Shown: positions 1 through 64,000 of the stretch, piece after piece | Numbering within the stretch: the stretch's first letter is position 1 | Layout of the letters: each line of letters opens with the position of its first letter | Source of the DNA: Leisingera sp. M658 | Lineage (GTDB): Bacteria > Pseudomonadota > Alphaproteobacteria > Rhodobacterales > Rhodobacteraceae | Direction of reading: 5' to 3' | Length of the DNA stretch: 64,000 bases | NCBI RefSeq assembly: GCF_025144145.1 | Contig: NZ_CP083546.1 | Coordinates: 3,550,501 to 3,614,500, forward strand | Notes under the pieces: model-generated | Databases searched by the model: none | What the model was told of the DNA's origin: nothing | The model's input: only the letters and a program-made list of their open reading frames with translations | Made by a program: the position numbers and the translations under genes

Positions 1-771
1 CATGAAGACCAGCCCGCCCAGGGTCTCGATCTCTTCCTCGTCCACGTCGTCGTGGCTGGTCAGAGACTGGCCGATCTCAGTCTCGAATTCCGGCAGCGGG
101 GTCCGGGCAAGCGCGATGTAGCATCCGGGCTTTTCCTCGAACCAGGTCTGCAGCTCATCGGCGTCGTGCTCGTCCTCGATCTCGCCGACCACCTGTTCAA
201 TCAGATCCTCGATGGTGACAAGCCCGTCCACACCGCCGTATTCGTCGATCACCAGCGCCATATGGCGGCGCTCGGCCTGCATTTTGGTCAGCAGCACCCC
301 GATCGGCATCGACGGCGGCACAAACAGCAGCGGACGCAGCATTTGAGACAGCTCAAAGTCCGAGGTGCCGCCGTTGAAACCATGGGTCAGCGAGAAATCC
401 TTGAGGTGAACAAATCCCAGCGGCGTGTCCAGCGTGCCCTCATACACCGGGATCCGGGTAAAGCCGCTTTCGCGGAAAATGCCAACAAGGTCTTCCTTGG
501 CGATGGAAACCGGCACAGCAGCGATTTCTGCAGATGGAATCGCAACGTCCTCAACCCGCAGCCGGCGCAGGTTCATCATGCCGCGCGGTTCCGTCCCGGC
601 AACGGGCTGTTCGCGGCCACTGTCTTCTTCGGACTGCGGCTCTGCACTGAAGGCCCCGAAGAGCCGTGCCCAGAAACCGGTTTTCCCAGAGGCCGGCGCA
701 TCCGCTGCCGTGCCATTGATGTTCTGCAGCGCGCCCTGCGCCGCGTTAGAACTGCCTTCTATGTCGCCCAT
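1..771 (-). CDS. corC: CorC/HlyC-family CBS-domain protein, 3' end outside window
   Basis: The minus-strand frame opens with ATG at 771 and is still open at base 1, giving 257 residues of an incomplete protein. The N-terminus is variable (MGDIEGSSNAAQ), followed by a conserved MNLRRLRVEDV-type start of the CBS pair, with FTRIPVYEGTLD and ALVIDEYGGVDGLVTIEDL as recognisable CBS signatures. After this comes the acidic linker that leads into the C-terminal transporter-associated (CorC_HlyC) domain, which is cut by the window edge. The family is linked to divalent-cation (Mg/Co) efflux at the inner membrane. No membrane segment is present, consistent with the short CorC type. It is the last seen gene of the phoH-ybeY-corC order, 22 bp after ybeY. 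Confidence 0.93.
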   Translation of the reverse strand, partial: MGDIEGSSNAAQGALQNINGTAADAPASGKTGFWARLFGAFSAEPQSEEDSGREQPVAGTEPRGMMNLRRLRVEDVAIPSAEIAAVPVSIAKEDLVGIFRESGFTRIPVYEGTLDTPLGFVHLKDFSLTHGFNGGTSDFELSQMLRPLLFVPPSMPIGVLLTKMQAERRHMALVIDEYGGVDGLVTIEDLIEQVVGEIEDEHDADELQTWFEEKPGCYIALARTPLPEFETEIGQSLTSHDDVDEEEIETLGGLVFM

Positions 772-793
772 CGATCCTATCCAAAGGCCCCGC

Positions 794-1306
794 TTAAGGG
801 GCGTCCTCACTCATATATGGGTTCGCGATACCCATTTTGCCAAGTAGCAGCACCTCAATCCCTTCCATCAATGCGGCATCGCGGTCACGAATGTGATCAT
901 AACCTAAAAGATGCAACATTCCGTGAACGATCAAATGGCGGGTGTGATCGCCCAGCGGCTTGCCTGCTTCCGCAGCTTCGCGGGTGCAAGTGTCATAAGA
1001 CACCGCAATGTCGCCCAGCGGGTATTCGCCGGTGAAATCGGCCTGGGGCCGCGCCGGGGTGCCGCCGTCTTCTTTCGCGGCAAGGTCTTCGGCAGGCCAG
1101 CTCAGCACATTTGTCGGCTTGGCCTTTTCGCGGAACTCGGCGTTGAGATCCGCAATGCGCGGGTCATCACAGGCCAGAAGCGAGATTTCGCAATCCTCCG
1201 GGTCAAATGCGAAATGCGCCAGAACCGCTGAGACAGCCTGTTCAGCCAGTGCTTCAAGCCCGGCCTCTTGCCAGCGGCTGTCTTCGATAGTGATGTCGAG
1301 CGTCAT
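794..1306 (-). CDS. ybeY: Endoribonuclease YbeY (16S rRNA maturation)
   Basis: A 170-residue metalloprotein acting in 16S rRNA 3' processing and ribosome quality control. The diagnostic zinc motif H-x3-H-x5-H is present as HGMLHLLGYDH near residues 130-140. A longer open frame starts at 1321 (MCNGF), but the second Met at 1306 gives the usual family start MTLDITIEDSRW, so I chose it. It lies between phoH (80 bp upstream) and corC (22 bp downstream), the standard alphaproteobacterial order, and is probably co-transcribed with both. Nothing is unusual about its length. Confidence 0.96.
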   Translation of the reverse strand: MTLDITIEDSRWQEAGLEALAEQAVSAVLAHFAFDPEDCEISLLACDDPRIADLNAEFREKAKPTNVLSWPAEDLAAKEDGGTPARPQADFTGEYPLGDIAVSYDTCTREAAEAGKPLGDHTRHLIVHGMLHLLGYDHIRDRDAALMEGIEVLLLGKMGIANPYMSEDAP

Positions 1307-1386
1307 GAAGCCGTTGCACATGCGGGGGCCAGCCCCCGCACCCCCGGAATATTTTTACAAAGGTGAAACCCGGCAGAGCCTTCGCA

Positions 1387-2397
1387 TCAGGCCGGTTTAG
1401 CATCCGCGTCATAGGCTTCGATGATCGCCGCCACAAGGGGGTGCCGCACCACGTCGCGGGCAGTGAAGTAATTGAAGCTGATTTTCGGGATCGCGTTCAG
1501 CAGCCGTTCCGCGTCTGCCAGACCCGATTGCACGCCGCGCGGCAGATCGACCTGGGAGCGATCGCCGGTGATCACCATGCGCGAACCTTCGCCCAGGCGG
1601 GTCAGGAACATCTTCATCTGCATAGTGGTCGCATTCTGCGCCTCATCCAGCACCACAAAGGCATTGGACAGCGTGCGCCCGCGCATGAAGGCCAGCGGCG
1701 CGATTTCGATGCGTTTTTCCTCGATCAGTTTGGCCGCCTGTTTTTCCGGCAGGAAGTCGTTCAGCGCATCGTACAAGGGCTGCATGTAAGGATCGACCTT
1801 GTCCTTCATGTCGCCGGGCAGATAGCCGAGCTTTTCGCCCGCCTCCACCGCCGGGCGGCTGAGGATGATGCGGTCCACATGGCCGGTGATGAACATGGAG
1901 ACACCCACCGCAACGGCGAGATAGGTCTTGCCCGTGCCCGCCGGGCCGATCCCGAAGGCCAGTTCACTTTCGAACAGCGAATGCACATAGGCCTTCTGTG
2001 CTTCGGTGCGCGGTTCCACCAGTTTTTTGCGGGTTTTGATTTCCACCCGGCCGCCGCGGAACATTTGCAATTGGCCGTCCGGTTCGGCATCCGCCGTCTC
2101 TTGCCCCATGCGCAATTCGCGGTCGATATCGCCGCTTTCGACGCTGCGGCCGGTTTCCAGCCGGTCATATAGCGCGGTGAGCACCCCGGCCGCCTGACCG
2201 CGTGCCGACTCCTCGCCCATCACCGACAGCTGGTTGCCGCGGCGGACGATCTGCACGCCCAGTTTCTGTTCGATGTCAGCCAGGTTGCGGTCGTATTCGC
2301 CGCACAGGTCGATCAGCAATCGGTTGTCGGGAAATTCCAGAAGCACTTCATGGGTTGCGGACTGGTCTTGCGCGTCATTCAGGGCACTGATGGCCAA
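1387..2397 (-). CDS. phoH: PhoH-family ATPase (YbeZ)
   Basis: A 336-residue PhoH-like P-loop ATPase. An N-terminal KH-like region (about 15-65) precedes the ATPase domain, with Walker A GPAGTGKT at 151-158 and Walker B in VVLDEAQN. The frame is open up to 2532, but the best start is a TTG at 2397-2395: it is preceded by GAGGAG six bases upstream and gives LAISALNDAQ as the N-terminus. The upstream frame would run through the terminator of the preceding gene. YbeZ works with YbeY in RNA metabolism, and this gene leads the phoH-ybeY-corC operon. The non-ATG start is inferred from the ribosome binding site. Confidence 0.94.
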   Translation of the reverse strand: MAISALNDAQDQSATHEVLLEFPDNRLLIDLCGEYDRNLADIEQKLGVQIVRRGNQLSVMGEESARGQAAGVLTALYDRLETGRSVESGDIDRELRMGQETADAEPDGQLQMFRGGRVEIKTRKKLVEPRTEAQKAYVHSLFESELAFGIGPAGTGKTYLAVAVGVSMFITGHVDRIILSRPAVEAGEKLGYLPGDMKDKVDPYMQPLYDALNDFLPEKQAAKLIEEKRIEIAPLAFMRGRTLSNAFVVLDEAQNATTMQMKMFLTRLGEGSRMVITGDRSQVDLPRGVQSGLADAERLLNAIPKISFNYFTARDVVRHPLVAAIIEAYDADAKPA

Positions 2398-2483
2398 GCT
2401 GATCTCCTCAATCTGGCGTTGCTCTTTCAGTTTGCCCGCGAAGTGGAAATTGCGCAAGATCCGGCGCACAAAATTCACACCGC

Positions 2484-2515
2484 TGAAACAAAACAGCCGC
2501 CCCGGAGGGCGGCTG
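2484..2515 (-). terminator. Rho-independent terminator after the small lipoprotein gene
   Basis: A perfect 9-bp stem (2494-2502 with 2507-2515, loop CGGA) is followed on the minus strand by TTTTGTTT. It ends transcription from the OmpA-like and lipoprotein pair before phoH. Confidence 0.85.
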
Positions 2516-2539
2516 AAAAGCAATTGGCACAAAGTCTGC

Positions 2540-2845
2540 TTACAGCGCGTCGGCGAAGGTAGAGCCAGCCTTGAACGGGCCGGTGGCAGTGTTACGCGGC
2601 AGGTTGCTGTTGCAGACCGGCTTGCCGTCAGGTGTGCGGCGCAGGTCGGCGTAGCCTTCGAGACCGTCGTCGATGATCCAGTGTTCGCAGCCCTGCGGGT
2701 CGACCCAGATGCCGGCGGTCATATTCGACAGATGGCTGGAAGAACCATCGCCGGCATGCTGGTCACGGGTTTTGTCCAGGGTTTCGGAACAGGCCGGGAC
2801 CAGGGCCGCGGCGGCGAGGAGCAGAAGTGTTTTACGCATCAGCAT
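2540..2845 (-). CDS. Small lipoprotein with a WVDPxGCEHW motif
   Basis: A predicted 101-residue secreted lipoprotein of unknown role. Residues 3-20 form a basic and hydrophobic signal ending in LVPAC, a plausible lipobox with the lipidated Cys near residue 19. The mature part carries WVDPQGCEHW, DDGLEG and TPDGKPVC. The same motif occurs in the OmpA-like protein just upstream, so the two share a small domain with two Cys. The start at 2845 is chosen because GGAG lies 9 bases upstream; a second ATG at 2839 is possible. The open frame extends further upstream inside the ompA-like gene, but that part is shadow. A strong terminator follows. Confidence 0.8.
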   Translation of the reverse strand: MLMRKTLLLLAAAALVPACSETLDKTRDQHAGDGSSSHLSNMTAGIWVDPQGCEHWIIDDGLEGYADLRRTPDGKPVCNSNLPRNTATGPFKAGSTFADAL

Positions 2846-2858
2846 GGTTTTTGTCTCC

Positions 2859-3434
2859 TCAGCGCAGGCAATAGATTTCGACACGGCGGTTTTGCGCCAT
2901 ATTTCCGGCACTGGTGTTGGGCACCCGCGGGTCGCGTTCACCATAGGCGCGCACATCATTGATCCGCGCACCCACCGAACGGCCCGCCTGAGCCACGGCA
3001 TGGGCACGGCGCTCGGACAGGCGGATATTATATTCATCCGATGCCCGGCTGTCGGTATGGCCCGCCACGATGAAGGCACGAGCGCCATTGGATTTCGCCT
3101 GCTGGAAAAATTCCCCCAGGCGCTTGCGGCCTGCGGCATTGATGTAGTGTTTGTCCGTGGCAAAAAACTGGTCTGTCGGCATCACGCCGCAAATGTTGCC
3201 GCGGCGGCAGACCGGCTTGCCATCCGGGGTCACATGCGGGGACATGAAGCCTTCGGCGCCGTCATCCATCACCCAGTGTTCGCAGCCGTCCGGGTCAACC
3301 CAGATGGTGGGCACATAACGTTCGCCCTTGATGGTCCGCTGAGTTTGCGCGCTGGCAGGCGCGGCAGCTATGCTGAGCGCAGCCGCAGCAGCGGCGGCCA
3401 GCGCAACCGCTTTATTAAATTTGAGTATCAACAC
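2859..3434 (-). CDS. OmpA-family outer-membrane/peptidoglycan-associated protein
   Basis: A 191-residue exported protein. Residues 1-30 are a typical signal peptide with a likely cut after PASA. Residues about 43-76 hold WVDPDGCEHW, DDGAEG and TPDGKPVC. The C-terminal half is an OmpA-like peptidoglycan-binding domain with FIVAGHTDSRASDEYN, LSERRAHAV and NRRVEIYC. It probably tethers the outer membrane to the cell wall. The lipoprotein gene follows after 13 bp with its own ribosome binding site, so the two are likely co-transcribed. The intergenic region upstream (3435-3712) is AT-richer and should contain the promoter, though no clear -35/-10 pair was identified. Confidence 0.9.
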   Translation of the reverse strand: MLILKFNKAVALAAAAAAALSIAAAPASAQTQRTIKGERYVPTIWVDPDGCEHWVMDDGAEGFMSPHVTPDGKPVCRRGNICGVMPTDQFFATDKHYINAAGRKRLGEFFQQAKSNGARAFIVAGHTDSRASDEYNIRLSERRAHAVAQAGRSVGARINDVRAYGERDPRVPNTSAGNMAQNRRVEIYCLR

Positions 3435-3663
3435 AACCAGATTTCCTTCACCTAAGTTCCCCCAGCGCGCTTGCCGCTTACGTGCCCACCGCTCAGGCCA
3501 TAAGAGTCAAACTACCTGAAATTGATGCAGTATACCTGCTAAATTAATTGTTATTCCGCGCAGATTAATCGCATTTTCCGGGACACTCAAAGCACCCAAA
3601 TAATATTGTCGCCGGAACCGATGCAATCGGGACTCACCTGCGCAATTCGAAAAACGGAGATCG

Positions 3664-3685
3664 AGCCGCTCTGAAAAAAGCGGCT
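3664..3685 (-). terminator. Weak hairpin downstream of miaB
   Basis: AGCCGCT (3664-3670) pairs with AGCGGCT (3679-3685) around an A-rich loop, 28 bp after the miaB stop. No clear T-run follows on the minus strand, so its role as a terminator is tentative. Confidence 0.35.
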
Positions 3686-3712
3686 GGAAAGATTCGCGCT
3701 GTGGCGGGAGTA

Positions 3713-5035
3713 TTAGCCGATCAATTCCCCGGCCAGGGAATTTGCACCAGAGGAAATGATGCGCACCCGGGCCAAGTCCCCCGGCACGCGGTTGCAATCA
3801 GCGACATGAACGGCGTGGAGGTAGTCGGATTTACCAACCATCTGGCCCGGCCGGCGGCCCGGCTTTTCAAACAGAACGCCCACTTCGCGGCCCACCATGC
3901 TGTCCTGCACCTCGCGCTGCTGCCGGGTCAGCAGAGCCTGCAGGCGCTGCAGCCGGTCATCCGCCGCGGCCGGATCGACCTGGGCGCGTTCGGCTGCAGG
4001 GGTGCCGGGGCGGGTTGAATATTTGAAGGAATAGGCAGTGCCGTATTTCACCTCTTCCACCAGGTCCATGGTGGCCTGGAAATCTTCCTCGGTCTCTTCC
4101 GGGAAGCCGACGATGAAGTCGCCGGAAATCAGGATATCGGGCCGTGCGGCGCGGATGCGCTCAATCAGGCGGAGGTAGCTTTCGGCGGTGTGGGCACGGT
4201 TCATCCGCTTCAGGATCTTGTCCGATCCCGCCTGCACCGGCAGATGCAGATAAGGCATCAGCTTGGCGCAGGTGCCATGCGCCTCGATCAGGTCGTCCTG
4301 CATGTCGTTGGGATGCGACGTGGTGAAGCGGATGCGCTCCAGCCCGTCGACCTTGTCCAACTCCCAGATCAGTTGTGCCAGGGTCAGGTCGCCATTGGGC
4401 CCGGCCCCGTGATAGGCATTCACATTCTGGCCCAGAAGGGTGATTTCGCGCACGCCGCGCTCTACCAGATCGCGGGCTTCGGTCAGGATACGGTCAGCGG
4501 GGCGCGAAACTTCGGCGCCGCGGGTATAGGGCACCACGCAGAAAGCGCAGAATTTGTCGCAGCCTTCCTGCACCGTCAGAAACGCGGTGGGGCCGCGCTT
4601 GGCCTTGGGGCGGTCTTTCAGCTTCTCAAACTTGTCTTCCTCGGGGAAATCGGTGTCCAGCACCTTTTCCCCTTCGCGCGTCTTGGCTTCCATTTCGGGC
4701 AGGCGGTGATAGCTTTGCGGGCCGACCACCAGGTCCACCAGCGGCTGGCGGCGCATGATCTCTTCGCCCTCGGCCTGGGCGACACAGCCGGCGACACCGA
4801 TCTTCAGATCCGGCTTTTCTGCCTTCAGCCCTTTGAAACGGCCCAGCTCGGAATAGACTTTCTCGGCGGCCTTTTCCCGGATGTGACAGGTATTGAGCAG
4901 GATCATGTCGGCGTCATCTGCCGATTTGGTCTCGACATAGCCTTCACCGCCCAGCGCTTCGGCCATGCGTTCGCTGTCATAGACATTCATCTGACAGCCA
5001 TAGGTCTTGATAAACAGCTTCTTTGGGGCGCTCAT
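3713..5035 (-). CDS. miaB: tRNA-2-methylthio-N6-dimethylallyladenosine synthase MiaB
   Basis: A 440-residue radical-SAM methylthiotransferase that converts i6A37 to ms2i6A37 in tRNAs reading UNN codons. The N-terminal UPF0004 domain starts [17 protein letters not shown]. The radical-SAM CxxxCxxC motif is CDKFCAFC within [22 protein letters not shown] domain closes the protein ([13 protein letters not shown]). The frame is open to 5104, but the Met at 5035 ([13 protein letters not shown]) matches family starts, and the extension [11 protein letters not shown] has no family character. It stands alone on the minus strand, divergent from the gene at 5164. Confidence 0.97.
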
Positions 5036-5163
5036 GCGGGTCAGCCTTCCAGCCAAAGTGGGTAAACAGCGGCCTGCCTTACAGACAAATGCCGCCGCTT
5101 GCAATGAGGCGGGATTTACCCGATTTTGGCCGCAATGGCCAGAAAGGCAAAAGGCAGACGGGC

Positions 5164-6033
5164 ATGATGTATTCTTCGCTGCAGGATTTCCTGAAAGAGG
5201 GCAAGGCGTTGCTGGTCAAAGGACCGGTTGCGCTGGTCTTTGTCGAGGATGAGGTGGAGATCGCCACCACCCTGCGCCACCACCTGCAAAGCGGTTTCAA
5301 GGCCGTTGTGGCGCTGATGCCGGATGCGTTTGACCTGCCGCAGGATGTGCGCGCTAAGGTGCACCGGGTGCCGTTTGACTGCGCCCTCGAAGGCGCGCTG
5401 ACAGAGGCCGTCAATGCGGTGATCGCTGCGGCGCAACCCGGTTGCTGGCTTTATTACTGCTACAATGCGGAATATCTGTTCTACCCGTTCTGCGAGACCC
5501 GCAGCGTTGGTGAAATGCTGACCTTCCATACCGAAGAGCGGCGGGATGCGGTGCTCAGCTATGTGATCGACCTTTATGCCGGCGATCTGGAGGCCTGCCC
5601 CGGCGCTGTCTCGCTGGAGGCGGCCTATCTCGACAAATCCGGTTACTATGCCCAGTCGCGCAAGGACCCCGAAACCGGCCATCCGCGCGAACGGCAGCTG
5701 GACTTTTTTGGCGGGGTGCGCTGGCGGTTCGAAGAACATATCCCGGAGAAGAGCCGTAAAATCGACCGGATTTCACTGTTCAGGGCCAAACCGGGACTGG
5801 TGCTGCAGCAGGATCACACTTTCAACGACCAGGAATACAACACCTATGCCTGCCCCTGGCATCACAACCTGACCGCTGCGGTCTGTTCTTTCCGCACCGC
5901 CAAGGCGCTGAAGCGCAATCCCGGCTCCACCTTCGACATTGAAACCTTCCGGTGGCACAACTCCGCGCCGTTTGAATGGCATTCGCGTCAACTATTGGAT
6001 TTGGGGCTGATGGAGCCGGGGCAGTGGTTTTGA
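5164..6033 (+). CDS. Conserved hypothetical protein, possibly glycosyltransferase-like
   Basis: A 289-residue protein of unknown function. There is no signal peptide or membrane segment. The N-terminal third ([32 protein letters not shown]) resembles an alpha/beta unit that handles a position or nucleotide-sugar, and the middle has conspicuous aromatic and His/Glu runs ([33 protein letters not shown]). I recall similar rhodobacteral proteins annotated as family 2 glycosyltransferases but cannot confirm this. The start at the first of two adjacent ATGs is chosen because the upstream frame overlaps the miaB promoter region. It is divergent from miaB and convergent with the MocR gene. Confidence 0.75.
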
Positions 6034-6094
6034 ACCCAGCCGGCAACGGCTGAAGAAATACATGACCGGGGGGCCGCTTTTTGGCTGCCCGCCC

Positions 6095-7429
6095 CTACCC
6101 TGCCGTCGCAGCCTGGACCGCTTGGCGCACTGTCTCCAGCGTGCCGCGCAGCTCTGCCATCGGCAAGCCGCCAAACGCCAATCTCAGGGCCTGCGGAGCT
6201 GCGGCAGCTGTTGCAAAAGCCTCCGCGCCGGACACCGAGATGCCCTGATCTTTCAAACGCGTCACGATGGGTTGCGCACGTGCGCCTTTTTCAAGCGGCA
6301 GCCAGGCAAAGCCCGCGTTGCGATGCGAAATGACCGAAGTCTCGCCAAAGACCTCCCGGCACAGCGATTGGCGCGCGGCGCCATCCTGCCTGCGGGTTTC
6401 CTCGGATTTTTTCAGTGTCCCGTCTTCGATCCATCCCGTGACCAACGCAGTGATCAACGCGGGCGTGTTCCAGGTCGTCGCGCGGATCGCTTCCAGCAAA
6501 GCCGCGGTGCGGTCAGCGGGCGGGACCGCATATCCCAGCCGCAAACCCGTTGCGAGGCTTTTGGAGAAACCGCCGATATGCACCGTCCGGCCGGGTGCCA
6601 GCGACAGGAAAGCGGGCGGCGGATCCGGTTCCAAAAACGCATAGGCCGCGTCCTCGATGATAAGAAGGCTGTGCTGCTGGGCCACGTCAAGCAAGCGCAG
6701 ACGTGTGGTTTCATCCATGACGGTTCCCAGCGGGCTTTGGACCGTTGGCATCAGATAGACAGCAGTTATGTTCCGCATGCGGCATTGGCGGTCCAGATCA
6801 TCCGGGTTCATGACACCGTTCTGTGTCCCGACCGGGGCAAGTTCCAGACCGTTCAAGGCGGCAGCGGATTTGAACCCTGGATATGTAAGCGCATCAGCAG
6901 CGATCACATCGCCGGGCTGAAACAGCCCCAAACAAGTGATCGCCAGCCCGTGCTGGCTGCCTGAGGTGACCAGCAAGTGCTCGGGGTCAATCCGGCCCAA
7001 AGACCGTCCGAGGCTTTCGGCGATGATCCGGCGTTCGTGCATGCGGCCGCCGTGGGGCTGATAGCGCAGCATCGCATCCAGATCGCCGGCCGCCGCAAGC
7101 CGCCGCAATCCGGCCCGCAAAATGTCTGCGTCCGCGGGTCCGCCTGGCATATTGAAAACCAGATCCGCGATCCCCTCAGCCGCTGTTTGATGCACCCCCA
7201 GTGTCATGGGCAGGCCAGGATCGCGCACAAAGGTGCCGCGCCCGGCTTCGCCGCAGACAAGCCCCCTGCGCTCCAGTTCCTTATAAACCCGCGTTGCGGT
7301 TGCCAGCGCGACGCCGGATTTCTCCGCAAAGGCCCGGTGCGGCGGCAGTCTGGAGCCCGGTGCGAGTTTGCCCTCGCGGATTGCGTTGGCGAGCATGTCG
7401 GCCAGGCGGATGTATCTGGATTTGCTCAT
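6095..7429 (-). CDS. MocR/PdxR-type GntR regulator with aminotransferase domain
   Basis: A 444-residue fusion regulator. Residues about 5-70 form a GntR winged helix (IREGKLAPGSRLPPHRAFAE, ATATRVYKELERRGL). Residues about 95-440 are a fold-type I PLP domain, with the Schiff-base lysine in GGFSKSLATGLRLGY. MocR proteins sense PLP or amino-acid derivatives and usually control a divergent gene. Here that gene is an MFS transporter starting at 7520, 90 bp away, so the transporter is the probable target. Length and both domains are complete. Confidence 0.92.
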   Translation of the reverse strand: MSKSRYIRLADMLANAIREGKLAPGSRLPPHRAFAEKSGVALATATRVYKELERRGLVCGEAGRGTFVRDPGLPMTLGVHQTAAEGIADLVFNMPGGPADADILRAGLRRLAAAGDLDAMLRYQPHGGRMHERRIIAESLGRSLGRIDPEHLLVTSGSQHGLAITCLGLFQPGDVIAADALTYPGFKSAAALNGLELAPVGTQNGVMNPDDLDRQCRMRNITAVYLMPTVQSPLGTVMDETTRLRLLDVAQQHSLLIIEDAAYAFLEPDPPPAFLSLAPGRTVHIGGFSKSLATGLRLGYAVPPADRTAALLEAIRATTWNTPALITALVTGWIEDGTLKKSEETRRQDGAARQSLCREVFGETSVISHRNAGFAWLPLEKGARAQPIVTRLKDQGISVSGAEAFATAAAAPQALRLAFGGLPMAELRGTLETVRQAVQAATAG

Positions 7430-7446
7430 ATGCCCACCGTCATTAG

Positions 7447-7463
7447 TACAATAGAAAAATTGT
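7447..7463. promoter_or_regulatory. Inverted repeat between mocR and the MFS gene
   Basis: ACAAT (7448-7452) and ATTGT (7459-7463) form an inverted repeat in the divergent intergenic region, beside three GTCAT repeats (within 7439-7493). TACAAT at 7447 could also be a -10 box. It is a candidate operator for the MocR regulator, by position only. Confidence 0.35.
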
Positions 7464-7519
7464 CATACGCCGGACCGTCATGGCATTGCGGAGGCAAGTC
7501 AACCTGTGAGGTCCGCCCA

Positions 7520-8698
7520 ATGCTCCGATTTCTGTCAGCTGCTTTGCTTGCCGCAATACTGTTTACTGTGACATTTGCCGTGAATCTTCAGGCGCCGCTG
7601 TATGATGCCTATGCCGCCCAGAACGAGGCCGGCGCCACCGCAGTTACAATTGCCTTCGCCGCTTATGCCGGCGGGCTGATGCCGACGCTGCTGCTGCTTG
7701 GCGGGCTGTCGGACCGGACCGGGCGGCGTATCCCTCTTGCTCTGGCCCTGGTCCTTGGCGCGGTTGCGACAGCGGTGCTGGTACAGTTCCCAAACTGGGC
7801 AAGCCTGGTCACGGCGCGGATCTTGCTGGGTATCGGGACCGGGCTGGCGACCACTGCGGGCACGGCGTATATGGCCGAAATCCTGGGCGCCGACCGGGAA
7901 CGCACTGCGGCCTTGATTGTGACATCGGCAACATCGCTTGGTTTCGGCGGCGGCGCTTTGGCAACCGGGCTTAGCCTTGGCCTGCAAGGGCCGACATTCC
8001 TGCCATACAGCTACGCGGCACTTCTTGCAGCTGCGCCGGTTCTGGCCGCAGCCGCATTGGCCCTGCCCAAGGCGGACAGTCCGAAACCCGTCACACCGCT
8101 GCGGCTGCCGGTCTTTCCGTCCGGCACCTGGGTGTTCGGTGCGGCAATGGCGCTGGCCTGGTCGACAACCGGCATGACCATTGCCGTGGTGCCGTTGCAA
8201 TTGGCCGCCAATGGGCTTGGCGGCTGGACCGGGCTTGTCATCTTTCTGGCGATCTTCGCAGGGTTTCTCTGCCAGCCCGTCGCCCGGAGCATGTCCAACG
8301 CCCGGGCACTGGCACTCGGGTTTGTGCTGATCCCGCTGGGCTTTCTCGTGCTCCTGGCCGGTGTCTGGCTGACATCACTGGTGCTGGTCCTTGCCGGAAC
8401 CTGCATCACCAGCGCGGCAAGCTATGGCTTTACCTATCTTGCCTCCCTGGCGGAGGTGTCACTGCGCGCACCTGACGACAGGGCGCGGGCAACGGCGGGC
8501 CTGTTTGTCTATGCCTACTGCGGGTTTTCGCTGCCGGTCATTGCCAGCGGAGCACTGGCCGACACCTTTGGACTGCTGGCCGCAATGGCCCTTTTTGCTG
8601 CCGCGCAAATATCCGTTACAGGGGTCATCGTCCTGTTCTGGAGGAAAAGCTTGCATCCGGCCCGGTCAAGAACGGAACAGGGCTTGGGCATTGTTTGA
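7520..8698 (+). CDS. MFS transporter
   Basis: A 392-residue major facilitator with about 12 hydrophobic segments. Motif A is GGLSDRTGRR after TM2, and TM5 has the antiporter-like GFGGGALATG. The N-terminus MLRFLSAALLAAILFTVTFA is TM1. The frame is open much further upstream (6977) opposite mocR, but only the part from ATG 7520 has protein character. Substrate is unknown; drug or metabolite efflux is common for this type. It is probably controlled by the divergent MocR regulator. It converges on the end of the kinase/GTPase operon 26 bp downstream. Confidence 0.9.
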   Translation: MLRFLSAALLAAILFTVTFAVNLQAPLYDAYAAQNEAGATAVTIAFAAYAGGLMPTLLLLGGLSDRTGRRIPLALALVLGAVATAVLVQFPNWASLVTARILLGIGTGLATTAGTAYMAEILGADRERTAALIVTSATSLGFGGGALATGLSLGLQGPTFLPYSYAALLAAAPVLAAAALALPKADSPKPVTPLRLPVFPSGTWVFGAAMALAWSTTGMTIAVVPLQLAANGLGGWTGLVIFLAIFAGFLCQPVARSMSNARALALGFVLIPLGFLVLLAGVWLTSLVLVLAGTCITSAASYGFTYLASLAEVSLRAPDDRARATAGLFVYAYCGFSLPVIASGALADTFGLLAAMALFAAAQISVTGVIVLFWRKSLHPARSRTEQGLGIV

Positions 8699-8724
8699 TC
8701 CGGGCGGATTTCCGCAAGCACAGA

Positions 8725-9522
8725 TCAAGAGCCGGGAAAAATTTCCGTCCACATACGCAGCACCGCATCTGCCGCGTCGGCACGCAGGGTCAAAAGCAGC
8801 TGTTCGCCGCAAACCGAAACCACGATGATGCATCTCTGAGGTGAGACCGGCAGCAGCAGGCATTCCAGCTTGGGCGCAGGCATTCGGGCCGCGGACGGAA
8901 AGGCGCCCTGGGCCGCGAGGACGGTGCGGACTGCGTCCAACTGGCAAAGCAGTTCCTCCGGCCCGCCGCTGCCGGACAGATTTCCACCCCGCCCGCATGA
9001 CATCCAAGCCTCTGCCTGAGGGGTAGCACGAGCGTGGAACCGGTCCAGCGGGCTGCTGTTCCCGGTTGCGCCCATAGCGTCGCTCAGCATCTTGGCGGTA
9101 CAGCTGCCCGCGCCTTCGGTGGCCTTGCAAGGACGGCGTTTGATTGTGAAGCCTGCGCCATTGGCAACGGCGTCCAGAGTGCGCAGCCGCGCGGCAAAGA
9201 TCCGGGCGGCTGCATCCGGATCCTCTGCCCCGTCCGCGGGATCTGCGGAGCGGCACAGGGTCAGCCCCGTCAGCCTGCGTTGCGCAATGGTGAGCACAGC
9301 GGCAGACTGCTGGCCGACACAAATGGTCAGTTCCCGGGGCAATACGGTTTCGCTGATTTCGCGCAGCACAGCAACGGCGAGCGGTTCCTGCCCGGCAGCA
9401 GCCTGCTGCACGCGTGCACGGATTGCGGCTGGTGTTTCAGCCAGCCGGTTCAACGCCTGCTGCAGCGCGCCACCTGCCCCGGCCGGCTGCGGCAAGAGAT
9501 GAGCAGCCGCGTCTGCCATCAT
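8725..9522 (-). CDS. Unrecognised protein at the end of the kinase/GTPase operon
   Basis: A 265-residue soluble protein that I do not recognise. It starts with ATG ATG at 9522, overlapping the stop of the roadblock-like gene by 4 bp (ATGA), which indicates translational coupling. Visible parts are an Ala-rich helical N-terminus, a beta-rich segment LTICVGQQSAAVLTIAQRR (about 66-84) and a C-terminal strand-rich block with RCIIVVSVCGEQLLLTLR (about 230-247). The alternation of hydrophobic strands resembles roadblock/longin-like folds, which is inference. It has no signal peptide or membrane helix. As last gene of the operon it is likely part of the same pathway. Confidence 0.7.
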   Translation of the reverse strand: MMADAAAHLLPQPAGAGGALQQALNRLAETPAAIRARVQQAAAGQEPLAVAVLREISETVLPRELTICVGQQSAAVLTIAQRRLTGLTLCRSADPADGAEDPDAAARIFAARLRTLDAVANGAGFTIKRRPCKATEGAGSCTAKMLSDAMGATGNSSPLDRFHARATPQAEAWMSCGRGGNLSGSGGPEELLCQLDAVRTVLAAQGAFPSAARMPAPKLECLLLPVSPQRCIIVVSVCGEQLLLTLRADAADAVLRMWTEIFPGS

Positions 9523-9899
9523 GCCCCCCCGGCCATTGCTGCCAGCAGGCTCCGCGCCGGGGCAGCAAGCCGCCCGGCGCTTGCCGCATCTGAGCAGACA
9601 CACAGCACCGCGTCACCCGATCCATCTGCGGCGCGGATGAAAACACGTGCTTCGCCCGGGGTCAGAATCAGGACATCATCGGCTGCCGCTGCGGATTGCG
9701 GATCTCCGGCTGCCACAGCGGCATCAAGCAGCAAGAACCCCAGCCGGGCCTGCTGGCAGAGGCCGTCAAGATACTCCTGCGGATGGCTGGCGGCACTGCT
9801 GCTGCGCAGAACAATGCTGGCGCCGAGATCACCAAAGGCGGCCAAACGGCAGCCCTTGGCGGTCTGACGCAGCGCATCAAGCTGCAGGGAAAGCGTCAC
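9519..9899 (-). CDS. Small roadblock/LC7-like protein
   Basis: A 126-residue protein starting with GTG at 9899. The pattern fits a roadblock/LC7 fold: an N-terminal helix (LSLQLDALRQTAKG), a strand with LAAFGDLGASIVLR, a long helix, then EARVFIRAADGSGDAVLCVCSD and a final helix AAPARSLLAAM. Bacterial roadblock proteins such as MglB act as regulators or GAPs of small GTPases, and three GTPase genes lie directly upstream. The assignment rests on pattern only, with no diagnostic motif. The stop overlaps the next start (ATGA). A 65-bp gap separates it from GTPase C. Confidence 0.6.
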   Translation of the reverse strand: MTLSLQLDALRQTAKGCRLAAFGDLGASIVLRSSSAASHPQEYLDGLCQQARLGFLLLDAAVAAGDPQSAAAADDVLILTPGEARVFIRAADGSGDAVLCVCSDAASAGRLAAPARSLLAAMAGGA

Positions 9900-9964
9900 A
9901 GGATACCCCTGTTACCGGCAAGGGCCGCTGTGCATTCTGCTTCGGGACGTTTGGATATCATGCG

Positions 9965-10924
9965 TTACTCACCAGTTGGATGGGTTTCGGGCCGGGACCG
10001 GGCAGGCCGCTTGCTGCGCTTGACCGGGGTGACCCGGCGCGGTGTCACACGGCCGTCGGCATCCGCGCAGGCAGGGCTTTCTTGCAATTGCGGCTGTTCA
10101 CCGCTCTCGCGCCTGCCGCCAAAGTCCAGCACGTCAGCCCCTAAAGGCTGCTCCGTTTGCGGATTTTGTGCAGAAGCCGCAGGATTGGATTGTGCAGGCG
10201 CAACGCGGTTTGGCTGCGCCCAAGTCACAAGCATATCCACCAGATACTCAATGAAACTGTCAGCGCCGCTGGTCTTCCAAACTTCCATGTCCTCACCCGC
10301 GGCCAGCGCCTGACTTAGCGACAGCGGAAAGATTGCGCCGAAGGCAACGCCGGTTTCCTTCCTGACACGCCGGACCACACGGTCCTGATCACGGCTGTTC
10401 CGCAGCTTGTCGAAATGCGTGATCAGCAATGTACTCGGGCCTTCAAACCGGTGTGAAATCTCCTCCCATACGGCGGCTTCGGACTGACGCCAGGCCTGGG
10501 TGGCATGGGTGCACCAGATCACACCGTCAACTTCGGGCAGCAGGTTTTGCCAGACACTGGACGGCATGTTGGGATCCGAAATGCCCGGCATATCAATGAG
10601 ATCGCACAGCTCCAGCGCCTCTGCCGGGAGGGTCAGGCGGATCAGCGCCGTGGTGTCCATCGGCACATTGGCAAGGTCCTCGGGCCGCAGCGGTGTTTTG
10701 CTGCCGTCGGTGGCGGTGATGCTGGCCGCCTCAGGCCCGTGCGATATCCAGACCGGCGGCAACCGGGTGGCGGTCACGCGGGTCGGCAGCGGCTGTCGCC
10801 CCACAAGCAGGTTGGTGAGAGTGCTTTTGCCGGCGCTGAACTCGCCCATCAGTGCCAGGCGCGGCTTGCGCTGTGGTACAGCAGCCGGGAAGACGGGAGT
10901 GTGCATGGCGGATTCCTGTGTCAT
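9965..10924 (-). CDS. Dynamin-like P-loop GTPase C
   Basis: A 319-residue GTPase. Walker A is GEFSAGKST (27-35), a switch-I Thr follows near residue 51, G3 is DMPG (111-114) and the base-recognition element is probably THFDK (169-173), a variant of NKxD. The G domain fills about residues 20-245. The last 75 residues are basic, Pro/Gln-rich and probably disordered (TPVKRSKRPARSRP), possibly a membrane or protein contact. Its ATG overlaps the stop of the large GTPase gene by 4 bp. GEFSAGKST is typical of dynamin-superfamily and YeeP-like GTPases. The partner or membrane is unknown. Confidence 0.85.
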   Translation of the reverse strand: MTQESAMHTPVFPAAVPQRKPRLALMGEFSAGKSTLTNLLVGRQPLPTRVTATRLPPVWISHGPEAASITATDGSKTPLRPEDLANVPMDTTALIRLTLPAEALELCDLIDMPGISDPNMPSSVWQNLLPEVDGVIWCTHATQAWRQSEAAVWEEISHRFEGPSTLLITHFDKLRNSRDQDRVVRRVRKETGVAFGAIFPLSLSQALAAGEDMEVWKTSGADSFIEYLVDMLVTWAQPNRVAPAQSNPAASAQNPQTEQPLGADVLDFGGRRESGEQPQLQESPACADADGRVTPRRVTPVKRSKRPARSRPETHPTGE

Positions 10925-12966
10925 TCGGTGAAGCTCCTGAGCGTTTGCAAGGCGTCGTTGGCCTGTGTCCGGCGGCTGTCATCGGCAATCAGCCCCTGAA
11001 TATCATCGCCGCAGCGGCTGTGGTCTGCGATTTCCATCAGGATGTCGCGCTGGTCGTCGAAAAAGCCCTGCAGCCTGGCAAGGACAGCGGTGCCCGCATC
11101 TGCTGTCTGCACGAATTTAAGCTGGGTCATGAAATCTTCGGTCTCGCCCGCGATCAGACTGCGGAAACGTTTGGCAAAAGCCTGATAACCGCGGGTGCGG
11201 CGCCACCAGGCAGCCCACCAGCTGTCATTGAAATCCAATGCTATGGCCTGCCCCAGCGCAATCGGAGAGCTGGCCGGGGGCACCTCGGGAATTGACAGCT
11301 GAATACCCTCGACCGCTGCGCCGAAACCGTCATACAGCAGCTCCGCGACGTCCTGCACCGCGGCCTTGTAGCGGGCCTGGGCGGCAGCCTGCAGGCGGCT
11401 GGTCATCACCGAATAGGCCGAGCGCAACAGCATCCGCAGCCCGGCGGGATCATATTCCCAGTGGCAGTCCTCGCCCCATTTCTCCAGGTGCTCGATCAGC
11501 GCGTGGGTGGCGCGGTCGGTAAAGGTGGCATGGGCCCGGTCGGCGCGGTCGCGGAAGGCGTCGAGGATTTGCGCGGTCTCGGCCTCCAGTGCGTCCAGAT
11601 GGGATTTGCAGATATTCTCAAACGCGGCGCGGGTGTCGTGGAGACCGGCCTGCGCGCCGCCCTCGCCCTGCACCCTGACCGCATCTGCCGCCTGCTGGCC
11701 GGTGGCAGCGGTCACGGCAGACCCGGCAACGCGGGCCAGCAGCGGTGCGCCGAGGTCGGTCACGATCCGATCAGCCACCACCCGGTTCAGTGCAGGCAGC
11801 CCGGACAGCTCCCAAACCATGTTCTGGGCCGACAGATCCGCATGGGAACTGTTGACCGAGGCTTCGGCCCAATTGAGCAGCGCGGCGGAACTTGCCTTAT
11901 CCATGTCCTCCAACCCTCCGGTCAGCACCTTGTTGGCCCAATAGGCACTGCCAAAGAGGACGGTTGCGTCCTCGGGCCCGTGATGACTGTCCAGTGTCTG
12001 GCGGACGCTGGCCTCGATCTCGGGGATCTGGATGGCGGGGGCGGCGAGTTCGTCGATGCGGTTGACGAAGATCACCACCTCACGCGATTTGAGGTTGGAG
12101 AGCATCCGGATCAGCCCCATGTCGACCGAGGTCAGCGCCTGGCCGGCAGACAGCACCACCACGCAAAGGCGGCTGTCACGGATTGCCTGGATGGTGATCT
12201 GCTCGCGCATCATGAAGGTGTCGTTGACGCCGGGCGTGTCGCGCAGGCACAGGCGGTGGGGCACGCTTTGGCAATTCAGGTACAGATCGGCCGCGCGGGT
12301 GATATCGGCAAAGCGCCCCTGTTCGCCGACGCCGCCCTCCTCCTCGTCAAAGTCATCGCCCAGGCAAATGTAGCGTTCGATCAGGTTCTTGTCGAAATAG
12401 CCGTATTCATGTTTCTGCCCCATCAGCAGTTCGAATTTACGGCCCAACCGCTGGCGCGAGCGTTCCCGCATCTCTTCGATCTGGGTACGGATTTTTTGCA
12501 GTTCGCTGCTGGCGCCGGCACGGCCCGCCATTTCACCGATGCGCCCGCCCTTGGTCAGCAGCCGGTCCCATTCCGCCTCGGTCATGAACTGGAAACAGGC
12601 CTTGTTCTCAATCCGGGCATCCCCCGGTGTCAGGTGCAAGGAGGTGACGACCGAGGTCCAGGGGTTCACATCCGACGGCAGCAGGTCAGCCCAGCCCGCC
12701 ATCGCATTGACCAGGGATGTCTTGCCCGACTTCACCTGTCCCAGCAGCGTGACACTGGGTTCAAAACTGCTGAGTTCCGACTGCAGTCGCGACAGGCTGC
12801 GCTGGACGCGCATCCCCGAAACTGCGGACAGAGCAGACAGAGCGGTTTCAAGCCGCTGCGATTTGCGGGCAAAGTCCAAGAGCGGTTCCAGCCCCGCATT
12901 CAGATTGGTCGGACGCGCGGAGGCGTGGATGTCGGTGGCACTCTCGATCTGAGTTTCCATGTTCAT
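10921..12966 (-). CDS. Large dynamin-family GTPase B
   Basis: A 681-residue protein with an N-terminal helical stretch (25-70), a G domain with Walker A GQVKSGKTS (76-84), G3 DTPG (243-246) and G4 NRID (302-305), and a long helical C-terminal half (about 400-681) typical of the dynamin stalk. Between Walker A and G3 is an unusual insertion of about 100 residues with a helix rich in Arg/Glu (KIRTQIEEMRERSRQRLGRK) and an acidic patch (DDFDEEEGG). No clear transmembrane helix is seen, so membrane action would be peripheral. It overlaps GTPase C by 4 bp and follows GTPase A after an 88-bp gap. Confidence 0.88.
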   Translation of the reverse strand: MNMETQIESATDIHASARPTNLNAGLEPLLDFARKSQRLETALSALSAVSGMRVQRSLSRLQSELSSFEPSVTLLGQVKSGKTSLVNAMAGWADLLPSDVNPWTSVVTSLHLTPGDARIENKACFQFMTEAEWDRLLTKGGRIGEMAGRAGASSELQKIRTQIEEMRERSRQRLGRKFELLMGQKHEYGYFDKNLIERYICLGDDFDEEEGGVGEQGRFADITRAADLYLNCQSVPHRLCLRDTPGVNDTFMMREQITIQAIRDSRLCVVVLSAGQALTSVDMGLIRMLSNLKSREVVIFVNRIDELAAPAIQIPEIEASVRQTLDSHHGPEDATVLFGSAYWANKVLTGGLEDMDKASSAALLNWAEASVNSSHADLSAQNMVWELSGLPALNRVVADRIVTDLGAPLLARVAGSAVTAATGQQAADAVRVQGEGGAQAGLHDTRAAFENICKSHLDALEAETAQILDAFRDRADRAHATFTDRATHALIEHLEKWGEDCHWEYDPAGLRMLLRSAYSVMTSRLQAAAQARYKAAVQDVAELLYDGFGAAVEGIQLSIPEVPPASSPIALGQAIALDFNDSWWAAWWRRTRGYQAFAKRFRSLIAGETEDFMTQLKFVQTADAGTAVLARLQGFFDDQRDILMEIADHSRCGDDIQGLIADDSRRTQANDALQTLRSFTE

Positions 12967-13054
12967 GGCTGAACCTTGCTGTGTCTTGCTTTGGCGTGTG
13001 TGTCAGCCCTGCCGGACCGCGAGGCGGCGGCGGCAAGGGAATTGCGGTTGGTCA

Positions 13055-14248
13055 TCACCCCGGGATGTCTTCGGTCAGCTCCTTTTTCAGCTGTATCAGC
13101 AGCGTCACCGCATCGATGGCCGCGTCTTCATCCTGCTCCAGTTGGCAGAGCATCAGCATTTCCTCTCCGTCCTGGGCTGCTTCGCGGGCGGCCTCCACTG
13201 CTGTGCTGCCTGGCATCGCTTCCAATGTCTGCGACAAGCCGCGGATCATCTCCATGCATTGCGCCAGTACCGGACCGGCCTGGGGGCCGCCTGCGGCTTC
13301 GGCCTCTGTCAGCATTTCCTCGGCCCGGGCTTGCATCTGGTCCAATGCGCTGCTGAGGCCGGCAGCAGCGGTCAGCGGCGGGGCCGCAGCAGTAACTGCA
13401 GACTGCCGGCCGGCAGGGTCAGCTGTTTCACCGCCAAACTGGCGGATCAGCAATTCGGCTTGATCCACATCCGAGGCACGGCCCGTTTCAACCTGCCGCA
13501 TCACGCCGTCCGCCAATTGTTTGCCGCCGCTGGAGCGCCAAAGATCATGTGCCGGTGCGGGTTCTGCCTGGGCCGTCAGCCCCTGGATCGCGGCGACAGG
13601 ATAGACGCCCAAAAACTCCTCAGCGGCAACTGGTTCCACCGTCTTGATCAACCCATCCAAGGTTCCCCGCATGATCTGCCGGTCGGCCATTGTCAGCACC
13701 AGGAAGCTGTGATCCTTGGTGCTGTCAGGAACGTCGGCCCACAGGGCCTGCTCCGTGTCCGGAAACGCCTGGCTGCACCACAGGATAATATCCGCCGCGC
13801 CAGAGGCCTGCTGCAGCAGGTTCTGCTGGCGGGCCTGCGGGCCTGCAAGCGGCAGTTCCGTATAACTGTGGGTGCGCAGCCGCAAATCTGGCAGAAACTG
13901 GCGGATCCTCAGGGTGCCCGCCGGCATGTCAAGGTCTGCCAGAACACCCGCCTGTTGCAGGCGCTCGCCCTTGGCGGTTTCAAAAACCGCGCATTCCTGA
14001 TCGCCGTGGCAAATGTCAATGACGACGCTGCCCGCGTTGCGGCCAATGACCACCCGCCCCAGCATCATATCTATCAGCGCCGACTTGCCGGAACCGGTGA
14101 CGCCGGTGACGATGATCTGCACCGGCTGGCGCAACCGGCGCAGCAGCTGGCTGCCCCAGCCTGAAAACTCTGCCGGCAGCTGCCCTGTGCTGAGCGTGTG
14201 CTCCAGCCGGCCTGCCAGCGGGCTGATATCTGTCTGAAGAAGGCTCAA
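13055..14248 (-). CDS. P-loop GTPase A
   Basis: A protein of 397 residues if translation starts at the TTG at 14248, which overlaps the phosphatase stop as TTGA. An upstream GTG at 14296 in the same frame would add 16 residues. Walker A is GVTGSGKS (49-56 from the TTG). G3 is degenerate (ELPLAG instead of DxxG) and LTMADR may replace NKxD. The segment DIILWCSQAFPDTEQALW parallels GVIWCTHATQAWRQSEAA of GTPase C, so A and C are likely related. The C-terminal third is an Ala/Glu-rich helical region. With the weak G3 it may bind nucleotide without normal hydrolysis. Confidence 0.75.
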   Translation of the reverse strand: MSLLQTDISPLAGRLEHTLSTGQLPAEFSGWGSQLLRRLRQPVQIIVTGVTGSGKSALIDMMLGRVVIGRNAGSVVIDICHGDQECAVFETAKGERLQQAGVLADLDMPAGTLRIRQFLPDLRLRTHSYTELPLAGPQARQQNLLQQASGAADIILWCSQAFPDTEQALWADVPDSTKDHSFLVLTMADRQIMRGTLDGLIKTVEPVAAEEFLGVYPVAAIQGLTAQAEPAPAHDLWRSSGGKQLADGVMRQVETGRASDVDQAELLIRQFGGETADPAGRQSAVTAAAPPLTAAAGLSSALDQMQARAEEMLTEAEAAGGPQAGPVLAQCMEMIRGLSQTLEAMPGSTAVEAAREAAQDGEEMLMLCQLEQDEDAAIDAVTLLIQLKKELTEDIPG

Positions 14249-15228
14249 GCCGATGCATCCGTTTTGTTGCGGCGGGCGGCGGGTGCAGAATCCCACGTCG
14301 CCGAAGCCAGGAGGGTGATCACCCGGCGGCCGCTGCGCTGACGCGGCGGCGCGGGCGGCTGTTCAGCCGGCGGCGGGTCCAGAACCGGCGCGTCCATCGG
14401 CAGCGCTGATGGCTGTGCCTGGGCAGGAAGAGCGGCCTGCGGATCAATGGGTTTGATCACGCAGAACGCGGCATTGTCCTGTTCGGCGGCATTCAGCACC
14501 TCCAGCTGCCGCATCAGCGCTGCGCCGATACGGGCGCTGGAACTGCCGCATTCTGCAGCGAGGACGGCGGCGATCTCTTCCTCCTCCAGGAATTGCAGCC
14601 CGTCGCTGGCGGCCAGCACGATATCGCCATGCTGCAGCCTGACGGGTGTGCTGCGGCAGTCGATGCGGGGGATGTCCGCCCCGGTCAGCACCGAAGTCAC
14701 GCAATGCCGGTCCGGATGGCTGGCGGCCTCAGCCGGGTCCATGCGGCCCTGGGCGGCCAGCCTGTCGATCTCTGCTGCCATCGAATGATCGGCGTTGAGC
14801 CGGATCAGCGCGCCGTCACGGAACAGGTAGAGCGGCGAGTCACCGACCGAGATCCAGTAAAGCCGGTCGCTGAACAGCACCGGAGCCAGCAGCGTCGCGC
14901 CCATTCCGCGGGCCTGAGGCTGATGGCTGGCGTATTCGCCAAGGCAGGCATTGGCGCCGCTGGCAGCCTGCTGCAGCACTGCGCCGATCGACTGTTCCAG
15001 CGCACCCGGGTCGTCCGTGCGCAGCTTCAGCTCGCTGAACACTTCTGTGACCACAATTTTACTGGCGACATCTCCGGCGGCATGGCCGCCCATGCCATCG
15101 GCCAGCACCGCAAAACCGGTGCCGGTGCCGGCCAGGAAATCGGCGGCAAGCGCGTCCTCCTGGCGCTCGCGGCGGCCCTTGCTGATGGCCGTCGCGGCAT
15201 CATATTCGAACTCAGCGGTGCACAGCAT
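14245..15228 (-). CDS. PP2C-type protein phosphatase
   Basis: A 327-residue PPM/PP2C phosphatase. Metal and catalytic motifs are in order: RERQED (20-25), LADGMGGHAAG (42-52), GMGATLL, ISVGDSPLYLFRDG and LAASDGL. The start at 15228 (MLCTAEFEYDAA) lies inside the end of the FHA gene (17-bp overlap); the frame is open further upstream only as shadow. The C-terminal 70 residues are Pro/Ala-rich and end in a basic tail, with no membrane helix. It should reverse phosphorylation set by the kinase two genes upstream, possibly on the FHA protein or the GTPases. Confidence 0.93.
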   Translation of the reverse strand: MLCTAEFEYDAATAISKGRRERQEDALAADFLAGTGTGFAVLADGMGGHAAGDVASKIVVTEVFSELKLRTDDPGALEQSIGAVLQQAASGANACLGEYASHQPQARGMGATLLAPVLFSDRLYWISVGDSPLYLFRDGALIRLNADHSMAAEIDRLAAQGRMDPAEAASHPDRHCVTSVLTGADIPRIDCRSTPVRLQHGDIVLAASDGLQFLEEEEIAAVLAAECGSSSARIGAALMRQLEVLNAAEQDNAAFCVIKPIDPQAALPAQAQPSALPMDAPVLDPPPAEQPPAPPRQRSGRRVITLLASATWDSAPAARRNKTDASA

Positions 15229-16567
15229 GGTCGGTATCGCTGGGTTGCGGCTGGTCCCAGCCGAAATCGGCGCCGCACAGCGGCACAAAGCGCAGGGTGG
15301 TCTCGCCAATGCGGATCACATCGCCTGCCGACAGGGTTTCGGTGCTGAGCACAGGGCGGTTGTTGCGGCGCACCAGGTTCGCCTTTCCGCCATGACCGAC
15401 ATAGAAAGCCTTTTGTTCCGGGTCATAGGCGATGGCAGCGTGGTTGTCGCGCGAGATGCTGTTGTCACCGAAGTCCAGCCTAACAGTCTGGTCGGCGCCG
15501 CGGCCGATCACAGTGACGCCGCTGAACAAAGTAAAGGCAGCACCACGGCCCGGCCCCTGCACGATGGCAAGCCAGCCGACGGGGAAACGGGTGTAACCGG
15601 GCGCAGTGTCTTTCTGGCTGCGGGCAAAGGGATCGCTGTCTTCGGCTTGAGCGGGGCTGAAACCCAGCAGGCGGGTCTTGACCCGTCCCGCCCGGCTGGC
15701 GCCGCGCCCCATCGACGGTGCCGGCACATCAATTGACGCGTCTGCCGGGCTGTCCATGGAAACCACGGGTTGCGAAGCTGCGGGCGCCGGTTGCGGGGCG
15801 GAAACAGCAGCTGCCTGCGGAGCAGGAGCAGCCGGCTGGGTGGGACCGGCCAGGATACTGGCAGGCTGTGCTTCGACGGCGCGCGGGCTGGTTTCTTGCT
15901 GTTGCTGAGGCTGATTTGCTGGGGCAAAGGCTGCAGAAGGAGTCTCCTCAACATCTGGCGGGCTGCTTTGCTGCTGCACGCCGGCCTGGGTTCGCTTGAA
16001 GACCCTGTAGGAATCGCTGCTTTCGACTGCTGGTTCAGCCAGTTCCGGGCTGCGGAAACTATCCTCCCTGCCAGCGCGCGCAGGCGCTTCGGCGCCAGGT
16101 GCGAAGGGATCATCTGATGCGGCGCCTGCGAGGCTGGCAAGGGTTCCGGTATCCCTAGGGTCAGCAGCGGCCGCTGGCACTGCCGCGGTTTCTTGCTCGC
16201 GGGCGAAAAAGGCCGCGATGGCCGGGTCCTGCGGCTGCTCTTCAGCAAAGCCTGGCAAGCCTTCGCCTTCTGCCAGCGCGTCTTCAGGCCCTGCGTCATA
16301 AGTCCAGCCGTCCTCCGCCGGCTTGCCGGCCAGCGGAGCAGCAGTCTCTGCCCGGGATGCCGCCTGAGCAGTTTCCGGCGCCGTATCCAGCAGGAAACCG
16401 CGGTCAAGGCTGAGAGGCGGACGGGCAGCCCCGGTATTGGCGACGTCAGGCGCAACCGCATCCTGCACAGGCGCCTGGGCCGGGTCTGCTTCTGGCGCCG
16501 CATGACCGTCCAGGCGGACCCTCTCTCGCTTTTCGCCAATGATATCCTTGATGAATTTCATACTCAT
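15212..16567 (-). CDS. FHA-domain protein with long disordered linker
   Basis: A 451-residue protein. Residues 1-330 are low-complexity Ala/Pro/Gln/Glu-rich and probably disordered, except a short basic conserved-looking element SRAGRVKTRLLGFSP (291-305). The FHA domain spans about 332-430 with the phosphothreonine-binding residues GR (355-356), SxSRDNH (370-376) and N397. FHA domains bind pThr, so this is the likely reader between the kinase (5 bp upstream) and the GTPases. Thr299 in the basic element is a possible phosphorylation site, which is inference. No signal peptide or membrane segment is seen. Confidence 0.92.
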   Translation of the reverse strand: MSMKFIKDIIGEKRERVRLDGHAAPEADPAQAPVQDAVAPDVANTGAARPPLSLDRGFLLDTAPETAQAASRAETAAPLAGKPAEDGWTYDAGPEDALAEGEGLPGFAEEQPQDPAIAAFFAREQETAAVPAAAADPRDTGTLASLAGAASDDPFAPGAEAPARAGREDSFRSPELAEPAVESSDSYRVFKRTQAGVQQQSSPPDVEETPSAAFAPANQPQQQQETSPRAVEAQPASILAGPTQPAAPAPQAAAVSAPQPAPAASQPVVSMDSPADASIDVPAPSMGRGASRAGRVKTRLLGFSPAQAEDSDPFARSQKDTAPGYTRFPVGWLAIVQGPGRGAAFTLFSGVTVIGRGADQTVRLDFGDNSISRDNHAAIAYDPEQKAFYVGHGGKANLVRRNNRPVLSTETLSAGDVIRIGETTLRFVPLCGADFGWDQPQPSDTDHAVHR

Positions 16568-16572
16568 TCCCT

Positions 16573-17931
16573 TCAGTTCTTAACCGTTTCCGGGTTGCTG
16601 CGCTGGCGCCCGAAGATCTTACGCAGCCGGCCCGCGAAACCGGGCTTTTCCCGGCGCAGTTCCAGAACCGGATCTGCCGGGAGGTCCGCGGCAGATACGG
16701 CGGCGGGCAGCCGTTCCACGGCGGGTGCGTTTTTCTTCCGCCGGGGGATAGCGTCCTGTTCCTTCAGCCAGGCTTCCACGTCGCTGACCGGCTCACCGAA
16801 GATATTCACCAGCTGGCGAAGCGGCTTGGAGGGTTTGCTGGCAGGCTGGGTCAGCTTTTGCCTGACCGAACGCGGTTGCCCAGGTGTCAGGCCGCCATTG
16901 GCCGTCGCGACCAGCTCGGCGATGACAGCATCCAGGTTGGCATTGTCTTCAGGCGCTGGCGCAACCGTGCCGGGCAGTTGAGTGTCTATTTCCGCAGCGT
17001 TCTGTGTTTCGCAATCGTTTTCGGCCAGCGCGCCCGCCCAGTCATGCGCCGATTGGAACCGTTCAGCCGGAAGTACGGACATCGCCATATCCACAGTTGC
17101 CAGCACCGCAGCATCCGCATTCCACGGTCTGCCCAGCAGCGGATTGCACGGGTCCGGGTCACCTGCCATCACTGCGCTCAGCCGCTGCTGGCTGCTTGCG
17201 GGCACGTCGCCGGTAATCAGGTAATACAGCGTGGCGCCCAGCGCATAGAGGTCACAGGCCGGACGCTGAGGCAGCTCGGGCTTGTACAGCTCATGCGCGG
17301 AGTATCCATCCTTGACCGCCAGCAGCACCGGCAGCGCGGTATCGTCATTGGGAAGACTGCCGCAGGCGGCCCCGAAATCGATCAGCGTGAGGCTTCCATC
17401 CTTGCCAAGGATGAAGTTGTCCGGCGAGATATCGCGGTGCAATATACCTTGCCCGTGCAGGCAATCGAGCGCTTCCAGCGCCTGGCAGAGAATGTGCCGC
17501 AGAAGCGGCCCGGTCAGCCGTTCAGGCTGGTCCTCACGCACGGTCAGCAAGTCCAGACCGTCGACGAATTCCATCGCGATATAGGCGGTTTGATTTTCCT
17601 TGAACACCTGATGCACGCCGACGATGCCGGAATGCCGGGCGCGGGCCAGCAGTTGCGCCTCGCGCAGAAAATTGCGCAAGACATTACGGCAGGATTTGGC
17701 GTGCTCTTCCGTGTTGGGTTCGACGTCCGTGCCACTGCGGCGGCAAATGCCTGCCGGAAAGCACTCTTTGATGACAACGCGGCGTTCCAGACTGTCGCGG
17801 GCCAGATAGGTGATCCCAAAGCCACCGCTGAGCAGCGGCTGCTCGATCTGGTACTGACCTTGCAGCAGCTTGAAGCCGCAGGGCAATTCACAGGCGAGAG
17901 CCGGGTCAGCAGAAGATGTGTCGTGAGGCAC
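16573..17931 (-). CDS. Ser/Thr protein kinase (Hanks type)
   Basis: A 452-residue soluble kinase when started at the GTG at 17931, preceded by AAGGA nine bases upstream. The frame is open from a TTG at 18033. The glycine loop is SGGFGITYLA (35-44), the catalytic Lys is in VVIKECFP (55), the helix-C Glu in FLREAQLL (91), the catalytic loop is HRDISPDN (165-172) and the metal motif is DFG (185-187). The kinase domain ends near residue 310. The tail is basic and Pro-rich (PRRKKNAP, RRKKN) with no transmembrane helix, unlike PknB-type receptors. It is the first gene of an eight-gene operon. Confidence 0.93.
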   Translation of the reverse strand: MPHDTSSADPALACELPCGFKLLQGQYQIEQPLLSGGFGITYLARDSLERRVVIKECFPAGICRRSGTDVEPNTEEHAKSCRNVLRNFLREAQLLARARHSGIVGVHQVFKENQTAYIAMEFVDGLDLLTVREDQPERLTGPLLRHILCQALEALDCLHGQGILHRDISPDNFILGKDGSLTLIDFGAACGSLPNDDTALPVLLAVKDGYSAHELYKPELPQRPACDLYALGATLYYLITGDVPASSQQRLSAVMAGDPDPCNPLLGRPWNADAAVLATVDMAMSVLPAERFQSAHDWAGALAENDCETQNAAEIDTQLPGTVAPAPEDNANLDAVIAELVATANGGLTPGQPRSVRQKLTQPASKPSKPLRQLVNIFGEPVSDVEAWLKEQDAIPRRKKNAPAVERLPAAVSAADLPADPVLELRREKPGFAGRLRKIFGRQRSNPETVKN

Positions 17932-18529
17932 AGCGTCAATTCCTTGTGGCAGCCTGGGCTTTGGCCGGAGCGGGGCGGATGAACCCCAACGCTGAAAGCA
18001 GAATGCGGAAAGATCGCGGCGCCATTCAGGCAATCAAGGCGGTTGCGTCCAATTTTCGCCGCAATTGGCGCGGGACGCTTGGAAAGACTGAGTTAACGGG
18101 CCCATAACTACTTGCGTCGAAGTTAGTTAAACTGCGTGTGTAGGTGATGATTGCCCGTAACCCTGGCCAGGACAGCGGTGGATTTGGCTGTAAACGCAGC
18201 GGCAAGGTGATTTGCGGGAAGGATTCCAATGCCCCGTTTCAACCAAAGGCCCGGCAGCATTTTCGCTTGCCGCAACCTTGGCCGCCAGCCTGCCCGCCAG
18301 CGGCCAAGGCGCATCCCTTCGACTGACAGAGGCAGCTTGGGGACTTGGTGTCTTCCAGGTGATGCAAGTAACTTACAGACAGCAAACATGTGCTTAGGAA
18401 CAGATCCGGGCCTTAAAACAGGTCTGCAGACACGTTTTTGGAACCTATGAATATCTTTCGGATGCGGCAGCAGCTAAGCTTGTCCCAGCGGTTTTCAAGA
18501 TAGGGCCAGCTGAGGGGCATCCTTGTTTT
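17932..18529. other. Intergenic stretch upstream of the kinase operon
   Basis: About 600 bp without a supported gene. It should contain the kinase operon promoter, probably within 18060-18180 where AT content rises, but no convincing -35/-10 pair was found. Short open frames here have no ribosome binding site or family character. Confidence 0.5.
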
Positions 18530-19120
18530 CTAAGGCAAAACCGCAACTTGGCCCAGCGCCAGTTCAGCCACGCTGTGCAAAGCATCCGCTGTGGCACCAT
18601 CGCGGGCTTGCGCCGCAAGCCCCTGAATCAGAACTGCAATGTACTTCGCCAACAGATCCGGATCACTTGCTGCGGGCATGTCTCCGTCTTCGATACCACG
18701 CCGGATCCGGGCGGCGACCATTGCCTCGCTGGCCTGCCTGTATCCGGCGAGCAGTTTCTGCGCACCGCTGCTGGCGGTGCCGCAATTGGTTGCGGCACTG
18801 ACCAGCAAGCAGCCTTTGGGTCTCTCCTTAAAGGAAAACGCCTCGATGGCCTCATACACATAGCGGTGCAGGGCTTTGGCAGCCGTTGTTTCCTCGTCCA
18901 GTGCGCGGGGGGCATAGGCCGCAATGTTCTGCGCGTAATGGCTGGCACAACGTTCAAACAACGCCTGTTTGTTGCCAAAGGCCGCGTAGATGCTTGGGGG
19001 GTTCACCCCCATGGCCGCGCTGAGATCAGCCATGGATGCGGCTTCATATCCGCGCTCCCAAAACAGAAGCATCGCCTGTTCAATCGCATGGCCGGTGTCA
19101 AAAGATCTTTGCCGCCCCAA
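18530..19120 (-). CDS. TetR/AcrR-family repressor
   Basis: A 196-residue regulator. The N-terminal helix-turn-helix is clear (AIEQAMLLFWERGYEAASMADLSAAMGVNPPSIYAAFGNKQALFE region, residues about 12-56) and the C-terminal ligand domain carries GCLLVSAATNCG. It is divergent from the quinone-oxidoreductase-like gene at 19217 and probably represses it and itself through the direct repeats between them. The Cys residues at the predicted sensor region could fit an electrophile or redox signal, which is speculation. Confidence 0.92.
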   Translation of the reverse strand: MGRQRSFDTGHAIEQAMLLFWERGYEAASMADLSAAMGVNPPSIYAAFGNKQALFERCASHYAQNIAAYAPRALDEETTAAKALHRYVYEAIEAFSFKERPKGCLLVSAATNCGTASSGAQKLLAGYRQASEAMVAARIRRGIEDGDMPAASDPDLLAKYIAVLIQGLAAQARDGATADALHSVAELALGQVAVLP

Positions 19121-19140
19121 GGTCGCCTCCGAATTACTTA

Positions 19141-19210
19141 TCGATCATTACACAAAATGCTTGACCCGGCAAGCTACCCATTATTTAACGATCACTACAA
19201 AATAAAGGAG
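19141..19210 (+). promoter_or_regulatory. Promoter and repeated operator before the oxidoreductase gene
   Basis: A -35-like TTGACC (19161-19166) and -10-like TTTAAC (19184-19189) are spaced by 17 bp. Two imperfect direct copies, CGATCATTACACAAAAT (19142-19158) and CGATCACTACAAAAT (19189-19203), flank the promoter, the second overlapping the -10 and the start region. AAAGGAG at 19204-19210 is a strong ribosome binding site. The repeats are candidate sites for the divergent TetR. Confidence 0.55.
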
Positions 19211-19216
19211 GCACGG

Positions 19217-20080
19217 ATGAAAGCTGCAATCATAGAATCCTTTGGCGACGCGGATGTGTTCCGGATGGCAGACCTGCCGCGTCCCGAACCCAAACCGGGA
19301 GAGGTGCTGCTCCGCATCCATGCGTCCAGCGTGAACCCGGTGGATGCGGGGGTGCGGTCCGGGACCATCCTGCCCGATGATCCCGCCCTTTTCCCGATGA
19401 TCCTGGGCTGGGATGCAGCGGGGACAGTCGAGGCGCTTGGCCCGGAAACAGAGGGGTTTGCCCCCGGCGACCGGGTGATGGCAATGTCGCCGCAGCCTGG
19501 GTCAATGGTCGGTACCCATGCGGAATTTGCCGCCTTGCCAGCCAGTCAGGTTGTGAAAATTGCCGATGCGGTTCCCTTCACTACTGCCGCCGCAGTGCCG
19601 CTGATCGGCAGCACAGCGCTGGCGGCTCTTCAGGCCCTGGCTTTGCCGCCGGGCGCGCGTGTCCTGATCAACAATCCAATGGGGGCGGTTGGCGCAATGG
19701 CGGCAGCAATCGCCCCTCTGCTGGGGTTCGAACTCGCCGCCCCGGACGCGCGGCAGGTGGACGGCGCCATTGACGTGCGCGGGCGCAAACACGCGCAGCA
19801 GGCATTTGCTGCCGTGAAAGATGGCGGCGCCTATGCAACGATTGTCCCGGAGTGGTGGAAGCCAGGCGGGGTTTTCGCGGAAGCGCGGGGGATCACCCCG
19901 GTGACGGTTCAAAACCCCGCCAATCAGGAGGTTCTGCTGCCATTGGCGGGCTGGCTGGCCGAGGGTGTTTTGATGCCGGAGATCGAGGATATTCTGCCGC
20001 TTGATCAGATCGCAGAGGCGCACCGCAGGCTGGGGACGCCTGGGCACACGGGCAAATTCGTTCTGGACCATACCCTCTGA
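19217..20080 (+). CDS. NADP-dependent quinone oxidoreductase-like (zinc-free MDR) protein
   Basis: A 287-residue member of the medium-chain dehydrogenase/reductase superfamily. The GroES-like part has SSVNPVDAGVRSG and GWDAAGTVEALGP. The nucleotide-binding part has ARVLINNPMGAVGAMAAAIA. Zinc ligands are missing, as in quinone oxidoreductases and crotonyl-type reductases. It is shorter than the usual 310-330 residues because the region between the Rossmann fold and the C-terminus is compact. ATG 19217 follows AAAGGAG at good spacing; the upstream open frame is shadow of TetR. It probably reduces electrophilic quinones or enones. Confidence 0.9.
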   Translation: MKAAIIESFGDADVFRMADLPRPEPKPGEVLLRIHASSVNPVDAGVRSGTILPDDPALFPMILGWDAAGTVEALGPETEGFAPGDRVMAMSPQPGSMVGTHAEFAALPASQVVKIADAVPFTTAAAVPLIGSTALAALQALALPPGARVLINNPMGAVGAMAAAIAPLLGFELAAPDARQVDGAIDVRGRKHAQQAFAAVKDGGAYATIVPEWWKPGGVFAEARGITPVTVQNPANQEVLLPLAGWLAEGVLMPEIEDILPLDQIAEAHRRLGTPGHTGKFVLDHTL

Positions 20081-20094
20081 TATCAGCTGGAAAG

Positions 20095-20124
20095 GGAACA
20101 GGCGGGCGGGTCTCCGCCTGTTCC
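20095..20124. terminator. Bidirectional hairpin between convergent genes
   Basis: A perfect 11-bp stem, GGAACAGGCGG (20095-20105) with CCGCCTGTTCC (20114-20124), lies between the oxidoreductase (+) and the nitronate monooxygenase (-). There is no long T-run on either side. Confidence 0.65.
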
Positions 20125-20135
20125 GGTACAATAAG

Positions 20136-21107
20136 CTACTGTAGTCCGGACTGGCTTTGCCCTGCCAGACACTGCTGCGCCTGCGCCGTGATGCAGGCCA
20201 GAATATCGCTGGCGGCCTGCACTTTATCGATCAAGCCGATGCCTTCACCGGCAAAAGCGGTGGCAACATCCGGATCGCCGGCCTCCTGGGCTGCCGACCA
20301 TTTTGCGGCCTCTGCGCCCGCTTCCAGTTTCAAAGCCTCCTCGGAACCGTGCCATTTCTGAATGAACCGGTTGCGCAAAACGCGGCCATTGTAACGGCCG
20401 GGCCAGTCATAACCGCGGACCACATCCACCACCCGGGTGCGGATCGTGTCATCTCCCGTTGCCGCCAGCGCGCGGTCCAGAATGCGCGGGTGCACCAGCG
20501 CCTCGTGCGAGGCCCAGAACCGCGTGCCGATCACCGCCCCATCCGCCCCCAGCATCAGCGCTGCCGCAAGGCCGCGCCCATCCGTGATACCGCCTGCGGC
20601 ACAAAGCAGCGCTTTGCTGTTCCGGCGTGCGATCTCGTCAGCGATCTCGGGCACCAAGGCAAAGGTGCCGCGGGCTTCGCCATGGCCGCCAGCGTCCGCA
20701 CCCTGGGCGACAATAATGTCTGCGCCGCAGTCCAGCGCTTGCCGGGCATCGCGCAGGGTCTGCACCTGGCAGATCAGCGCCACACCCGCTTCCTTGATCG
20801 CAGGCGCGAATGGTGCAGGGTCGCCAAAGGACAAGAACAGCGCCGCCGGATCGCGCGCCAGCACCCGGTCCAGCAGCTGCGGCTGTTCCGCAAGTTTCCA
20901 GGTGATCAGCCCGCAGCCGACGCGGGCGTCCGCCGCAAGGCCGAACTGCTGGTCGATCCAGGCGGCATCGCCGTAAGCGCCGCCGATCATACCCAGCCCG
21001 CCCGCATTGGAGACGGCACTGGCCAGCGCGCCGCCCGCGGCAAAGGCCATTGGCGCCTGAATAACCGGACAGGTGATCCCCAGCGCCTCTGTCAGCCGCG
21101 TCTTCAT
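20136..21107 (-). CDS. Nitronate monooxygenase / 2-nitropropane dioxygenase-like flavoenzyme
   Basis: A 323-residue FMN-dependent TIM barrel. Signatures are PVIQAPMAFAAGGALASAVS (15-34), IIVAQGADAGGH, and LLCAAGGITDGRGLAAALMLGADGAVIGTRF near the phosphate site. The ATG at 21107 overlaps the stop of the tautomerase gene (ATGA), which fixes the start; the longer frame is shadow. It oxidises nitronates or acts as an NAD(P)H:flavin oxidoreductase. It is the last gene of a four-gene operon with GST, an NTF2-like protein and a tautomerase, divergent from a LysR regulator. Confidence 0.92.
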   Translation of the reverse strand: MKTRLTEALGITCPVIQAPMAFAAGGALASAVSNAGGLGMIGGAYGDAAWIDQQFGLAADARVGCGLITWKLAEQPQLLDRVLARDPAALFLSFGDPAPFAPAIKEAGVALICQVQTLRDARQALDCGADIIVAQGADAGGHGEARGTFALVPEIADEIARRNSKALLCAAGGITDGRGLAAALMLGADGAVIGTRFWASHEALVHPRILDRALAATGDDTIRTRVVDVVRGYDWPGRYNGRVLRNRFIQKWHGSEEALKLEAGAEAAKWSAAQEAGDPDVATAFAGEGIGLIDKVQAASDILACITAQAQQCLAGQSQSGLQ

Positions 21108-21325
21108 TGCGCCTGTTTCCGGTACTCCTGCACCGGCAGGCCGCCAACGCCCCAATCCTCCAGCGGGACTTCGTTGATTACCACAAAGGTTGTCGCCGGG
21201 TTCTTACCCAGAACCTCCTGCAGCAGGTCCGTAACTCCGGTGATCAGCTGCGCCTTTTGGTCCGCACTCGGGCCGGTGCCGTCAGGGCCGCCTTCACGGG
21301 TGACTTTGATACTCACATAAGGCAT
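21104..21325 (-). CDS. 4-oxalocrotonate tautomerase-family protein
   Basis: A 73-residue small tautomerase. After Met removal Pro2 would be the catalytic base (MPYVSIKVTREGG). The central helix KAQLITGVTDLLQEVLGK and the C-terminal strand TFVVINEVPLEDWGVGG follow the family pattern. It may isomerise a keto-enol intermediate or handle an isothiocyanate or unsaturated acid together with the GST and the flavoenzyme. It overlaps the next gene by 4 bp and follows the NTF2-like gene after 3 bp. Confidence 0.93.
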   Translation of the reverse strand: MPYVSIKVTREGGPDGTGPSADQKAQLITGVTDLLQEVLGKNPATTFVVINEVPLEDWGVGGLPVQEYRKQAQ

Positions 21326-21328
21326 CTG

Positions 21329-21709
21329 TCAGCCCTTTCGCGGTACATATGAGAACACTTTTGCTACAATGCGCCATTCAGCGCCGTGGCGGACAAGGGT
21401 AAGCAGGTCATGGAAATCCCGGCCCATCATGGTCATCCGGGCGCTGACCCGGGCCAGCCGGTCGCTGGCAAAGGCAATCTCGAGGATCTCCTCCTCGCGC
21501 GGGTCCCCGCGTTTGGCCGGCGGCTCGCGCCCGTCGACGCGGGCCATGTAGGTTTCAAGATCTAAGTAAAGCTCATCGCCCTCGGTGGCGCAGATGTAGG
21601 CGAGATGCGGATGGAAAACTTCGCGCAGCATGGCGCTGTCAGCGTGATGGAGGCCCTCGAAATAGGCCTCCATCAGTGCGCCGACCACTTTGTGATCGGC
21701 TGGTGTCAT
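21329..21709 (-). CDS. NTF2/SnoaL-like protein
   Basis: A 126-residue cone-fold protein. The N-terminus has the typical helices (HKVVGALMEAYFEGLHHADSAMLREVFHPHLAYIC) and the core ends with LTLVRHGAEWRIVAKVFSY, characteristic of nuclear transport factor 2-like and lumazine-binding-like families. The start at 21709 overlaps the GST stop (ATGA). Members act as small hydrolases, isomerases or ligand binders; the role here is unknown but tied to the operon. Confidence 0.88.
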   Translation of the reverse strand: MTPADHKVVGALMEAYFEGLHHADSAMLREVFHPHLAYICATEGDELYLDLETYMARVDGREPPAKRGDPREEEILEIAFASDRLARVSARMTMMGRDFHDLLTLVRHGAEWRIVAKVFSYVPRKG

Positions 21710-22317
21710 TGGATCAGCCCTTCTGCGCGCATTGCAGCCTGAGCGGACGGGCGGGCGGCACTGCGGCTCACGAACGCCGCCAGCCGGGGCCAGCGGGCCA
21801 GGTCGATGCCGGTGAAGTTCGCCCAGTTCGAGACCGCGAACAGATAGGCATCCGCGACCGAGAACCGGTCCTCTACCAGCCACTCGCGGCCATCCTCCAG
21901 CTGCGTCTCGATGAAATCGAACTTGCCCGCTACAGCGGTGCGCGCATCGTCTTTGCCGCCCTCGGATATGCCGTCGCGGAACAGCGGGTTAAAGGCTTTG
22001 TGCAGCTCGGTTCCGATCCAGTTGAGCTGTTCCTGCATCCGGGCACGGGCCAAGGTACCGGCTGCCGGCGCCAAATCCGCTTCCGGGTTGCTGTCCGCGA
22101 TATACTGCAGAACCGCCGCCCCTTCGGTGAGAACGCTGCCGTCGTCCAGGCCCAGGGCCGGCACATAACCCTTGGGGTTGATCGCGCGGTAGTCTGCGCC
22201 GCTTTCGGTCCGGCCTGCCGCGGTATCGACAGCTTCGATTTCAAATGGACGGCCGGTTTCATGCAGGGCGATATGGCTGGCCAGCGGACAGGCGCCGGGT
22301 TTGTAGTAGAGTTTCAT
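21706..22317 (-). CDS. Beta-class glutathione S-transferase
   Basis: A 203-residue GST. The thioredoxin-like domain begins MKLYYKPGACPLASHIAL with Cys10, the mixed-disulfide cysteine of beta-class enzymes, and includes NPKGYVPAL and LTEGAAVLQYIAD. The all-helical domain contains WLVEDRFSVADAYLFAVSNW. It conjugates or reduces electrophiles with glutathione. It is the first gene of the operon and is divergent from the LysR regulator, with 109 AT-rich base pairs between them that should hold the promoter. Confidence 0.95.
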   Translation of the reverse strand: MKLYYKPGACPLASHIALHETGRPFEIEAVDTAAGRTESGADYRAINPKGYVPALGLDDGSVLTEGAAVLQYIADSNPEADLAPAAGTLARARMQEQLNWIGTELHKAFNPLFRDGISEGGKDDARTAVAGKFDFIETQLEDGREWLVEDRFSVADAYLFAVSNWANFTGIDLARWPRLAAFVSRSAARPSAQAAMRAEGLIQ

Positions 22318-22426
22318 GACAGTCTCCTGTGTTTGGTGATGTCCTCTGACTACCCGCTGATATGATTGATTGATAATATTGAGTACTCATGAATATGATC
22401 CAAAAAAATAATCATGTAATGGTCCC

Positions 22427-23311
22427 ATGAAACACGATCAGCTCATTGCCCTTGAGGCGATTGTCTCAACCGGCACCTTCCGCGGCGCGGCGGAGCGTCT
22501 GAACAAATCGCAGTCCGCCATCAGCCACACAATCCGCCTGCTGGAAGAGGAGCTGGAGCTGGAGCTGTTCAGCCGCGCGGCCTACCGGCCGGCGCTTACC
22601 CCGGCAGGTGAAATCTTCTACCGCGAGGCCTCCCGTGTGCTGCGGCAGATGCAAGGCTTGAAAACCACCGCCGCCCGGCTGCGCGCCCGCGAAGAGCCAG
22701 AGCTGAACATTGCCGTCAGCGCCACAATGAATCTGGACCCATTGCTGCCGGCGCTTGCCGAAACCGGACGGCATCACCCGGCCACCCATCTCCGGCTGCG
22801 GATGGAAATGATGGGCGGCCCGATCGCCCGGCTGATGGAGGGCAAGGCAGACATCGCGCTTGCTTCGCTGGAAGGGGTGCCGCTGGATGATGTGGAAGCT
22901 GTGCCGGTCACGGAGGTGACAATCCGGCCAGTGGCCAGCCCCGGGCTGAACCTGCCCGTCGGCTCCCGTGCATTTTCAGCATCCGAAATGCAAAGCTACG
23001 TGCAGGTGGTCGCGGCGGGCACAGGCGGCGCCGCGCATGAACAAAGCCGCGACCTTCTGCCGGGCGGGCTGAAGTGGACCGTTTCCGATCTAGCTGCCAA
23101 GAAAAAGGTGATCCTCGCCGGTCTCGGCTGGGGCGGCCTGCCGGACCATATGACCGAGGAGGAGCGGCTGTCTGGTGCATTGCTTCCCCTCAACCTGGAA
23201 CGATTCCCTGTACGCCAAACGATGATTTTCAAGATGAGACGCAGAGACCGCCCGCCCGGCGTCGTGGCCAGTGAACTTTGGAACAGAATCGGGGCAGCCG
23301 AACCGGCCTAG
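22427..23311 (+). CDS. LysR-family transcriptional regulator
   Basis: A 294-residue LysR protein. Residues 1-60 form the winged helix (ALEAIVSTGTFRGAAERLNKSQSAISHTI) and residues 90-290 the effector domain (LNIAVSATMNLDPLLPAL). It is divergent from the GST-led operon and is its probable activator. The intergenic region 22318-22426 is AT-rich (TGATAATATTGAGTACTCATGAATAT lies split within it) with several T-N11-A candidates, none singled out. Confidence 0.93.
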   Translation: MKHDQLIALEAIVSTGTFRGAAERLNKSQSAISHTIRLLEEELELELFSRAAYRPALTPAGEIFYREASRVLRQMQGLKTTAARLRAREEPELNIAVSATMNLDPLLPALAETGRHHPATHLRLRMEMMGGPIARLMEGKADIALASLEGVPLDDVEAVPVTEVTIRPVASPGLNLPVGSRAFSASEMQSYVQVVAAGTGGAAHEQSRDLLPGGLKWTVSDLAAKKKVILAGLGWGGLPDHMTEEERLSGALLPLNLERFPVRQTMIFKMRRRDRPPGVVASELWNRIGAAEPA

Positions 23312-23517
23312 GCCCTGAAAATGCCCGGCAGCAGGTCACGCCGCAATCGTCGGCAATTTCGCCTGAGGGCACGCAGAAACGCTCCCGCGGCTGTTGCTTT
23401 CCGCCGTGGGCGCGTACTGTTACCTGATGCCAGATGCGTGTAGAAGTTGACCAGATTCACGTTTGAAAAAGGCGGTATGCTTTCCAAAAATGACAATCGG
23501 CGCTGGAGCCTAAGAAA

Positions 23518-24537
23518 ATGACAGCTTCGGATCCTTCAAGCCTGGCCACGGTTTCGTCGCAGTTTGCCGGGCATTGGATTATGGCCTTGCGGCACTGTTG
23601 CACGGATGCCCAATTGGCCTCCTTTCTGCAGCGCGCGGGGATGCATGCAGTCCAGGGTCGGATTGCCCACCGCATCACTTTGGATCAGATTGTCCGGCTT
23701 TACCAAATCGCTGCCATCGAAACCAATGATGAAATGATGGGCCTTTGGAGCCGGCCGATCCGGGCCAGAGCACTGCAGCACCTGCTGACGACGGTCCGCG
23801 AAGCCAGCTCTCTTCCCTCAGCCTTGCACCGGTTCTCTACGTTCTGGAACCTGCTGCTGGACGATTACCAGATTGAACTCGCGTCCGGAAACGGCAGCGT
23901 CAGTCTGCGGCTTGTGCCGCGCGGTGCGCAGCCCTGTCAGCAGTTCGGCCATATGCTGATCCTGAAACTGGCGCATGGGCTGCTGTCCTGGCTTGCAGGA
24001 TATGAAGTGCCTGTCCAGGCGGTTCAGTTTGCCTTTGAGCGCCCTGGGTTTTCAGACGATTACGCGGTGATATTTCCGGCGCAGATCAGCTTCATGGCAC
24101 CGTGTTCGGCAATTACGTTTGAGGTCGCGAAACTGGGGCCAACAAAAAGACGCAGCCCTGCGGAGCTGAAGGAGTTTCTAAGCCGGGCCCCCCGCGACTG
24201 GATGTTCACAGGGTATAGGGAACATAAGCAGTCTCTGAGAGTCCGGGAGTTCCTTTATCAAACAAGCTGGGAGGGCGGCCACTTGGCAGATGCCGCCCGC
24301 GCATTGAACGTCACACCTAGAACCTTGATGCGGCGGCTGGATGCGGAAAACACCTCCTTTCAGGCGATCAAGGACGGGCTGCGCCGGGACATAGCCATTC
24401 ATGACCTGCAGGCCGGGAGCAAGAGCATCGAAGAAATCTCTCAGGATGTCGGGTTCTCCTCTCCCGCGAATTTCCACCGCGCTTTCCGGCGGTGGACGGG
24501 TGTAACACCAAGTTCGTACAGAGCATCGGAAAACTGA
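23518..24537 (+). CDS. AraC-family regulator (arabinose-binding-domain-like N-terminus)
   Basis: A 339-residue regulator. Residues about 20-210 resemble the ligand domain of the OruR/ArgR-like AraC subgroup (DEMMGLWSRPIRARALQHL). Residues 240-335 carry two helix-turn-helix units (LADAARALNVTPRTLMRRLDAE and SIEEISQDVGFSSPANFHRAFRRWTG). No obvious target is adjacent: the next sequence downstream is a decayed recombinase. The 206-bp gap upstream has no gene. Confidence 0.92.
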   Translation: MTASDPSSLATVSSQFAGHWIMALRHCCTDAQLASFLQRAGMHAVQGRIAHRITLDQIVRLYQIAAIETNDEMMGLWSRPIRARALQHLLTTVREASSLPSALHRFSTFWNLLLDDYQIELASGNGSVSLRLVPRGAQPCQQFGHMLILKLAHGLLSWLAGYEVPVQAVQFAFERPGFSDDYAVIFPAQISFMAPCSAITFEVAKLGPTKRRSPAELKEFLSRAPRDWMFTGYREHKQSLRVREFLYQTSWEGGHLADAARALNVTPRTLMRRLDAENTSFQAIKDGLRRDIAIHDLQAGSKSIEEISQDVGFSSPANFHRAFRRWTGVTPSSYRASEN

Positions 24538-24540
24538 ACA

Positions 24541-24837
24541 CTGGCCCTGTCCCCAAAGAAGATCGCAGAGGTGCTCAATAAGGAAGGCGTGCCGGGCCCG
24601 TCCGGCCGCCATTGGGGGATTTCACCATCCATGGCAACCGCCGGAGAGGCACCGGCATTCTGAACAAAGAGCTCTATAACAGACGCCAGTTCTGGAACCG
24701 GCTGTGTTTCGATAAGATCCCTCAGACAAACCGGCGGATGTCCCGCCTGAATCCGGAAAGTGAATGAACCATCACCGAGGTTCCAGAGCTGCGCATCGTT
24801 GAGCGGCATTTGCAAATCCATCCCTGCCGCCAGATCC
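24541..24837 (+). pseudogene. Serine site-specific recombinase remnant
   Basis: Translation gives SPKKIAEVLNKEGVPGPSGR then, in the next frame, GDFTIHGNRRRGTGILNKEL, YNRRQFWNRLCFDKIPQ, RRMSRLNPESE, an in-frame TGA, and TITEVPELRIVE. This is the recombinase domain of large serine recombinases/resolvases. A G-run of five (24614-24618) instead of six explains the frameshift, and TGA replaces what is usually a Trp codon. The catalytic N-terminus is absent. It begins 3 bp after the AraC stop, so an insertion or deletion joined them. The following 148 bp (24838-24985) show no gene. Confidence 0.8.
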
Positions 24838-24985
24838 GGCATTGATTTTCGCTGTACCGCCGCGGTCCAAGCCGGCCGGCTGTCAGGCAGAGTGCCGGCA
24901 TTAAACCGGCACAGTTTCATGCTGCACTCCGCTGCGCCGCAAGATTTCTTCGGTCCCGAATTTCCGCGCCCCGGCCCGAACCCCT

Positions 24986-25867
24986 TCAGTCCCGGATCAC
25001 CGCCATGGCTGCACCGCCAAGTTCCTGCAGGGCCGCGTTGCGCGTGCCGAAATCCGCATCTGCGTCCGACAGAAAGATGGTGATGATCCACGGCGCCCCT
25101 TTATCGGGCGTGACCATTGCAATGATGTTGCGGGTGTGGCTGCCGCTGCCGGACTTGTCGAGGACTTGCCAGTCCGCGGGCGCGTCAGCGCGCAGCAAGT
25201 TGCCCGTCACGCCGCCATGGCTCATCCAGTCTGCCAGTTGGTCGCGCGATGCCGGTGACAGCGCATTGCCCAGCAGCAGCTTTTCCAGCGTGGCAGCCAT
25301 TGCCGCCGGGGTCGTTGTGTCGCGCGGATCGCCGGGGGCGAAAGTGTTCAGTTCGGGCTCACGCCGGTCCAGACGGCTGATCGGATCGCCAATGCTGCGG
25401 AAGAATTGCGTAACTGCCTGCGGCCCGCCAAGCCGGTCGATCAGGATATTGGCTGCAGTGTTGTCGCTCATGTCGATAGCGGCAAAGCACAGCGCGCCGA
25501 TCGTCATGTCCTCGCCGACCCGTGTTTTTGCAACCGGCGCGTAGGACTGCAGATCCGCCTCACGCACCGGCAGCGCGTCGGAAAGAGCCAGTTCCCCCGC
25601 ATCGCGCTGCGCGAGCACGGCCCCGCAGATTGGCGCCTTCACGGTGCTGTTCATCAGGAAACGTTCATCTTCCCGGTGCGACCAGGACGTCTGCCCGCCA
25701 ACCTCTTTGATCGACAAACCGACGCGCCCGCCAAGCCTCTGTTCAACGTGCGACACGGTTTCGGCCAGTGCCGCGAGGCGCGTGTCAGCTGCGGACATGG
25801 TGGCCAGAGACAGGCCAAGAGCGAGCCCTGCCGCTGCGCGCGACAGGACGGAAGCGGTGAACCGCAT
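24986..25867 (-). CDS. Class A beta-lactamase
   Basis: A 293-residue periplasmic serine beta-lactamase. A signal peptide covers about residues 1-27. All class A motifs are present: STVK (74-77, nucleophile Ser70 in Ambler numbering), SDN (134-136), EPELN (170-174, the Glu166 equivalent) and KSG (238-240) in place of KTG. Cys81 and Cys127 stand at the positions of the Cys77-Cys123 disulfide of TEM-type enzymes. The enzyme hydrolyses penicillins; the exact spectrum cannot be told. It is divergent from an AmpR-like regulator, 126 bp away, the classical inducible arrangement. Confidence 0.94.
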   Translation of the reverse strand: MRFTASVLSRAAAGLALGLSLATMSAADTRLAALAETVSHVEQRLGGRVGLSIKEVGGQTSWSHREDERFLMNSTVKAPICGAVLAQRDAGELALSDALPVREADLQSYAPVAKTRVGEDMTIGALCFAAIDMSDNTAANILIDRLGGPQAVTQFFRSIGDPISRLDRREPELNTFAPGDPRDTTTPAAMAATLEKLLLGNALSPASRDQLADWMSHGGVTGNLLRADAPADWQVLDKSGSGSHTRNIIAMVTPDKGAPWIITIFLSDADADFGTRNAALQELGGAAMAVIRD

Positions 25868-25993
25868 GGGATGTTCCTTTCGGGATAAGAGCCAAAGACG
25901 ACATCAGGTGATGTCATGCGTCTGGTATATTTCAGCTTGATCCGGCGCTACAAACGACAAATCTTATCGCCCGCCATTAGCTGAGGTATTGCC

Positions 25994-26902
25994 ATGGATC
26001 GCCCCGACCTGCCTTTGAACGCCCTGCGCGTGTTCGAGGTTGCCATGCGCCAGGGCAGTTTCACCAAGGCCGCCGTCGAACTGCGGGTGACCCAGGCCGC
26101 GGTCAGCCATCAGGTCGCGCGGCTGGAAGATCTGCTGGGAGTCACCCTGTTCCTGCGCACTTCGCAGGGGCTGGTGCCGACCGACGAGGGGCAACGGCTT
26201 TTCCCGGTGCTCGAACACGGGTTCGACGCGATGGCGAGGGTTCTTGGCCGCCTTGGCGGGCAGCGCGACGTGGAGGTTCTGAAGGTTGGGGTGAACACGA
26301 CCTTTGCGCTCGGCTGGCTGATGCCGCGGGTCGATGCCTTCCGGCAGGCGCATCCGGAGATCGATCTGCGGATTTCGACCAACAACAACCGGGTGGAAAT
26401 CCTGCGCGAGGGACTGGACATGGCCATCCGTTTCGGCACCGGCGGCTGGACCGGCCATGACGCAATCCCGCTGATAGAGGCACCGTTGGCGCCGCTCTGC
26501 GCGCCGCGGCTGGCGGCGCGCCTGCAGCATCCATCGGACCTCGGGCATGTGACGCTTCTGCGCAGCTACCGCAGCGCCGAATGGCCGGGTTGGTTCGAAG
26601 TTGCAGGCGCGCCCTGTCCGCCGGTCACGGGCCCGGTCTTTGACAGCTCGGTGGCGCTCGCGGAACTTGCCGCCTCGGGAGCAGGCGCGGCGCTGCTGCC
26701 AGTCGCCATGTTCGAGAGATTCATTGCCCAAGGCCGGCTGGCACAACCCTTCTGCGTCACCTTTTCCGCCGGGCGCTACTATCTTGCCTGGCCCTCAGAC
26801 CGCCCTGCAACACAGGCGATGAACACATTTTCCCGATGGCTCTCCGGGCAGCGCACAGAAGAGTCAAAGCTGATGCCCCTTGCTGGATCGGGAGACGCAT
26901 GA
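25994..26902 (+). CDS. AmpR-like LysR regulator of the beta-lactamase
   Basis: A 302-residue LysR protein of the AmpR/GcvA subgroup: LPLNALRVFEVAMRQGSFTKAAVELRVTQAAVSHQV-type N-terminus (split here for length), then LFPVLEHGFDAMA and an effector domain from about residue 92. AmpR proteins bind muropeptides and switch on the divergent bla gene. The last residues after WLSGQ (about 285 on) do not follow the family and end at the start of an IS3 fragment, so the C-terminus was probably altered by the insertion. Confidence 0.9.
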   Translation: MDRPDLPLNALRVFEVAMRQGSFTKAAVELRVTQAAVSHQVARLEDLLGVTLFLRTSQGLVPTDEGQRLFPVLEHGFDAMARVLGRLGGQRDVEVLKVGVNTTFALGWLMPRVDAFRQAHPEIDLRISTNNNRVEILREGLDMAIRFGTGGWTGHDAIPLIEAPLAPLCAPRLAARLQHPSDLGHVTLLRSYRSAEWPGWFEVAGAPCPPVTGPVFDSSVALAELAASGAGAALLPVAMFERFIAQGRLAQPFCVTFSAGRYYLAWPSDRPATQAMNTFSRWLSGQRTEESKLMPLAGSGDA

Positions 26903-27088
26903 TCCGTCAGCCATGGCTGGGGAAATACATCTTTGAAACCGTCGAGGAGGCGCAAAACCAGGCAACGGAATGGCTTTGGACTTACAACAACGAGCGACCC
27001 AACATGGGCATCAACGGCATGACACCCGCAATGAAACTGAAAATAGCCGCATCTACGGCTGGGTTCCACTAAAAATGGGGGACTACCC
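26899..27088 (+). pseudogene. IS3-family transposase 3' fragment
   Basis: The frame ending at 27072 reads LGKYIFETVEEAQNQATEWL, WTYNNERPNMGINGMTPAMK and LKIAAS, the C-terminus of an IS3-family OrfB. The following GGGGGACTACCC (27077-27088) looks like the IS3 end. The rest of the element is missing. It abuts the AmpR-like stop on one side and an IS6 fragment on the other. Confidence 0.85.
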
Positions 27089-27096
27089 GATCGCCG

Positions 27097-27257
27097 GCCT
27101 TACGCTGTTGGCAGGCTCGCCCTGGCGAATTCTGGAACCTGGACGAAGTTGCCGTGAAAATCGCGGGCAGGTCATTCTGGTTGTGGCATGCCGTCGATCA
27201 GGAAGGCGCCGTGTTGGAAGAAATCCCCCAATCCAGGCGGAATATGCGGGCGGCTGA
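27097..27257 (+). pseudogene. IS6-family transposase internal fragment
   Basis: From 27124 the frame gives GEFWNLDEVAVKIAGRSFWL, WHAVDQEGAVLEEIPQSRRN and MRAA, which is the DDE core region of IS6 transposases. Family similarity ends near 27255, where the IS110 element probably begins. Both ends of the IS6 element are lost. Confidence 0.8.
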
Positions 27258-27456
27258 TCTGAGCCCCGGCGCAACTGTCTTAAGCCAGACCCGGCTTACT
27301 GGCTCAAATAATCTGAGCCGAAAACGGCGATGATCTCGCGCCCGACGATTTATGATCTCAAGATACCGTAATGGGCTGCTCAAGCCGCGTGTTTGGTTAC
27401 AAGCTCCTCGTGAAGGGAAGTGGATTGTCCACCTTCCGTGTCAGCAGGAGGATATC
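27258..27456 (+). other. 5' non-coding region of the IS110 element
   Basis: About 200 bp between the broken IS6 fragment and the IS110 start codon. IS110-group elements encode their bridge RNA in this position, so a structured RNA may lie here. A hairpin is visible at 27416-27437 (GGAAGTGG with CCACCTTCC, one bulge), and AGGAGG at 27446 is the ribosome binding site. The exact left boundary is not determined. Confidence 0.45.
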
Positions 27457-28494
27457 ATGGAAGTCTATATCGGGGTCGATGTGTCACTGGAATTGTCGAG
27501 TGTCTGCGTGGTCGACCGCGCCGGCCAGGTGATACGTGAGACAAAGGTTGCAAGTGAACCCGATGCGTTAGTCGATTTCTGTTGTTCATTGAGCCAACAG
27601 ATCGTGTTGATTGGCATGGAAGCGGGGCCTTTATCGCAATGGTTGTTCGCTGGGTTGACTGAAGCAGGACAAAAGCCGGTTTTGATGGAGACCCGCCAAG
27701 TCAAATCTGCGCTACAGGCGATGCCAGTCAAAACCGACCGGCGCGATGCACACGGGATTGCCCAACTCTTGCGCACTGGTTGGTTTCGGCCAGTGCATTG
27801 CAAATCAATCTCGGCGCAGGAGATCCGAGCTTTGCTTTCAGGACGTAAGCTGCTGCTGAATAAGCTGATTGAAATCGAGCATGGCTTAAGAGGTATTCTG
27901 CGCGGCTTTGGTTTGAAAATGGGCAAAGTCAGCAGGGGGCGTTTTCTAGAGCGGGTGAATGAGCTTGTTGCAGGCAACCCTATGCTTGAGGAGATCTCGC
28001 AGGCGATCTTACAAGCTCGCTCGGCGCTCCAGACGGAGGTTTCGGATCTTGATCGCCGCGCTCGAAGCCTGGCCCGCGCTGACGGCCCTTGCCGATTGAT
28101 GATGACAGCCCCCGGTGTCGGAGCGCTGACGGCCCTCACCTTCAAAGCGGCGGTGGATGATCCTGCCCGGTTCCGGTCATCAAAGCGCGTCGGGGCGCAC
28201 TTTGGACTGACACCGCGAAAACACCAATCCGGTGAGACCGACATAACCGGTTCGATCACTCGGGCGGGCGACGCAGGAGTCCGTGCCATGCTCTTTGAGG
28301 CGGCGCAGGTCTTGCTGACCCGTGTGCAGGCGCCGTCGGATTTGAAAAGCTGGGGGCTGGCAGTAGCTCGGCGGCGCGGTTTAAAACGCGCCATTGTCGC
28401 CGTTGCACGTAAGCTTGGAACAGTGTTGCATCGAATGTGGTCGGATGGTGCCGAGTTCCGCTCTACGGTCGCCGCGCCTGCGGCAACCACATGA
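27457..28494 (+). mobile_element. IS110-family transposase, apparently intact
   Basis: A 345-residue RuvC-like DEDD recombinase. N-terminal motifs are IGVDVSLELSSV (Asp8), GMEAGPLSQWL and KTDRRDA; the C-terminal transposase_20 domain has MTAPGVGALTALTF, HFGLTPRKHQSGE and GDAGVRAMLFEAA. The C-terminal Ser nucleophile region is within this part. Start ATG 27457 follows AGGAGG. This is the only full-length transposase gene of the window. It moves the element by bridge-RNA-guided recombination in IS110 relatives. Confidence 0.93.
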
Positions 28495-28809
28495 TTGTAC
28501 AACGAAAGAAAAACCAGATCCGGTTGAGCTGAAAAGCCAGCTCACCGACGTCCCCCACCGGGACGCGGATCCCGAAGACGCCGTGTAGCGGCTCGTGGCT
28601 CGCAAAAGTGAAGCCCGCTCTCAAGATTGGCGCTCGGGGTCTTTCTAACAGGTATCATGTGGCGGCCCACGTCGACCACGAACGGAAGCATGAAACCGGT
28701 GGATGGACGAAATTGGGAGCTTGACTAAACTCAGGCCATTACGGAAGCCGCTACATCTAGGGTGAGATCGAGGCCGCTGACGTTGGGCTTGCCCTGGTGT
28801 GCGGCGCGG
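28495..28809 (+). other. 3' flank of the IS110 element
   Basis: No gene is seen. The segment 28650-28692 (AGGTATCATGTGGCGGCCCA and onward) resembles 57702-57745 at about three bases in four, so the distal copy is probably the tail of a related, decayed element. The right boundary lies somewhere between 28650 and 28800. Confidence 0.5.
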
Positions 28810-29457
28810 CTATACTTTCAACGGGCGCACGGCACCCTTCAGCGAAAAATGCTCCGGAAACATGGCCGCCAGGAAGCGGAAGATGATCCGCGATGCCTCT
28901 TCCCGGTCGAAGCGGTCAGGGTGCAGCAGGAAGTCGGTCCACATGCCCTCAAGCAGTGCCAGTGTGCCATGGGTTGCATCCCGGGCCGCACCGGCGGCAT
29001 CCGGTGTTCCGGCCTCGCGCACGATCCGGGAAAAGGCGTTGTGGATCATGCCGCGCAGCCGTCCGTCGCGGGTATCGGAATACTCGGCCACGGCCTTGCG
29101 GTTCCTGGCCTCGCCGCGGAAGGCGTACCAGATGCTGACATTGCGCCGGTTCAGCACCCGCGCGCTGAGGTCGCCGCGCACGATCATCTCGACCCGTTCC
29201 TGCGGGCTGTCTCCTGCGGTCTGCAACAACGCTTCCAGCCCGTCGTAATACTCCTCTGACGAATGATGCGCCGCCGCCTGAACCAGGTTGTCCTTGCCGC
29301 CGAAATGCAGGTGGATCATGCCGCGTGACAGGCCGGCCCGCTGGATGATCTCGCTGACGGATGTTTCCGAAATACCTTTCTCCGCAACCGAATCCAGCAC
29401 CGCCCCGATCAGGGCCTGGCGGTTCTGCTCGCGGTTCTGTTCCCGTTTTCCCGGCAT
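28810..29457 (-). CDS. BetI-like TetR repressor of module A
   Basis: A 215-residue TetR protein resembling BetI: KREQNREQNRQALIGAVLDS, then EKGISETSVSEIIQRAGLSR and GMIHLHFGGKDNLVQAA for the helix-turn-helix, and VSIWYAFRGEARNRKAVAEY in the ligand domain. BetI senses choline or betaine-type compounds. Met at 29457 is chosen; the longer frame has no family match. The divergent ABC operon starts at 29690, and two palindromic operators lie between, so it very probably represses the importer and enzymes of module A. Confidence 0.92.
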   Translation of the reverse strand: MPGKREQNREQNRQALIGAVLDSVAEKGISETSVSEIIQRAGLSRGMIHLHFGGKDNLVQAAAHHSSEEYYDGLEALLQTAGDSPQERVEMIVRGDLSARVLNRRNVSIWYAFRGEARNRKAVAEYSDTRDGRLRGMIHNAFSRIVREAGTPDAAGAARDATHGTLALLEGMWTDFLLHPDRFDREEASRIIFRFLAAMFPEHFSLKGAVRPLKV

Positions 29458-29559
29458 ATGACTCTGTTGGTTATTGACGGCATTCACAATTCGGCACCCT
29501 GCAGCAGGCAGCGCCATGCCAGCATTGGTCGCATATCACCCGCAGAATATCCAGTCAAA

Positions 29560-29640
29560 ATGGACGCTTGTCCATTTCCTTAAGAAACCTGTTGACAGAT
29601 GCATGCCCTGACCGCCACTCTTTTATGGACGATTGTCCAT
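29560..29640. promoter_or_regulatory. Twin palindromic operators of the BetI-like repressor
   Basis: ATGGACGCTTGTCCAT (29560-29575) and ATGGACGATTGTCCAT (29625-29640) share perfect TGGAC/GTCCA arms and are 65 bp apart, about six helical turns. TTGACA (29592-29597) between them is a good -35 for the plus-strand operon. The -10 is unclear. Confidence 0.8.
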
Positions 29641-29689
29641 TTTTCGATGCGGCACCCGCGTAAACAAAAACGGTAAGCGATACCCAGTA

Positions 29690-30553
29690 ATGGCCGGAAT
29701 TCTAAAAACCGAAGCAGGCAAAGGTCTGGCGCTCAGCGCCCCTGCGTCGCTATATGTGGGGCTGCTGGTAGCTGCGCCGCTGGGCATTCTGGTGGCCTAC
29801 AGCTTCTGGACCCAGTCCTATGTCGACATCGACAAGACGCTGACCTGGGCCAATTACGCCGAGGCCGCCACCGATCCGCTGGTGCGGCATCTGCTGCTGC
29901 GCTCGATCCTGATTGCCGGGGCGGTGACCATGGCGACGGTGGCGCTGGCCTATCCGATTGCCTATTTCATCGCCTACCGCACCCGCAAGAAAACCCTCTG
30001 GCTCTTGCTGATCACCATCCCGTTTTGGTCAAGCTACCTGCTGCGGGTGTTCAGCTGGAAGCTGATCCTCGGGTTCAACGGGGTGATGAATTCCGCTCTG
30101 CTCTCAATGGGGCTGATCAACGAACCGCTGACCTTTCTTCTCTACAATGAATTCGCGGTGGTGCTGACACTGGCCCACGCCTGGGCGCCGTTTGCGATCC
30201 TGCCGATCTATGTCTCGCTGCAGAAGATCGACCGGGCATTGCTGGAGGCCGCCACCGATCTCGGGTGCTCCAAGCTGGAACGGTTCTTCCGGGTCACCCT
30301 GCCGCTGTCGGTGCCCGGCATCATCGCCGCCAGCCTGATCATCTTTATCCCCACCGTCGGCGACTACGTCACCCCGTCGCTGGTCGGCGGCTCGCAGGGC
30401 AAGATGGTGGCGAACCTCATCCAGGTGCAGTTCGGCCCGGCCAACAACTGGCCGTTGGGCGCGACGCTGTCGCTGGTGGCGATGGCCTCGGTCGGCTTTG
30501 TCGCCATCCTGTTCGTTATCCTGGCCACCGCCTTGGGGAGGAGAATCCGTTGA
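29690..30553 (+). CDS. ABC transporter permease (PotB-like), module A
   Basis: A 287-residue inner-membrane permease with six hydrophobic segments and the EAA loop EAATDLGCSKLERFFRVTLP. It resembles PotB/PotH of polyamine importers, a family that also imports betaines and other charged amines. Start at ATG 29690 (MAGILKTEAGKG); the stop overlaps the next gene as TTGA. Module B has a close paralogue at 40488. Confidence 0.93.
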   Translation: MAGILKTEAGKGLALSAPASLYVGLLVAAPLGILVAYSFWTQSYVDIDKTLTWANYAEAATDPLVRHLLLRSILIAGAVTMATVALAYPIAYFIAYRTRKKTLWLLLITIPFWSSYLLRVFSWKLILGFNGVMNSALLSMGLINEPLTFLLYNEFAVVLTLAHAWAPFAILPIYVSLQKIDRALLEAATDLGCSKLERFFRVTLPLSVPGIIAASLIIFIPTVGDYVTPSLVGGSQGKMVANLIQVQFGPANNWPLGATLSLVAMASVGFVAILFVILATALGRRIR

Positions 30554-31341
30554 GCAAGTCACTCCGTTTCCCCTGGCTTCTGGCCTATGCGGTGGCCTAT
30601 CTGATCTTCCTCTACCTGCCGGTGCTGCTGCTGCCGCTGTTCTCCTTCAACGACGGCACCATCGTCGCCTTCCCGATGAAGGGATTCACCCTGAAATGGT
30701 ATGCCCAGCTGGGGGCGCAGGACACGCTCTTGCAGGCGATGGCGAACTCGCTGATCGTCGGCGTGGTCACCGCAGTGGTGGCTACCTCGCTGGGGCTGTT
30801 TGCGGCCCGCGCCTATGTGCGCTACCGCTTCACGGGGCGCGAGGTCTCCGAAGGGCTGGTGATGCTGCCGCTGGTTATCCCCGGCATTATCGTGGCGTCG
30901 TCGATGCTGGTGCTGTTCATCTCGCTGGGGCTGCGGCCGTCGCTGACCACGGTGATCCTCGGCCATGTCTTTGTCGCGCTGCCGTTTGCCGTATCAATCA
31001 TGAAATCCGCCTTTGACGACTTTGATCAATCGCTGGAGGAAGCCGCTTTTGATCTGGGCGAAAGCGTCATCGGCACCTTCCGCCGGGTGACCCTGCCGAT
31101 CGTGGCGCCGGGGATTGTCGCCAGCCTGCTGGTCACGTTCACCGTGTCGTTCGACGAGTTTGTGCTGGCCTTCTTTCTGTCCGGCAACCAGCCCACCCTG
31201 CCGGTCTATATCTGGAGCCAGATCCGCTTTCCGGCGAAGCTGCCGAACACGCTGGCGCTTGGCTCGCTTTTGCTGCTGGCTTCGGTGCTGTTGCTGCTGA
31301 CAGCCGAATACTTCCGCCGCCGCTCCACCAAATCCGCCTGA
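30550..31341 (+). CDS. ABC transporter permease (PotC-like), module A
   Basis: A 263-residue permease beginning with TTG at 30550, which overlaps the preceding stop as TTGA; GGGAGGAG nearby (30536-30543) provides the ribosome binding site. There are six membrane segments, and the EAA loop is EEAAFDLGESVIGTFRRVTL. It pairs with the upstream PotB-like permease to form the channel. A longer frame exists upstream but overlaps the first permease as shadow. Confidence 0.92.
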   Translation: MSKSLRFPWLLAYAVAYLIFLYLPVLLLPLFSFNDGTIVAFPMKGFTLKWYAQLGAQDTLLQAMANSLIVGVVTAVVATSLGLFAARAYVRYRFTGREVSEGLVMLPLVIPGIIVASSMLVLFISLGLRPSLTTVILGHVFVALPFAVSIMKSAFDDFDQSLEEAAFDLGESVIGTFRRVTLPIVAPGIVASLLVTFTVSFDEFVLAFFLSGNQPTLPVYIWSQIRFPAKLPNTLALGSLLLLASVLLLLTAEYFRRRSTKSA

Positions 31342-31357
31342 GTGTAAGGACCAACAG

Positions 31358-32458
31358 ATGACCAGTCAGAACATCATCGAAATCTCCGGGGTGGAAAAGC
31401 GCTTTGGCACCTTTGTGGCGGTGCGCGACCTGAACCTCGAACTGAAGGAGGGCGAGTTTTTCTCGCTCCTTGGCCCCTCGGGCTGCGGCAAGACAACGGC
31501 GCTGCGGATGATTGCGGGGTTTCAGGACCATGACGAAGGCACCATCCGCATCGGCGGCCAGGACATGGCCCATATTCCTGCCAACAAGCGCCCGGCAAAC
31601 ATGGTGTTCCAGTCCTACGCGATCTTTCCGCATCTGAACGTCGGCGACAACGTGGCGTTTGGCCTGCGCAAGCTGCGTCTTGGCAAGACCGAGATGCAGG
31701 ACCGCGTCGCCGAAGCGCTGGAGATGGTGGAATTGGGCGGGCTGCAGGCGCGCAAGGCCGATGAGCTGTCGGGCGGCCAGCGGCAGCGGGTCGCCCTGGC
31801 CCGTGCGCTGGTGATGCGGCCCAAGGTGCTGCTGCTGGATGAGCCGCTGTCGGCGCTGGACAAGAACCTGCGCGAGGCGATGCAGTTTGAGATGCGCCGC
31901 CTGCAGCAAAAGCTTGGCATCACCTTTGTCATGGTCACCCACGACCAGTACGAGGCGATGACAATGTCCGACCGCATCGGCGTGATGTTCCAGGGCCAGC
32001 TCAAACAGGTCGACAAGCCGGAGGTGCTCTACGCCCGTCCCTGCAGCCAGGAAGTCGCGGCGTTCATCGGCGGCATGAACTTCCTTGACGCAGCGGTGAC
32101 GGGTGAGGCGGACGGCAAGCTGCACGCCCAGGTCCAGGGCTTCGGGCCGCTTGCCATTGATATGAACCCCAATGTGGCCCGGCGCGGGCCGCAACTGCTG
32201 ACGGGCATCCGCCCCGAACAGCTGGAGATCTCCGCCCAAAAGCCCGATGGCTATGACGGCTATCTGCAGGGCACTGTCACCAACGCCGCGTTTTATGGCG
32301 AAAACGTCCACTACCACGTCACCGCCGACGGGCTGCAGCAGCCCATTGCGGTGTCGGTGCCGAACTATTTTCACACGGTTGATCACCAGCAGGGCGATCC
32401 GGTCTGGCTGGGGGTGCAGAACGCCTCCGTCATCGACCTCGGCGCCCGCGAGGCATGA
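31358..32458 (+). CDS. ABC transporter ATP-binding protein (PotA-like), module A
   Basis: A 366-residue ATPase. Walker A is GPSGCGKTT, the signature LSGGQRQRVALARAL, Walker B LLLDEPLSALD and the switch His in VTHDQYEAM. A TOBE_2 domain fills about 280-360, as in PotA and other MOI-family ATPases. It follows the PotC-like gene after 16 bp and energises the module A importer. Confidence 0.95.
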   Translation: MTSQNIIEISGVEKRFGTFVAVRDLNLELKEGEFFSLLGPSGCGKTTALRMIAGFQDHDEGTIRIGGQDMAHIPANKRPANMVFQSYAIFPHLNVGDNVAFGLRKLRLGKTEMQDRVAEALEMVELGGLQARKADELSGGQRQRVALARALVMRPKVLLLDEPLSALDKNLREAMQFEMRRLQQKLGITFVMVTHDQYEAMTMSDRIGVMFQGQLKQVDKPEVLYARPCSQEVAAFIGGMNFLDAAVTGEADGKLHAQVQGFGPLAIDMNPNVARRGPQLLTGIRPEQLEISAQKPDGYDGYLQGTVTNAAFYGENVHYHVTADGLQQPIAVSVPNYFHTVDHQQGDPVWLGVQNASVIDLGAREA

Positions 32459-32478
32459 GAATAAAGGGAGGAAGAAAT

Positions 32479-33537
32479 ATGAAACATTTCAACACGGTGC
32501 TGGCCGCTGCCACGGCTTTGACCGCCTCAGCCGGTATTGCGTCCGCCGATGCCGCCAGCCTGTCGGTCTTTGACTGGTCAGGCTATGAGGATCAGGGCTT
32601 CTACGGCGATTATGTCGCCAAATACGGCGGCGCCCCCAGCTATACCTACTTCGGCAGCGTCGAGGAGGCCTTTACCAAGCTGCAATCAGGCTTTGCCGCT
32701 GATCTTGCCCATCCCTGCACCGACGGCTTGCGCAAATGGGTGGCGGCGGGGCTGCTGAAGCCGATCGACACCTCCAAGATCAGCAACTGGGACAAACTGC
32801 TGCCGCAGATCAAGGATGTGGACGGCGTCACCATCGACGGCAACACCTATATGGTGCCGTTTGAATGGGGCAACACCGGGCTGATCTACCGCACCGACCA
32901 GATCAATGCTGCGGACGTCTCGCTGCAATTGCTGAGTGATCCCGCCCATCAGGGCAAGATCGCCATTCCCGATGCGGCCTCCTCGGCCTATGCGATGGCA
33001 GCGCTGGCCACCGGGGCCTCCAGCTATACCGATATGTCGGATGAGGAGTTCCAGAAAGCCTCGGACTTCCTGCGCGCAATCCACCCGAATGTCCGCTTCT
33101 ACTGGTCCGACGCGGGCCAGCTGGATCAGGCCATTGCTTCAGGCGAAGTTACCATGGGCTGGGGCTGGAACCAGTCGGAGCTGAATCTGATCTGGAATGA
33201 AACACCGGCCAAGATGATGCGCGACGTGGACAAGGGCATCGCCACTTGGGTCTGCGGCTATGTGCATCTGAATTCCTCGACCCAAAGCGATGAACAGGTC
33301 TATGACATGCTGAATGCGCTAAGCGCCGAGGCCAGCGGCAAATACATCATTGAAAACTGGGGCTACGCCCATGCCAATGCAGATGCCTTTGCCTCAGCCG
33401 ATCAGGATCTGATCAAGACCTACGGCTTTGCCGATGTGGACAGTTTCTTTGAGGACAGCCTGTTCTTTGACGCTGTAAAGCCCGAGCTTGAGGGCCGCAT
33501 GCTGAAGGAATTCGAACGCATCAAAGCCGGGTTCTGA
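32479..33537 (+). CDS. Periplasmic substrate-binding protein (PotD-like), module A
   Basis: A 352-residue binding protein with a signal peptide (1-26, cut near ASADA) and the PotD/PotF-type start LSVFDWSGYEDQGFYGDYV. Aromatic-rich positions such as VPFEWGNTGLIYRT, FYWSDAGQLDQA and GWGWNQSELN suggest an aromatic box for a cationic or quaternary amine. AAGGGAGGA precedes ATG 32479. A paralogue is encoded at 43383-44444, and both end in a conserved FERIKAGF/FELIKAGF tail. Confidence 0.93.
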   Translation: MKHFNTVLAAATALTASAGIASADAASLSVFDWSGYEDQGFYGDYVAKYGGAPSYTYFGSVEEAFTKLQSGFAADLAHPCTDGLRKWVAAGLLKPIDTSKISNWDKLLPQIKDVDGVTIDGNTYMVPFEWGNTGLIYRTDQINAADVSLQLLSDPAHQGKIAIPDAASSAYAMAALATGASSYTDMSDEEFQKASDFLRAIHPNVRFYWSDAGQLDQAIASGEVTMGWGWNQSELNLIWNETPAKMMRDVDKGIATWVCGYVHLNSSTQSDEQVYDMLNALSAEASGKYIIENWGYAHANADAFASADQDLIKTYGFADVDSFFEDSLFFDAVKPELEGRMLKEFERIKAGF

Positions 33538-33545
33538 TCCAGCCG

Positions 33546-33569
33546 GCGGCGGGCACTGAAACCCGCCGC
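33546..33569 (+). repeat. Hairpin after the binding-protein gene
   Basis: GCGGCGGG (33546-33553) and CCCGCCGC (33562-33569) form an 8-bp stem without a T-run. Such hairpins often protect binding-protein mRNA and lower expression of downstream genes. Confidence 0.55.
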
Positions 33570-33611
33570 ACCGCCAAGACCAAACAACCAAGACACAAAG
33601 GATGTGCCAGC

Positions 33612-35687
33612 ATGCAAGGCGCAAATGGGTATTCCATTCTGTTCGAGCCGGTGAAGATCGGCCCCGTCACCGCACGGAACCGCTTTTACCAGGTGCCCCA
33701 TTGCAACGGGATGGGCCATGTGCGCCCCCAGGCAGAGGCCGCGATGCGCACGATGAAGGCCGAAGGCGGCTGGGCCGTCGTTTCCACCCAGGAGACGGAA
33801 ATTCATCCGACCTCGGACCTTGGGCCTTATGCGGAAAACCGGCTTTGGGATGAGCATGACATCCCCGCCCTCCGGCTGATGACGGAAGGTGTGCATGACA
33901 AAGGTGCGCTTGCGGCGATCCAGCTCGCCCATAACGGCCATCATGCCACCAACCATTTGACCCGCGCGCCGGTGCTTGGCCCGTCGGACATGCCGATCGA
34001 CACACCATTCCCGAAGCAGGCTCGTGCGATGGACAAATCCGACATCCGCGACCTGCGCCGCTGGCACCGGGCCGCCGCGCGGCGGGCCAAAGAGGCGGGT
34101 TTCGATATTGTCTATGTCTACGCCGGCCACCAGATGACTCTGCCGCAGCATTTTCTGCTGCCGCAGTACAACAACCGCAGCGATGAATACGGCGGCAGCC
34201 TGGAAAACCGGCTGCGCCTTACCCGCGAACTGCTGGAGGAAACCCGCGAGGAGCTTGACGGCCATTGCGCGGTGGCCTTCCGCTTTGCCGTGGATCAGAT
34301 GGCCGGACCGGACGGGATGCAGGCGCGAGAGGAAGGCCGCGCCGTGGTGGAATTGCTGGCTGATCTGCCCGATCTTTGGGATGTGAATGTCTCAGACTGG
34401 AGCAATGACAGCCAGACCACCCGTTTCCAGCCGCAGGACGGGTTTCAGGTTCCTTACATCGAATTCGTCAAACAGGTGACTTCCAAACCCGTCGTCGGTG
34501 TCGGCCGTTTCACCTCGCCGGATCTGATGGCCTCGCTGGTCAAAAAGGGAGTGCTTGATCTCATTGGTGCGGCCCGGCCCTCGATCGCAGATCCGTTCCT
34601 GCCAAAGAAAATTGAAGAAGACAGGATTGACGAAATCCGCGAATGCATCGGCTGTAATATCTGCGTCTCTGCTGACATGCTCGGGGTGCCGATCCGCTGC
34701 ACCCAGAACCCGACCATGGGCGAGGAATGGCGGCGGGGATGGCACCCTGAGGTGATCGCATCAAAGGGCCATGAGGAGCACGCGCTGGTGGTCGGTTCCG
34801 GACCCGCCGGGCTGGAATGCGCGATGCAGCTGGCCAAACGCGGCTATGACGTGACCCTTGCCGAAGCCGGGAAGGAGTTTGGCGGGCGGGCGCTGCGCGA
34901 AAGCCGCCTCAAAGGGCTGGCAGCTTGGAAACGGGTCGCGGACAACCGTCTGTGGCAGCTGCAGCAGCGGGCCAATGTCCAGATGTTCACAGACAGCCCG
35001 ATGACCGCCGAAGAGGTGGCGGATCTCGGCATTCCCAATGTCTTCCTCGCAACCGGCAGCCAGTGGCACCGTGACGGGCGCGGGCGGTCTTCGCTGACCC
35101 CGCTGCCGGTGCAGGATATGCCCTGTTTCACACCGGATGACATCATGGCTGGTGAACTGCCGCCGGACAGCGGGCCGGTGCTGCTCTATGATGACGACCA
35201 GGGGTATCTGGGCGGGGTGCTGGCCGATCACCTGGCCGCCGCGGGCCGCAAGGTGATCCTGGCCACGCCCGGCGCTGTGGCTTCGGCTTTTACCGACCTG
35301 ACACTGGAGCAGGCCCGGGTGCAAACGAGCCTGTTGCAGGCAGGCGTGGAGATCGTGCCGCTGCATCTGCTCCACTCGGCGGATGCCACCGGCGCGGCAC
35401 TCGCCTGTGCCTACACCGGCCGCATCCGGCAAATCAGCTGCGCCAGCCTTCTGATGGTGACGTCACGCCAGCGCGATACGGCGCTTTTCGATGCCCTGCG
35501 CGCTGACTACGGGGACCGGTTCACCACGCTGGAACTGATCGGCGACGCCGCGTCGCCCGGCCTGATTGCCGATGCGGTCTTTGCCGGCCATTTGGCGGCA
35601 CGCAACTTTGAACGCGACCCGGCGGCAGCAGATGCTGAATGGTTCCGCCGCGAACTTATCTCACTCAACGATATGGGAGGCGCATAA
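33612..35687 (+). CDS. TMADH/DgcA-like NADH:flavin oxidoreductase, module A
   Basis: A 691-residue two-domain flavoprotein. Residues 1-340 are an Old-Yellow-Enzyme barrel (FMN) with YVYAGHQMTLPQHF and SDEYGGSLENRLRL. The 4Fe-4S motif follows as CIGCNIC plus C after 11 residues (RCTQNP). Residues about 395-690 form the nucleotide-binding part with ALVVGSGPAGLECAMQLAKR. This architecture is that of trimethylamine, dimethylamine and dimethylglycine dehydrogenases/demethylases. It probably removes an N-methyl group. A paralogue is at 44610. It overlaps the Rieske gene by one base (TAATG). Confidence 0.92.
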   Translation: MQGANGYSILFEPVKIGPVTARNRFYQVPHCNGMGHVRPQAEAAMRTMKAEGGWAVVSTQETEIHPTSDLGPYAENRLWDEHDIPALRLMTEGVHDKGALAAIQLAHNGHHATNHLTRAPVLGPSDMPIDTPFPKQARAMDKSDIRDLRRWHRAAARRAKEAGFDIVYVYAGHQMTLPQHFLLPQYNNRSDEYGGSLENRLRLTRELLEETREELDGHCAVAFRFAVDQMAGPDGMQAREEGRAVVELLADLPDLWDVNVSDWSNDSQTTRFQPQDGFQVPYIEFVKQVTSKPVVGVGRFTSPDLMASLVKKGVLDLIGAARPSIADPFLPKKIEEDRIDEIRECIGCNICVSADMLGVPIRCTQNPTMGEEWRRGWHPEVIASKGHEEHALVVGSGPAGLECAMQLAKRGYDVTLAEAGKEFGGRALRESRLKGLAAWKRVADNRLWQLQQRANVQMFTDSPMTAEEVADLGIPNVFLATGSQWHRDGRGRSSLTPLPVQDMPCFTPDDIMAGELPPDSGPVLLYDDDQGYLGGVLADHLAAAGRKVILATPGAVASAFTDLTLEQARVQTSLLQAGVEIVPLHLLHSADATGAALACAYTGRIRQISCASLLMVTSRQRDTALFDALRADYGDRFTTLELIGDAASPGLIADAVFAGHLAARNFERDPAAADAEWFRRELISLNDMGGA

Positions 35688-36886
35688 TGCCCAAAGATGA
35701 CCTGCAAGTGATGCGTGACCTGATTGAAACCCATCAGCCCGGATTTGCGCTTGAGCGGCATTTCTATACCTCTCAGGCGGTTTATGACCACGACATCAAG
35801 ATGTTCTGGAACCGCAACTGGATCTGGGCCGGCCATGTCAGCCAGATCGCGGAGCCGGGCGACTATTTCCTGTTTGACTACGGCCCGGAATCCATCATCG
35901 TGGTGCGCGACCGCAGCGGCGATGTCCGCGCCCATCTGAATGTCTGCCGCCATCGCGGATCCCGCGTGTGCCTGGAGAAACAGGGCTCAGCCCGGGTTTT
36001 CTCCTGCCCTTATCACGCCTGGACTTTCGGACTGGACGGAAAACTGCGTGGCGGCCGTGCCATGGGGCCGGATTTCGACCCCGGCGAATACGGGCTGTTC
36101 CCGGTGCAGGTGCAGATCTTCCAGGGGCTGATCTTTGTCTGCGCCGACGAAAACCCGCCGGCACTGCAGGACAGCCTGGACAAGCTGGCACCGCTGTCCG
36201 CCCCGATGCAGCTGGAAAACCTGACGCTTGCACACGAGGCCTCTTATCCGGTGCCCGCCAACTGGAAGCTGGCGCTGGAGAACTATCTGGAGTGCTACCA
36301 TTGCGCGCCCTCGCATCAGGAGTATTCGCGCAGCCATTCGCTGAAAGACCCGGCGGATGTTGAAAAACATGGCGAAGCCCTGCGCGAACGCTCTGCCGCC
36401 ATCGGCCTACCGACCGAAGAACTGGACCTCACCGGTCCCAATGCCCTGGCCTTGGGCGCGGATGTCTACTGGCGCCGCTACCCGCTGTTTCCCGGCTATC
36501 AGACCGGCAGCAGGGACGGCGCACCGCTGGCGCCTCCGCTAGGCGAGCTCAGCGGCCATGACGGCGGTGCCACCGACCTTGCGGTCGGCACGCTCAACTA
36601 TTTCCTGATCTACGCCGACCACTTTGTCGGCTACCGCTTTGTGCCGCGCTCCCTGCAGGAGACCGATATACAGATCGCCTGGTATGTGCGCGGCGGTGCG
36701 GAAGAGGGTCGCGACTACGACAAGGAAGCGCTTACCTGGCTCTGGCATGTGACCTCGCTCGATGACGAGAAGATTATCCGCCACAATCAGGAAGGAGTGA
36801 ATTCGCACCGTTTCGTTCCCGGCCCGCTGTCGGAAATGGAATGGAGTCTGCCCGGCTTCTACCGCAGCTATTTCGGCATGATCTGA
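35687..36886 (+). CDS. Rieske non-heme iron oxygenase, module A
   Basis: A 399-residue oxygenase alpha subunit. The Rieske cluster ligands are C87-x-H89 and C107-x2-H110 (CRHRG, CPYH). The mononuclear iron site is in NYLECYHCAPSH, with His205 and His210 and the bridging acid Glu202. It resembles the glycine-betaine, stachydrine and carnitine oxygenases that demethylate or cleave quaternary amines. A reductase/ferredoxin partner is not encoded nearby. Its ATG shares a base with the preceding stop. Confidence 0.93.
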   Translation: MPKDDLQVMRDLIETHQPGFALERHFYTSQAVYDHDIKMFWNRNWIWAGHVSQIAEPGDYFLFDYGPESIIVVRDRSGDVRAHLNVCRHRGSRVCLEKQGSARVFSCPYHAWTFGLDGKLRGGRAMGPDFDPGEYGLFPVQVQIFQGLIFVCADENPPALQDSLDKLAPLSAPMQLENLTLAHEASYPVPANWKLALENYLECYHCAPSHQEYSRSHSLKDPADVEKHGEALRERSAAIGLPTEELDLTGPNALALGADVYWRRYPLFPGYQTGSRDGAPLAPPLGELSGHDGGATDLAVGTLNYFLIYADHFVGYRFVPRSLQETDIQIAWYVRGGAEEGRDYDKEALTWLWHVTSLDDEKIIRHNQEGVNSHRFVPGPLSEMEWSLPGFYRSYFGMI

Positions 36887-36898
36887 ACGCCTTACACC

Positions 36899-37581
36899 CT
36901 AGCAACTGTGTCCAGGTTTTCAGTCCCGGCACCTGGTGGAGCGGATTTGGGATGAAACGATCTGGCTCTGAAATCCAGATCTTGCAGATGTATTCGCAGG
37001 GTGTGAGGCCGCTAAGCGTCTTGAGCCTGCGAGCAAAGTTGTATGCGTCCATGAAGCCGGCGAGGTGCGTGCGCAGCTGATCATGGCTGTCGTAATGGAA
37101 TCGTTGTACCGTCGCGTCCTTAATCGTTCGGTTCATCCGCCCGACCTGGCCGCCGCTCGGGCAAACAGTCCCCCGGACTGTTTGCCTTTCCTCGCAGCTC
37201 CATGGCTGAAACGCATAGAGGCAATCATCCAGCGGCAGTGGCGTGTGCCGCCGGAATGCGACGATCATTGCCTCCTCCGCTTCGAAGAGAACGGCCGAAC
37301 ACGGCTCCTTCGGCCCGGTCTTCAATTCCTCCACCGTCGCAGGCTTGCGCCACTTCGCGACGGTCTTGGGATTGATGCCCAGCTCCTTGCTCAGCTGCGC
37401 GGGCGGAGCCTGCGATCTCAGTATTGCTGCTCTGACGGCGTGCATGCCCTATCGGCAGATTGCTGCGCAATCGCCTGCCGGCTGACAGCGCGTGGCGCTC
37501 CCATGACGAACTTGTCCCATAGTGCTTCCTTCCATTCCAACGAAAGGATCACACCATCAAAACCTGGGATCAAACACCTAG
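36899..37581 (-). mobile_element. Truncated IS481-family element
   Basis: Minus-strand pieces of an IS481 transposase are MGQVRHGSAT, then QLSKELGINPKTVAKWRK and RRHTPLPLDDCLYA, a large internal deletion, and GQVGRMNRTIKDATVQRFHY, SGLTPCEYICKIWISEPD. Terminal repeats share CCAGGTTTT (36912-36920 and, inverted, 37559-37567). CTAG flanks both ends (36899-36902 and 37578-37581), matching the NCTAGN target known for IS481. A palindromic insertion at 37446-37490 interrupts the N-terminus with a TAG stop. The element is inactive. Confidence 0.8.
37446..37490 (-). repeat. Palindromic insertion inside the IS481 transposase
   Basis: About 45 bp separate GSAT from HAVRAA of the transposase. The core GGCAGATTGC (37454-37463), TGC loop, GCAATCGCC (37467-37475) forms a hairpin with one bulged base. 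On the minus strand it reads CCGGCAGGCGATTGC, close to the insertions at 53964-54002 and 54070-54108. Confidence 0.6.
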
Positions 37582-39077
37582 ACCGCGAGATCGCGGTAAT
37601 TGTTTAAGATCGCGGTTACTGCTGCCTTGGTTTTCGAAGGCAACACCGGTTGTTCCAGCTCGGCCAGCATCACCTTGAGGTCATCGCCGATACGCTCCAG
37701 CAGATCCTGATCCGGCGCGCCTGCGTTGCTGAGCGGTATGTTTGGCCCGAAATAGCGGGAGTTCCAGACCTGGGTCCGGCAATTGTCGACCGTATGCTGC
37801 CGCGCAAGGAAGTTCCCCGACGGGCCGACTTCCCGGATCAGATCGGCAGCCATCTGATCGGCGGAAACTTCCAGGCCTTGCCACATCTTACGCAGCAGCC
37901 CCGCCAGATCGTCGCAGAGTAGAAGCGCATGCAGCGAATATGTCAAACCCTGATCAAGGGATCCCATATAGTCGATTGTGGCGGGACGGTTGTAGAACAT
38001 CTGCGTCATGTTCGAGGAGATTTCCCAGACAGCATCCTGATTGAAGCGGCGGGCAACCGAGCAGCCGCCGATGCCAGTCAGCGACGGGAACCCCAGCGAC
38101 CGGCGGATCTGGCACATCGCCATATCAGCCACTGAAGTCTGGGAAAAGCTGCCGATGGCGCCGGTGGCCGGCTCCATAAAATTCACATCCGAGCAGCCGA
38201 CGCAGAAACTGCCCTCGGCGGCCAGCTGGCCCAGCACCACAGCAGCGAAGTCTGTCATCAGCGCATGGGTGATGCAGCCAGCCAGGGTAATTGGCGAAGA
38301 AGCGCCGCCGATCGGCAGGGTACCAACCCCAACCGGGACGCCTGTCCGGGCAGCGGTGATGATCTGGTCCGAGTGGATCCGTGCGAGATTGACCGGCAGC
38401 GGCGTGACCAGGTGCAGAAAATAAGGCTTTTTCCTCAGCGCGTCCTGCGATCCGCGCAGCGCGGCCGCCATTTCAGTGACAGCGACAAGCGACGACGGGT
38501 GCTCGCAAAGGTATTCCAGTGGCTTGGTGGTGTTTTCCATCAGACAGACAAACTCGTCGATCTCGCCGAACTGGTTCGACTGTTCGACATCCTTCACCGC
38601 AATGCAGACACCGTCGACATGCGGCAGCTTGTCGGCAATCAAGGTGATCAGCGCCAGGTCCTCCCGCGTCGAAGGGCGCGGCTCACCGGAGTCCGCGTCA
38701 TAGACCGCGATGCAAGTCATGCCGGGCATGAACCATGTGTGCTCGCAATCAATCGAGATGGGGTTTTCACCGTTGCGGTCCCAGAGCGTGGTCTTGCGGG
38801 CGGCTGTTGCCAGCGCCCTGCGGGTCACGGTTTCCGGGATTTTGACGATACCGCCGTCTGAAAGGGCACAGCCAGCCTGCCGCAACAATCCATCCGCTTC
38901 GCCGCCCGGCTCGATGACCACGCCGGAGGTGGCAAGCAGCTCAACCGTGGTGTCCACGATCTTGTCCACCTGCCCCTGCGTCAGCGGCGCATAGGCCGGA
39001 GTGGCCCGGGAATGCGGGCCCTTGCTGGCAGGCGCTTCGATTGAGATGGTTTTTCTGCGGCTTCTCGCACGGCGCAT
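37578..39077 (-). CDS. MttB-family trimethylamine-type methyltransferase (no pyrrolysine)
   Basis: A 499-residue member of the trimethylamine:corrinoid methyltransferase superfamily. Signatures are WFMPGMTCIAVYDADSG, LPIGGASSPITLAGCITHAL and CSDVNFMEPATGAIG. No in-frame TAG is needed to complete it, so it is of the non-pyrrolysine type (MtgB-like), a group that includes glycine-betaine methyltransferases. No corrinoid protein gene is seen in the window. The stop codon TAG coincides with the CTAG target of the IS481 element, which left the gene intact. It is divergent from the module B Rieske gene and shares its operators. Confidence 0.9.
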   Translation of the reverse strand: MRRARSRRKTISIEAPASKGPHSRATPAYAPLTQGQVDKIVDTTVELLATSGVVIEPGGEADGLLRQAGCALSDGGIVKIPETVTRRALATAARKTTLWDRNGENPISIDCEHTWFMPGMTCIAVYDADSGEPRPSTREDLALITLIADKLPHVDGVCIAVKDVEQSNQFGEIDEFVCLMENTTKPLEYLCEHPSSLVAVTEMAAALRGSQDALRKKPYFLHLVTPLPVNLARIHSDQIITAARTGVPVGVGTLPIGGASSPITLAGCITHALMTDFAAVVLGQLAAEGSFCVGCSDVNFMEPATGAIGSFSQTSVADMAMCQIRRSLGFPSLTGIGGCSVARRFNQDAVWEISSNMTQMFYNRPATIDYMGSLDQGLTYSLHALLLCDDLAGLLRKMWQGLEVSADQMAADLIREVGPSGNFLARQHTVDNCRTQVWNSRYFGPNIPLSNAGAPDQDLLERIGDDLKVMLAELEQPVLPSKTKAAVTAILNNYRDLAV

Positions 39078-39092
39078 TTACTCTACCCTTTT

Positions 39093-39189
39093 TTGAGTGA
39101 TCGCTCAAATTTGGTGTTCGAAATTCGGTTTGTCCAGATATCAATGCCTCCTCCGGTAAATTATTTATTTGAGCGCTTAAATAAATAAT
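39093..39189. promoter_or_regulatory. Two operators between mttB-like and Rieske genes
   Basis: TTGAGTGATCGCTCAA (39093-39108) lies near the mttB-like start. A 30-bp near-perfect inverted repeat at 39160-39189 has arms ATTATTTATTT/AAATAAATAAT around GAGCGCTT and contains TTGAGCGCTTAA (39169-39180). Both match the palindromes at 44556 and 52733. Confidence 0.8.
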
Positions 39190-39223
39190 GATAATGATTC
39201 CTGCCATAGGGAAGGAGACCCGC

Positions 39224-40429
39224 ATGAAGGACGACGCGCTAATTCAGTCTGATCCCAGGGCCGGACGTACCGGATTACCCGCCTGGAGTTATACCAATCC
39301 GGAGCTTCTGGAAGAAGAAAAGGAGCTGCTGTTCCGCCGCCACTGGCAGCTTGTTTGCCATGTGAATGACGTGCCGGAGCCCGGCGATTTCATGGCCGCG
39401 GATTTCACCGGTGAGCGTGCCCTGGTGGTGCGGGGGAAAGACGGCGCAGTGCGCGCATTTCACAATCTTTGCCGCCATCGGGGCAGCCGTGTCGTGGCTG
39501 AAGACAAGGGCCATTGCAAAAACGCCATCATCTGTCCGTTCCACGGCTGGGCTTTCAATCTGGATGGCACCCTGCGCGGTGCGGCACGGCCCGAAACCCT
39601 GCCGGATCTGGATCCGCAGGAATGGGGGCTGAAACCAGTTGAGATGGACATCTGGCACGGGTTTGTCTTTGTGCGCTTCAAGCCGGGACCGCAGCCCGCG
39701 GTGTCCGAAGTGATGGCGCAGTTCGAGGCGGAGCTGGCGCCTTACGGCCTGGCAGACCTTCTGCCGGACGGGAACGGGATCAGCGCCACTGAAATTGCCG
39801 CAAACTGGAAATGCGTCCGCGATGTGGACAACGAAGGCTATCATGTGCCGCTGGCGCACCCGGGCCTGCATGATCTTTTTGGCAGCAACTACGCGGACCA
39901 GCCGTTCAGCGGTGGCGCTGCACGGTCATTCGGCGCCTTCCGTCCCGGTAACGGGCGGCTGTGGAGCGTGCGCAACTACAAAAAGCTGCTGCCCAAAGCC
40001 GATGGGCTGGACGAGGAACATCAGGCAGCCTGGCTCTATCTTGGGGTCTTTCCCAACCTGGTGTTCGGCATCTACCCGGACTCGGTGATCTTCTACCACG
40101 AGTTTCCGGTGGAAAACGGCCGCACCATCCAGCGCGCCGCCTGTTACAAGCGACCGTCCGAAGACCGGCAGCTGCGCGCCGCGCGCTATCTCAGCGGGCG
40201 GATCGACCGGATCACCTCGAAGGAGGATGAGCAGCTTATAGAATGGTGCTGGGAGGCGGCCTTTTCCAGCGGCTATGACGGTGTCATCCTGTCGGATCTG
40301 GAGCATGGCGTGCGCAGCTACCATGATGAGCTGCGCAAGCTGTTCCCGGTTCTGCAGCATGATGAACCCGGAAAAGGGCAATTGAAGGCCTGCAACGCAG
40401 AACTGCTTGCGCAGCTGGACAAGGCTTGA
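39224..40429 (+). CDS. Rieske non-heme iron oxygenase, module B
   Basis: A 401-residue oxygenase. Rieske ligands are C83-x-H85 and C104-x2-H107 (CRHRG, CPFHGW). The mononuclear site is in DNEGYHVPLAH with His207 and His212. It differs clearly from the module A oxygenase in length of the linker and in the C-terminus, so it may take a different substrate. ATG 39224 follows GGAAGGAG. The palindrome at 39160-39189 covers its promoter. No reductase gene is adjacent. Confidence 0.93.
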   Translation: MKDDALIQSDPRAGRTGLPAWSYTNPELLEEEKELLFRRHWQLVCHVNDVPEPGDFMAADFTGERALVVRGKDGAVRAFHNLCRHRGSRVVAEDKGHCKNAIICPFHGWAFNLDGTLRGAARPETLPDLDPQEWGLKPVEMDIWHGFVFVRFKPGPQPAVSEVMAQFEAELAPYGLADLLPDGNGISATEIAANWKCVRDVDNEGYHVPLAHPGLHDLFGSNYADQPFSGGAARSFGAFRPGNGRLWSVRNYKKLLPKADGLDEEHQAAWLYLGVFPNLVFGIYPDSVIFYHEFPVENGRTIQRAACYKRPSEDRQLRAARYLSGRIDRITSKEDEQLIEWCWEAAFSSGYDGVILSDLEHGVRSYHDELRKLFPVLQHDEPGKGQLKACNAELLAQLDKA

Positions 40430-40487
40430 AGGCGGGCGCCGCCCGTGCGGGGTCGGCGCCCTTAAAACCACCCAGGAGGAGCCAGGA

Positions 40488-41345
40488 ATGTTAACTGGAG
40501 AGAGACGCCAGGGCCTCGCATTAATCAGCCCGACATTGCTCTATTCGCTGCTGATGCTGGCCGCGCCTTTGGTGATGGTGCTGACGTTCAGCTTCTGGAC
40601 CCAGAACTATCTGGATCTCGATACCACGCTCACGCTGGACAACTACCGCGAGGCCTGGAGCAAGCCGATCTACCGCGCCTTGCTGCTGCGTTCATTGAAA
40701 ATCTCGCTCATTGTCACGGCAGTGACCGTGGGGCTGGCGTTTCCGATCGCCTATTTTCTGTCCTTTCACGTCAAACAGCGCAAGGCATTGTGGCTGTTCC
40801 TGATCACCGTTCCGTTCTGGACCAGCTACCTGCTGCGGGTGTTTCTGTGGAAGGTCATCCTCGGCTATAACGGCGTGCTTAACACGGCCTTCACGGGGCT
40901 GGGCATTATTGACGAGCCACTGACCTTCCTGCTGTATAATGCCAATGCGGTGGTGCTGACGCTGGCGCATGCCTGGGCACCCTTTGCGATCCTGCCGATT
41001 TTTGTGGCACTTGAGAAAATCGACCGCTCACTGCTGGAGGCCGCTGAGGATCTGGGCGACGGGCCGGTGCGGCGGTTCTTCCGCATCACCCTGCCGCTGG
41101 CGATGCCCGGCGTGGTTGCCTCCACCCTGATTGTGCTGATCCCCACCATCGGCGATTTCATCACTCCGAAACTGGTCGGCGGCACTGACGGGCTAATGAT
41201 CGCCAACATGATCCAGATACAATTCGGCAAGGCGAACAACGCGCCGTTAGGGGCTGCGCTGGCGATCACTTCGATGCTGATTGTGGCCGGCATAAGCGCG
41301 GTTATCTTCCTTGCTGGCAAACGTTTTGGAGGCAAGGTGCAATGA
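40488..41345 (+). CDS. ABC transporter permease (PotB-like), module B
   Basis: A 285-residue permease with six membrane segments and the EAA loop EAAEDLGDGPVRRFFRITLP. It is the paralogue of the gene at 29690 (shared FSFWTQ, ITVPFWTSYLLRVFLWK). ATG 40488 follows AGGAGG. It overlaps the next permease by 4 bp (ATGA). Confidence 0.93.
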   Translation: MLTGERRQGLALISPTLLYSLLMLAAPLVMVLTFSFWTQNYLDLDTTLTLDNYREAWSKPIYRALLLRSLKISLIVTAVTVGLAFPIAYFLSFHVKQRKALWLFLITVPFWTSYLLRVFLWKVILGYNGVLNTAFTGLGIIDEPLTFLLYNANAVVLTLAHAWAPFAILPIFVALEKIDRSLLEAAEDLGDGPVRRFFRITLPLAMPGVVASTLIVLIPTIGDFITPKLVGGTDGLMIANMIQIQFGKANNAPLGAALAITSMLIVAGISAVIFLAGKRFGGKVQ

Positions 41346-42175
41346 AACCCGCCCTGAAATTCCTCTCCGCCAAATGGCTGGCCGTTTATGCGGTTGCCTA
41401 TATGGTGTTTCTCTACGCGCCGGTGATCCTGCTGCCGATGTTTGCTTTCAACGATGCCACGATCATCTCCTTTCCGCTGACCGGCTTTACGACACAGTGG
41501 TTCGACGTGCTGTGGCAAACCGAATCCTTGCATGGCGCGGTGCGGAATTCGCTGTTGGTCGGTCTCTCATCGGCGCTGCTGAGCACCATCCTCGGCGCCT
41601 GCGCGGCGCGGGCTGCGGCGCGCTACCGGTTTCCCGCAAAACGCGGCATCATGAGCTTTATCATGCTGCCGCTGGTGCTGCCCGAAATCATCGTGGCGGT
41701 GTCCCTGCTGGTGCTGCTGATGCAGCTGGGCATGCCGCTGTCGCTGGCAACCGTGGTGCTGGGGCATGTGCTGATCTGCACGCCCTTCTCCATCGCCATC
41801 CTGAACTCCGCCTTTCAGGGGCTGGACCAAAGCCTGGAGGAAGCGTCCTTTGACCTGGGCGAAAGCCGCTGGGGCACCTTCCGCCGCGTGGTCCTGCCTC
41901 TGGTCATGCCAGGTGTGGTGTCCAGCCTGCTGATCACCTTCACCATTTCGCTGGATGAGTTCATCATCGCGTTTTTCCTGACCGGCACCGAAGTTACCCT
42001 GCCCGTCTATATCTGGAGCCAGCTGCGCTTCCCTGCCAAACTGCCATCAGTGATGGCGCTGGGGACCATCCTGCTGGCTTTGTCCGTCCTGCTCCTGATC
42101 CTGGCCGAGTGGTTCCGCCGCCGCGCCGCGCGGAAACAGGGTCTCGAAGCTTCAGCCACCGGAGGATTTGCCTGA
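41342..42175 (+). CDS. ABC transporter permease (PotC-like), module B
   Basis: A 277-residue permease with six membrane segments and EEASFDLGESRWGTFRRVVL as EAA loop. It is the paralogue of the gene at 30550 (LPVYIWSQLRFPAKLP conserved). The start overlaps the preceding stop (ATGA), showing coupled translation. Confidence 0.94.
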   Translation: MKPALKFLSAKWLAVYAVAYMVFLYAPVILLPMFAFNDATIISFPLTGFTTQWFDVLWQTESLHGAVRNSLLVGLSSALLSTILGACAARAAARYRFPAKRGIMSFIMLPLVLPEIIVAVSLLVLLMQLGMPLSLATVVLGHVLICTPFSIAILNSAFQGLDQSLEEASFDLGESRWGTFRRVVLPLVMPGVVSSLLITFTISLDEFIIAFFLTGTEVTLPVYIWSQLRFPAKLPSVMALGTILLALSVLLLILAEWFRRRAARKQGLEASATGGFA

Positions 42176-42176
42176 C

Positions 42177-43280
42177 ATGGCCATCCTATCTCCCAATCCC
42201 ATCATCGACCTTGCGGGCGTCACCAAGTCCTTCGGAAGTTTTCAGGCTTTGAAAGGCATCGATGCAACCGTCTATGAGGGCGAATTCTTTTCACTGCTGG
42301 GCCCATCGGGCTGCGGCAAGACAACCCTGCTGCGGATGATCGCCGGGTTTGAGACGCCAACGGATGGCACCATCGTGATTGCAGGCCAGGACATGGCAGG
42401 CGTGCCCGCCAACCGCCGCCCCACCAACATGGTTTTTCAATCTTATGCTATCTTCCCGCATCTCAGCGTCGCCGAGAACGTCGGTTACGGGTTAAAGACA
42501 CGCAAACTGCCCAAGGCCGAGATTGCCCGCGAGGTAGAGCAGGCGCTGCAAATGGTGGACCTGGGCGGCCTTGGGACCCGCGCCGCGCATGAACTGTCCG
42601 GCGGCCAGCGCCAGCGGGTTGCGCTGGCCCGGGCGCTGGTGATGAAGCCCAAGGTGGTGCTGCTGGATGAGCCGCTGTCGGCGCTCGACAAGAAGCTGCG
42701 CGACCAGATGCAGGTGGAGCTGCGGCAGCTTCAGCAGAAGCTTGGCATCACCTTCATCCTGGTGACCCACGACCAGGAGGAGGCGCTGACCATGTCAGAC
42801 CGGATCGCGGTGATGTTCGACGGCCGGATCGCGCAGCTCGCCACCCCCGAGGAACTGTACCGCCGTCCGGTGGACAGGCGTATCGCCTCTTTCATCGGGG
42901 TGATGAACTTCCTCGGCGCCAAGGCCACCGGGCGTATGAACGGCCATCTGGCGCTCGACATTCCGGCACTTGGCAGCATCGAGCTGCCGTCGGCACAGAT
43001 CCCCGACGGGCTGGACCTTCGGACCCTGGATTCGATTGGCATCCGCCCGGAAATGCTGACCATCCTGTTTGACGGAAGCGAACCGGCCGAGCAGGTGGCC
43101 AGAGGACAGGTGACCGGCACCGCCTATTACGGCGACATGACCTATTACAGCGTGCGCCTGCCCGGCCACGGCGAGGACGTGACTATCTCAATGCGCAACA
43201 CGGCAGGCCGGTCCATCGTGCCGCCCGGCAGCGAAGTTCCGGTGGGTTGGGGCGCAGACTCCATTGTGCTGTTCCAATAA
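42177..43280 (+). CDS. ABC transporter ATP-binding protein (PotA-like), module B
   Basis: A 367-residue ATPase with Walker A GPSGCGKTT, signature LSGGQRQRVALARAL, Walker B LLLDEPLSALD, switch His in VTHDQEEAL and a C-terminal TOBE domain. GGAGG at 42161-42165 favours ATG 42177 over the in-frame TTG at 42168. The transport operon ends at the strong hairpin 50 bp downstream. Confidence 0.94.
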   Translation: MAILSPNPIIDLAGVTKSFGSFQALKGIDATVYEGEFFSLLGPSGCGKTTLLRMIAGFETPTDGTIVIAGQDMAGVPANRRPTNMVFQSYAIFPHLSVAENVGYGLKTRKLPKAEIAREVEQALQMVDLGGLGTRAAHELSGGQRQRVALARALVMKPKVVLLDEPLSALDKKLRDQMQVELRQLQQKLGITFILVTHDQEEALTMSDRIAVMFDGRIAQLATPEELYRRPVDRRIASFIGVMNFLGAKATGRMNGHLALDIPALGSIELPSAQIPDGLDLRTLDSIGIRPEMLTILFDGSEPAEQVARGQVTGTAYYGDMTYYSVRLPGHGEDVTISMRNTAGRSIVPPGSEVPVGWGADSIVLFQ

Positions 43281-43330
43281 GGCTGGGAGCATTGACCTCT
43301 GCTCTTTTGCAAATGCTCTGAACTACAAGA

Positions 43331-43358
43331 AAACGCCCCGCCATTTGGCGGGGCGTTT
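43331..43358. terminator. Strong bidirectional terminator
   Basis: AAACGCCCCGCC (43331-43342) and GGCGGGGCGTTT (43347-43358) form a 12-bp stem with loop ATTT, between the convergent ATPase (+) and binding-protein (-) genes. T-runs close the stem on both strands. Confidence 0.9.
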
Positions 43359-43382
43359 CGTCATCCGGAAGGCCTGACTGTT

Positions 43383-44444
43383 TCAGAAACCGGCTTTGAT
43401 CAGTTCGAATTCGGCAATCATCTTCTCGCGCAGCGCCGAAGGCACCGGGGCCTGCCACAGGGTTTTGGCGCGCAGCGCGTTGCTGCTTTCAAGCCCAGCC
43501 GCCGCCAGGTCTTCGGTGTTCATATCCGCCATCGCCTTGGCGTTGCCGTGGCCATAGCCCCAGGCGGACACCAGGTGGTTTGCAGTCTGCGGCTCCAGCC
43601 AGGCGTTGATGAAGTCATAGAACTTGTCCTCGGACCCCGGCGCATTGGTGAGCTTTGCATAGCCGCACACCCAGCTGGATGCGCCCTCTGCCGTGTCGCG
43701 CTTGATTTCGATCGGATGGCCTTCGTAGGTCATCGTCGAATAGGTCTCGTTCCAGGCCCAGGCCAGATAAACCTCGCCGCTTTGCATCAACTGCGCCAGC
43801 GAGGCCCCATCGGACCAATAAGTGCGCACGTTCTGGTGCACGGTGCGCAGGAAGTCAGACGCCGCACGGAATTGGGCGTCTGTGGCATTTGTCCAATCAT
43901 TGACACCGGTGGCCAGGAACCCCAGCGCATAGGCGTCGTCCACATTGTCGCCAATCGAAATCCGCCCCTGGTGCTTGGGATCCGCAAAGGCCTGCAGGGA
44001 CGCAACGTCTGCGTCGTTCAGATGCTCCGTGTGATAGGTGACTGCGGTATTGCCCCAGTCTGCCGGGATGAAATAGTTCTGCCCGTCCTTGGTGTAGGCC
44101 TTGACGTCGCGAAAGCTTGGCTCGAGCTCGTCCCAGCGGTCGATCCGTGCAGTGTCGAGCGGTGCGAGCAATCCGGCCTCGATCCATTTCGGCACCGATT
44201 GCGAACAGGGATGCGCAACATCGGCGCGGAACCCTGAACGCAGTTTCTGGAACGCCTCTTCTTCGTCACCGAAGAACGCAAAGGTCGGGCTGTCGCCATA
44301 CTCCTCAACATAGGCGGAGAAGAATCCTGGATCTTCGTAACCGGCCCAGTCGAAAACGGTCAGCTCCGCGTCTGCGGCCAGGCCCGCGCCTGCCTGAAGC
44401 GAAAGAACCGTGCCAAGCGCAGTGGCTGTTTTCAAAAATTTCAT
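43383..44444 (-). CDS. Periplasmic substrate-binding protein (PotD-like), module B
   Basis: A 353-residue binding protein with a signal peptide (1-24) and the start LTVFDWAGYEDPGFFSAYV, parallel to the module A protein. Aromatic-rich positions include IPADWGNTAVTYHTE, TYWSDGASLAQL and LAWAWNETYST. Met at 44444 follows GGGAGA; the longer frame to 44483 has no signal-peptide character. It is on the opposite strand to the permeases and shares a divergent operator with the flavoprotein gene at 44610. Confidence 0.93.
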   Translation of the reverse strand: MKFLKTATALGTVLSLQAGAGLAADAELTVFDWAGYEDPGFFSAYVEEYGDSPTFAFFGDEEEAFQKLRSGFRADVAHPCSQSVPKWIEAGLLAPLDTARIDRWDELEPSFRDVKAYTKDGQNYFIPADWGNTAVTYHTEHLNDADVASLQAFADPKHQGRISIGDNVDDAYALGFLATGVNDWTNATDAQFRAASDFLRTVHQNVRTYWSDGASLAQLMQSGEVYLAWAWNETYSTMTYEGHPIEIKRDTAEGASSWVCGYAKLTNAPGSEDKFYDFINAWLEPQTANHLVSAWGYGHGNAKAMADMNTEDLAAAGLESSNALRAKTLWQAPVPSALREKMIAEFELIKAGF

Positions 44445-44539
44445 GAAAGTCTCCCTGTTGCCGCGGCCCTGTTTTCCCGCCATTTGCCTCCTCCGGCACA
44501 GGCTTGGCCGTGATAGAAAAGGTTAGGAGGGAAATCGGC

Positions 44540-44571
44540 TTGACACAACATTTATTTAAGCGCTCAATTAA
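44540..44571. promoter_or_regulatory. Promoter and TetR operator between binding protein and flavoprotein genes
   Basis: TTGACA (44540-44545) is a consensus -35 for the plus-strand flavoprotein gene. TTAAGCGCTCAA (44556-44567) lies in the spacer and -10 region and matches the module B palindrome, so a bound repressor would block RNA polymerase. Confidence 0.75.
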
Positions 44572-44609
44572 ATTGTGAACTGAAATATGCCCGCCGAAAG
44601 GTAAACTTG

Positions 44610-46649
44610 ATGCGCGATCCCCGCCATGACAACCTGTTCCAGCCGCTGAAAATCGGTCCTGTGGAAACGAAAAACCGGTTTTATCAGGTTCCGCATTGTG
44701 CGGGCATGGGCTGGCGGCGTCCGCGCACCGTGGCGGCGATGCGGGGGATGAAGGCGGAAGGGGGATGGGGGGTCGTTAACACTGAATTCTGTTCGATCCA
44801 CCCGACTTCGGACAACGACTATTACCCCTATGCAGCACTTTGGGATGACGATGACATCCGCGCCAACCGGCTGATGACCGACGCGGTGCACGAACATGGC
44901 GCGCTGGCCGGGGTGGAGCTGTGGATCGGCGGCGGCATGGTGACCAATTTCGGCACCCGCCTGGCACCTTTGGGCCTGCGCAACCGGCCGCAGACGGATT
45001 CCACCGTCCTGCATCCGGGGCAAGCACGCAAGATCGACCGCGAGGACCTCCGCAACATCCGCAAATGGCACCGCGACGCTGCCTTGCGTGCGGTCGATGC
45101 CGGGTTCGACATCGTTTATGTCTATGCCACCCACGGCTACCTGCTGTCGGAATTCCTCGACCCGGTGAACAACACCCGCAGCGATGAATACGGCGGCAGC
45201 CTGGAGAACCGGGTGCGGTTGGTGCGCGAACTGATCGAGGAAACCAAGCAGGCGGTCGGCCACAAATGCGCCGTCGCCACCCGGTTCAGCGTCGGGCTGG
45301 AGGATGCGGAAAGCTATGACGCCTTTGCCATGCTGGCCGACCTGCCGGATCTTTGGGACCTTGTGGTGCCCGATTACGGGGTGGAGATGGGGGCGAGCCG
45401 TTTCGTCAAGGAAGCCTCCTTCACTGATAGTATCGCGAAAGCAAAATCGCTGACCTCGAAACCTGTTGTGGCAGTGGGCCGCTACACGTCGCCCGACACC
45501 ATGGCGCAGGTGATCCGCCAGGGCGGGCAGGATCTGATCGGCGCGGCGCGGCCATCGATTGCCGACCCGTTTCTGCCCAAGAAGATCGAAGAGGGGCGTA
45601 GCGAGGACATCCGCGAATGCATCGGCTGCAACATCTGCTATGCGCATGACTCGCTGGGGGTGCCGCTGCGCTGCACCCAGAATCCGACCATGGGCGAGGA
45701 ATGGCGCCAGGGCTGGCATCCGGAGAAATCCGGCCGCAGCACAGCCCCTGAGAAGGTGCTGGTGGTAGGCGCCGGCCCTGCCGGGCTAGAGGCTGCCCGG
45801 GTGCTGGGCGAACGGGGCCATTCGGTGATGCTGGCCGAGGCAAGCCGGACCCTGGGTGGCCGCGTCACCCGCGAATCCCGCCTGCCGGGGATGATCGAAT
45901 GGGCCCGCGTGCGCGACTGGCGCATCGGCCAGATCGACAAGCTGTCCAACGTTGAGGTTTACCCGGAAAGCCCGCTGGATGCCTCCGATGTGCTGGACCT
46001 TGGCGTCTCTCACGTCATTGCCGCCACCGGGGCGGTCTGGGCCACGGACACCATCGGGCGCCATTCCGGCACCGGGCTGGAAGAAGAAGCGCCCGGCATG
46101 ATCGTCTCGGCAGAAACGGTTCTGAACGGCGAAGCGCTCAACGCCGATCACGTGGTGATTTATGACGACGACCACTACTATCTCGGTTCGGTCCTGGCAC
46201 TGCAGCTGCGCAAAGACGGGCACCGGGTCACCCTGGTGACACCTGCAGGCCGCCCCTGCGATTGGGGCCAGTGGACGACGGAGGTCTACCAGTCCAACGC
46301 CGCCCTGGTCGAGGCAGGTGTCGCGGTTGTGCCCAACCGGATGCTGGTGGCCGCGCAGACGGGTGAGGCGATGTTGTCCTGCATGCTCTCAGAAGCCCGC
46401 AGCACGCTTGCCTGCGATGCGATCATCCCCCTCACCCGCCGCCTGCCGGTGTTGGGGCTTTATGACGGGCTGAAGGCTTTGGGAGACGGGTTGCAAGACA
46501 CCGGGATCAAATCGGTAGCCCGTATCGGCGACGCAGAGGCCCCCCACATTATCGCCGCCGCGGTGCAAAGCGGCTACCGCGCAGCGATGGATCTGGGGCA
46601 GGAGGTCGATCTGGCCAAGAAATACGGGCGCCGCGAGCATACAGTGTAA
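44610..46649 (+). CDS. TMADH/DgcA-like NADH:flavin oxidoreductase, module B
   Basis: A 679-residue paralogue of the 33612 protein: Old-Yellow-Enzyme barrel (SDEYGGSLENRVRLV), 4Fe-4S motif CIGCNIC with RCTQNP, and a nucleotide-binding half with VLVVGAGPAGLEAARVLGER. It resembles dimethylglycine and dimethylamine demethylating enzymes. A TTG at 44607 and an ATG at 44610 are adjacent; ATG is chosen. A long hairpin terminator follows, so it forms its own unit. Confidence 0.92.
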   Translation: MRDPRHDNLFQPLKIGPVETKNRFYQVPHCAGMGWRRPRTVAAMRGMKAEGGWGVVNTEFCSIHPTSDNDYYPYAALWDDDDIRANRLMTDAVHEHGALAGVELWIGGGMVTNFGTRLAPLGLRNRPQTDSTVLHPGQARKIDREDLRNIRKWHRDAALRAVDAGFDIVYVYATHGYLLSEFLDPVNNTRSDEYGGSLENRVRLVRELIEETKQAVGHKCAVATRFSVGLEDAESYDAFAMLADLPDLWDLVVPDYGVEMGASRFVKEASFTDSIAKAKSLTSKPVVAVGRYTSPDTMAQVIRQGGQDLIGAARPSIADPFLPKKIEEGRSEDIRECIGCNICYAHDSLGVPLRCTQNPTMGEEWRQGWHPEKSGRSTAPEKVLVVGAGPAGLEAARVLGERGHSVMLAEASRTLGGRVTRESRLPGMIEWARVRDWRIGQIDKLSNVEVYPESPLDASDVLDLGVSHVIAATGAVWATDTIGRHSGTGLEEEAPGMIVSAETVLNGEALNADHVVIYDDDHYYLGSVLALQLRKDGHRVTLVTPAGRPCDWGQWTTEVYQSNAALVEAGVAVVPNRMLVAAQTGEAMLSCMLSEARSTLACDAIIPLTRRLPVLGLYDGLKALGDGLQDTGIKSVARIGDAEAPHIIAAAVQSGYRAAMDLGQEVDLAKKYGRREHTV

Positions 46650-46660
46650 GGCAGAATTCT

Positions 46661-46704
46661 AAGCCCCGGCTCCTGCGGAAACTGCCGCAGCAGCCGGGGC
46701 TTTT
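46661..46704 (+). terminator. Terminator after the module B flavoprotein gene
   Basis: AAGCCCCGGCT (46661-46671) pairs with AGCCGGGGCTT (46692-46702), with an inner stem CTGCGG/CCGCAG, followed by TTTT. Confidence 0.88.
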
Positions 46705-46788
46705 CATTTCCTGTGGATAGGAAGCGCGACACGTCCCGGGCTAGAGCGATGGCCCTGGCCCGCCGTCACAGCCGCAGGTATTCGGAAC

Positions 46789-46825
46789 AAAAAAAGCGGG
46801 CGCCGGAACCACCGTTTGCGCCCGC
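46789..46825 (-). terminator. Terminator of the minus-strand module B operon
   Basis: GCGGGCGC (46796-46803) pairs with GCGCCCGC (46818-46825), and the minus strand continues with TTTTTTG. It ends transcription 46 bp after the aminotransferase stop. Confidence 0.8.
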
Positions 46826-46870
46826 CAGTTCGGGGAAGGGTGACGGGAGCCGGTGCCACCCCCTCCAGCT

Positions 46871-48250
46871 TTACGCTGCCAGCTGCGCTTCCACCTCCTG
46901 AATGGCACGTTCCAGGATGTCGAACATTTCGTCGATCTGTTCCAATGTGATGACCAGCGGCGGCGAGAACACTGCCATGTTGATCAGCGGGCGGACGATC
47001 AGCCCCATCTCCTCGCAAGCCGCATCTATCATCGAACCGAGCTTGCGCTCGGCCTCCAGATTCTCGGCCTGGCATTCGATGCATCCCAGCAGACCCTCGC
47101 CGCGGGCGTCGCCAACGATATCGAACCTCATCAGATCGCTCAGACGCGCCTGGAAATGCGGAGTGACGGCGCGGACATGCTCCAGAATGCCTTCGCGCTC
47201 GATGATCTCGATGTTCTTCAGCGCTGCAACGCAGGACACTGGATGGCCGGAATATGTGTATCCGTTGGTGTAGGAGGACGGTGTGCCCAGATCGCTCATC
47301 TGCTCCATGACGCGGTCAGAGATGATGCAGGCGCCAAGCGGCAGATAGCCGGATGTCAGCCCCTTGGCACAGGTGATCATGTCGGGCTGGATGCCAAAGA
47401 CCTCCTGGGAGGCAAACCAGTGGCCAAGACGGCCAAAGCCCGTCACCACCTCGTCGGAAATATAGAGGATGTCATTGGCGCGGCACAGCTCCCACGTCCT
47501 TTTGTGATAGCCGGGTGCGGGCACGATGACACCGCCGGAGGACAGGATCGGCTCGGCAATGAAGGCGCCGATATTGTCCGCGCCGATCTCTGCAATGGCA
47601 GCCTCCAGATCCGCAACCTTGGCGTCGCACCAGCCCTCCACGCTCATACCCGCGGGGCGGCGGTAGGGGTTCACGTCGGGCAGGAAATGCACCAGCCGGG
47701 TTTCAAAATCGAAATGGCTCTGGTCGCGCTCCTTGCCGGTCACCGAATGGGCCAGATAGGTGGAGCCATGGTAGCCCTTCTCGCGGGCGATGATCTTTTT
47801 CTTCTGCGGCAGCCCGCGGCGGTTGTTCATGTACTGCATGGTGCGCAGGGCCGTATCCACCGCGGTCGAGCCGCCAGTGGTGAAGAAGACGTTGTTGAGG
47901 TCGCCCGGCGCCATTTCGGCGATCTTCCGGGCCAGCACTGCCGACGGCTCGGTGGTGTTGGTGAAGGGCGAGGTATAGGGCAGCTTCATCACCTGCGCGG
48001 CGATGGCATCGGCCATGTCCTGACGGCCATAGCCAATCTGGGTGCACCACATGCCACCCGGCCCGTCGATGTAACGTTTGCCGGAGGCATCCCACAGATG
48101 GATGCCGTCGGCACTCTCCATAAGCATGTTATCGTAGCCGCGCCAGTCATCCATTGCCATCCAGGGGTGCAGCTGATGGGTGCGGTCCCATTCGTGCAGG
48201 GTGTCGGCGCTCGGTTCGTTTGCGAATGTGTTCGGGGTCATCTTGGTCAT
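46871..48250 (-). CDS. Class III PLP-dependent aminotransferase
   Basis: A 459-residue omega-aminotransferase. The cofactor sites are GGSTAVDTALRTMQ, YHGSTY (about 160-165), SDEVVTGFGR (Asp266) and the Schiff-base Lys296 in CAKGLTSGYLPLGA. It is close to putrescine- or taurine-type pyruvate aminotransferases, so it would act on a primary amine left after demethylation or on a linked amino compound. It is the last gene of the four-gene operon led by the PYROXD2-like gene at 52666. Confidence 0.92.
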   Translation of the reverse strand: MTKMTPNTFANEPSADTLHEWDRTHQLHPWMAMDDWRGYDNMLMESADGIHLWDASGKRYIDGPGGMWCTQIGYGRQDMADAIAAQVMKLPYTSPFTNTTEPSAVLARKIAEMAPGDLNNVFFTTGGSTAVDTALRTMQYMNNRRGLPQKKKIIAREKGYHGSTYLAHSVTGKERDQSHFDFETRLVHFLPDVNPYRRPAGMSVEGWCDAKVADLEAAIAEIGADNIGAFIAEPILSSGGVIVPAPGYHKRTWELCRANDILYISDEVVTGFGRLGHWFASQEVFGIQPDMITCAKGLTSGYLPLGACIISDRVMEQMSDLGTPSSYTNGYTYSGHPVSCVAALKNIEIIEREGILEHVRAVTPHFQARLSDLMRFDIVGDARGEGLLGCIECQAENLEAERKLGSMIDAACEEMGLIVRPLINMAVFSPPLVITLEQIDEMFDILERAIQEVEAQLAA

Positions 48251-48268
48251 AGGAGTACCTGATCCGGG

Positions 48269-49447
48269 TTAAAACGGGCGCGGCGGGGTTACCCGCGCAC
48301 GGCTGTTAATGAAGAAGGGCTTGTCCTCGATGGTGACCGGCACAAGGCGCCTGTCCCACTGCCCCTCTTCGTTGACGTAAACTTCGGCCCAGAGGTCATC
48401 GGCGACGTTCTCGCCGAAAGGCGCCTTGAACTCGGCCAGCGCGATGTTGCGCTTGGTGGTGGGGGACCAGACGCCAGAGGTCACATGCCCCACCTCCTTC
48501 TTTTTCTTGTGATAGATCAGCGCGCCATCCGCGGGTTTGAAACCGCCGATGTCGATCTTGCGCAGGTGATAACGCAGGCCGGTCTCCTGCTGTTTCAGCA
48601 GCGCACGGCGGCCGTTGAAATGGCCCTTGGTGAAATCTACCATCTTGGCAAATCCCAGCTCCAGCGGGCTGCGGCCCCGGCCCAGACGCATGGCCATATG
48701 CACGGGCTGGAAGTCAAAACCCGCGGCGATGAACCCGGCCTCGATCCGGCAGATGTTGAGCGCCTCAAACCCGATCGCCCGCAGGCCCCAGTGGCCGCCC
48801 TTGGCCCAAAGCCTGTCCCAAAGCTCCAGCGCCTTACCATTAGGCACCCACAGCTCATAGCCGAGATCGCCGGTGAAGCCGGTGCGGGAAATCCACAGAT
48901 CCGGCTCGATTTCGCGCCAGTCGAAGGGTTTCATATCCGCCACGGCGCCTAGTCCTGCGTCCTGCAGCAGCGAAAACGAGGTCGGGCCCTGCAGCGACAG
49001 CGCCGCGATCTCCTGGCTTTCGTCGGAGATCTTTGCGTCAAAGCCCCAGGCGGTGTCGAGCAGCCATGTGTACATCGGCTCCTGACAGCAAAGGCGGAAA
49101 TCAGTGTCCGAGAAGCGGAACAGGGTGCCGTCGTCGATCACCATACCCTCTTCGTCGCACCACAGGACATAGCCGACCCGCCCGGCGCGCAGCTTGGCGG
49201 CATTGCGGGTCACCAGCCGGTTCACCACTTGCAGCGCGTCCGGTCCGGTGATGCGGTATTTGTGCATCGGCGAGATGTCGAACAGGGTGGTCTGGTTGCG
49301 GATGGCGAAATATTCGAACTCCACTGTGTCCAGCATCGCAGGCGAAACATAGCCCGCCCAATTGATCCAGCTTTTGGCAGTGCTGAGCGCCTCCAGCCGT
49401 GGCTGGAACGGGGTTTCGATCAGTCCGATGGGTACATGTTTGGTCAT
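48269..49447 (-). CDS. GcvT-family aminomethyltransferase
   Basis: A 392-residue member of the GcvT/DmdA/sarcosine-dehydrogenase folate-binding family. Signatures are LFDISPMHKYRITGPDAL, SLQGPTSF, RTGFTGDLGYELWV, ICRIEAGFIAAG and HVTSGVWSPTTKRNIALA. Such proteins transfer one-carbon units from N- or S-methyl compounds to tetrahydrofolate. The start overlaps the preceding stop by one base (TGATG). Its presence beside two flavoproteins fits oxidative demethylation with folate as acceptor. Confidence 0.92.
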   Translation of the reverse strand: MTKHVPIGLIETPFQPRLEALSTAKSWINWAGYVSPAMLDTVEFEYFAIRNQTTLFDISPMHKYRITGPDALQVVNRLVTRNAAKLRAGRVGYVLWCDEEGMVIDDGTLFRFSDTDFRLCCQEPMYTWLLDTAWGFDAKISDESQEIAALSLQGPTSFSLLQDAGLGAVADMKPFDWREIEPDLWISRTGFTGDLGYELWVPNGKALELWDRLWAKGGHWGLRAIGFEALNICRIEAGFIAAGFDFQPVHMAMRLGRGRSPLELGFAKMVDFTKGHFNGRRALLKQQETGLRYHLRKIDIGGFKPADGALIYHKKKKEVGHVTSGVWSPTTKRNIALAEFKAPFGENVADDLWAEVYVNEEGQWDRRLVPVTIEDKPFFINSRARVTPPRPF

Positions 49448-51018
49448 CAGATCACCCCGTCTTTCAATAGCTGCAAGGCGCTGTTGCGGCCGGCAAGCCC
49501 GGTCACATCGCCGCCGGGATGGGCCCCCGCACCGCACAGGTAGTAGCCCTTGGGGCCGAAGCGGTAATGCGCCATGCCGTTGGCGGGCCGCACCGTGAGG
49601 ATCTGATCGATGCCCATCTCCGCATGATGCCAATGCCCGCCCGGCGCGCCGGTCCGTGCCTCGATACAGGCGGGGCTGAGCACCTGGCGTTCCGTGACCA
49701 GCGCGCTGAGGCCGGGTGCGTATATCTCCAGCGTGGAAAGTGTGACGGCGGCAAGCCTGTCACATGCGGCCTCATCCCAGCCGCCCTCCAGCCCATACGG
49801 AACTGAGCTGACAACAGCGGACAGCACATGCTGCCCGTCTTTGGCCAGTCCTGGGTCGGCAAGGCTGGGAATGACCGCCTCAATCACCGGGCTTTCCGGG
49901 ATCCCGCCGTATTTTGCCGGGTTGAAGGCGCGCTCCACATAGGTGGCACTTGGCGCAATCAGCAGCCGGCCTGCCGCGAGTTCGGGGGTGAGGCCGGTGA
50001 ACTTCGGTACACCGTTCAGGACCAGATTGACCTTGGCGGCCGCGCCCTTGCAGCGCTGGTTGCGCATCCGCCGCACCATTTCCACGTCGTAATGTTCCGC
50101 ACCCGCCAGCTTCATCGCGGGCATCGGGCCAGTGTTGCTCAGAACTGTACCGGCGGAGATTTCCGTGCCATCCTCCAACACCACGCCTGCCGCGCGGTCG
50201 TTTTCGACCAGCACACGGGACACGCCGGTGCCGGTGCGGATTTCAGCGCCGGCTGCACGGGCCGCAGCTTCAAACGCAGCTGAAACCGCACCCATGCCGC
50301 CGATCGGCAGCTGCGCTCCACCGCCCTGCCCCAGCCGGTACATCAGCGAGAAAACCGTCCCGGGTGAGCGCGGCCCGGCATAGGCGCCGCGCACCGCATC
50401 CGCTGCCAGCGCACCCGCCAGCGGGCCGTCTTCCAGATCGTCCAGGATCAAATCGTAGGCGTTGGACAATAGCACGCGGAGAAACTCGCGCATGTCTTTC
50501 TTGCCCGTCCGCTTAAGATCCAGCCCCAGCTTGGCCAGCCCGGCAAGTTCCGCGAGTGTATTCAGGCTGGCCAAGCCGCCCTCAAGCGATGACGGGGATT
50601 TTGTTGAAAGCTGGCCCAGAAGGCCGGCGAACAGTGTCAGGCGGCGCATCAGCTCCGTAAAAAGCGCGGCTTCCGGGTGGGGCCGCCCATCGGCCAGTTC
50701 TGCCTTGCCGCCGCGGATCACGGCATGGTTCCCATCCTGGGACAGTGAAACAGCAGAAAGCTCGCGCACGTCCAGAGGCGCGCGGGCGGTCCCAAGGCCC
50801 AGTTCCTTCTTCACCTTGGGATGAAGGTTGTAGAGCAGATGCGCAATCTCCGGCACCTCCATGCCGCCTGCCAGCGTGGTATTGCGGGCCATGCCGCCGG
50901 TGGTTTCGTTCTTTTCGATCACGCAGACGGATTTGCCTTTGCGGGCCAGCGTTGCAGCCGCGGCCAACCCGTTGTGGCCGGCACCAATGACAATTGCGTC
51001 GTAGGTTGGTGTATTCAT
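49447..51018 (-). CDS. PYROXD2/phytoene-desaturase-like FAD oxidoreductase 1
   Basis: A 523-residue FAD protein. The dinucleotide motif is VIGAGHNGLAAAATLARKGK (11-30), and YYLCGAGAHPGGDVTGLAGR near the C-terminus closes the FAD site. It belongs to the CrtI/PYROXD2 group, whose bacterial members oxidise diverse amines or alkanes; the substrate is unknown. It shares the fold with the next gene upstream and overlaps the GcvT gene by one base. Confidence 0.9.
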   Translation of the reverse strand: MNTPTYDAIVIGAGHNGLAAAATLARKGKSVCVIEKNETTGGMARNTTLAGGMEVPEIAHLLYNLHPKVKKELGLGTARAPLDVRELSAVSLSQDGNHAVIRGGKAELADGRPHPEAALFTELMRRLTLFAGLLGQLSTKSPSSLEGGLASLNTLAELAGLAKLGLDLKRTGKKDMREFLRVLLSNAYDLILDDLEDGPLAGALAADAVRGAYAGPRSPGTVFSLMYRLGQGGGAQLPIGGMGAVSAAFEAAARAAGAEIRTGTGVSRVLVENDRAAGVVLEDGTEISAGTVLSNTGPMPAMKLAGAEHYDVEMVRRMRNQRCKGAAAKVNLVLNGVPKFTGLTPELAAGRLLIAPSATYVERAFNPAKYGGIPESPVIEAVIPSLADPGLAKDGQHVLSAVVSSVPYGLEGGWDEAACDRLAAVTLSTLEIYAPGLSALVTERQVLSPACIEARTGAPGGHWHHAEMGIDQILTVRPANGMAHYRFGPKGYYLCGAGAHPGGDVTGLAGRNSALQLLKDGVI

Positions 51019-51028
51019 TGCTTGCTCC

Positions 51029-52666
51029 TCACGCCGCGTAACCGGTCACTGCGCGGCCCTTGCCGATGTTGCGCAGGATTTCCTTGGCGGCATTGGCGCC
51101 CGGCGCCGCCATTACGCCGCCGCCCGGATGGGCTGAGGAGCCGACGATATACATGCCGTCAATCGGGGTATCGTATTGCGCGTAACCCGGCACCGGGCGG
51201 TTAAAGAGCAGCTGATCAAAGGTCAGCTCGCCCTGGAAGATGTTGCCTTCGGTCAGGCCGACCTCCTGCTCGATATCCCAAGGCGTGCGGATCTCCGCGT
51301 GCAGGGTCTTGCTGCGGATGTCGGGGCAGGCCTGCTCCAGCTTGTCAAAGACGCAATCAGCAAAGGCACCGCGGGTCTGGCCGTTCCAGTTGGTGCCTGC
51401 GCGCACGCCGCCCACCTCCAGATCATAGGGCGCGTATTGCACAAAGACGGTCATCATATGCTTGCCCGGCGGCGCCATGGTCGGGTCGATCTGACTGGGG
51501 ATCAGCATGTCAAAATACGGATTCTGCGACCAGCACCCCTCTTTCCAGTCGTCATAGGCGCGCTCCAGCTCATTCAGGCTCTCCGAACAATGCAGATCGC
51601 CGCGCAAGAAGGGCGCGCCTTTGGGGGCGGCCGGGAATTCGGGCAGCGCATCCAGCGCGATGTTCAGCTTTCCCGAAGAGCCGCGGATCTTGAAACGCTT
51701 CACTGCCTTGGTGAAGTCCTCGGGAAGGTGTTCTTGCCCGGTGTGCTTTAGGAACGTGCGCTTTACATCCATGTTGGAGGCCACGACGGGAGCGTGGTAT
51801 TCGTCGCCGTTTTCCAGTGCCACCCCGGTGACCTTGCCATTGTTCACCAGGAAACGCTCGACGCCGGAGCCGGTGACGATGGTGCCGCCCGCCTCCTCGA
51901 AACAGGCCCCTAGCGCGTTGGAGATCGCCCCCATACCGCCGCGTGCAAAACCCCAGGCCCCGATCGCGCCATCGACATCGCCCATATAGTGGTGCAGCAG
52001 CACATAAGCCGTGCCGGGTGAGTAAACCCCAAGGCCAGTGCCAATGATCCCGGCGCCGGCGATATGCGCCTTGATCAGGTCATTTTCAAAATGCTCATCC
52101 AGGAAATCGCCGATCGACATCGACCAGAAACGCAGCGTCTCGCCCAGTTCTTTCTTGCCCAGCCCATGCGCCTGTTTGATCAGAAACAGCAACTCGCCGA
52201 TGTCGCGCGGCTTCAGCGACGACGGATCCGGTGCATTGCGCAGCAGGAAGGGCCGGATAAAGCGGCACTGGCGGATCACCGTTTGGCTGAACCGGTCATA
52301 GGCATCTGCGTCATGGACGCTGTGACGGGAAATTTCCCGGCGCAGGGCGTCATGGCCCGACATGTAGGCAAAGTAATCGCCATCGCGGCTGAAACTGGCA
52401 CCGCCCTCATAGGGGATCACCTGCAGCCCGTATTTCGGCAGTTCCAGGTCGCGCACAATCTCGCGACGCAAAAGCGAACAGACATAAGAGCAGTTGGAGT
52501 ACGTCCAGCCCTCATGCAGGGAACGGCTTACCGCCGCGCCGCCGATCCAGTCGTTTTTTTCCACCACCAGAACCTTCAGCCCAGCCTTGGCCAGGTAACA
52601 GGCCGCGGTCAGACCGTTGTGCCCGGCCCCTGCCACGATGGCGTCATATCTGTCATGCTGCCCCAT
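51029..52666 (-). CDS. PYROXD2/phytoene-desaturase-like FAD oxidoreductase 2
   Basis: A 545-residue FAD protein with VAGAGHNGLTAACYLAKAGL (10-29) and the closing MYIVGSSAHPGGGVMAAPG. It differs enough from FAD oxidoreductase 1 to be a distinct subunit or enzyme; the pair could form a heteromer. It is the first gene of the operon. The palindrome at 52733-52746 lies 67 bp upstream of its start. GAGAAAC precedes ATG 52666. Confidence 0.9.
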   Translation of the reverse strand: MGQHDRYDAIVAGAGHNGLTAACYLAKAGLKVLVVEKNDWIGGAAVSRSLHEGWTYSNCSYVCSLLRREIVRDLELPKYGLQVIPYEGGASFSRDGDYFAYMSGHDALRREISRHSVHDADAYDRFSQTVIRQCRFIRPFLLRNAPDPSSLKPRDIGELLFLIKQAHGLGKKELGETLRFWSMSIGDFLDEHFENDLIKAHIAGAGIIGTGLGVYSPGTAYVLLHHYMGDVDGAIGAWGFARGGMGAISNALGACFEEAGGTIVTGSGVERFLVNNGKVTGVALENGDEYHAPVVASNMDVKRTFLKHTGQEHLPEDFTKAVKRFKIRGSSGKLNIALDALPEFPAAPKGAPFLRGDLHCSESLNELERAYDDWKEGCWSQNPYFDMLIPSQIDPTMAPPGKHMMTVFVQYAPYDLEVGGVRAGTNWNGQTRGAFADCVFDKLEQACPDIRSKTLHAEIRTPWDIEQEVGLTEGNIFQGELTFDQLLFNRPVPGYAQYDTPIDGMYIVGSSAHPGGGVMAAPGANAAKEILRNIGKGRAVTGYAA

Positions 52667-52732
52667 GAGTTTCTCCTGGTTCGACTGTTGCTGACTGGAG
52701 ACTAGTAGAGAAGATATTTGCCGTAAAGTTTT

Positions 52733-52746
52733 TTTGAGCGCTCAAA
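52733..52746. promoter_or_regulatory. Perfect palindromic operator TTTGAGCGCTCAAA
   Basis: A perfect 14-bp palindrome between the divergent FAD oxidoreductase operon and the TetR gene. It is the best copy of the module B motif and implies autoregulation by the TetR protein. Confidence 0.85.
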
Positions 52747-52815
52747 CAAAAATAATCCGGCTGACAGGCGCAGCGAAGTGTGGAACAAGAAAGAAAATTG
52801 GCATTTGGATTTCTC

Positions 52816-53472
52816 ATGGTGGCATCGCAGAGCGGCGGCAGTAAGCCGCGCAAAGAACGCAAGGAAAACGCCGACATGCGGCGCCGGCAGATTCTCGATG
52901 CGACTCTGAAGTCGATTGTTGCCAATGGGCTTGCCAAAACGACGCTGGCGACGGTGGCCAATGAGGCCGGGCTGTCCCAAGGTGTTGCCGTCTTCTATTT
53001 CAAGTCCAAGACCGGCATTCTGACCGAAGCGTTGCGGGATCAGTACCAGACCTACGAGGCCCACTGGCAGGCTGCGCTGGACAAGGCCGATGCTGCACCC
53101 GCGCCCCGGCTGCGCACGATCATCGAGGCGGATTTCAGCCCGAAGATCTGCAACCCCAGTGCGCTTGCCATCTGGTTTGCCTTCTTCGGAGAGCAGAATT
53201 TTGTTCCGCAATATGCCGAGATCACTGGCGAGTTTGAAGATAAGAGATCTAAAATCCTTAGCGAGATCTGCCGGCAGCTGGCGCCGGATGATCCTGAAAA
53301 GGCGCGCCTGACTGGCGGCTGGATTGATACGCTGACCGATGGTTACTGGCAGAAATTGCACTTGTTTCCGCACATTTACACGCGTGAGGCGGCACTTGAG
53401 CAGACTCTGACATTCCTGCAAACGCTGTTTCCTAATTATACGGAGGCTTTCCAGGCAAAGACTGGCAATTAA
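52816..53472 (+). CDS. TetR-family repressor of module B
   Basis: A 218-residue TetR protein, related to the BetI-type group. The helix-turn-helix is ILDATLKSIVANGLAKTTLA plus VANEAGLSQGVAVFYFKSKT. The ligand domain has AIWFAFFGEQNFVPQYAEI, similar in position to VSIWYAFRGEARNR of the module A regulator. ATG 52816 is chosen; a GTG at 52780 would add 12 residues. It is divergent from the flavoprotein operon and probably binds the palindromes at 39093, 39169, 44556 and 52733. Confidence 0.9.
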   Translation: MVASQSGGSKPRKERKENADMRRRQILDATLKSIVANGLAKTTLATVANEAGLSQGVAVFYFKSKTGILTEALRDQYQTYEAHWQAALDKADAAPAPRLRTIIEADFSPKICNPSALAIWFAFFGEQNFVPQYAEITGEFEDKRSKILSEICRQLAPDDPEKARLTGGWIDTLTDGYWQKLHLFPHIYTREAALEQTLTFLQTLFPNYTEAFQAKTGN

Positions 53473-53814
53473 GCCAATTAGCAGCCTAACAGGAGTTCCT
53501 CGCGTCAAAGAATTTCTGCTTGAACCTCCATCGGCTTCGACCAGTTGGCGGCGTTGAACTGAACCGCACCGGGTTTGCCGGAGACTGATTTCAGTTAGTT
53601 ACGCGGCAATGTCCTCAGTTTCCAGAGCGGCGTAGAAATTGGCCTCTGCTTCTGCCGGCGGGATGTTCCCAATGGGTTCAAGCAGGCGGCGGTTGTTGAA
53701 CCAATCCACCCATCCGAGCGTTGCGTATTCCACGTCTTCGAAGTTGCGCCAAGGGCCGCGGCGGTGAATGAGCTCGGCTTTGAACAAACCGTTGATCGTC
53801 TCGGCCAGGGCGTT

Positions 53815-53871
53815 CTGCGCCTTCAAATGATCCCCCGGATCATTTGATCCGCTGCGCGGATCTGCTTGAAC
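53815..53871. repeat. 57-bp double-hairpin insertion in the IS3 remnant
   Basis: TCAAATGATCC (53823-53833) pairs with GGATCATTTGA (53837-53847), and GATCCGC (53846-53852) with GCGGATC (53856-53862). It splits GDSY from NALAE of the transposase. Confidence 0.65.
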
Positions 53872-53963
53872 TCATAGCTGTCTCCGACGCTGCCCGCAGA
53901 GGGCTCGATACCAGTTTCTCCCAACCGCTCTGTGTATTTGATCGAAGGTATTGGCTGACCCAC

Positions 53964-54002
53964 TGCGTGACAGGCGATGCCAGCATCGCCGAGAACGGCG
54001 GC
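53964..54002. repeat. 39-bp palindromic insertion (copy 1)
   Basis: The core CAGGCGATGC, CA, GCATCGCCGAGA has perfect 8-bp arms (53973-53980 and 53983-53990). It interrupts the IS3 frame after HHS. Confidence 0.65.
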
Positions 54003-54069
54003 CGGAGTGATGAACAAGCCCCATCGCCTTTGCCGGCCGCCGCTCGTGAACAGCCTGCTCCAGAGCATC

Positions 54070-54108
54070 CATTGCCCGGCAGGCGCATGCGAAGCATGTG
54101 CGAGAGGG
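54070..54108. repeat. 39-bp palindromic insertion (copy 2)
   Basis: The core CAGGCGCATGC, GAA, GCATGTGCGAGA parallels copy 1, with arms at 54083-54090 and 54094-54101. It adds 13 codons between GFVL and DALEQ without closing the frame. Confidence 0.65.
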
Positions 54109-54162
54109 GAGAACGAACCCGGCATGCGCCGAGGTGCTGACACGACCCATTGACCGGCAGGC

Positions 54163-54427
54163 GATTGCCCAGGATGTGTTGCGCCAGAAGCCCGCGGGCG
54201 GTGCCGTCTTTGCCTTCCGTGGGCGCCGAGGCGACAGGCTGAAGCTTTTGTATTGGGATGGCCAGGGGTTCTGCCTTTACTACAAGGTTCTGGAGCGCGG
54301 ACGCTTTCCGTGGCCCAGCAGCGGGGACGGTGCGGTTCGCCTGACCTCGGCGCAGCTGGCCATGCTCTGGGAAGGGATCGACTGGCGGCGTCCGGACTGG
54401 GGTGCGCCACCGGCGCGCGTCGGGTAG
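54163..54427 (+). pseudogene. IS66 TnpB (Orf2) 3' fragment
   Basis: From about 54163 the frame reads IAQDVLRQKPAGGAVFAFRG, RRGDRLKLLYWDGQGFCLYY, KVLERGRFPWPS and LWEGIDWRRPDW, which is the IS66 TnpB C-terminal two-thirds. The N-terminus is missing; GGCAGGCGATTGCC at 54155-54168 marks the break and resembles the arm of the palindromic insertions. Confidence 0.85.
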
Positions 54428-54474
54428 TTTACCCTCCTGAATCCCCTTGTTTTATTGGCCATACTGGATGTTGA

Positions 54475-56589
54475 ATGGTAGATATCGGCATGTCCGATGA
54501 CGCCCGCATTCTCTCCAGAGATCCCGCCGTTCTGAAGGCGGTGATCGCCTCTATTCAGGCGGAGAATGCACGCATGTCAGCCTCGCTTCAGGCCCATGAA
54601 CAGCTGGTCCAGACCCTGCGTCTGCGGATTGCCAAGCTCCAGAAGCAAGCCTTCGGCAAGTCATCAGAGAAGATCGAAAGGGAGATCGCCCAGCTTGAGC
54701 TCGCGCTGGAAGACCTGCTGATCGCCGACGCCGAGCAGCGCAGCGAGCCGCTTGAGGAACAGGGGGTGGAGCCTCCTGCCAACGATCCCGGGGTCCCAGA
54801 GGTGCGCCCCCGCCGCAGGCCGCGGGTGTCGGACGAGACGCCCCGCGAACGCCGTGAACTTGATCCCGGCACCTGCTGTCCCGATTGCGGGGGCGATCTC
54901 CGCGTGGTCGGTGAGGATGTAAACGAGCTGCTCGACATGGTCGCTGCACAGATGAAGGTCATCCAGATCGCGCGGGTGAAGAAGTCCTGCCGCCGGTGCG
55001 AGAAGATGGTGCAGCCCGCCGCCCCGAGCCGCCCCATCCCCGGCAGTATGGCCGGGCCAGGTCTGCTGGCTCATGTTCTGGTCTCGAAGTTCGATGACCA
55101 CGTGCCATTGTACCGGCTCTTTGTGCTCAAGAGCGATCTGCGCCGAGTGACGGAGCAATTGGCAGTGCTGCGCCAGAAGCATTTCGGGCAGAGCTCGGAA
55201 AGAGACCTCGACGATCCTGCGGAAGATGACCTTTGCCTCGCGCTTGAGGATGACCTTGACGATGATCCGAAGGAAAAACCCAAGGGTAAGCGCGCATGAA
55301 AAGTACCCAAGGATATCAAGGTCATCACCGTTGATCATTTCCCCGACGATATGAGCTGCGGCACATGCGGCCATGATCTCAAGACGATCAAGCGTGAGGA
55401 ACGTGCCGGAAGCTTCCGGATCGTGCCGGAGCATATGGTTCTGGTGAAAGACGTATACCACACCTGCGCGTACAACCACACCTGCGCGTACAACCGCGGG
55501 ATCTGCAAGGAGAACAAACCCGCGGCCGCAAAGTCGAAAAACTACATCATGAAGGGACGCGGCATGGAAGCGGGGTTCGCAGTCGAAGCCGCCTGCCAGA
55601 AGTTCTTCGAGCATATTTCGCCCTACCGGCAAGCGCGGCGGTTCAGGAACGCCAACATCAATCTGGCCCGCCAGACAATCGAAAACGGTGTTGCACAGGT
55701 GGCCAAATACGCTGGGCTGGTCCAGGACGAGCTTCATGCCCATGTGCTTGCTGGTCCTACCGCGCAAATGGATGAGACCCCGGTGAAGGTTCAGGCGCCT
55801 GGAAAGGGAAAGTGCGATACCGGGTATTTCTGGGTGATCAACCGCGATGAACGCAATTGGAATCCCGATGCCCGGCCGGCAGTGGTGTACCGCTAGCCCA
55901 TTCCCGCGCCGGCGCAGTTGCAGAGGAATTGCTTTCCGGAGCGTCGCTCTGATTCCTGCAGACTGACGGCTACTCGGATTACAACTGTCTCTTCAAAGAG
56001 AGCCCGGAGAATGACGGATTGATGCCGGTGCGCTGCAATGCCCATGCGCGGCGCAAGTTCTTCGAAGCCCATCTGGCGACCAAGAGCAAGCTGGCAGCCA
56101 AGGTCGTGCAGATGTACCGCAAGATTTATGCTGTCGAAAAAGCGGCCAAAGGTCTGCCCCCGGAGGAGCGCGAACAGTTGCGCCTCGAGAAAACCCTGCC
56201 CATCCTGACCGAGCTCAAGGCCATCCTGACGAAACATCAGGAAGACGCCACCGGAAAACTGAAGACGGCCATCAACTACACGCTCAACGCCTTTGACGGG
56301 CTGCAGCGGTTCGTGTTCGATGGTCGGCTTGAGATCGATAACAACGCAGTCGAACGCTGCATCCGCGGCATTGCTCTGACGAAGAAGAACTCGCTTTTCG
56401 CCGGGAACCATGAGGCGGCTGAAGTCTGGGCAACCTACTATTCGCTCATCGAAAGCGCGCGCTTGAACAAGGTCAACCCCCCGCAGCTACCTGAACTGGG
56501 TGGTGCAGGAAATCGAGCGCAACCGCGGTGAGTTGGACTATGGCCAGCTGATGCCCTGGCACTGCCCGGTCGGCCGGATCGACGACTGA
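54475..56589 (+). pseudogene. Chimeric and broken IS66 TnpC transposase
   Basis: The first part (54475-55130) is a TnpC N-terminus with coiled coil (LRLRIAKLQKQAFGKSSEKI), zinc ribbon (CCPDCGG, CRRCEK) and VSKFDDHVPLYRL. It is fused at about 55135 to a second TnpC N-terminus (LAVLRQKHFGQSSERDLDDP), which is stopped by TGA at 55297 and continues as CGTCGHDLK. Later pieces are CNAHARRKFFEAHL and NNAVERCIRGIALTKKNSLF. Further breaks lie at 55894 and at 56477-56482, where a run of six C shifts the frame before YLNWVVQEIERNRGELDYGQ. Two IS66 elements evidently recombined. Confidence 0.82.
55458..55493 (+). repeat. 18-bp tandem duplication inside the IS66 remnant
   Basis: CCACACCTGCGCGTACAA occurs twice in tandem (55458-55475, 55476-55493) and adds six codons (HTCAYN repeated). 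Confidence 0.85.
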
Positions 56590-56747
56590 CAGGCTATCAC
56601 TGCCCCGCAATCGGGGCGGTGACGCACTCTCACACAGCCGGATTCCCATGCAGGGTTCCGGCCCAAAGCCGTGTCTGGACGGTCTCCCGATGAGGGCGAC
56701 AGTCCTCATGCCCAAATCCGTGGTACCCTGCGCCCATCCGGTCAGTC

Positions 56748-57371
56748 TTAGGCAGTAACTGGGACGAGTTCAGCCGCAAGCTCCAGAACAAACCCGCTGA
56801 CCGCCTCCTGGGCTTGGTCCTGCGATTTCTTCCCGCGCAATTGGCGGGCCAGCGCAGACCCGCGGGCGGAGGTTTCCTGTACCAGCAGCAGAAAAGCGAT
56901 CTCCCGCAATTGGTGCATGGCCAGATCGGCCTCGTCTTGCCCTAGCAGCCTTTCAAGTTCAGCCGGTTCCGCGCATTCGAACAGCAGGCGCTTCAGGGTG
57001 GGCCCGTGTTTTGACGCCTCGGCCCAGGCAATGCAAATGTCGGTCATGCCTGCCATCTCGGAGTGAAAAACCTCAACCGGCATGCATGCCGTCTGTCTGG
57101 AATAGCCGGCCTGCCGCTCGACATGGAGCTCCCGCTGCGCCGGGTTGTAGGACATCTCAAGCCCATCGAGCGACACGTCCGATGCAAAGGGATTTCCGAA
57201 GCGCTTGCGCAGGCTGAGCGCTTCCGCAAAGAGCACCAGCTGCAAAAGACCGGCCTGCGGCAGATCGCAGGAAATACGCTGGATGCCACTGCGGCCGGCG
57301 TGCTTGTAGTTGAGCGCGAGCCGGGCACCGCCGTCCTCCCGCGCCTCCATCGAAAATATCTTTGCAACCAT
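56748..57371 (-). CDS. Hypothetical protein between IS remnants
   Basis: A 207-residue protein I do not recognise, from ATG 57371; a TTG at 57416 would add 15 residues and no strong ribosome binding site is seen for either. It is soluble, with a beta-rich N-terminal half (ISCDLPQAGLLQLVLFAEAL, LEMSYNPAQRELHVERQAGY) and a helical C-terminal half (LHQLREIAFLLLVQETSARG-like, from about residue 150). Codon use matches core genes, not the IS sequence around it. It may be a stranded chromosomal gene. Confidence 0.6.
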   Translation of the reverse strand: MVAKIFSMEAREDGGARLALNYKHAGRSGIQRISCDLPQAGLLQLVLFAEALSLRKRFGNPFASDVSLDGLEMSYNPAQRELHVERQAGYSRQTACMPVEVFHSEMAGMTDICIAWAEASKHGPTLKRLLFECAEPAELERLLGQDEADLAMHQLREIAFLLLVQETSARGSALARQLRGKKSQDQAQEAVSGFVLELAAELVPVTA

Positions 57372-57936
57372 GGCGCGGGTTATATGGAAGCCTGCCGGAC
57401 CTTCAAGCCGCAGCAAACAGGTCCGGCGATGCTAGGCGGCCATGCGCCTAAGGCGGCGCCTGGAAAGGAAGTGTTTGCATTGAGAGCCCTCGGTCATTCT
57501 GGAGCTATTGAAGCCGCCTAGAGGTACGTCTGCGGCATGGGGAATCGCCTAGTCGTCCTTTGAGTGAAATGTTGGTCTGATGCATGTCTGCCAGCAAAAC
57601 AATTTTGCGGGCCAGTCAATTTCCGGGGCGGATACACCGCTTACGAATTATCGCATTCGAGCACGCGCGCGAGATGGGCGCGCGGGAACCGCCCTTGAAC
57701 CAGGCATCATGTGGCAGCCACGGCGCTGACCACAGACAGAAGCATCATCTCGACACCGGGAAACCCCTCGCCAGGCCCTGGCGCCCATGCGACCCAAAAC
57801 TGGGTGATCTGACACATCGGACTGGCGCTGCTCCGATCTTTGACGTCACCGAGGAGCCAGCGGCCTCGTCACGCGAGCGGTGAAACCATATCGCGACTGC
57901 CGTTGTGAAAAATACCAATTGACACCAACCGCCCTA
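57372..57936. other. Degenerate stretch with an IS110-like tail
   Basis: No gene is supported. Bases 57702-57745 (AGGCATCATGTGGCAGCCAC and onward) resemble the 3' flank of the IS110 element at 28650-28692. The rest shows nothing recognisable. Confidence 0.5.
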
Positions 57937-58325
57937 TTACAGAAGCCGCTTCGTCCTTCCTGACGGTTTTCCGATGCCGGTCGCTGCGTGGCGGGAGGGC
58001 GCCTGCGGGCGTCGGCCCGCGATGCCAAACCTCGGAAGGAGCAAGCCGCGGGAGCGTGCGATGTTGGCCTTGCGAGCCGCGCAGGCCAGCAGCCCGTAGT
58101 GCCGGATGCGGTGGAACCCATCGGGGAGCACATGCGGTGGATGAACTCGGGCTTGCAGGAGATCCATCGGGTGCCGTCCGGCGATAGGCCGCCGCCCGGC
58201 ACAATCATGCGGACATGCGGGTGGTGGGTCAGCGCCGATCCCCAGGTGTGCAGAACGCTGGTCATTCCGATCCGCGCGCCCATCTGCCGGGGGCCACGAG
58301 CTGCTGGATCGGGTTGTCGTTTCAT
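57937..58325 (-). pseudogene. IS91-family transposase remnant
   Basis: Minus-strand pieces are ARIGMTSVLHTWGSALTHHP, MIVPGGGLSPDGTRWISCKP, then after an internal deletion EFIHR, and in another frame HVLPDGFHRIRHYGLLACAA and RKANIARSRGLL. This is the Y2 transposase of IS91. The catalytic tyrosines are missing and the ends were not found. Confidence 0.82.
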
Positions 58326-58520
58326 ACGATCAAGAAACCAAGAATCACATTCTGGACATGCGGGGCAAACCGATCGCCATGCTTAAAAAAGCAAAACCCG
58401 CTGAAGAGGCGGGCATTGACGATGCGAAAAGTTCGCTAAAGTTGGATGCGGGAGCAGGCAACCCTCGTATCCCACCTCAATTGACCGCCGCCATTTAAGA
58501 GCTGACATGGACCTATGTTA

Positions 58521-59360
58521 GCCGATTGTGTTGAAAAACTCTTTGGTTTTGCCTGGCCTGTGTGATCTATCGCTGTGACTTCGTTTAGATGCCGAAGTCC
58601 TGTCCGCCACTTCAATCTGCGGCCGGCAGCATTGGCTTGAGCTTTGCCAATTTCCGGAGGTTTTGAGCGGTGGCTGCGAGGGTGAATTCGTCTTGAACGC
58701 CGCACGGGCCTCGTAATCGGAGCTGTCCAAGACCGAGGATGCGTTTGAGGTGTGCGAAGAGCATCTCGACCTTTTTGCGCCGACCAGTCTTCCGGATTGC
58801 TCGAGTTCTGCTTTTGAACATCGGCACTGATCAGTGCTGGCGTCGACCGCGAAGCCCTGACCACCGACCAACCCTTCTTCCATGCAGCGCGCGACCATCA
58901 TCTCGAACACGTAGCGCATGAGGCCGCTCTCGCGGAAACGACCGTGCTTATTCTTTGAGAATGCCGAGTGGTCCGGGATGCGATCCGTCAGATCAAGGCG
59001 ACAAAACCAACGATAGGCGAGGTTCAAATGCACCTCTTCGCATAGCCGCCGCTCGGGCCGGATGCCAAAGCAGTATCCAACCAACAGCATCCGGATCAGG
59101 AGTTCCAGGTCAATGTATGGGCGGCCCGTGTGACTGTAAAAGCCGGCCAAATGCGCGCGGACGCTGCCCAGATCAACGAGCCGGTCAATCAACCGCAAAA
59201 GGTGATCTTGTGGGATGCGATCTTCCAGCGAAAACTCGTAGAATAAGGCCGCTTGTGCTTCCTGCCTCGGTCCCATCATCGCCAATCCTCCCGTTCCTTG
59301 AGAGAACTGAATCAGCCACTTACCTTCCGATCAAGCACGGGTTTTTCAACAAAATCAGCC
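58521..59360 (-). mobile_element. IS5/IS1182-like element with internal deletion
   Basis: Terminal inverted repeats are GCCGATTGTGTTGAAAAACT (58521-58540) and GTTTTTCAACAAAATCAGCC (59341-59360). The transposase starts at 59285 (MAMMGPRQEAQAALFYEFSL, DRIPDHSAFSKNKHGRFRES) and reads to the first catalytic region (GQGFAVDAS), then jumps to KVEMLFAHLKRILGLGQLRL in another frame. The central DDE part is deleted, so it is inactive but keeps both ends. Confidence 0.82.
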
Positions 59361-59499
59361 CAAACCAGGCAAATGCTGCAAAACGCACAAATGCCTATGC
59401 GGCCTGAAAAGCTGCCATCTAACGATGGCTCCCGGCCCTCCGCGAGGAATGGCGGCAAACCGAAACTCTGTCGGCAGAGTCGGTTACACCCGGGACGCC

Positions 59500-60303
59500 C
59501 TATTCATTCATCACAAGAGCGGACTGTTGGCCGGTCATCCTGCGGACCTCAGACACAGCCTCGGCAAGTGCCGGGCCAACCTCGTCAGAGATGCGTTGAT
59601 CAGTAAGTTGCTTTGAAGTGGAGCTTGCCAGAAAAGCCACCGGCTCACCTAAATCAGACGGACGGTATGGCACAGCAGCAGCGTTGATGGTCTCGGAAAA
59701 CCGGCTTACGCCCCTCACCTGAGTGTAGCCTTCAGCCAGGATCTCGTTATGCGCGGCAAGTCTTATTGCTGCGAATTCCACCAGCAATTCTGCTGGCTCA
59801 TCGCCTTGGCTTTCAAGAAAACGGGCAAATTCCTCATCGTTGAGTGCACCCAGATACGCTTTGCCGCTGGAAGAAGTATGAAGCGGCATCCGATAGCCGA
59901 CATCCAGCCAGATTGCCGAGGAGTTCACTGGCCGCCAGGCCCTGGTCAGCAGCATCCGCTGGTCATCTTTGATGCTGATCGCCGTCAGCGTGCCGGTTTC
60001 ATCCGCCAGCCGCTGCATCACCGGCGAGGCGATCTCAACAAAGGCGAATGAGGCCGCGGCGATGTTCCCCAGCGCCAGCGCTGCCGGGCCAAGGCGGTAT
60101 TTATCGTGCCGCCGCCCGTGGGTCAGATACCCAAGCGCGCACAGCGTGAAGGTCAGCCGTGACACCGTCGGCCGCGGAATGCCGGTGCGTTCGGAGATTT
60201 CAAGGTTGCCCAGACCGTCATCCGTCGGGCGGAAGGCCCGCAAGATGGTCAGGCCCCGCGCGAGTGTATTTGCAAATCTCTTGTCCGATGCATCGGCTGG
60301 CAT
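59500..60303 (-). CDS. IclR-family regulator
   Basis: A 267-residue regulator. Residues about 15-75 form the winged helix (ARGLTILRAFRPTDDGLGNL, ISERTGIPRPTVSRLTFTL) and residues 85-260 the effector domain (LHTSSSGKAYLGALNDEEFA). ATG 60303 follows AGGGAA. It lies 67 bp downstream of the TRAP transporter genes on the same strand and probably controls them together with the acyl-CoA synthetase further upstream. Confidence 0.93.
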   Translation of the reverse strand: MPADASDKRFANTLARGLTILRAFRPTDDGLGNLEISERTGIPRPTVSRLTFTLCALGYLTHGRRHDKYRLGPAALALGNIAAASFAFVEIASPVMQRLADETGTLTAISIKDDQRMLLTRAWRPVNSSAIWLDVGYRMPLHTSSSGKAYLGALNDEEFARFLESQGDEPAELLVEFAAIRLAAHNEILAEGYTQVRGVSRFSETINAAAVPYRPSDLGEPVAFLASSTSKQLTDQRISDEVGPALAEAVSEVRRMTGQQSALVMNE

Positions 60304-60370
60304 GGTATTCCCTGTATCTATGCGGGCGTCCGGCCCGAGCGGGGTATTCGCAGTCCGCTGGTCCCCGATA

Positions 60371-61711
60371 CTACTGAACCGCATTTGACAGCACCAGAGA
60401 GATCGACGGAAACGCCACCAGCAGAAGCAGCACGACCACATCAACGCTCAGGAACCGCCAGATGCCGGAAAACACCATGCCCACCGGGGCGTCCTTGCCG
60501 ACAACATTGGACAGCACAAAGACATTCAGCCCCACAGGCGGCGTTATCAGGCCGATCTCCAGCAGCTTCACGACAACGACGCCGAACCAGATCAGGTTCA
60601 GCCCATAGGATTCCACCAGCGGCACCACCAGCGGCAGGGTCAGAACCATGATCCCGATCGGATCCAGGAACATGCCCAGCATCAGATAGACGACGCAGAT
60701 CGCAAACAGCAGCGTGCCCGTAGATAACTGCGCCTGCGCCACCCAGTCCACCAGCGCCGGGGCCATGCCCGTGAGCGCGATGGCCGCGACAAAGATCTTG
60801 GCGCCCGCCGCGACAAAGAAGATCGCGGCGGTCTGTACACAGGTTTCCCGCACCGCCTGCCAGATGCCCGCCAGGTCCAGCTGCCGCTGCGCCAGGCCGA
60901 TCAGCACCGTCAGCACCACGCTGACCGCCGCTGCTGCGGTGGCGGTAAAATAGCCGCCGTAAATCCCGATCACGATAACTGCAAAGATCACCGCTGCGGG
61001 CCAGGCCCTGCGGAACGCCGCCAGCTTGTCGGCAAAGCTGGCAGCCTCGCCGCGCGCCGGCACCGCCGCCGGATCCGCCTTGATCCACATGGCAATGACC
61101 AGGACAAAACCCGCCAGCGTCAGCAGCCCCGGCAGAATGCCGGCAATGAACAGCTTGTTCACCGAGGTCTCGGTAAAGATCGCATAGATAATGAACAGAA
61201 TGCTCGGGGGGATCAGAGAGCCGAGTGTACCCCCGGCCGCGACGCTGGCGGTTGCCAGCCTTGGGTCATAGCCAAGACGCAGCATTTCAGGTGTGCAGAT
61301 TTTGCCCATGGTCGACGCACAGGCCAGGCTGGAGCCGGTAATGGCGGAAAACCCGCCGCAGCCCATCACCGAGGCCACCGCAATGCCGCCGCGCAGGCGC
61401 AGCAGCCAGACCTTGGCCGCATCATAAACAGCTGTGGTGATCCCGGCCCGATAGGCAATATTGCCAAGCGCAATGAACAGCGGGATCATCGACAGATCAA
61501 AGGAATGCAGCAGATCGAACGAGTTATTGAAGACCAGCGAGGAGGTTGCCCGGAAGGCCCGTTCCGGCATGAAGGTGCCGGTGCGGAACGCAAAGATTGT
61601 AAAGGCCGCCAGCGTCGCCACGCCGATCAGGGCAAAGGCAATCGGCACACGAATGGCCAGAAGCACAAGCATAACGGCAAAGGCCACAAGGCCGATCAGG
61701 GCGGGATCCAC
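60371..61711 (-). CDS. dctM: TRAP transporter large permease DctM
   Basis: A 446-residue membrane protein with about 12 hydrophobic segments. Typical sequences are VPIAFALIGVATLAAF, LACASTMGKICTPEMLRLGY, GTLGSLIPPSILFIIYA and TPPVGLNVFVLSNV. It is the channel subunit of a tripartite sodium-driven carboxylate importer. It is encoded between dctQ (41 bp upstream) and iclR. Confidence 0.95.
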   Translation of the reverse strand: MDPALIGLVAFAVMLVLLAIRVPIAFALIGVATLAAFTIFAFRTGTFMPERAFRATSSLVFNNSFDLLHSFDLSMIPLFIALGNIAYRAGITTAVYDAAKVWLLRLRGGIAVASVMGCGGFSAITGSSLACASTMGKICTPEMLRLGYDPRLATASVAAGGTLGSLIPPSILFIIYAIFTETSVNKLFIAGILPGLLTLAGFVLVIAMWIKADPAAVPARGEAASFADKLAAFRRAWPAAVIFAVIVIGIYGGYFTATAAAAVSVVLTVLIGLAQRQLDLAGIWQAVRETCVQTAAIFFVAAGAKIFVAAIALTGMAPALVDWVAQAQLSTGTLLFAICVVYLMLGMFLDPIGIMVLTLPLVVPLVESYGLNLIWFGVVVVKLLEIGLITPPVGLNVFVLSNVVGKDAPVGMVFSGIWRFLSVDVVVLLLLVAFPSISLVLSNAVQ

Positions 61712-61752
61712 GGGCAGTCTCCTCGGCAGGTCTGTTGAATGTCAGATGGATG

Positions 61753-62250
61753 TCAGGTTTTGTGCAGCGCGATTTCGCCGCCGCGCAGCAGGGTCAGCGC
61801 ATCACCGGCAGCCATCACCGCAAGCCGCAGCCATCCCAGCGCAATCCCAAGGGTAAAGGCCAGCCGCCCCGGCCATTGCGGCAGGTTCAGATCGCCGTAA
61901 AACACGCTGCCGGTCTGCCACTGATGCAGGAATTCCCGGCCGCCGGAATACAGGATCGGCGTCAGCGCCAGCAGGCCGAACAGGGTGCCGAACACTGTCA
62001 GCCACCCCGACACGCGCGGCGGCAGCAGATTGGTCAGAAACTCCACCGCGATATGCGCCCGTTGCGCGGTCGCGGCGGCCAGGGGCATCACAATCGCCAG
62101 AACCATCAGCTCGCGCACGATGACGATAGTGTCCGGCACCGAGCTGTTGAACAGGTTCAACGCCACCACATCGGCAAAGATCAACAGCGCCAGCAAGATG
62201 ATAGCCGCAGCCGATACATCCACAAAAACCCGTTCCAGCCTGTGCAGCAT
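61753..62250 (-). CDS. dctQ: TRAP transporter small permease DctQ
   Basis: A 165-residue membrane protein with four hydrophobic segments; VVALNLFNSSVPDTIVIVRE and RAHIAVEFLTNLLPP are family-typical. It bridges the binding protein and DctM. It follows dctP after 61 bp. Confidence 0.94.
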   Translation of the reverse strand: MLHRLERVFVDVSAAAIILLALLIFADVVALNLFNSSVPDTIVIVRELMVLAIVMPLAAATAQRAHIAVEFLTNLLPPRVSGWLTVFGTLFGLLALTPILYSGGREFLHQWQTGSVFYGDLNLPQWPGRLAFTLGIALGWLRLAVMAAGDALTLLRGGEIALHKT

Positions 62251-62311
62251 CTTGTCCTCCCCTGGTACTGCCAGACGGCGCTGCCGCCGCCCGGCCTCTG
62301 CTTCGCACAGA

Positions 62312-63382
62312 TCAGTTGCTGCGCGTCCAGGGATACCCCTTGGCTTCGAACTCGGCGGTGAATTCAGCCACCGCCGCGGTATAGGTTGCCATCAGCTGAT
62401 CCGCATCCAGACCGACGCTGCGGGCGTTTTCCATCCAGTCCGCAATAAAGGGTTCCGCCGCCGCATTCAGTGCTGCCTTGTCAGCATCGCTCAGCTCGAT
62501 GACCTCGATCTTGCGGGTGGTCTCGCCTGCGGTCATCGCCTTCATCGCCTTGCTGTTGGCCCCGGTCACGATCTTGGCGAACTGGTCCGCCAGTTCCTCA
62601 CCCGCCTGCATCAGCACCTGCTGCTGGCCAGCCTCCAGACCGTCATAGACCTGTTTGTTCATGAACATGCCATAACCGCCGATCTGCCCCCAGTTCAGGA
62701 CAGTATAGCTGTCGATCACCTCGTCCCATTTCAGCGAGGGCACGATGTAATCATAGCCCTGACTGCAATCAATCAGCCCGGTGTCCAGCCCCTGATAGGC
62801 CTCATAGACCGACAGGTTCACACGGGTTGCGCCCATTTCGCCAAAGACCTTGCCGTAAACGCCCGCGCCGCGGACCTTCTTGCCCTTGATGTCCTCAACC
62901 GAACGGATCGGCTCTCCGGCGCAGGCCACATTCACAGCCGAGGCGGTGAAGGTGCCGATATAGACCAGGTTCTGGCGGGCCAGATGTTCGGTGATCTGCG
63001 GTTCCGACCGCATCAGACGGTCGGCGGCACGCATGGCGACCCAAGCATTCGGCCCGCCGATGGGAAAGTCAGCCAGCGAATAGGCCGCCATTTCCTTTTG
63101 GAAATAGGCCGCAATGATCGAACCGGCATCCGCCACCCCGTCGCTGATCCCCTGCACTGCCGCGCTTGCCTTGAACAGCGCGCCGCCCCACTGGACATCC
63201 ATCCGCAGATCGCCTGCCGACAGCTCGCCGATACGGCTGTTGTACCATTTCAGCGCGGCAGGAACCGTGCCCCGGTCCGGGCCGCTGTGGCCGTAGTAAA
63301 TCACGGTCTCCGCAGAGACCGCCGTCGCGCCAAGACAGGCCGCAATGGTCAGCCCTCCCAGAATATTCCTGATCATTCCCAT
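62312..63382 (-). CDS. dctP: TRAP transporter substrate-binding protein DctP
   Basis: A 356-residue periplasmic protein with a signal peptide (1-23, cut after VSA). The carboxylate-binding Arg is expected in IKGKKVRGAGVYGKVFGEMG. ATG 63382 is chosen because GGAGGAG lies nine bases upstream; two further upstream ATGs are possible. With no dehydrogenase beside it the substrate is open; an organic or aromatic acid fits the adjacent acyl-CoA synthetase. Confidence 0.94.
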   Translation of the reverse strand: MGMIRNILGGLTIAACLGATAVSAETVIYYGHSGPDRGTVPAALKWYNSRIGELSAGDLRMDVQWGGALFKASAAVQGISDGVADAGSIIAAYFQKEMAAYSLADFPIGGPNAWVAMRAADRLMRSEPQITEHLARQNLVYIGTFTASAVNVACAGEPIRSVEDIKGKKVRGAGVYGKVFGEMGATRVNLSVYEAYQGLDTGLIDCSQGYDYIVPSLKWDEVIDSYTVLNWGQIGGYGMFMNKQVYDGLEAGQQQVLMQAGEELADQFAKIVTGANSKAMKAMTAGETTRKIEVIELSDADKAALNAAAEPFIADWMENARSVGLDADQLMATYTAAVAEFTAEFEAKGYPWTRSN

Positions 63383-63425
63383 GACTGGCATCTCCTCCTC
63401 GAAAGCCATTCGCTTCATTTTACTA

Positions 63426-63479
63426 TGTGGAATTTTAGCGCTCTGTCCAGAATTTTATTTCACATAATGGAATTTCTAG
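63426..63479. promoter_or_regulatory. Direct repeats upstream of dctP
   Basis: TGTGGAATTTTAG (63426-63438) and AATGGAATTTCTAG (63466-63479) are similar direct repeats, and TGGAATTTC resembles half-sites of IclR-type operators. They lie within the 176-bp gap that must hold the TRAP promoter. Confidence 0.45.
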
Positions 63480-63558
63480 TGACTGCCTGCACTCGACCCG
63501 CAGCAGAACAGGACTTCCTCTTCTGCGCCTCTGCAGGACAAGAAATTGGCGCAGCAGA

Positions 63559-64000
63559 TCAAACGGCTTCCGCCAGCTCGCTGGCAAAGGTCTCGATCAG
63601 TTTCGCTTTCAGGATTTTCCCAGTCGGCGCGGCAGGCAGGGCCGTAGCCACGATAATACGTGCCGGCCGCTTGTAGGGCGCAAGCCGGTCGTGCAGGAAG
63701 GCTTTCAGTTCCGCCTCTGTCACGCTACTGCCGGTGGCGGCGCTGACAAAGGCCAGAACCTCTTCATTGCCTTCAACGGTACGGCCCACCACGCTTGCCA
63801 CCACCACATCGGGGTGCTCGGTCAGCGCCGCCTCGATCTCCACCGGATAAACATTGAACCCGGACCTGATGATCAGCTCCTTGGTGCGCCCGGCAATATG
63901 CAGCCGCCCTTCCTCGTCAAAGCGGCCCAGATCGCCAGTGCGAAACAACCCGTCCTCTGTCAGCGCTGCGGCTGTTTGCACCGGATCGCGGAAATACCCC
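63559..64000 (-). CDS. Acyl-CoA synthetase (AMP-dependent ligase), 5' end outside window
   Basis: The C-terminal 146 residues of an ANL-superfamily ligase; the frame is still open at base 64000. Motifs are GLFRTGDLGRFDEEGRLHIA, GRTKELIIRSGFNVYPVEIE (hinge) and the catalytic Lys in PTGKILKAKL. It activates a carboxylic acid to its CoA thioester, likely the acid imported by the TRAP system encoded downstream. Confidence 0.93.
   Translation of the reverse strand, partial: GYFRDPVQTAAALTEDGLFRTGDLGRFDEEGRLHIAGRTKELIIRSGFNVYPVEIEAALTEHPDVVVASVVGRTVEGNEEVLAFVSAATGSSVTEAELKAFLHDRLAPYKRPARIIVATALPAAPTGKILKAKLIETFASELAEAV

Follow-up and report, generated by a model that had tools for sequence, protein, structure and literature searches.

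An eight-gene operon of Rhodobacteraceae joining a kinase, an FHA protein and a phosphatase to dynamin-family GTPases and roadblock-fold proteins, and its possible role in membrane remodelling

The window analyzed here, a stretch of 64,000 nucleotides from Leisingera sp. M658, carries an eight-gene operon on the minus strand at positions 8725-17931 (all features below lie on this strand). All eight genes were confirmed in place, and their coordinates agree with the initial annotation, which had described genes on one strand with overlaps of 4-17 bp or small gaps (overlaps of 17, 4, 4 and 4 bp; gaps of 5, 88 and 65 bp). A promoter and terminator scan of the operon returned signals no commoner than in shuffled sequence. 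By hydropathy, none of the eight proteins contains a 19-residue hydrophobic segment scoring at least 1.7; the maximum, 1.57, is in the dynamin-like GTPase (DYN). Motif counts refer to 87 loci at which all eight genes were called consecutively, some operons being present twice; removal of near-identical DYN sequences leaves 78 loci.

The kinase, FHA reader and PP2C phosphatase recognized in the initial annotation were all recovered by Pfam with matches above cut-off. The Hanks-type Ser/Thr kinase K (16573..17931; 452 aa; Pkinase 1.4e-27) starts at a GTG with AAGGA upstream, and the same frame is open as far as a TTG at 18033. By hydropathy it has no predicted membrane span, whereas five variant kinases have a hydrophobic, predicted membrane span. 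Its DFG motif is present at 87/87 loci and HRD at 86/87 (followed by V in nine of these; none was found in L131), and its tail combines a basic end with a conserved motif of the type DIFGxPIxDxxAWxxEQ, the pattern of which is found at 70/87 loci. The FHA protein (15212..16567; 451 aa; FHA 7e-7; 78-locus alignment) consists of an N-terminal MKFIKDII motif, a long unconserved linker and a C-terminal FHA domain. Its conserved N-terminus, MSMKFIKDIIGEKR (16526..16567; pattern in 75/87 loci), is a candidate anchor to the membrane or to a partner. About 50 residues ahead of the FHA domain, the linker holds the motif RVKTRLLGF (15659..15685), which the alignment marks as a candidate phospho-threonine site. 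It reads KTRLLGF at 81 and RTRLLGF at two of the 87 loci and is absent from four; in the non-redundant set of 78 the two forms occur at 72 and two loci. Its placement is that of a phospho-threonine self-switch, although it could instead be a binding motif. The PP2C-type protein phosphatase (14245..15228; 327 aa; PP2C_2 1e-12) also matches NCBIfam Stp1 at 3.7e-40, yet under cut-off, and carries DGMGGH at 85/87 loci.

Downstream lie the proteins that had been annotated as three P-loop GTPases, a description that holds for two of them. DYN (10921..12966; 681 aa; Dynamin_N 4e-13) and the short dynamin-family GTPase G2 (9965..10924; 319 aa; Dynamin_N 1.6e-10) score 50.1 and 41.7 bits against a Pfam cut-off of 27. 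A DYN profile matched the PDB entries 5owv (1.3e-8), which we take to be the Campylobacter dynamin-like pair, and 2j68 (3.8e-8), a bacterial dynamin-like protein. The DYN and G2 genes adjoin, overlapping by 4 bp in the window and standing side by side in 64/64 fully called loci, and the G2 Walker A motif is present at 87/87. DYN also has a tryptophan-rich patch, SWWAAWWRRTRGY (11185..11223), which orthologue alignment marks as a candidate membrane contact: W583, W584 and W588 are invariant across 18 aligned orthologues, and WWxx[WF]W occurs at 87/87 loci. DYN and G2 may form a heterotypic complex that binds and remodels lipid. The third protein, G1 (13055..14248; 397 aa), has weak Pfam P-loop matches but no family above cut-off, and is related to G2 by tblastn cross-matches of about 22-33% identity. 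Since the DxPG pattern is absent at 79/87 loci and the Walker A pattern at seven, we regard it as a diverged P-loop NTPase.

The last two genes encode RB (9519..9899; 126 aa) and X8 (8725..9522; 265 aa). Neither has a Pfam or NCBIfam family at E up to 1; a search for sequence similarity between the two detected none, and the RB profile reached a best E of 0.62 against the PDB. At the level of fold, the AlphaFold model of RB (pLDDT 94.3) confirms the roadblock-like protein that had been proposed, with 3kye as best Foldseek match (E 2.1e-5, TMq 0.77). The 50 matches listed are roadblock, MglB/MglC, Ragulator or Rag chains, among them 5x6u and 5x6v, presumably roadblock/Ragulator-type entries. 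The model of X8 (pLDDT 88.4, pTM 0.68) has an N-terminal alpha/beta domain and a C-terminal roadblock-like domain; its best match, in the C-terminal half, is MglB 6h5b (E 6.8e-4, TMq 0.27), and only four matches reach E 0.001 or better. This modest match suggests that X8 is probably a second roadblock-domain protein, less firmly than for RB. RB and X8 may contact the GTPases.

The eight genes stay together in many genera of marine bacteria, their order being held while the flanking genes change. Of 505 relatives from named genomes, the 80 best were compared: gene calling recovered the full set in order at 64 of these loci and tblastn at three more, 11 were cut by a contig end, and two departed from the pattern. 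The conserved synteny that the initial annotation called for is thus present at 67/69 loci not counted as contig-cut (including L079, in which the kinase itself is cut yet recognised), a figure that holds for close relatives because the 80 loci are the closest of the 505. Marivita (L148) is without G1, RB and X8, and L116 without a findable RB. Homologues also co-occur, as that annotation's case for a distinct system required. DYN matches were found in 36/149 genomes of the family, and X8 matches in 30/36 DYN-positive versus 0/113 DYN-negative genomes (Fisher 8e-26), the X8 family search having missed at least one X8 (G058, locus L057), which a separate profile found. A profile of the FHA linker matched 27/36 DYN-positive versus 2/113 DYN-negative genomes (p 9e-20). 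The phospho-switch is not obligatory, since 9/36 DYN-positive genomes have no FHA match, although in two of these (G022 and G098) the operon lies at a contig end. Across 78 loci, the pairwise distances measured for the eight genes are correlated with one another (0.62-0.92, without species-tree control), and co-occurrence inside one family can partly stem from transfer as one block. At genus level, DYN is full or near full-length in 18/21 genomes. Searches of the class and phylum with the DYN profile at E 1e-10 matched 2/289 and 4/299 genomes, own genome included, with only the own family among the matches listed; as at most four and three candidates per genome were scored, distant DYN relatives elsewhere may be missed. 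A decayed remnant was also found.

In some relatives the parts are arranged differently. In G003, a DYN-G2-DYN-G1 set lies near 0.3 Mb, and RB-X8 and, 12 kb away, K-FHA-PP2C-G1 lie near 3.38-3.40 Mb, yet all parts are retained. The kinase cassette is missing from some distant relatives that still have the GTPases. In G116, a single 615-aa protein joins a Dynamin_N GTPase with a DSP-type phosphatase and an RB domain, the sole fusion found; a search of plasmid DNA with the middle of this fusion gene gave no match. Copies of the operon itself occur on plasmids in Leisingera, Ruegeria and Rhodobacter.

On balance, we lean towards reading the operon as one machine, a phospho-threonine-gated dynamin pair under roadblock control that remodels the cell membrane. 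This reading rests on gene content, conserved order and co-occurrence, on the folds (that of RB more firmly than that of X8), on the conservation of catalytic residues and of those of the FHA domain, and on the linker motif and one fusion. In such a machine, DYN and G2, together with the diverged P-loop protein G1, would act on the cell membrane, and RB and X8 would hold and time the GTPases. K would phosphorylate the threonine of KTRLLGF in the FHA linker, and the FHA domain would then bind its own or a neighbour's phospho-threonine, by which the roadblock/GTPase complex would be released or captured. GTP-dependent assembly of DYN and G2 at the inner membrane could follow, by way of the tryptophan patch and the FHA N-terminal helix, and PP2C would reset the cycle. 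We infer the phosphorylation of KTRLLGF, the membrane-remodelling output and the existence of an input signal. The suggestion of phosphorylation-gated membrane remodelling made in the initial annotation is thus consistent with the two dynamins, with the threonine motif of the FHA protein and with the variants; its output is the conjectural part. That annotation did not mention the probable second roadblock protein, the motif in the FHA linker, the fusion of GTPase, phosphatase and roadblock, the kinase variants with a membrane span or the recurring neighbours of quorum-sensing type.

No description of the eight-gene set was found in the literature searched, in agreement with the annotation's claim of novelty, and synteny and co-occurrence set the operon apart as distinct. 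Several known systems share parts of it. In the OdhI/GarA switches of Actinobacteria, whose partner is oxoglutarate dehydrogenase, a threonine motif likewise lies N-terminal to a C-terminal FHA domain; the FHA protein of the operon is longer, has another motif and has dynamin partners, and it matches NCBIfam OdhI at 8e-6 (25.7 bits versus a cut-off of 200). The MglA/MglB/MglC polarity module of Myxococcus also codes roadblock proteins with GTPases, and both the RB and X8 models match MglB, but the GTPases of the operon are dynamin-family rather than Ras-like, and it has two unlike roadblock proteins plus a Hanks kinase/FHA/PP2C circuit. Bacterial dynamins are mostly encoded as pairs, and those of Campylobacter (Cj-DLP1/2), LeoABC and Nostoc (BDLP) share with the operon two adjoining dynamin-family GTPase genes in one operon; on the other hand, the cited part of the source mentions no partner of kinase, FHA, PP2C or roadblock type for them (PMC6104087), and the operon differs in its short G2 and in having a third P-loop protein.

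The same machine might instead serve as the output of cell-cell signals or envelope stress, releasing vesicles or changing surface or shape on quorum-type or cell-wall signals, which we consider unlikely but worth setting out. Genes for a LuxI-like synthase, for a membrane histidine kinase and for response regulators are found repeatedly next to the operon, on either side and either strand. Specifically, the response-regulator cluster comprises 20 flank genes from 17 loci, two genomes being represented twice, and the LuxI-like cluster covers eight loci, although among the two nearest flank genes the latter is confined to Roseovarius. The histidine kinase was found in 10/36 DYN-positive versus 9/113 DYN-negative genomes (p 0.004). 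Its seven closest matches (at least 53% identity) are all in DYN-positive genomes, five of them within 10 kb, but one of these five (G137) supplied the query, and the 53% threshold was chosen post hoc, the next two (G135, 52%; G031, 49%) being DYN-negative. Variants that carry genes with a substrate-binding-protein annotation, one of them including a LysM domain, point the same way, as do the orphan luxI genes of roseobacters that are preceded by a histidine kinase gene, described in the cited part of PMC3824088. However, the window copy has no such neighbours, and its genome has no match to the histidine-kinase sensor region.

Phage defence, the other role raised in the initial annotation, is not supported by these results. 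An Eleos/LeoABC relative armed by phosphorylation, or a DynA-type protection against lysis, seems improbable to us, even though phage resistance is conferred by DynA of B. subtilis in the cited part of PMC8844932. PADLOC models gave DYN-LeoA 1.1e-8, DYN-LeoBC 8e-4 and G2-LeoA 4e-4, but these matches are weak and partial (DYN-LeoA 32.7 bits, DYN-LeoBC 16.6 bits, G2 weaker), and Eleos, which shares dynamin-family GTPases with the operon, is a two-gene system as opposed to eight genes with a phospho-circuit. Kinase models of mad6 and PD-T4-6 also match K, at E values as low as 3e-40, as is to be expected of any Hanks kinase. Patchy presence in the family, the plasmid copies and the decayed remnant would suit defence, yet most genomes of the genus have the gene. 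In 147 flanking proteins (a random draw from 200, proteins below 80 or above 900 residues having been left out beforehand), a search at E 1e-15 without a control set returned four members of mad3 and one each of ZorC, SngC, DpdF and BrxHI, and a defence island was ruled out on these flanks. A phage origin was likewise ruled out, with DYN in 0/50,697 phage records (E 1e-3). The eight proteins have no match at E up to 1 to DO-GTPase or GAP1, for which Pfam presumably holds models, and in this they differ from GTPase-centric conflict systems. One sub-type of those codes GTPases with a kinase and PP2C in the cited part of PMC7159879, and the words 'dynamin' and 'roadblock' are both absent from that source as represented by its main text (Kaur et al. 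2020).

That the operon is a loose island of separate modules co-travelling on plasmids, with no joint machine, we consider very doubtful: plasmid copies exist and the modules come apart in relatives, but the parts still co-occur where split (G003), one fusion protein joins them (G116), and order is kept while the flanks change.

Least probable of all, to the point of being hardly tenable, is a regulator of type VI secretion working at a distance. Kinase, FHA reader and PP2C are indeed coded together in PpkA/Fha/PppA, as in the operon, and share its activities. This set is the type VI threonine-phosphorylation pathway (cited part of PMC3953482); the operon has no adjoining secretion genes, as had been noted for the window and is also seen in relatives, no type VI family being among the 25 shown of 98 Pfam families in the 147 flanking proteins. 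VipB, present in the own genome on another contig, occurs in 13/36 DYN-positive versus 22/113 DYN-negative genomes (p 0.07), and in 10/25 kinase-operon versus 25/124 other genomes (p 0.04), the 25 having been picked by hand (G098, contig-cut, out; G144, whose contig begins at FHA, in), so that 15/25 have no VipB match. On contigs carrying both, VipB and DYN are at least 157 kb apart, the remainder being on different contigs and unorderable in drafts, and the own VipB contig has a separate, stronger FHA match 3.5 kb from one VipB match. Type VI control as the main reading was ruled out by the flanks, the VipB distance and this FHA gene.

Returning to the phospho-threonine-gated dynamin pair, to our knowledge the triggers of bacterial dynamin-like proteins are largely obscure, and here one conserved operon offers candidate dynamin regulators at each level: a kinase, a phosphatase, a phospho-reader and two roadblock-like proteins. 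Roadblock proteins, which accompany Ras-like GTPases in Myxococcus and Rag GTPases in animals, are here set beside dynamins. The near-invariant threonine motif of the FHA protein opens dynamin control to direct test in culturable marine bacteria. More tentatively, the operon could be a dedicated, portable module whose phospho-threonine switch uses a roadblock platform of Ragulator/MglB type to load dynamin-family GTPases, which would cut, fuse or shed membrane on demand; in some lineages the module would be wired to an acyl-homoserine-lactone or cell-wall sensor. If so, it would correspond in bacteria to regulated membrane trafficking and be a new class of machine, beyond another dynamin pair.

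The operon lies on the minus strand at window positions 8725-17931, which bears out where the initial annotation had placed it. Its eight genes are transcribed in the order K (Ser/Thr kinase), FHA, PP2C, G1 (a diverged P-loop protein), DYN (dynamin-like GTPase), G2 (short GTPase), RB (roadblock protein) and X8. Neighbouring genes either overlap (by 17, 4, 4 and 4 bp) or are spaced 5, 88 and 65 bp apart. When the eight proteins were scanned against Pfam, K, FHA, PP2C, DYN and G2 passed the cut-off and G1 gave weak P-loop matches only. RB and X8 matched no Pfam family at E up to 1, and hydropathy analysis found no stretch at the membrane-span threshold in any operon protein of the window. Ten flanking frames were scanned. 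Downstream, those that could be recognised encode a transporter, a radical-SAM protein and a glycosyltransferase-like protein; upstream, they encode one protein of the alcohol-dehydrogenase type and one of the LysR type. The contig that holds the window measures 4.3 Mb, in a genome of 4.9 Mb; in the window, the frames at 27457-28494 and 56022-56531 presumably encode insertion-sequence proteins, judged by eye.

Synteny, on which the case for a distinct system had been made to depend, is conserved. A scan of named genomes yielded 505 relatives, and the best 80 were kept, all Rhodobacterales or unplaced bacteria by title, with Leisingera closest among them. Gene calling recovered the complete same-strand set in operon order in 64 of these 80 (counting L079 as full, though its kinase runs into the contig end), and tblastn recovered the same order in three more (L101, L144, L154). 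Eleven loci are truncated where their contig ends (L080, L086, L112, L114, L122, L129, L135, L145, L150, L152, L155), and two depart from the order: L116, with RB not found and X8 partial, and L148, without G1, RB and X8. The latter (L148:1204-7881, Marivita geojedonensis) carries the reduced set K-FHA-PP2C-DYN-G2. Operon flanks differ between clades. Over 78 non-redundant loci, the pairwise protein distances of any one gene of the eight track those of the others, with correlations of 0.62 to 0.92 that carry no species-tree control. Two Leisingera plasmids, NZ_CP041163.1 (L073) and NZ_CP083557.1 (L074), bear the whole operon, one of these records being 32.8 kb long.

At the family level, DYN was present in 36 of 149 genomes, and a separate count for the genus gave 19 of 21 (18 full or near full-length, one a C-terminal fragment only). 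The X8 profile matched 30 of the 149, namely 30/36 genomes with DYN and 0/113 without it (Fisher 8e-26). The FHA-linker profile matched 29, of which 27 were among the 36 with DYN and two among the 113 without (G011, weakly, and G146); G146, 83% complete, holds K-FHA-PP2C alone, with a contig end some 2 kb away. No FHA-profile match was found in nine genomes with DYN (G004, G015, G019, G022, G051, G054, G059, G074, G098), two of which (G022, G098) have the locus at a contig end. Because all counts come from one family, block transfer contributes to this co-occurrence. Two cases are less open to that objection. In genome G003 (loci L060, L159, L173) the parts lie in three places, DYN-G2-DYN-G1 at about 0.3 Mb, RB-X8 at about 3.378 Mb and K-FHA-PP2C-G1 12 kb beyond RB-X8, at about 3.39 Mb, yet every part of the system is retained. 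In G116, three domains are fused in a 615-aa protein (L063:4247-6094): Dynamin_N GTPase at 6e-11, DSP-type phosphatase at 2e-21 (Tc-R-P) and RB at 59 bits by our own RB profile. It is the sole GTPase-phosphatase-roadblock fusion in a scan of called proteins. The operon can also be lost, as indicated by a decayed remnant in a congener (G155, L158:6424-7667) at the same chromosomal site, where 6.6 kb of flanking DNA is 89% identical and only fragments of DYN, G2, RB and X8 persist.

The phosphorylation genes retain their motifs: DFG occurs in 87/87 loci, HRD in 86/87 (not found in L131), the PP2C motif DGMGGH in 85/87 and, by pattern, an FHA motif of the S-x-S-R-x-x-H type in 78/87. The FHA protein is conserved at its N-terminus, MKFI[RK]DII, and at GRVKTRLLGF, about 50 residues ahead of the Pfam FHA domain; the long linker between them is unconserved. 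Of the 87 loci, 81 have KTRLLGF and 2 have RTRLLGF (72 and 2 of the 78 non-redundant ones), and neither occurs in L052, L056, L125 and L127. Leucine at position +3 from the threonine fits recognition by an FHA domain. This layout is like that of OdhI/GarA, and the NCBIfam OdhI match (8e-6) falls below the cut-off. We infer that K phosphorylates the threonine of the KTRLLGF motif.

Searched against the PDB, the DYN profile matched 5owv (1.3e-8), the Campylobacter pair, and 2j68 (3.8e-8), a Nostoc protein. A tryptophan patch near the DYN C-terminus, with invariant residues in 18 aligned orthologues and present by pattern in 87/87 loci, is a candidate membrane contact. The operon is grouped with bacterial dynamin pairs because it shows the two defining features of that kind that were tested; for the other known families compared, a tested defining feature failed or the outcome was undecided. 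According to PMC6104087, the dynamin genes of bacteria mostly occur as pairs in operons.

The predicted structure of RB (pLDDT 94.3) has a roadblock fold by Foldseek, in agreement with the roadblock-like protein first proposed. It matches best to 3kye, a roadblock protein of Streptomyces (E 2.1e-5, TMq 0.77), and the 50 matches listed are roadblock, MglB/MglC, Ragulator (MP1-p14 included) or Rag chains; 5x6u and 5x6v, whose entry titles are silent, we assume to be such chains. In the X8 model (pLDDT 88.4), the C-terminal half is predicted to run helix, two strands, helix, three strands, helix, which is the roadblock order. Only four Foldseek matches were obtained at E 0.001 or better: two to MglB, one to Ragulator and one to human Fuzzy-Inturned (rmsd 16.9). 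TMq among the listed matches is 0.20-0.30, so that they cover one domain at most. No sequence similarity was found between RB and X8. By analogy with MglB and Ragulator, the two may act as GAP or scaffold.

Signalling genes recur beside the operon. In 17 loci (two genomes counted twice), 20 flank genes encode response regulators; a membrane histidine kinase also recurs, and a LuxI-like synthase is one of the two nearest genes in eight Roseovarius loci; the side and strand of all three relative to the operon vary. Such quorum-type neighbours, with response regulators of ~370 aa, lie at L100:579-4311, L103:14700-19710, L096:14360-17893, L137:780-4430 and 14284-15390, and L126:1-4864. Further out, LuxI-like synthases were seen by eye in L100, L107, L126 and L137, that of L100 being confirmed by Pfam. 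The sensor region of the histidine kinase matched 10/36 genomes with DYN versus 9/113 without (p 0.004), and none in the window's own genome. The seven closest matches (at least 53% identity, a cut set afterwards) all belong to genomes with DYN, and the next two to genomes without; five of the seven, the query source among them, lie no more than 10 kb away. Roseobacters are known to carry orphan luxI genes that have a histidine kinase gene upstream (PMC3824088), and the neighbours seen here may be of this kind.

A role in phage defence appears unlikely. Of the 147 flank proteins, scanned without a control set, four matched mad3 models and one each ZorC, SngC, DpdF and BrxHI models at E 1e-15; PADLOC matches of DYN to LeoA and LeoBC were weak, and a search of phage records found DYN in none. 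Regulation of a type VI system at a distance is very improbable: VipB occurs in 10/25 kinase-operon genomes of the family versus 25/124 others (p 0.04), yet it lies at least 157 kb from DYN wherever both share a contig, in line with the absence of secretion genes first reported, and in the window's own genome both VipB hits share contig 3, other than the window's, with the stronger FHA hit (G000:C3:135844-154920 for all three).

The initial annotation knew of no described system with this composition, and none was found by title or abstract start among the matches listed in a full-text search that included few subscription papers or preprints. Nearest in theme are the GTPase-centric systems of Kaur et al. 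2020, which also combine GTPases with a kinase and PP2C; unlike the operon here, they are presented in a main text containing neither 'dynamin' nor 'roadblock'. The operon is a real, conserved module with no earlier description found.

Distant DYN loci (L058-L060, L063-L071) carry DYN-G2 without adjoining kinase, FHA and PP2C, some with G1, RB or X8 (L058, L059, L060, L069), and several of the genomes concerned (G003, G063, G116, G137) have a kinase operon or cassette elsewhere. Some loci hold two DYN-G2 pairs. In two loci without the kinase cassette an ABC/AAA-type ATPase adjoins X8, at L059:14553-15785 and at L069:8086-9303; the end of the latter weakly matches a DSP phosphatase (18.2 bits, cut-off 27). 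A longer kinase with a hydrophobic span was detected by hydropathy at L076:19391-23784, L075:20689-25870, L062:14306-19768, L057:5643-7820 and L042:2295-5195 (the span being weak in L062 and L075), and Pfam assigned nothing to its C-terminal region in the four of five scanned. Genes annotated as substrate-binding proteins adjoin the cassette in L076 and L075, one with a LysM domain (2.7e-7). A similar gene was seen by eye beside the cassette of L062. The common part would be the GTPase/roadblock core, with the phosphorylation cassette as an add-on whose input probably varies by lineage.
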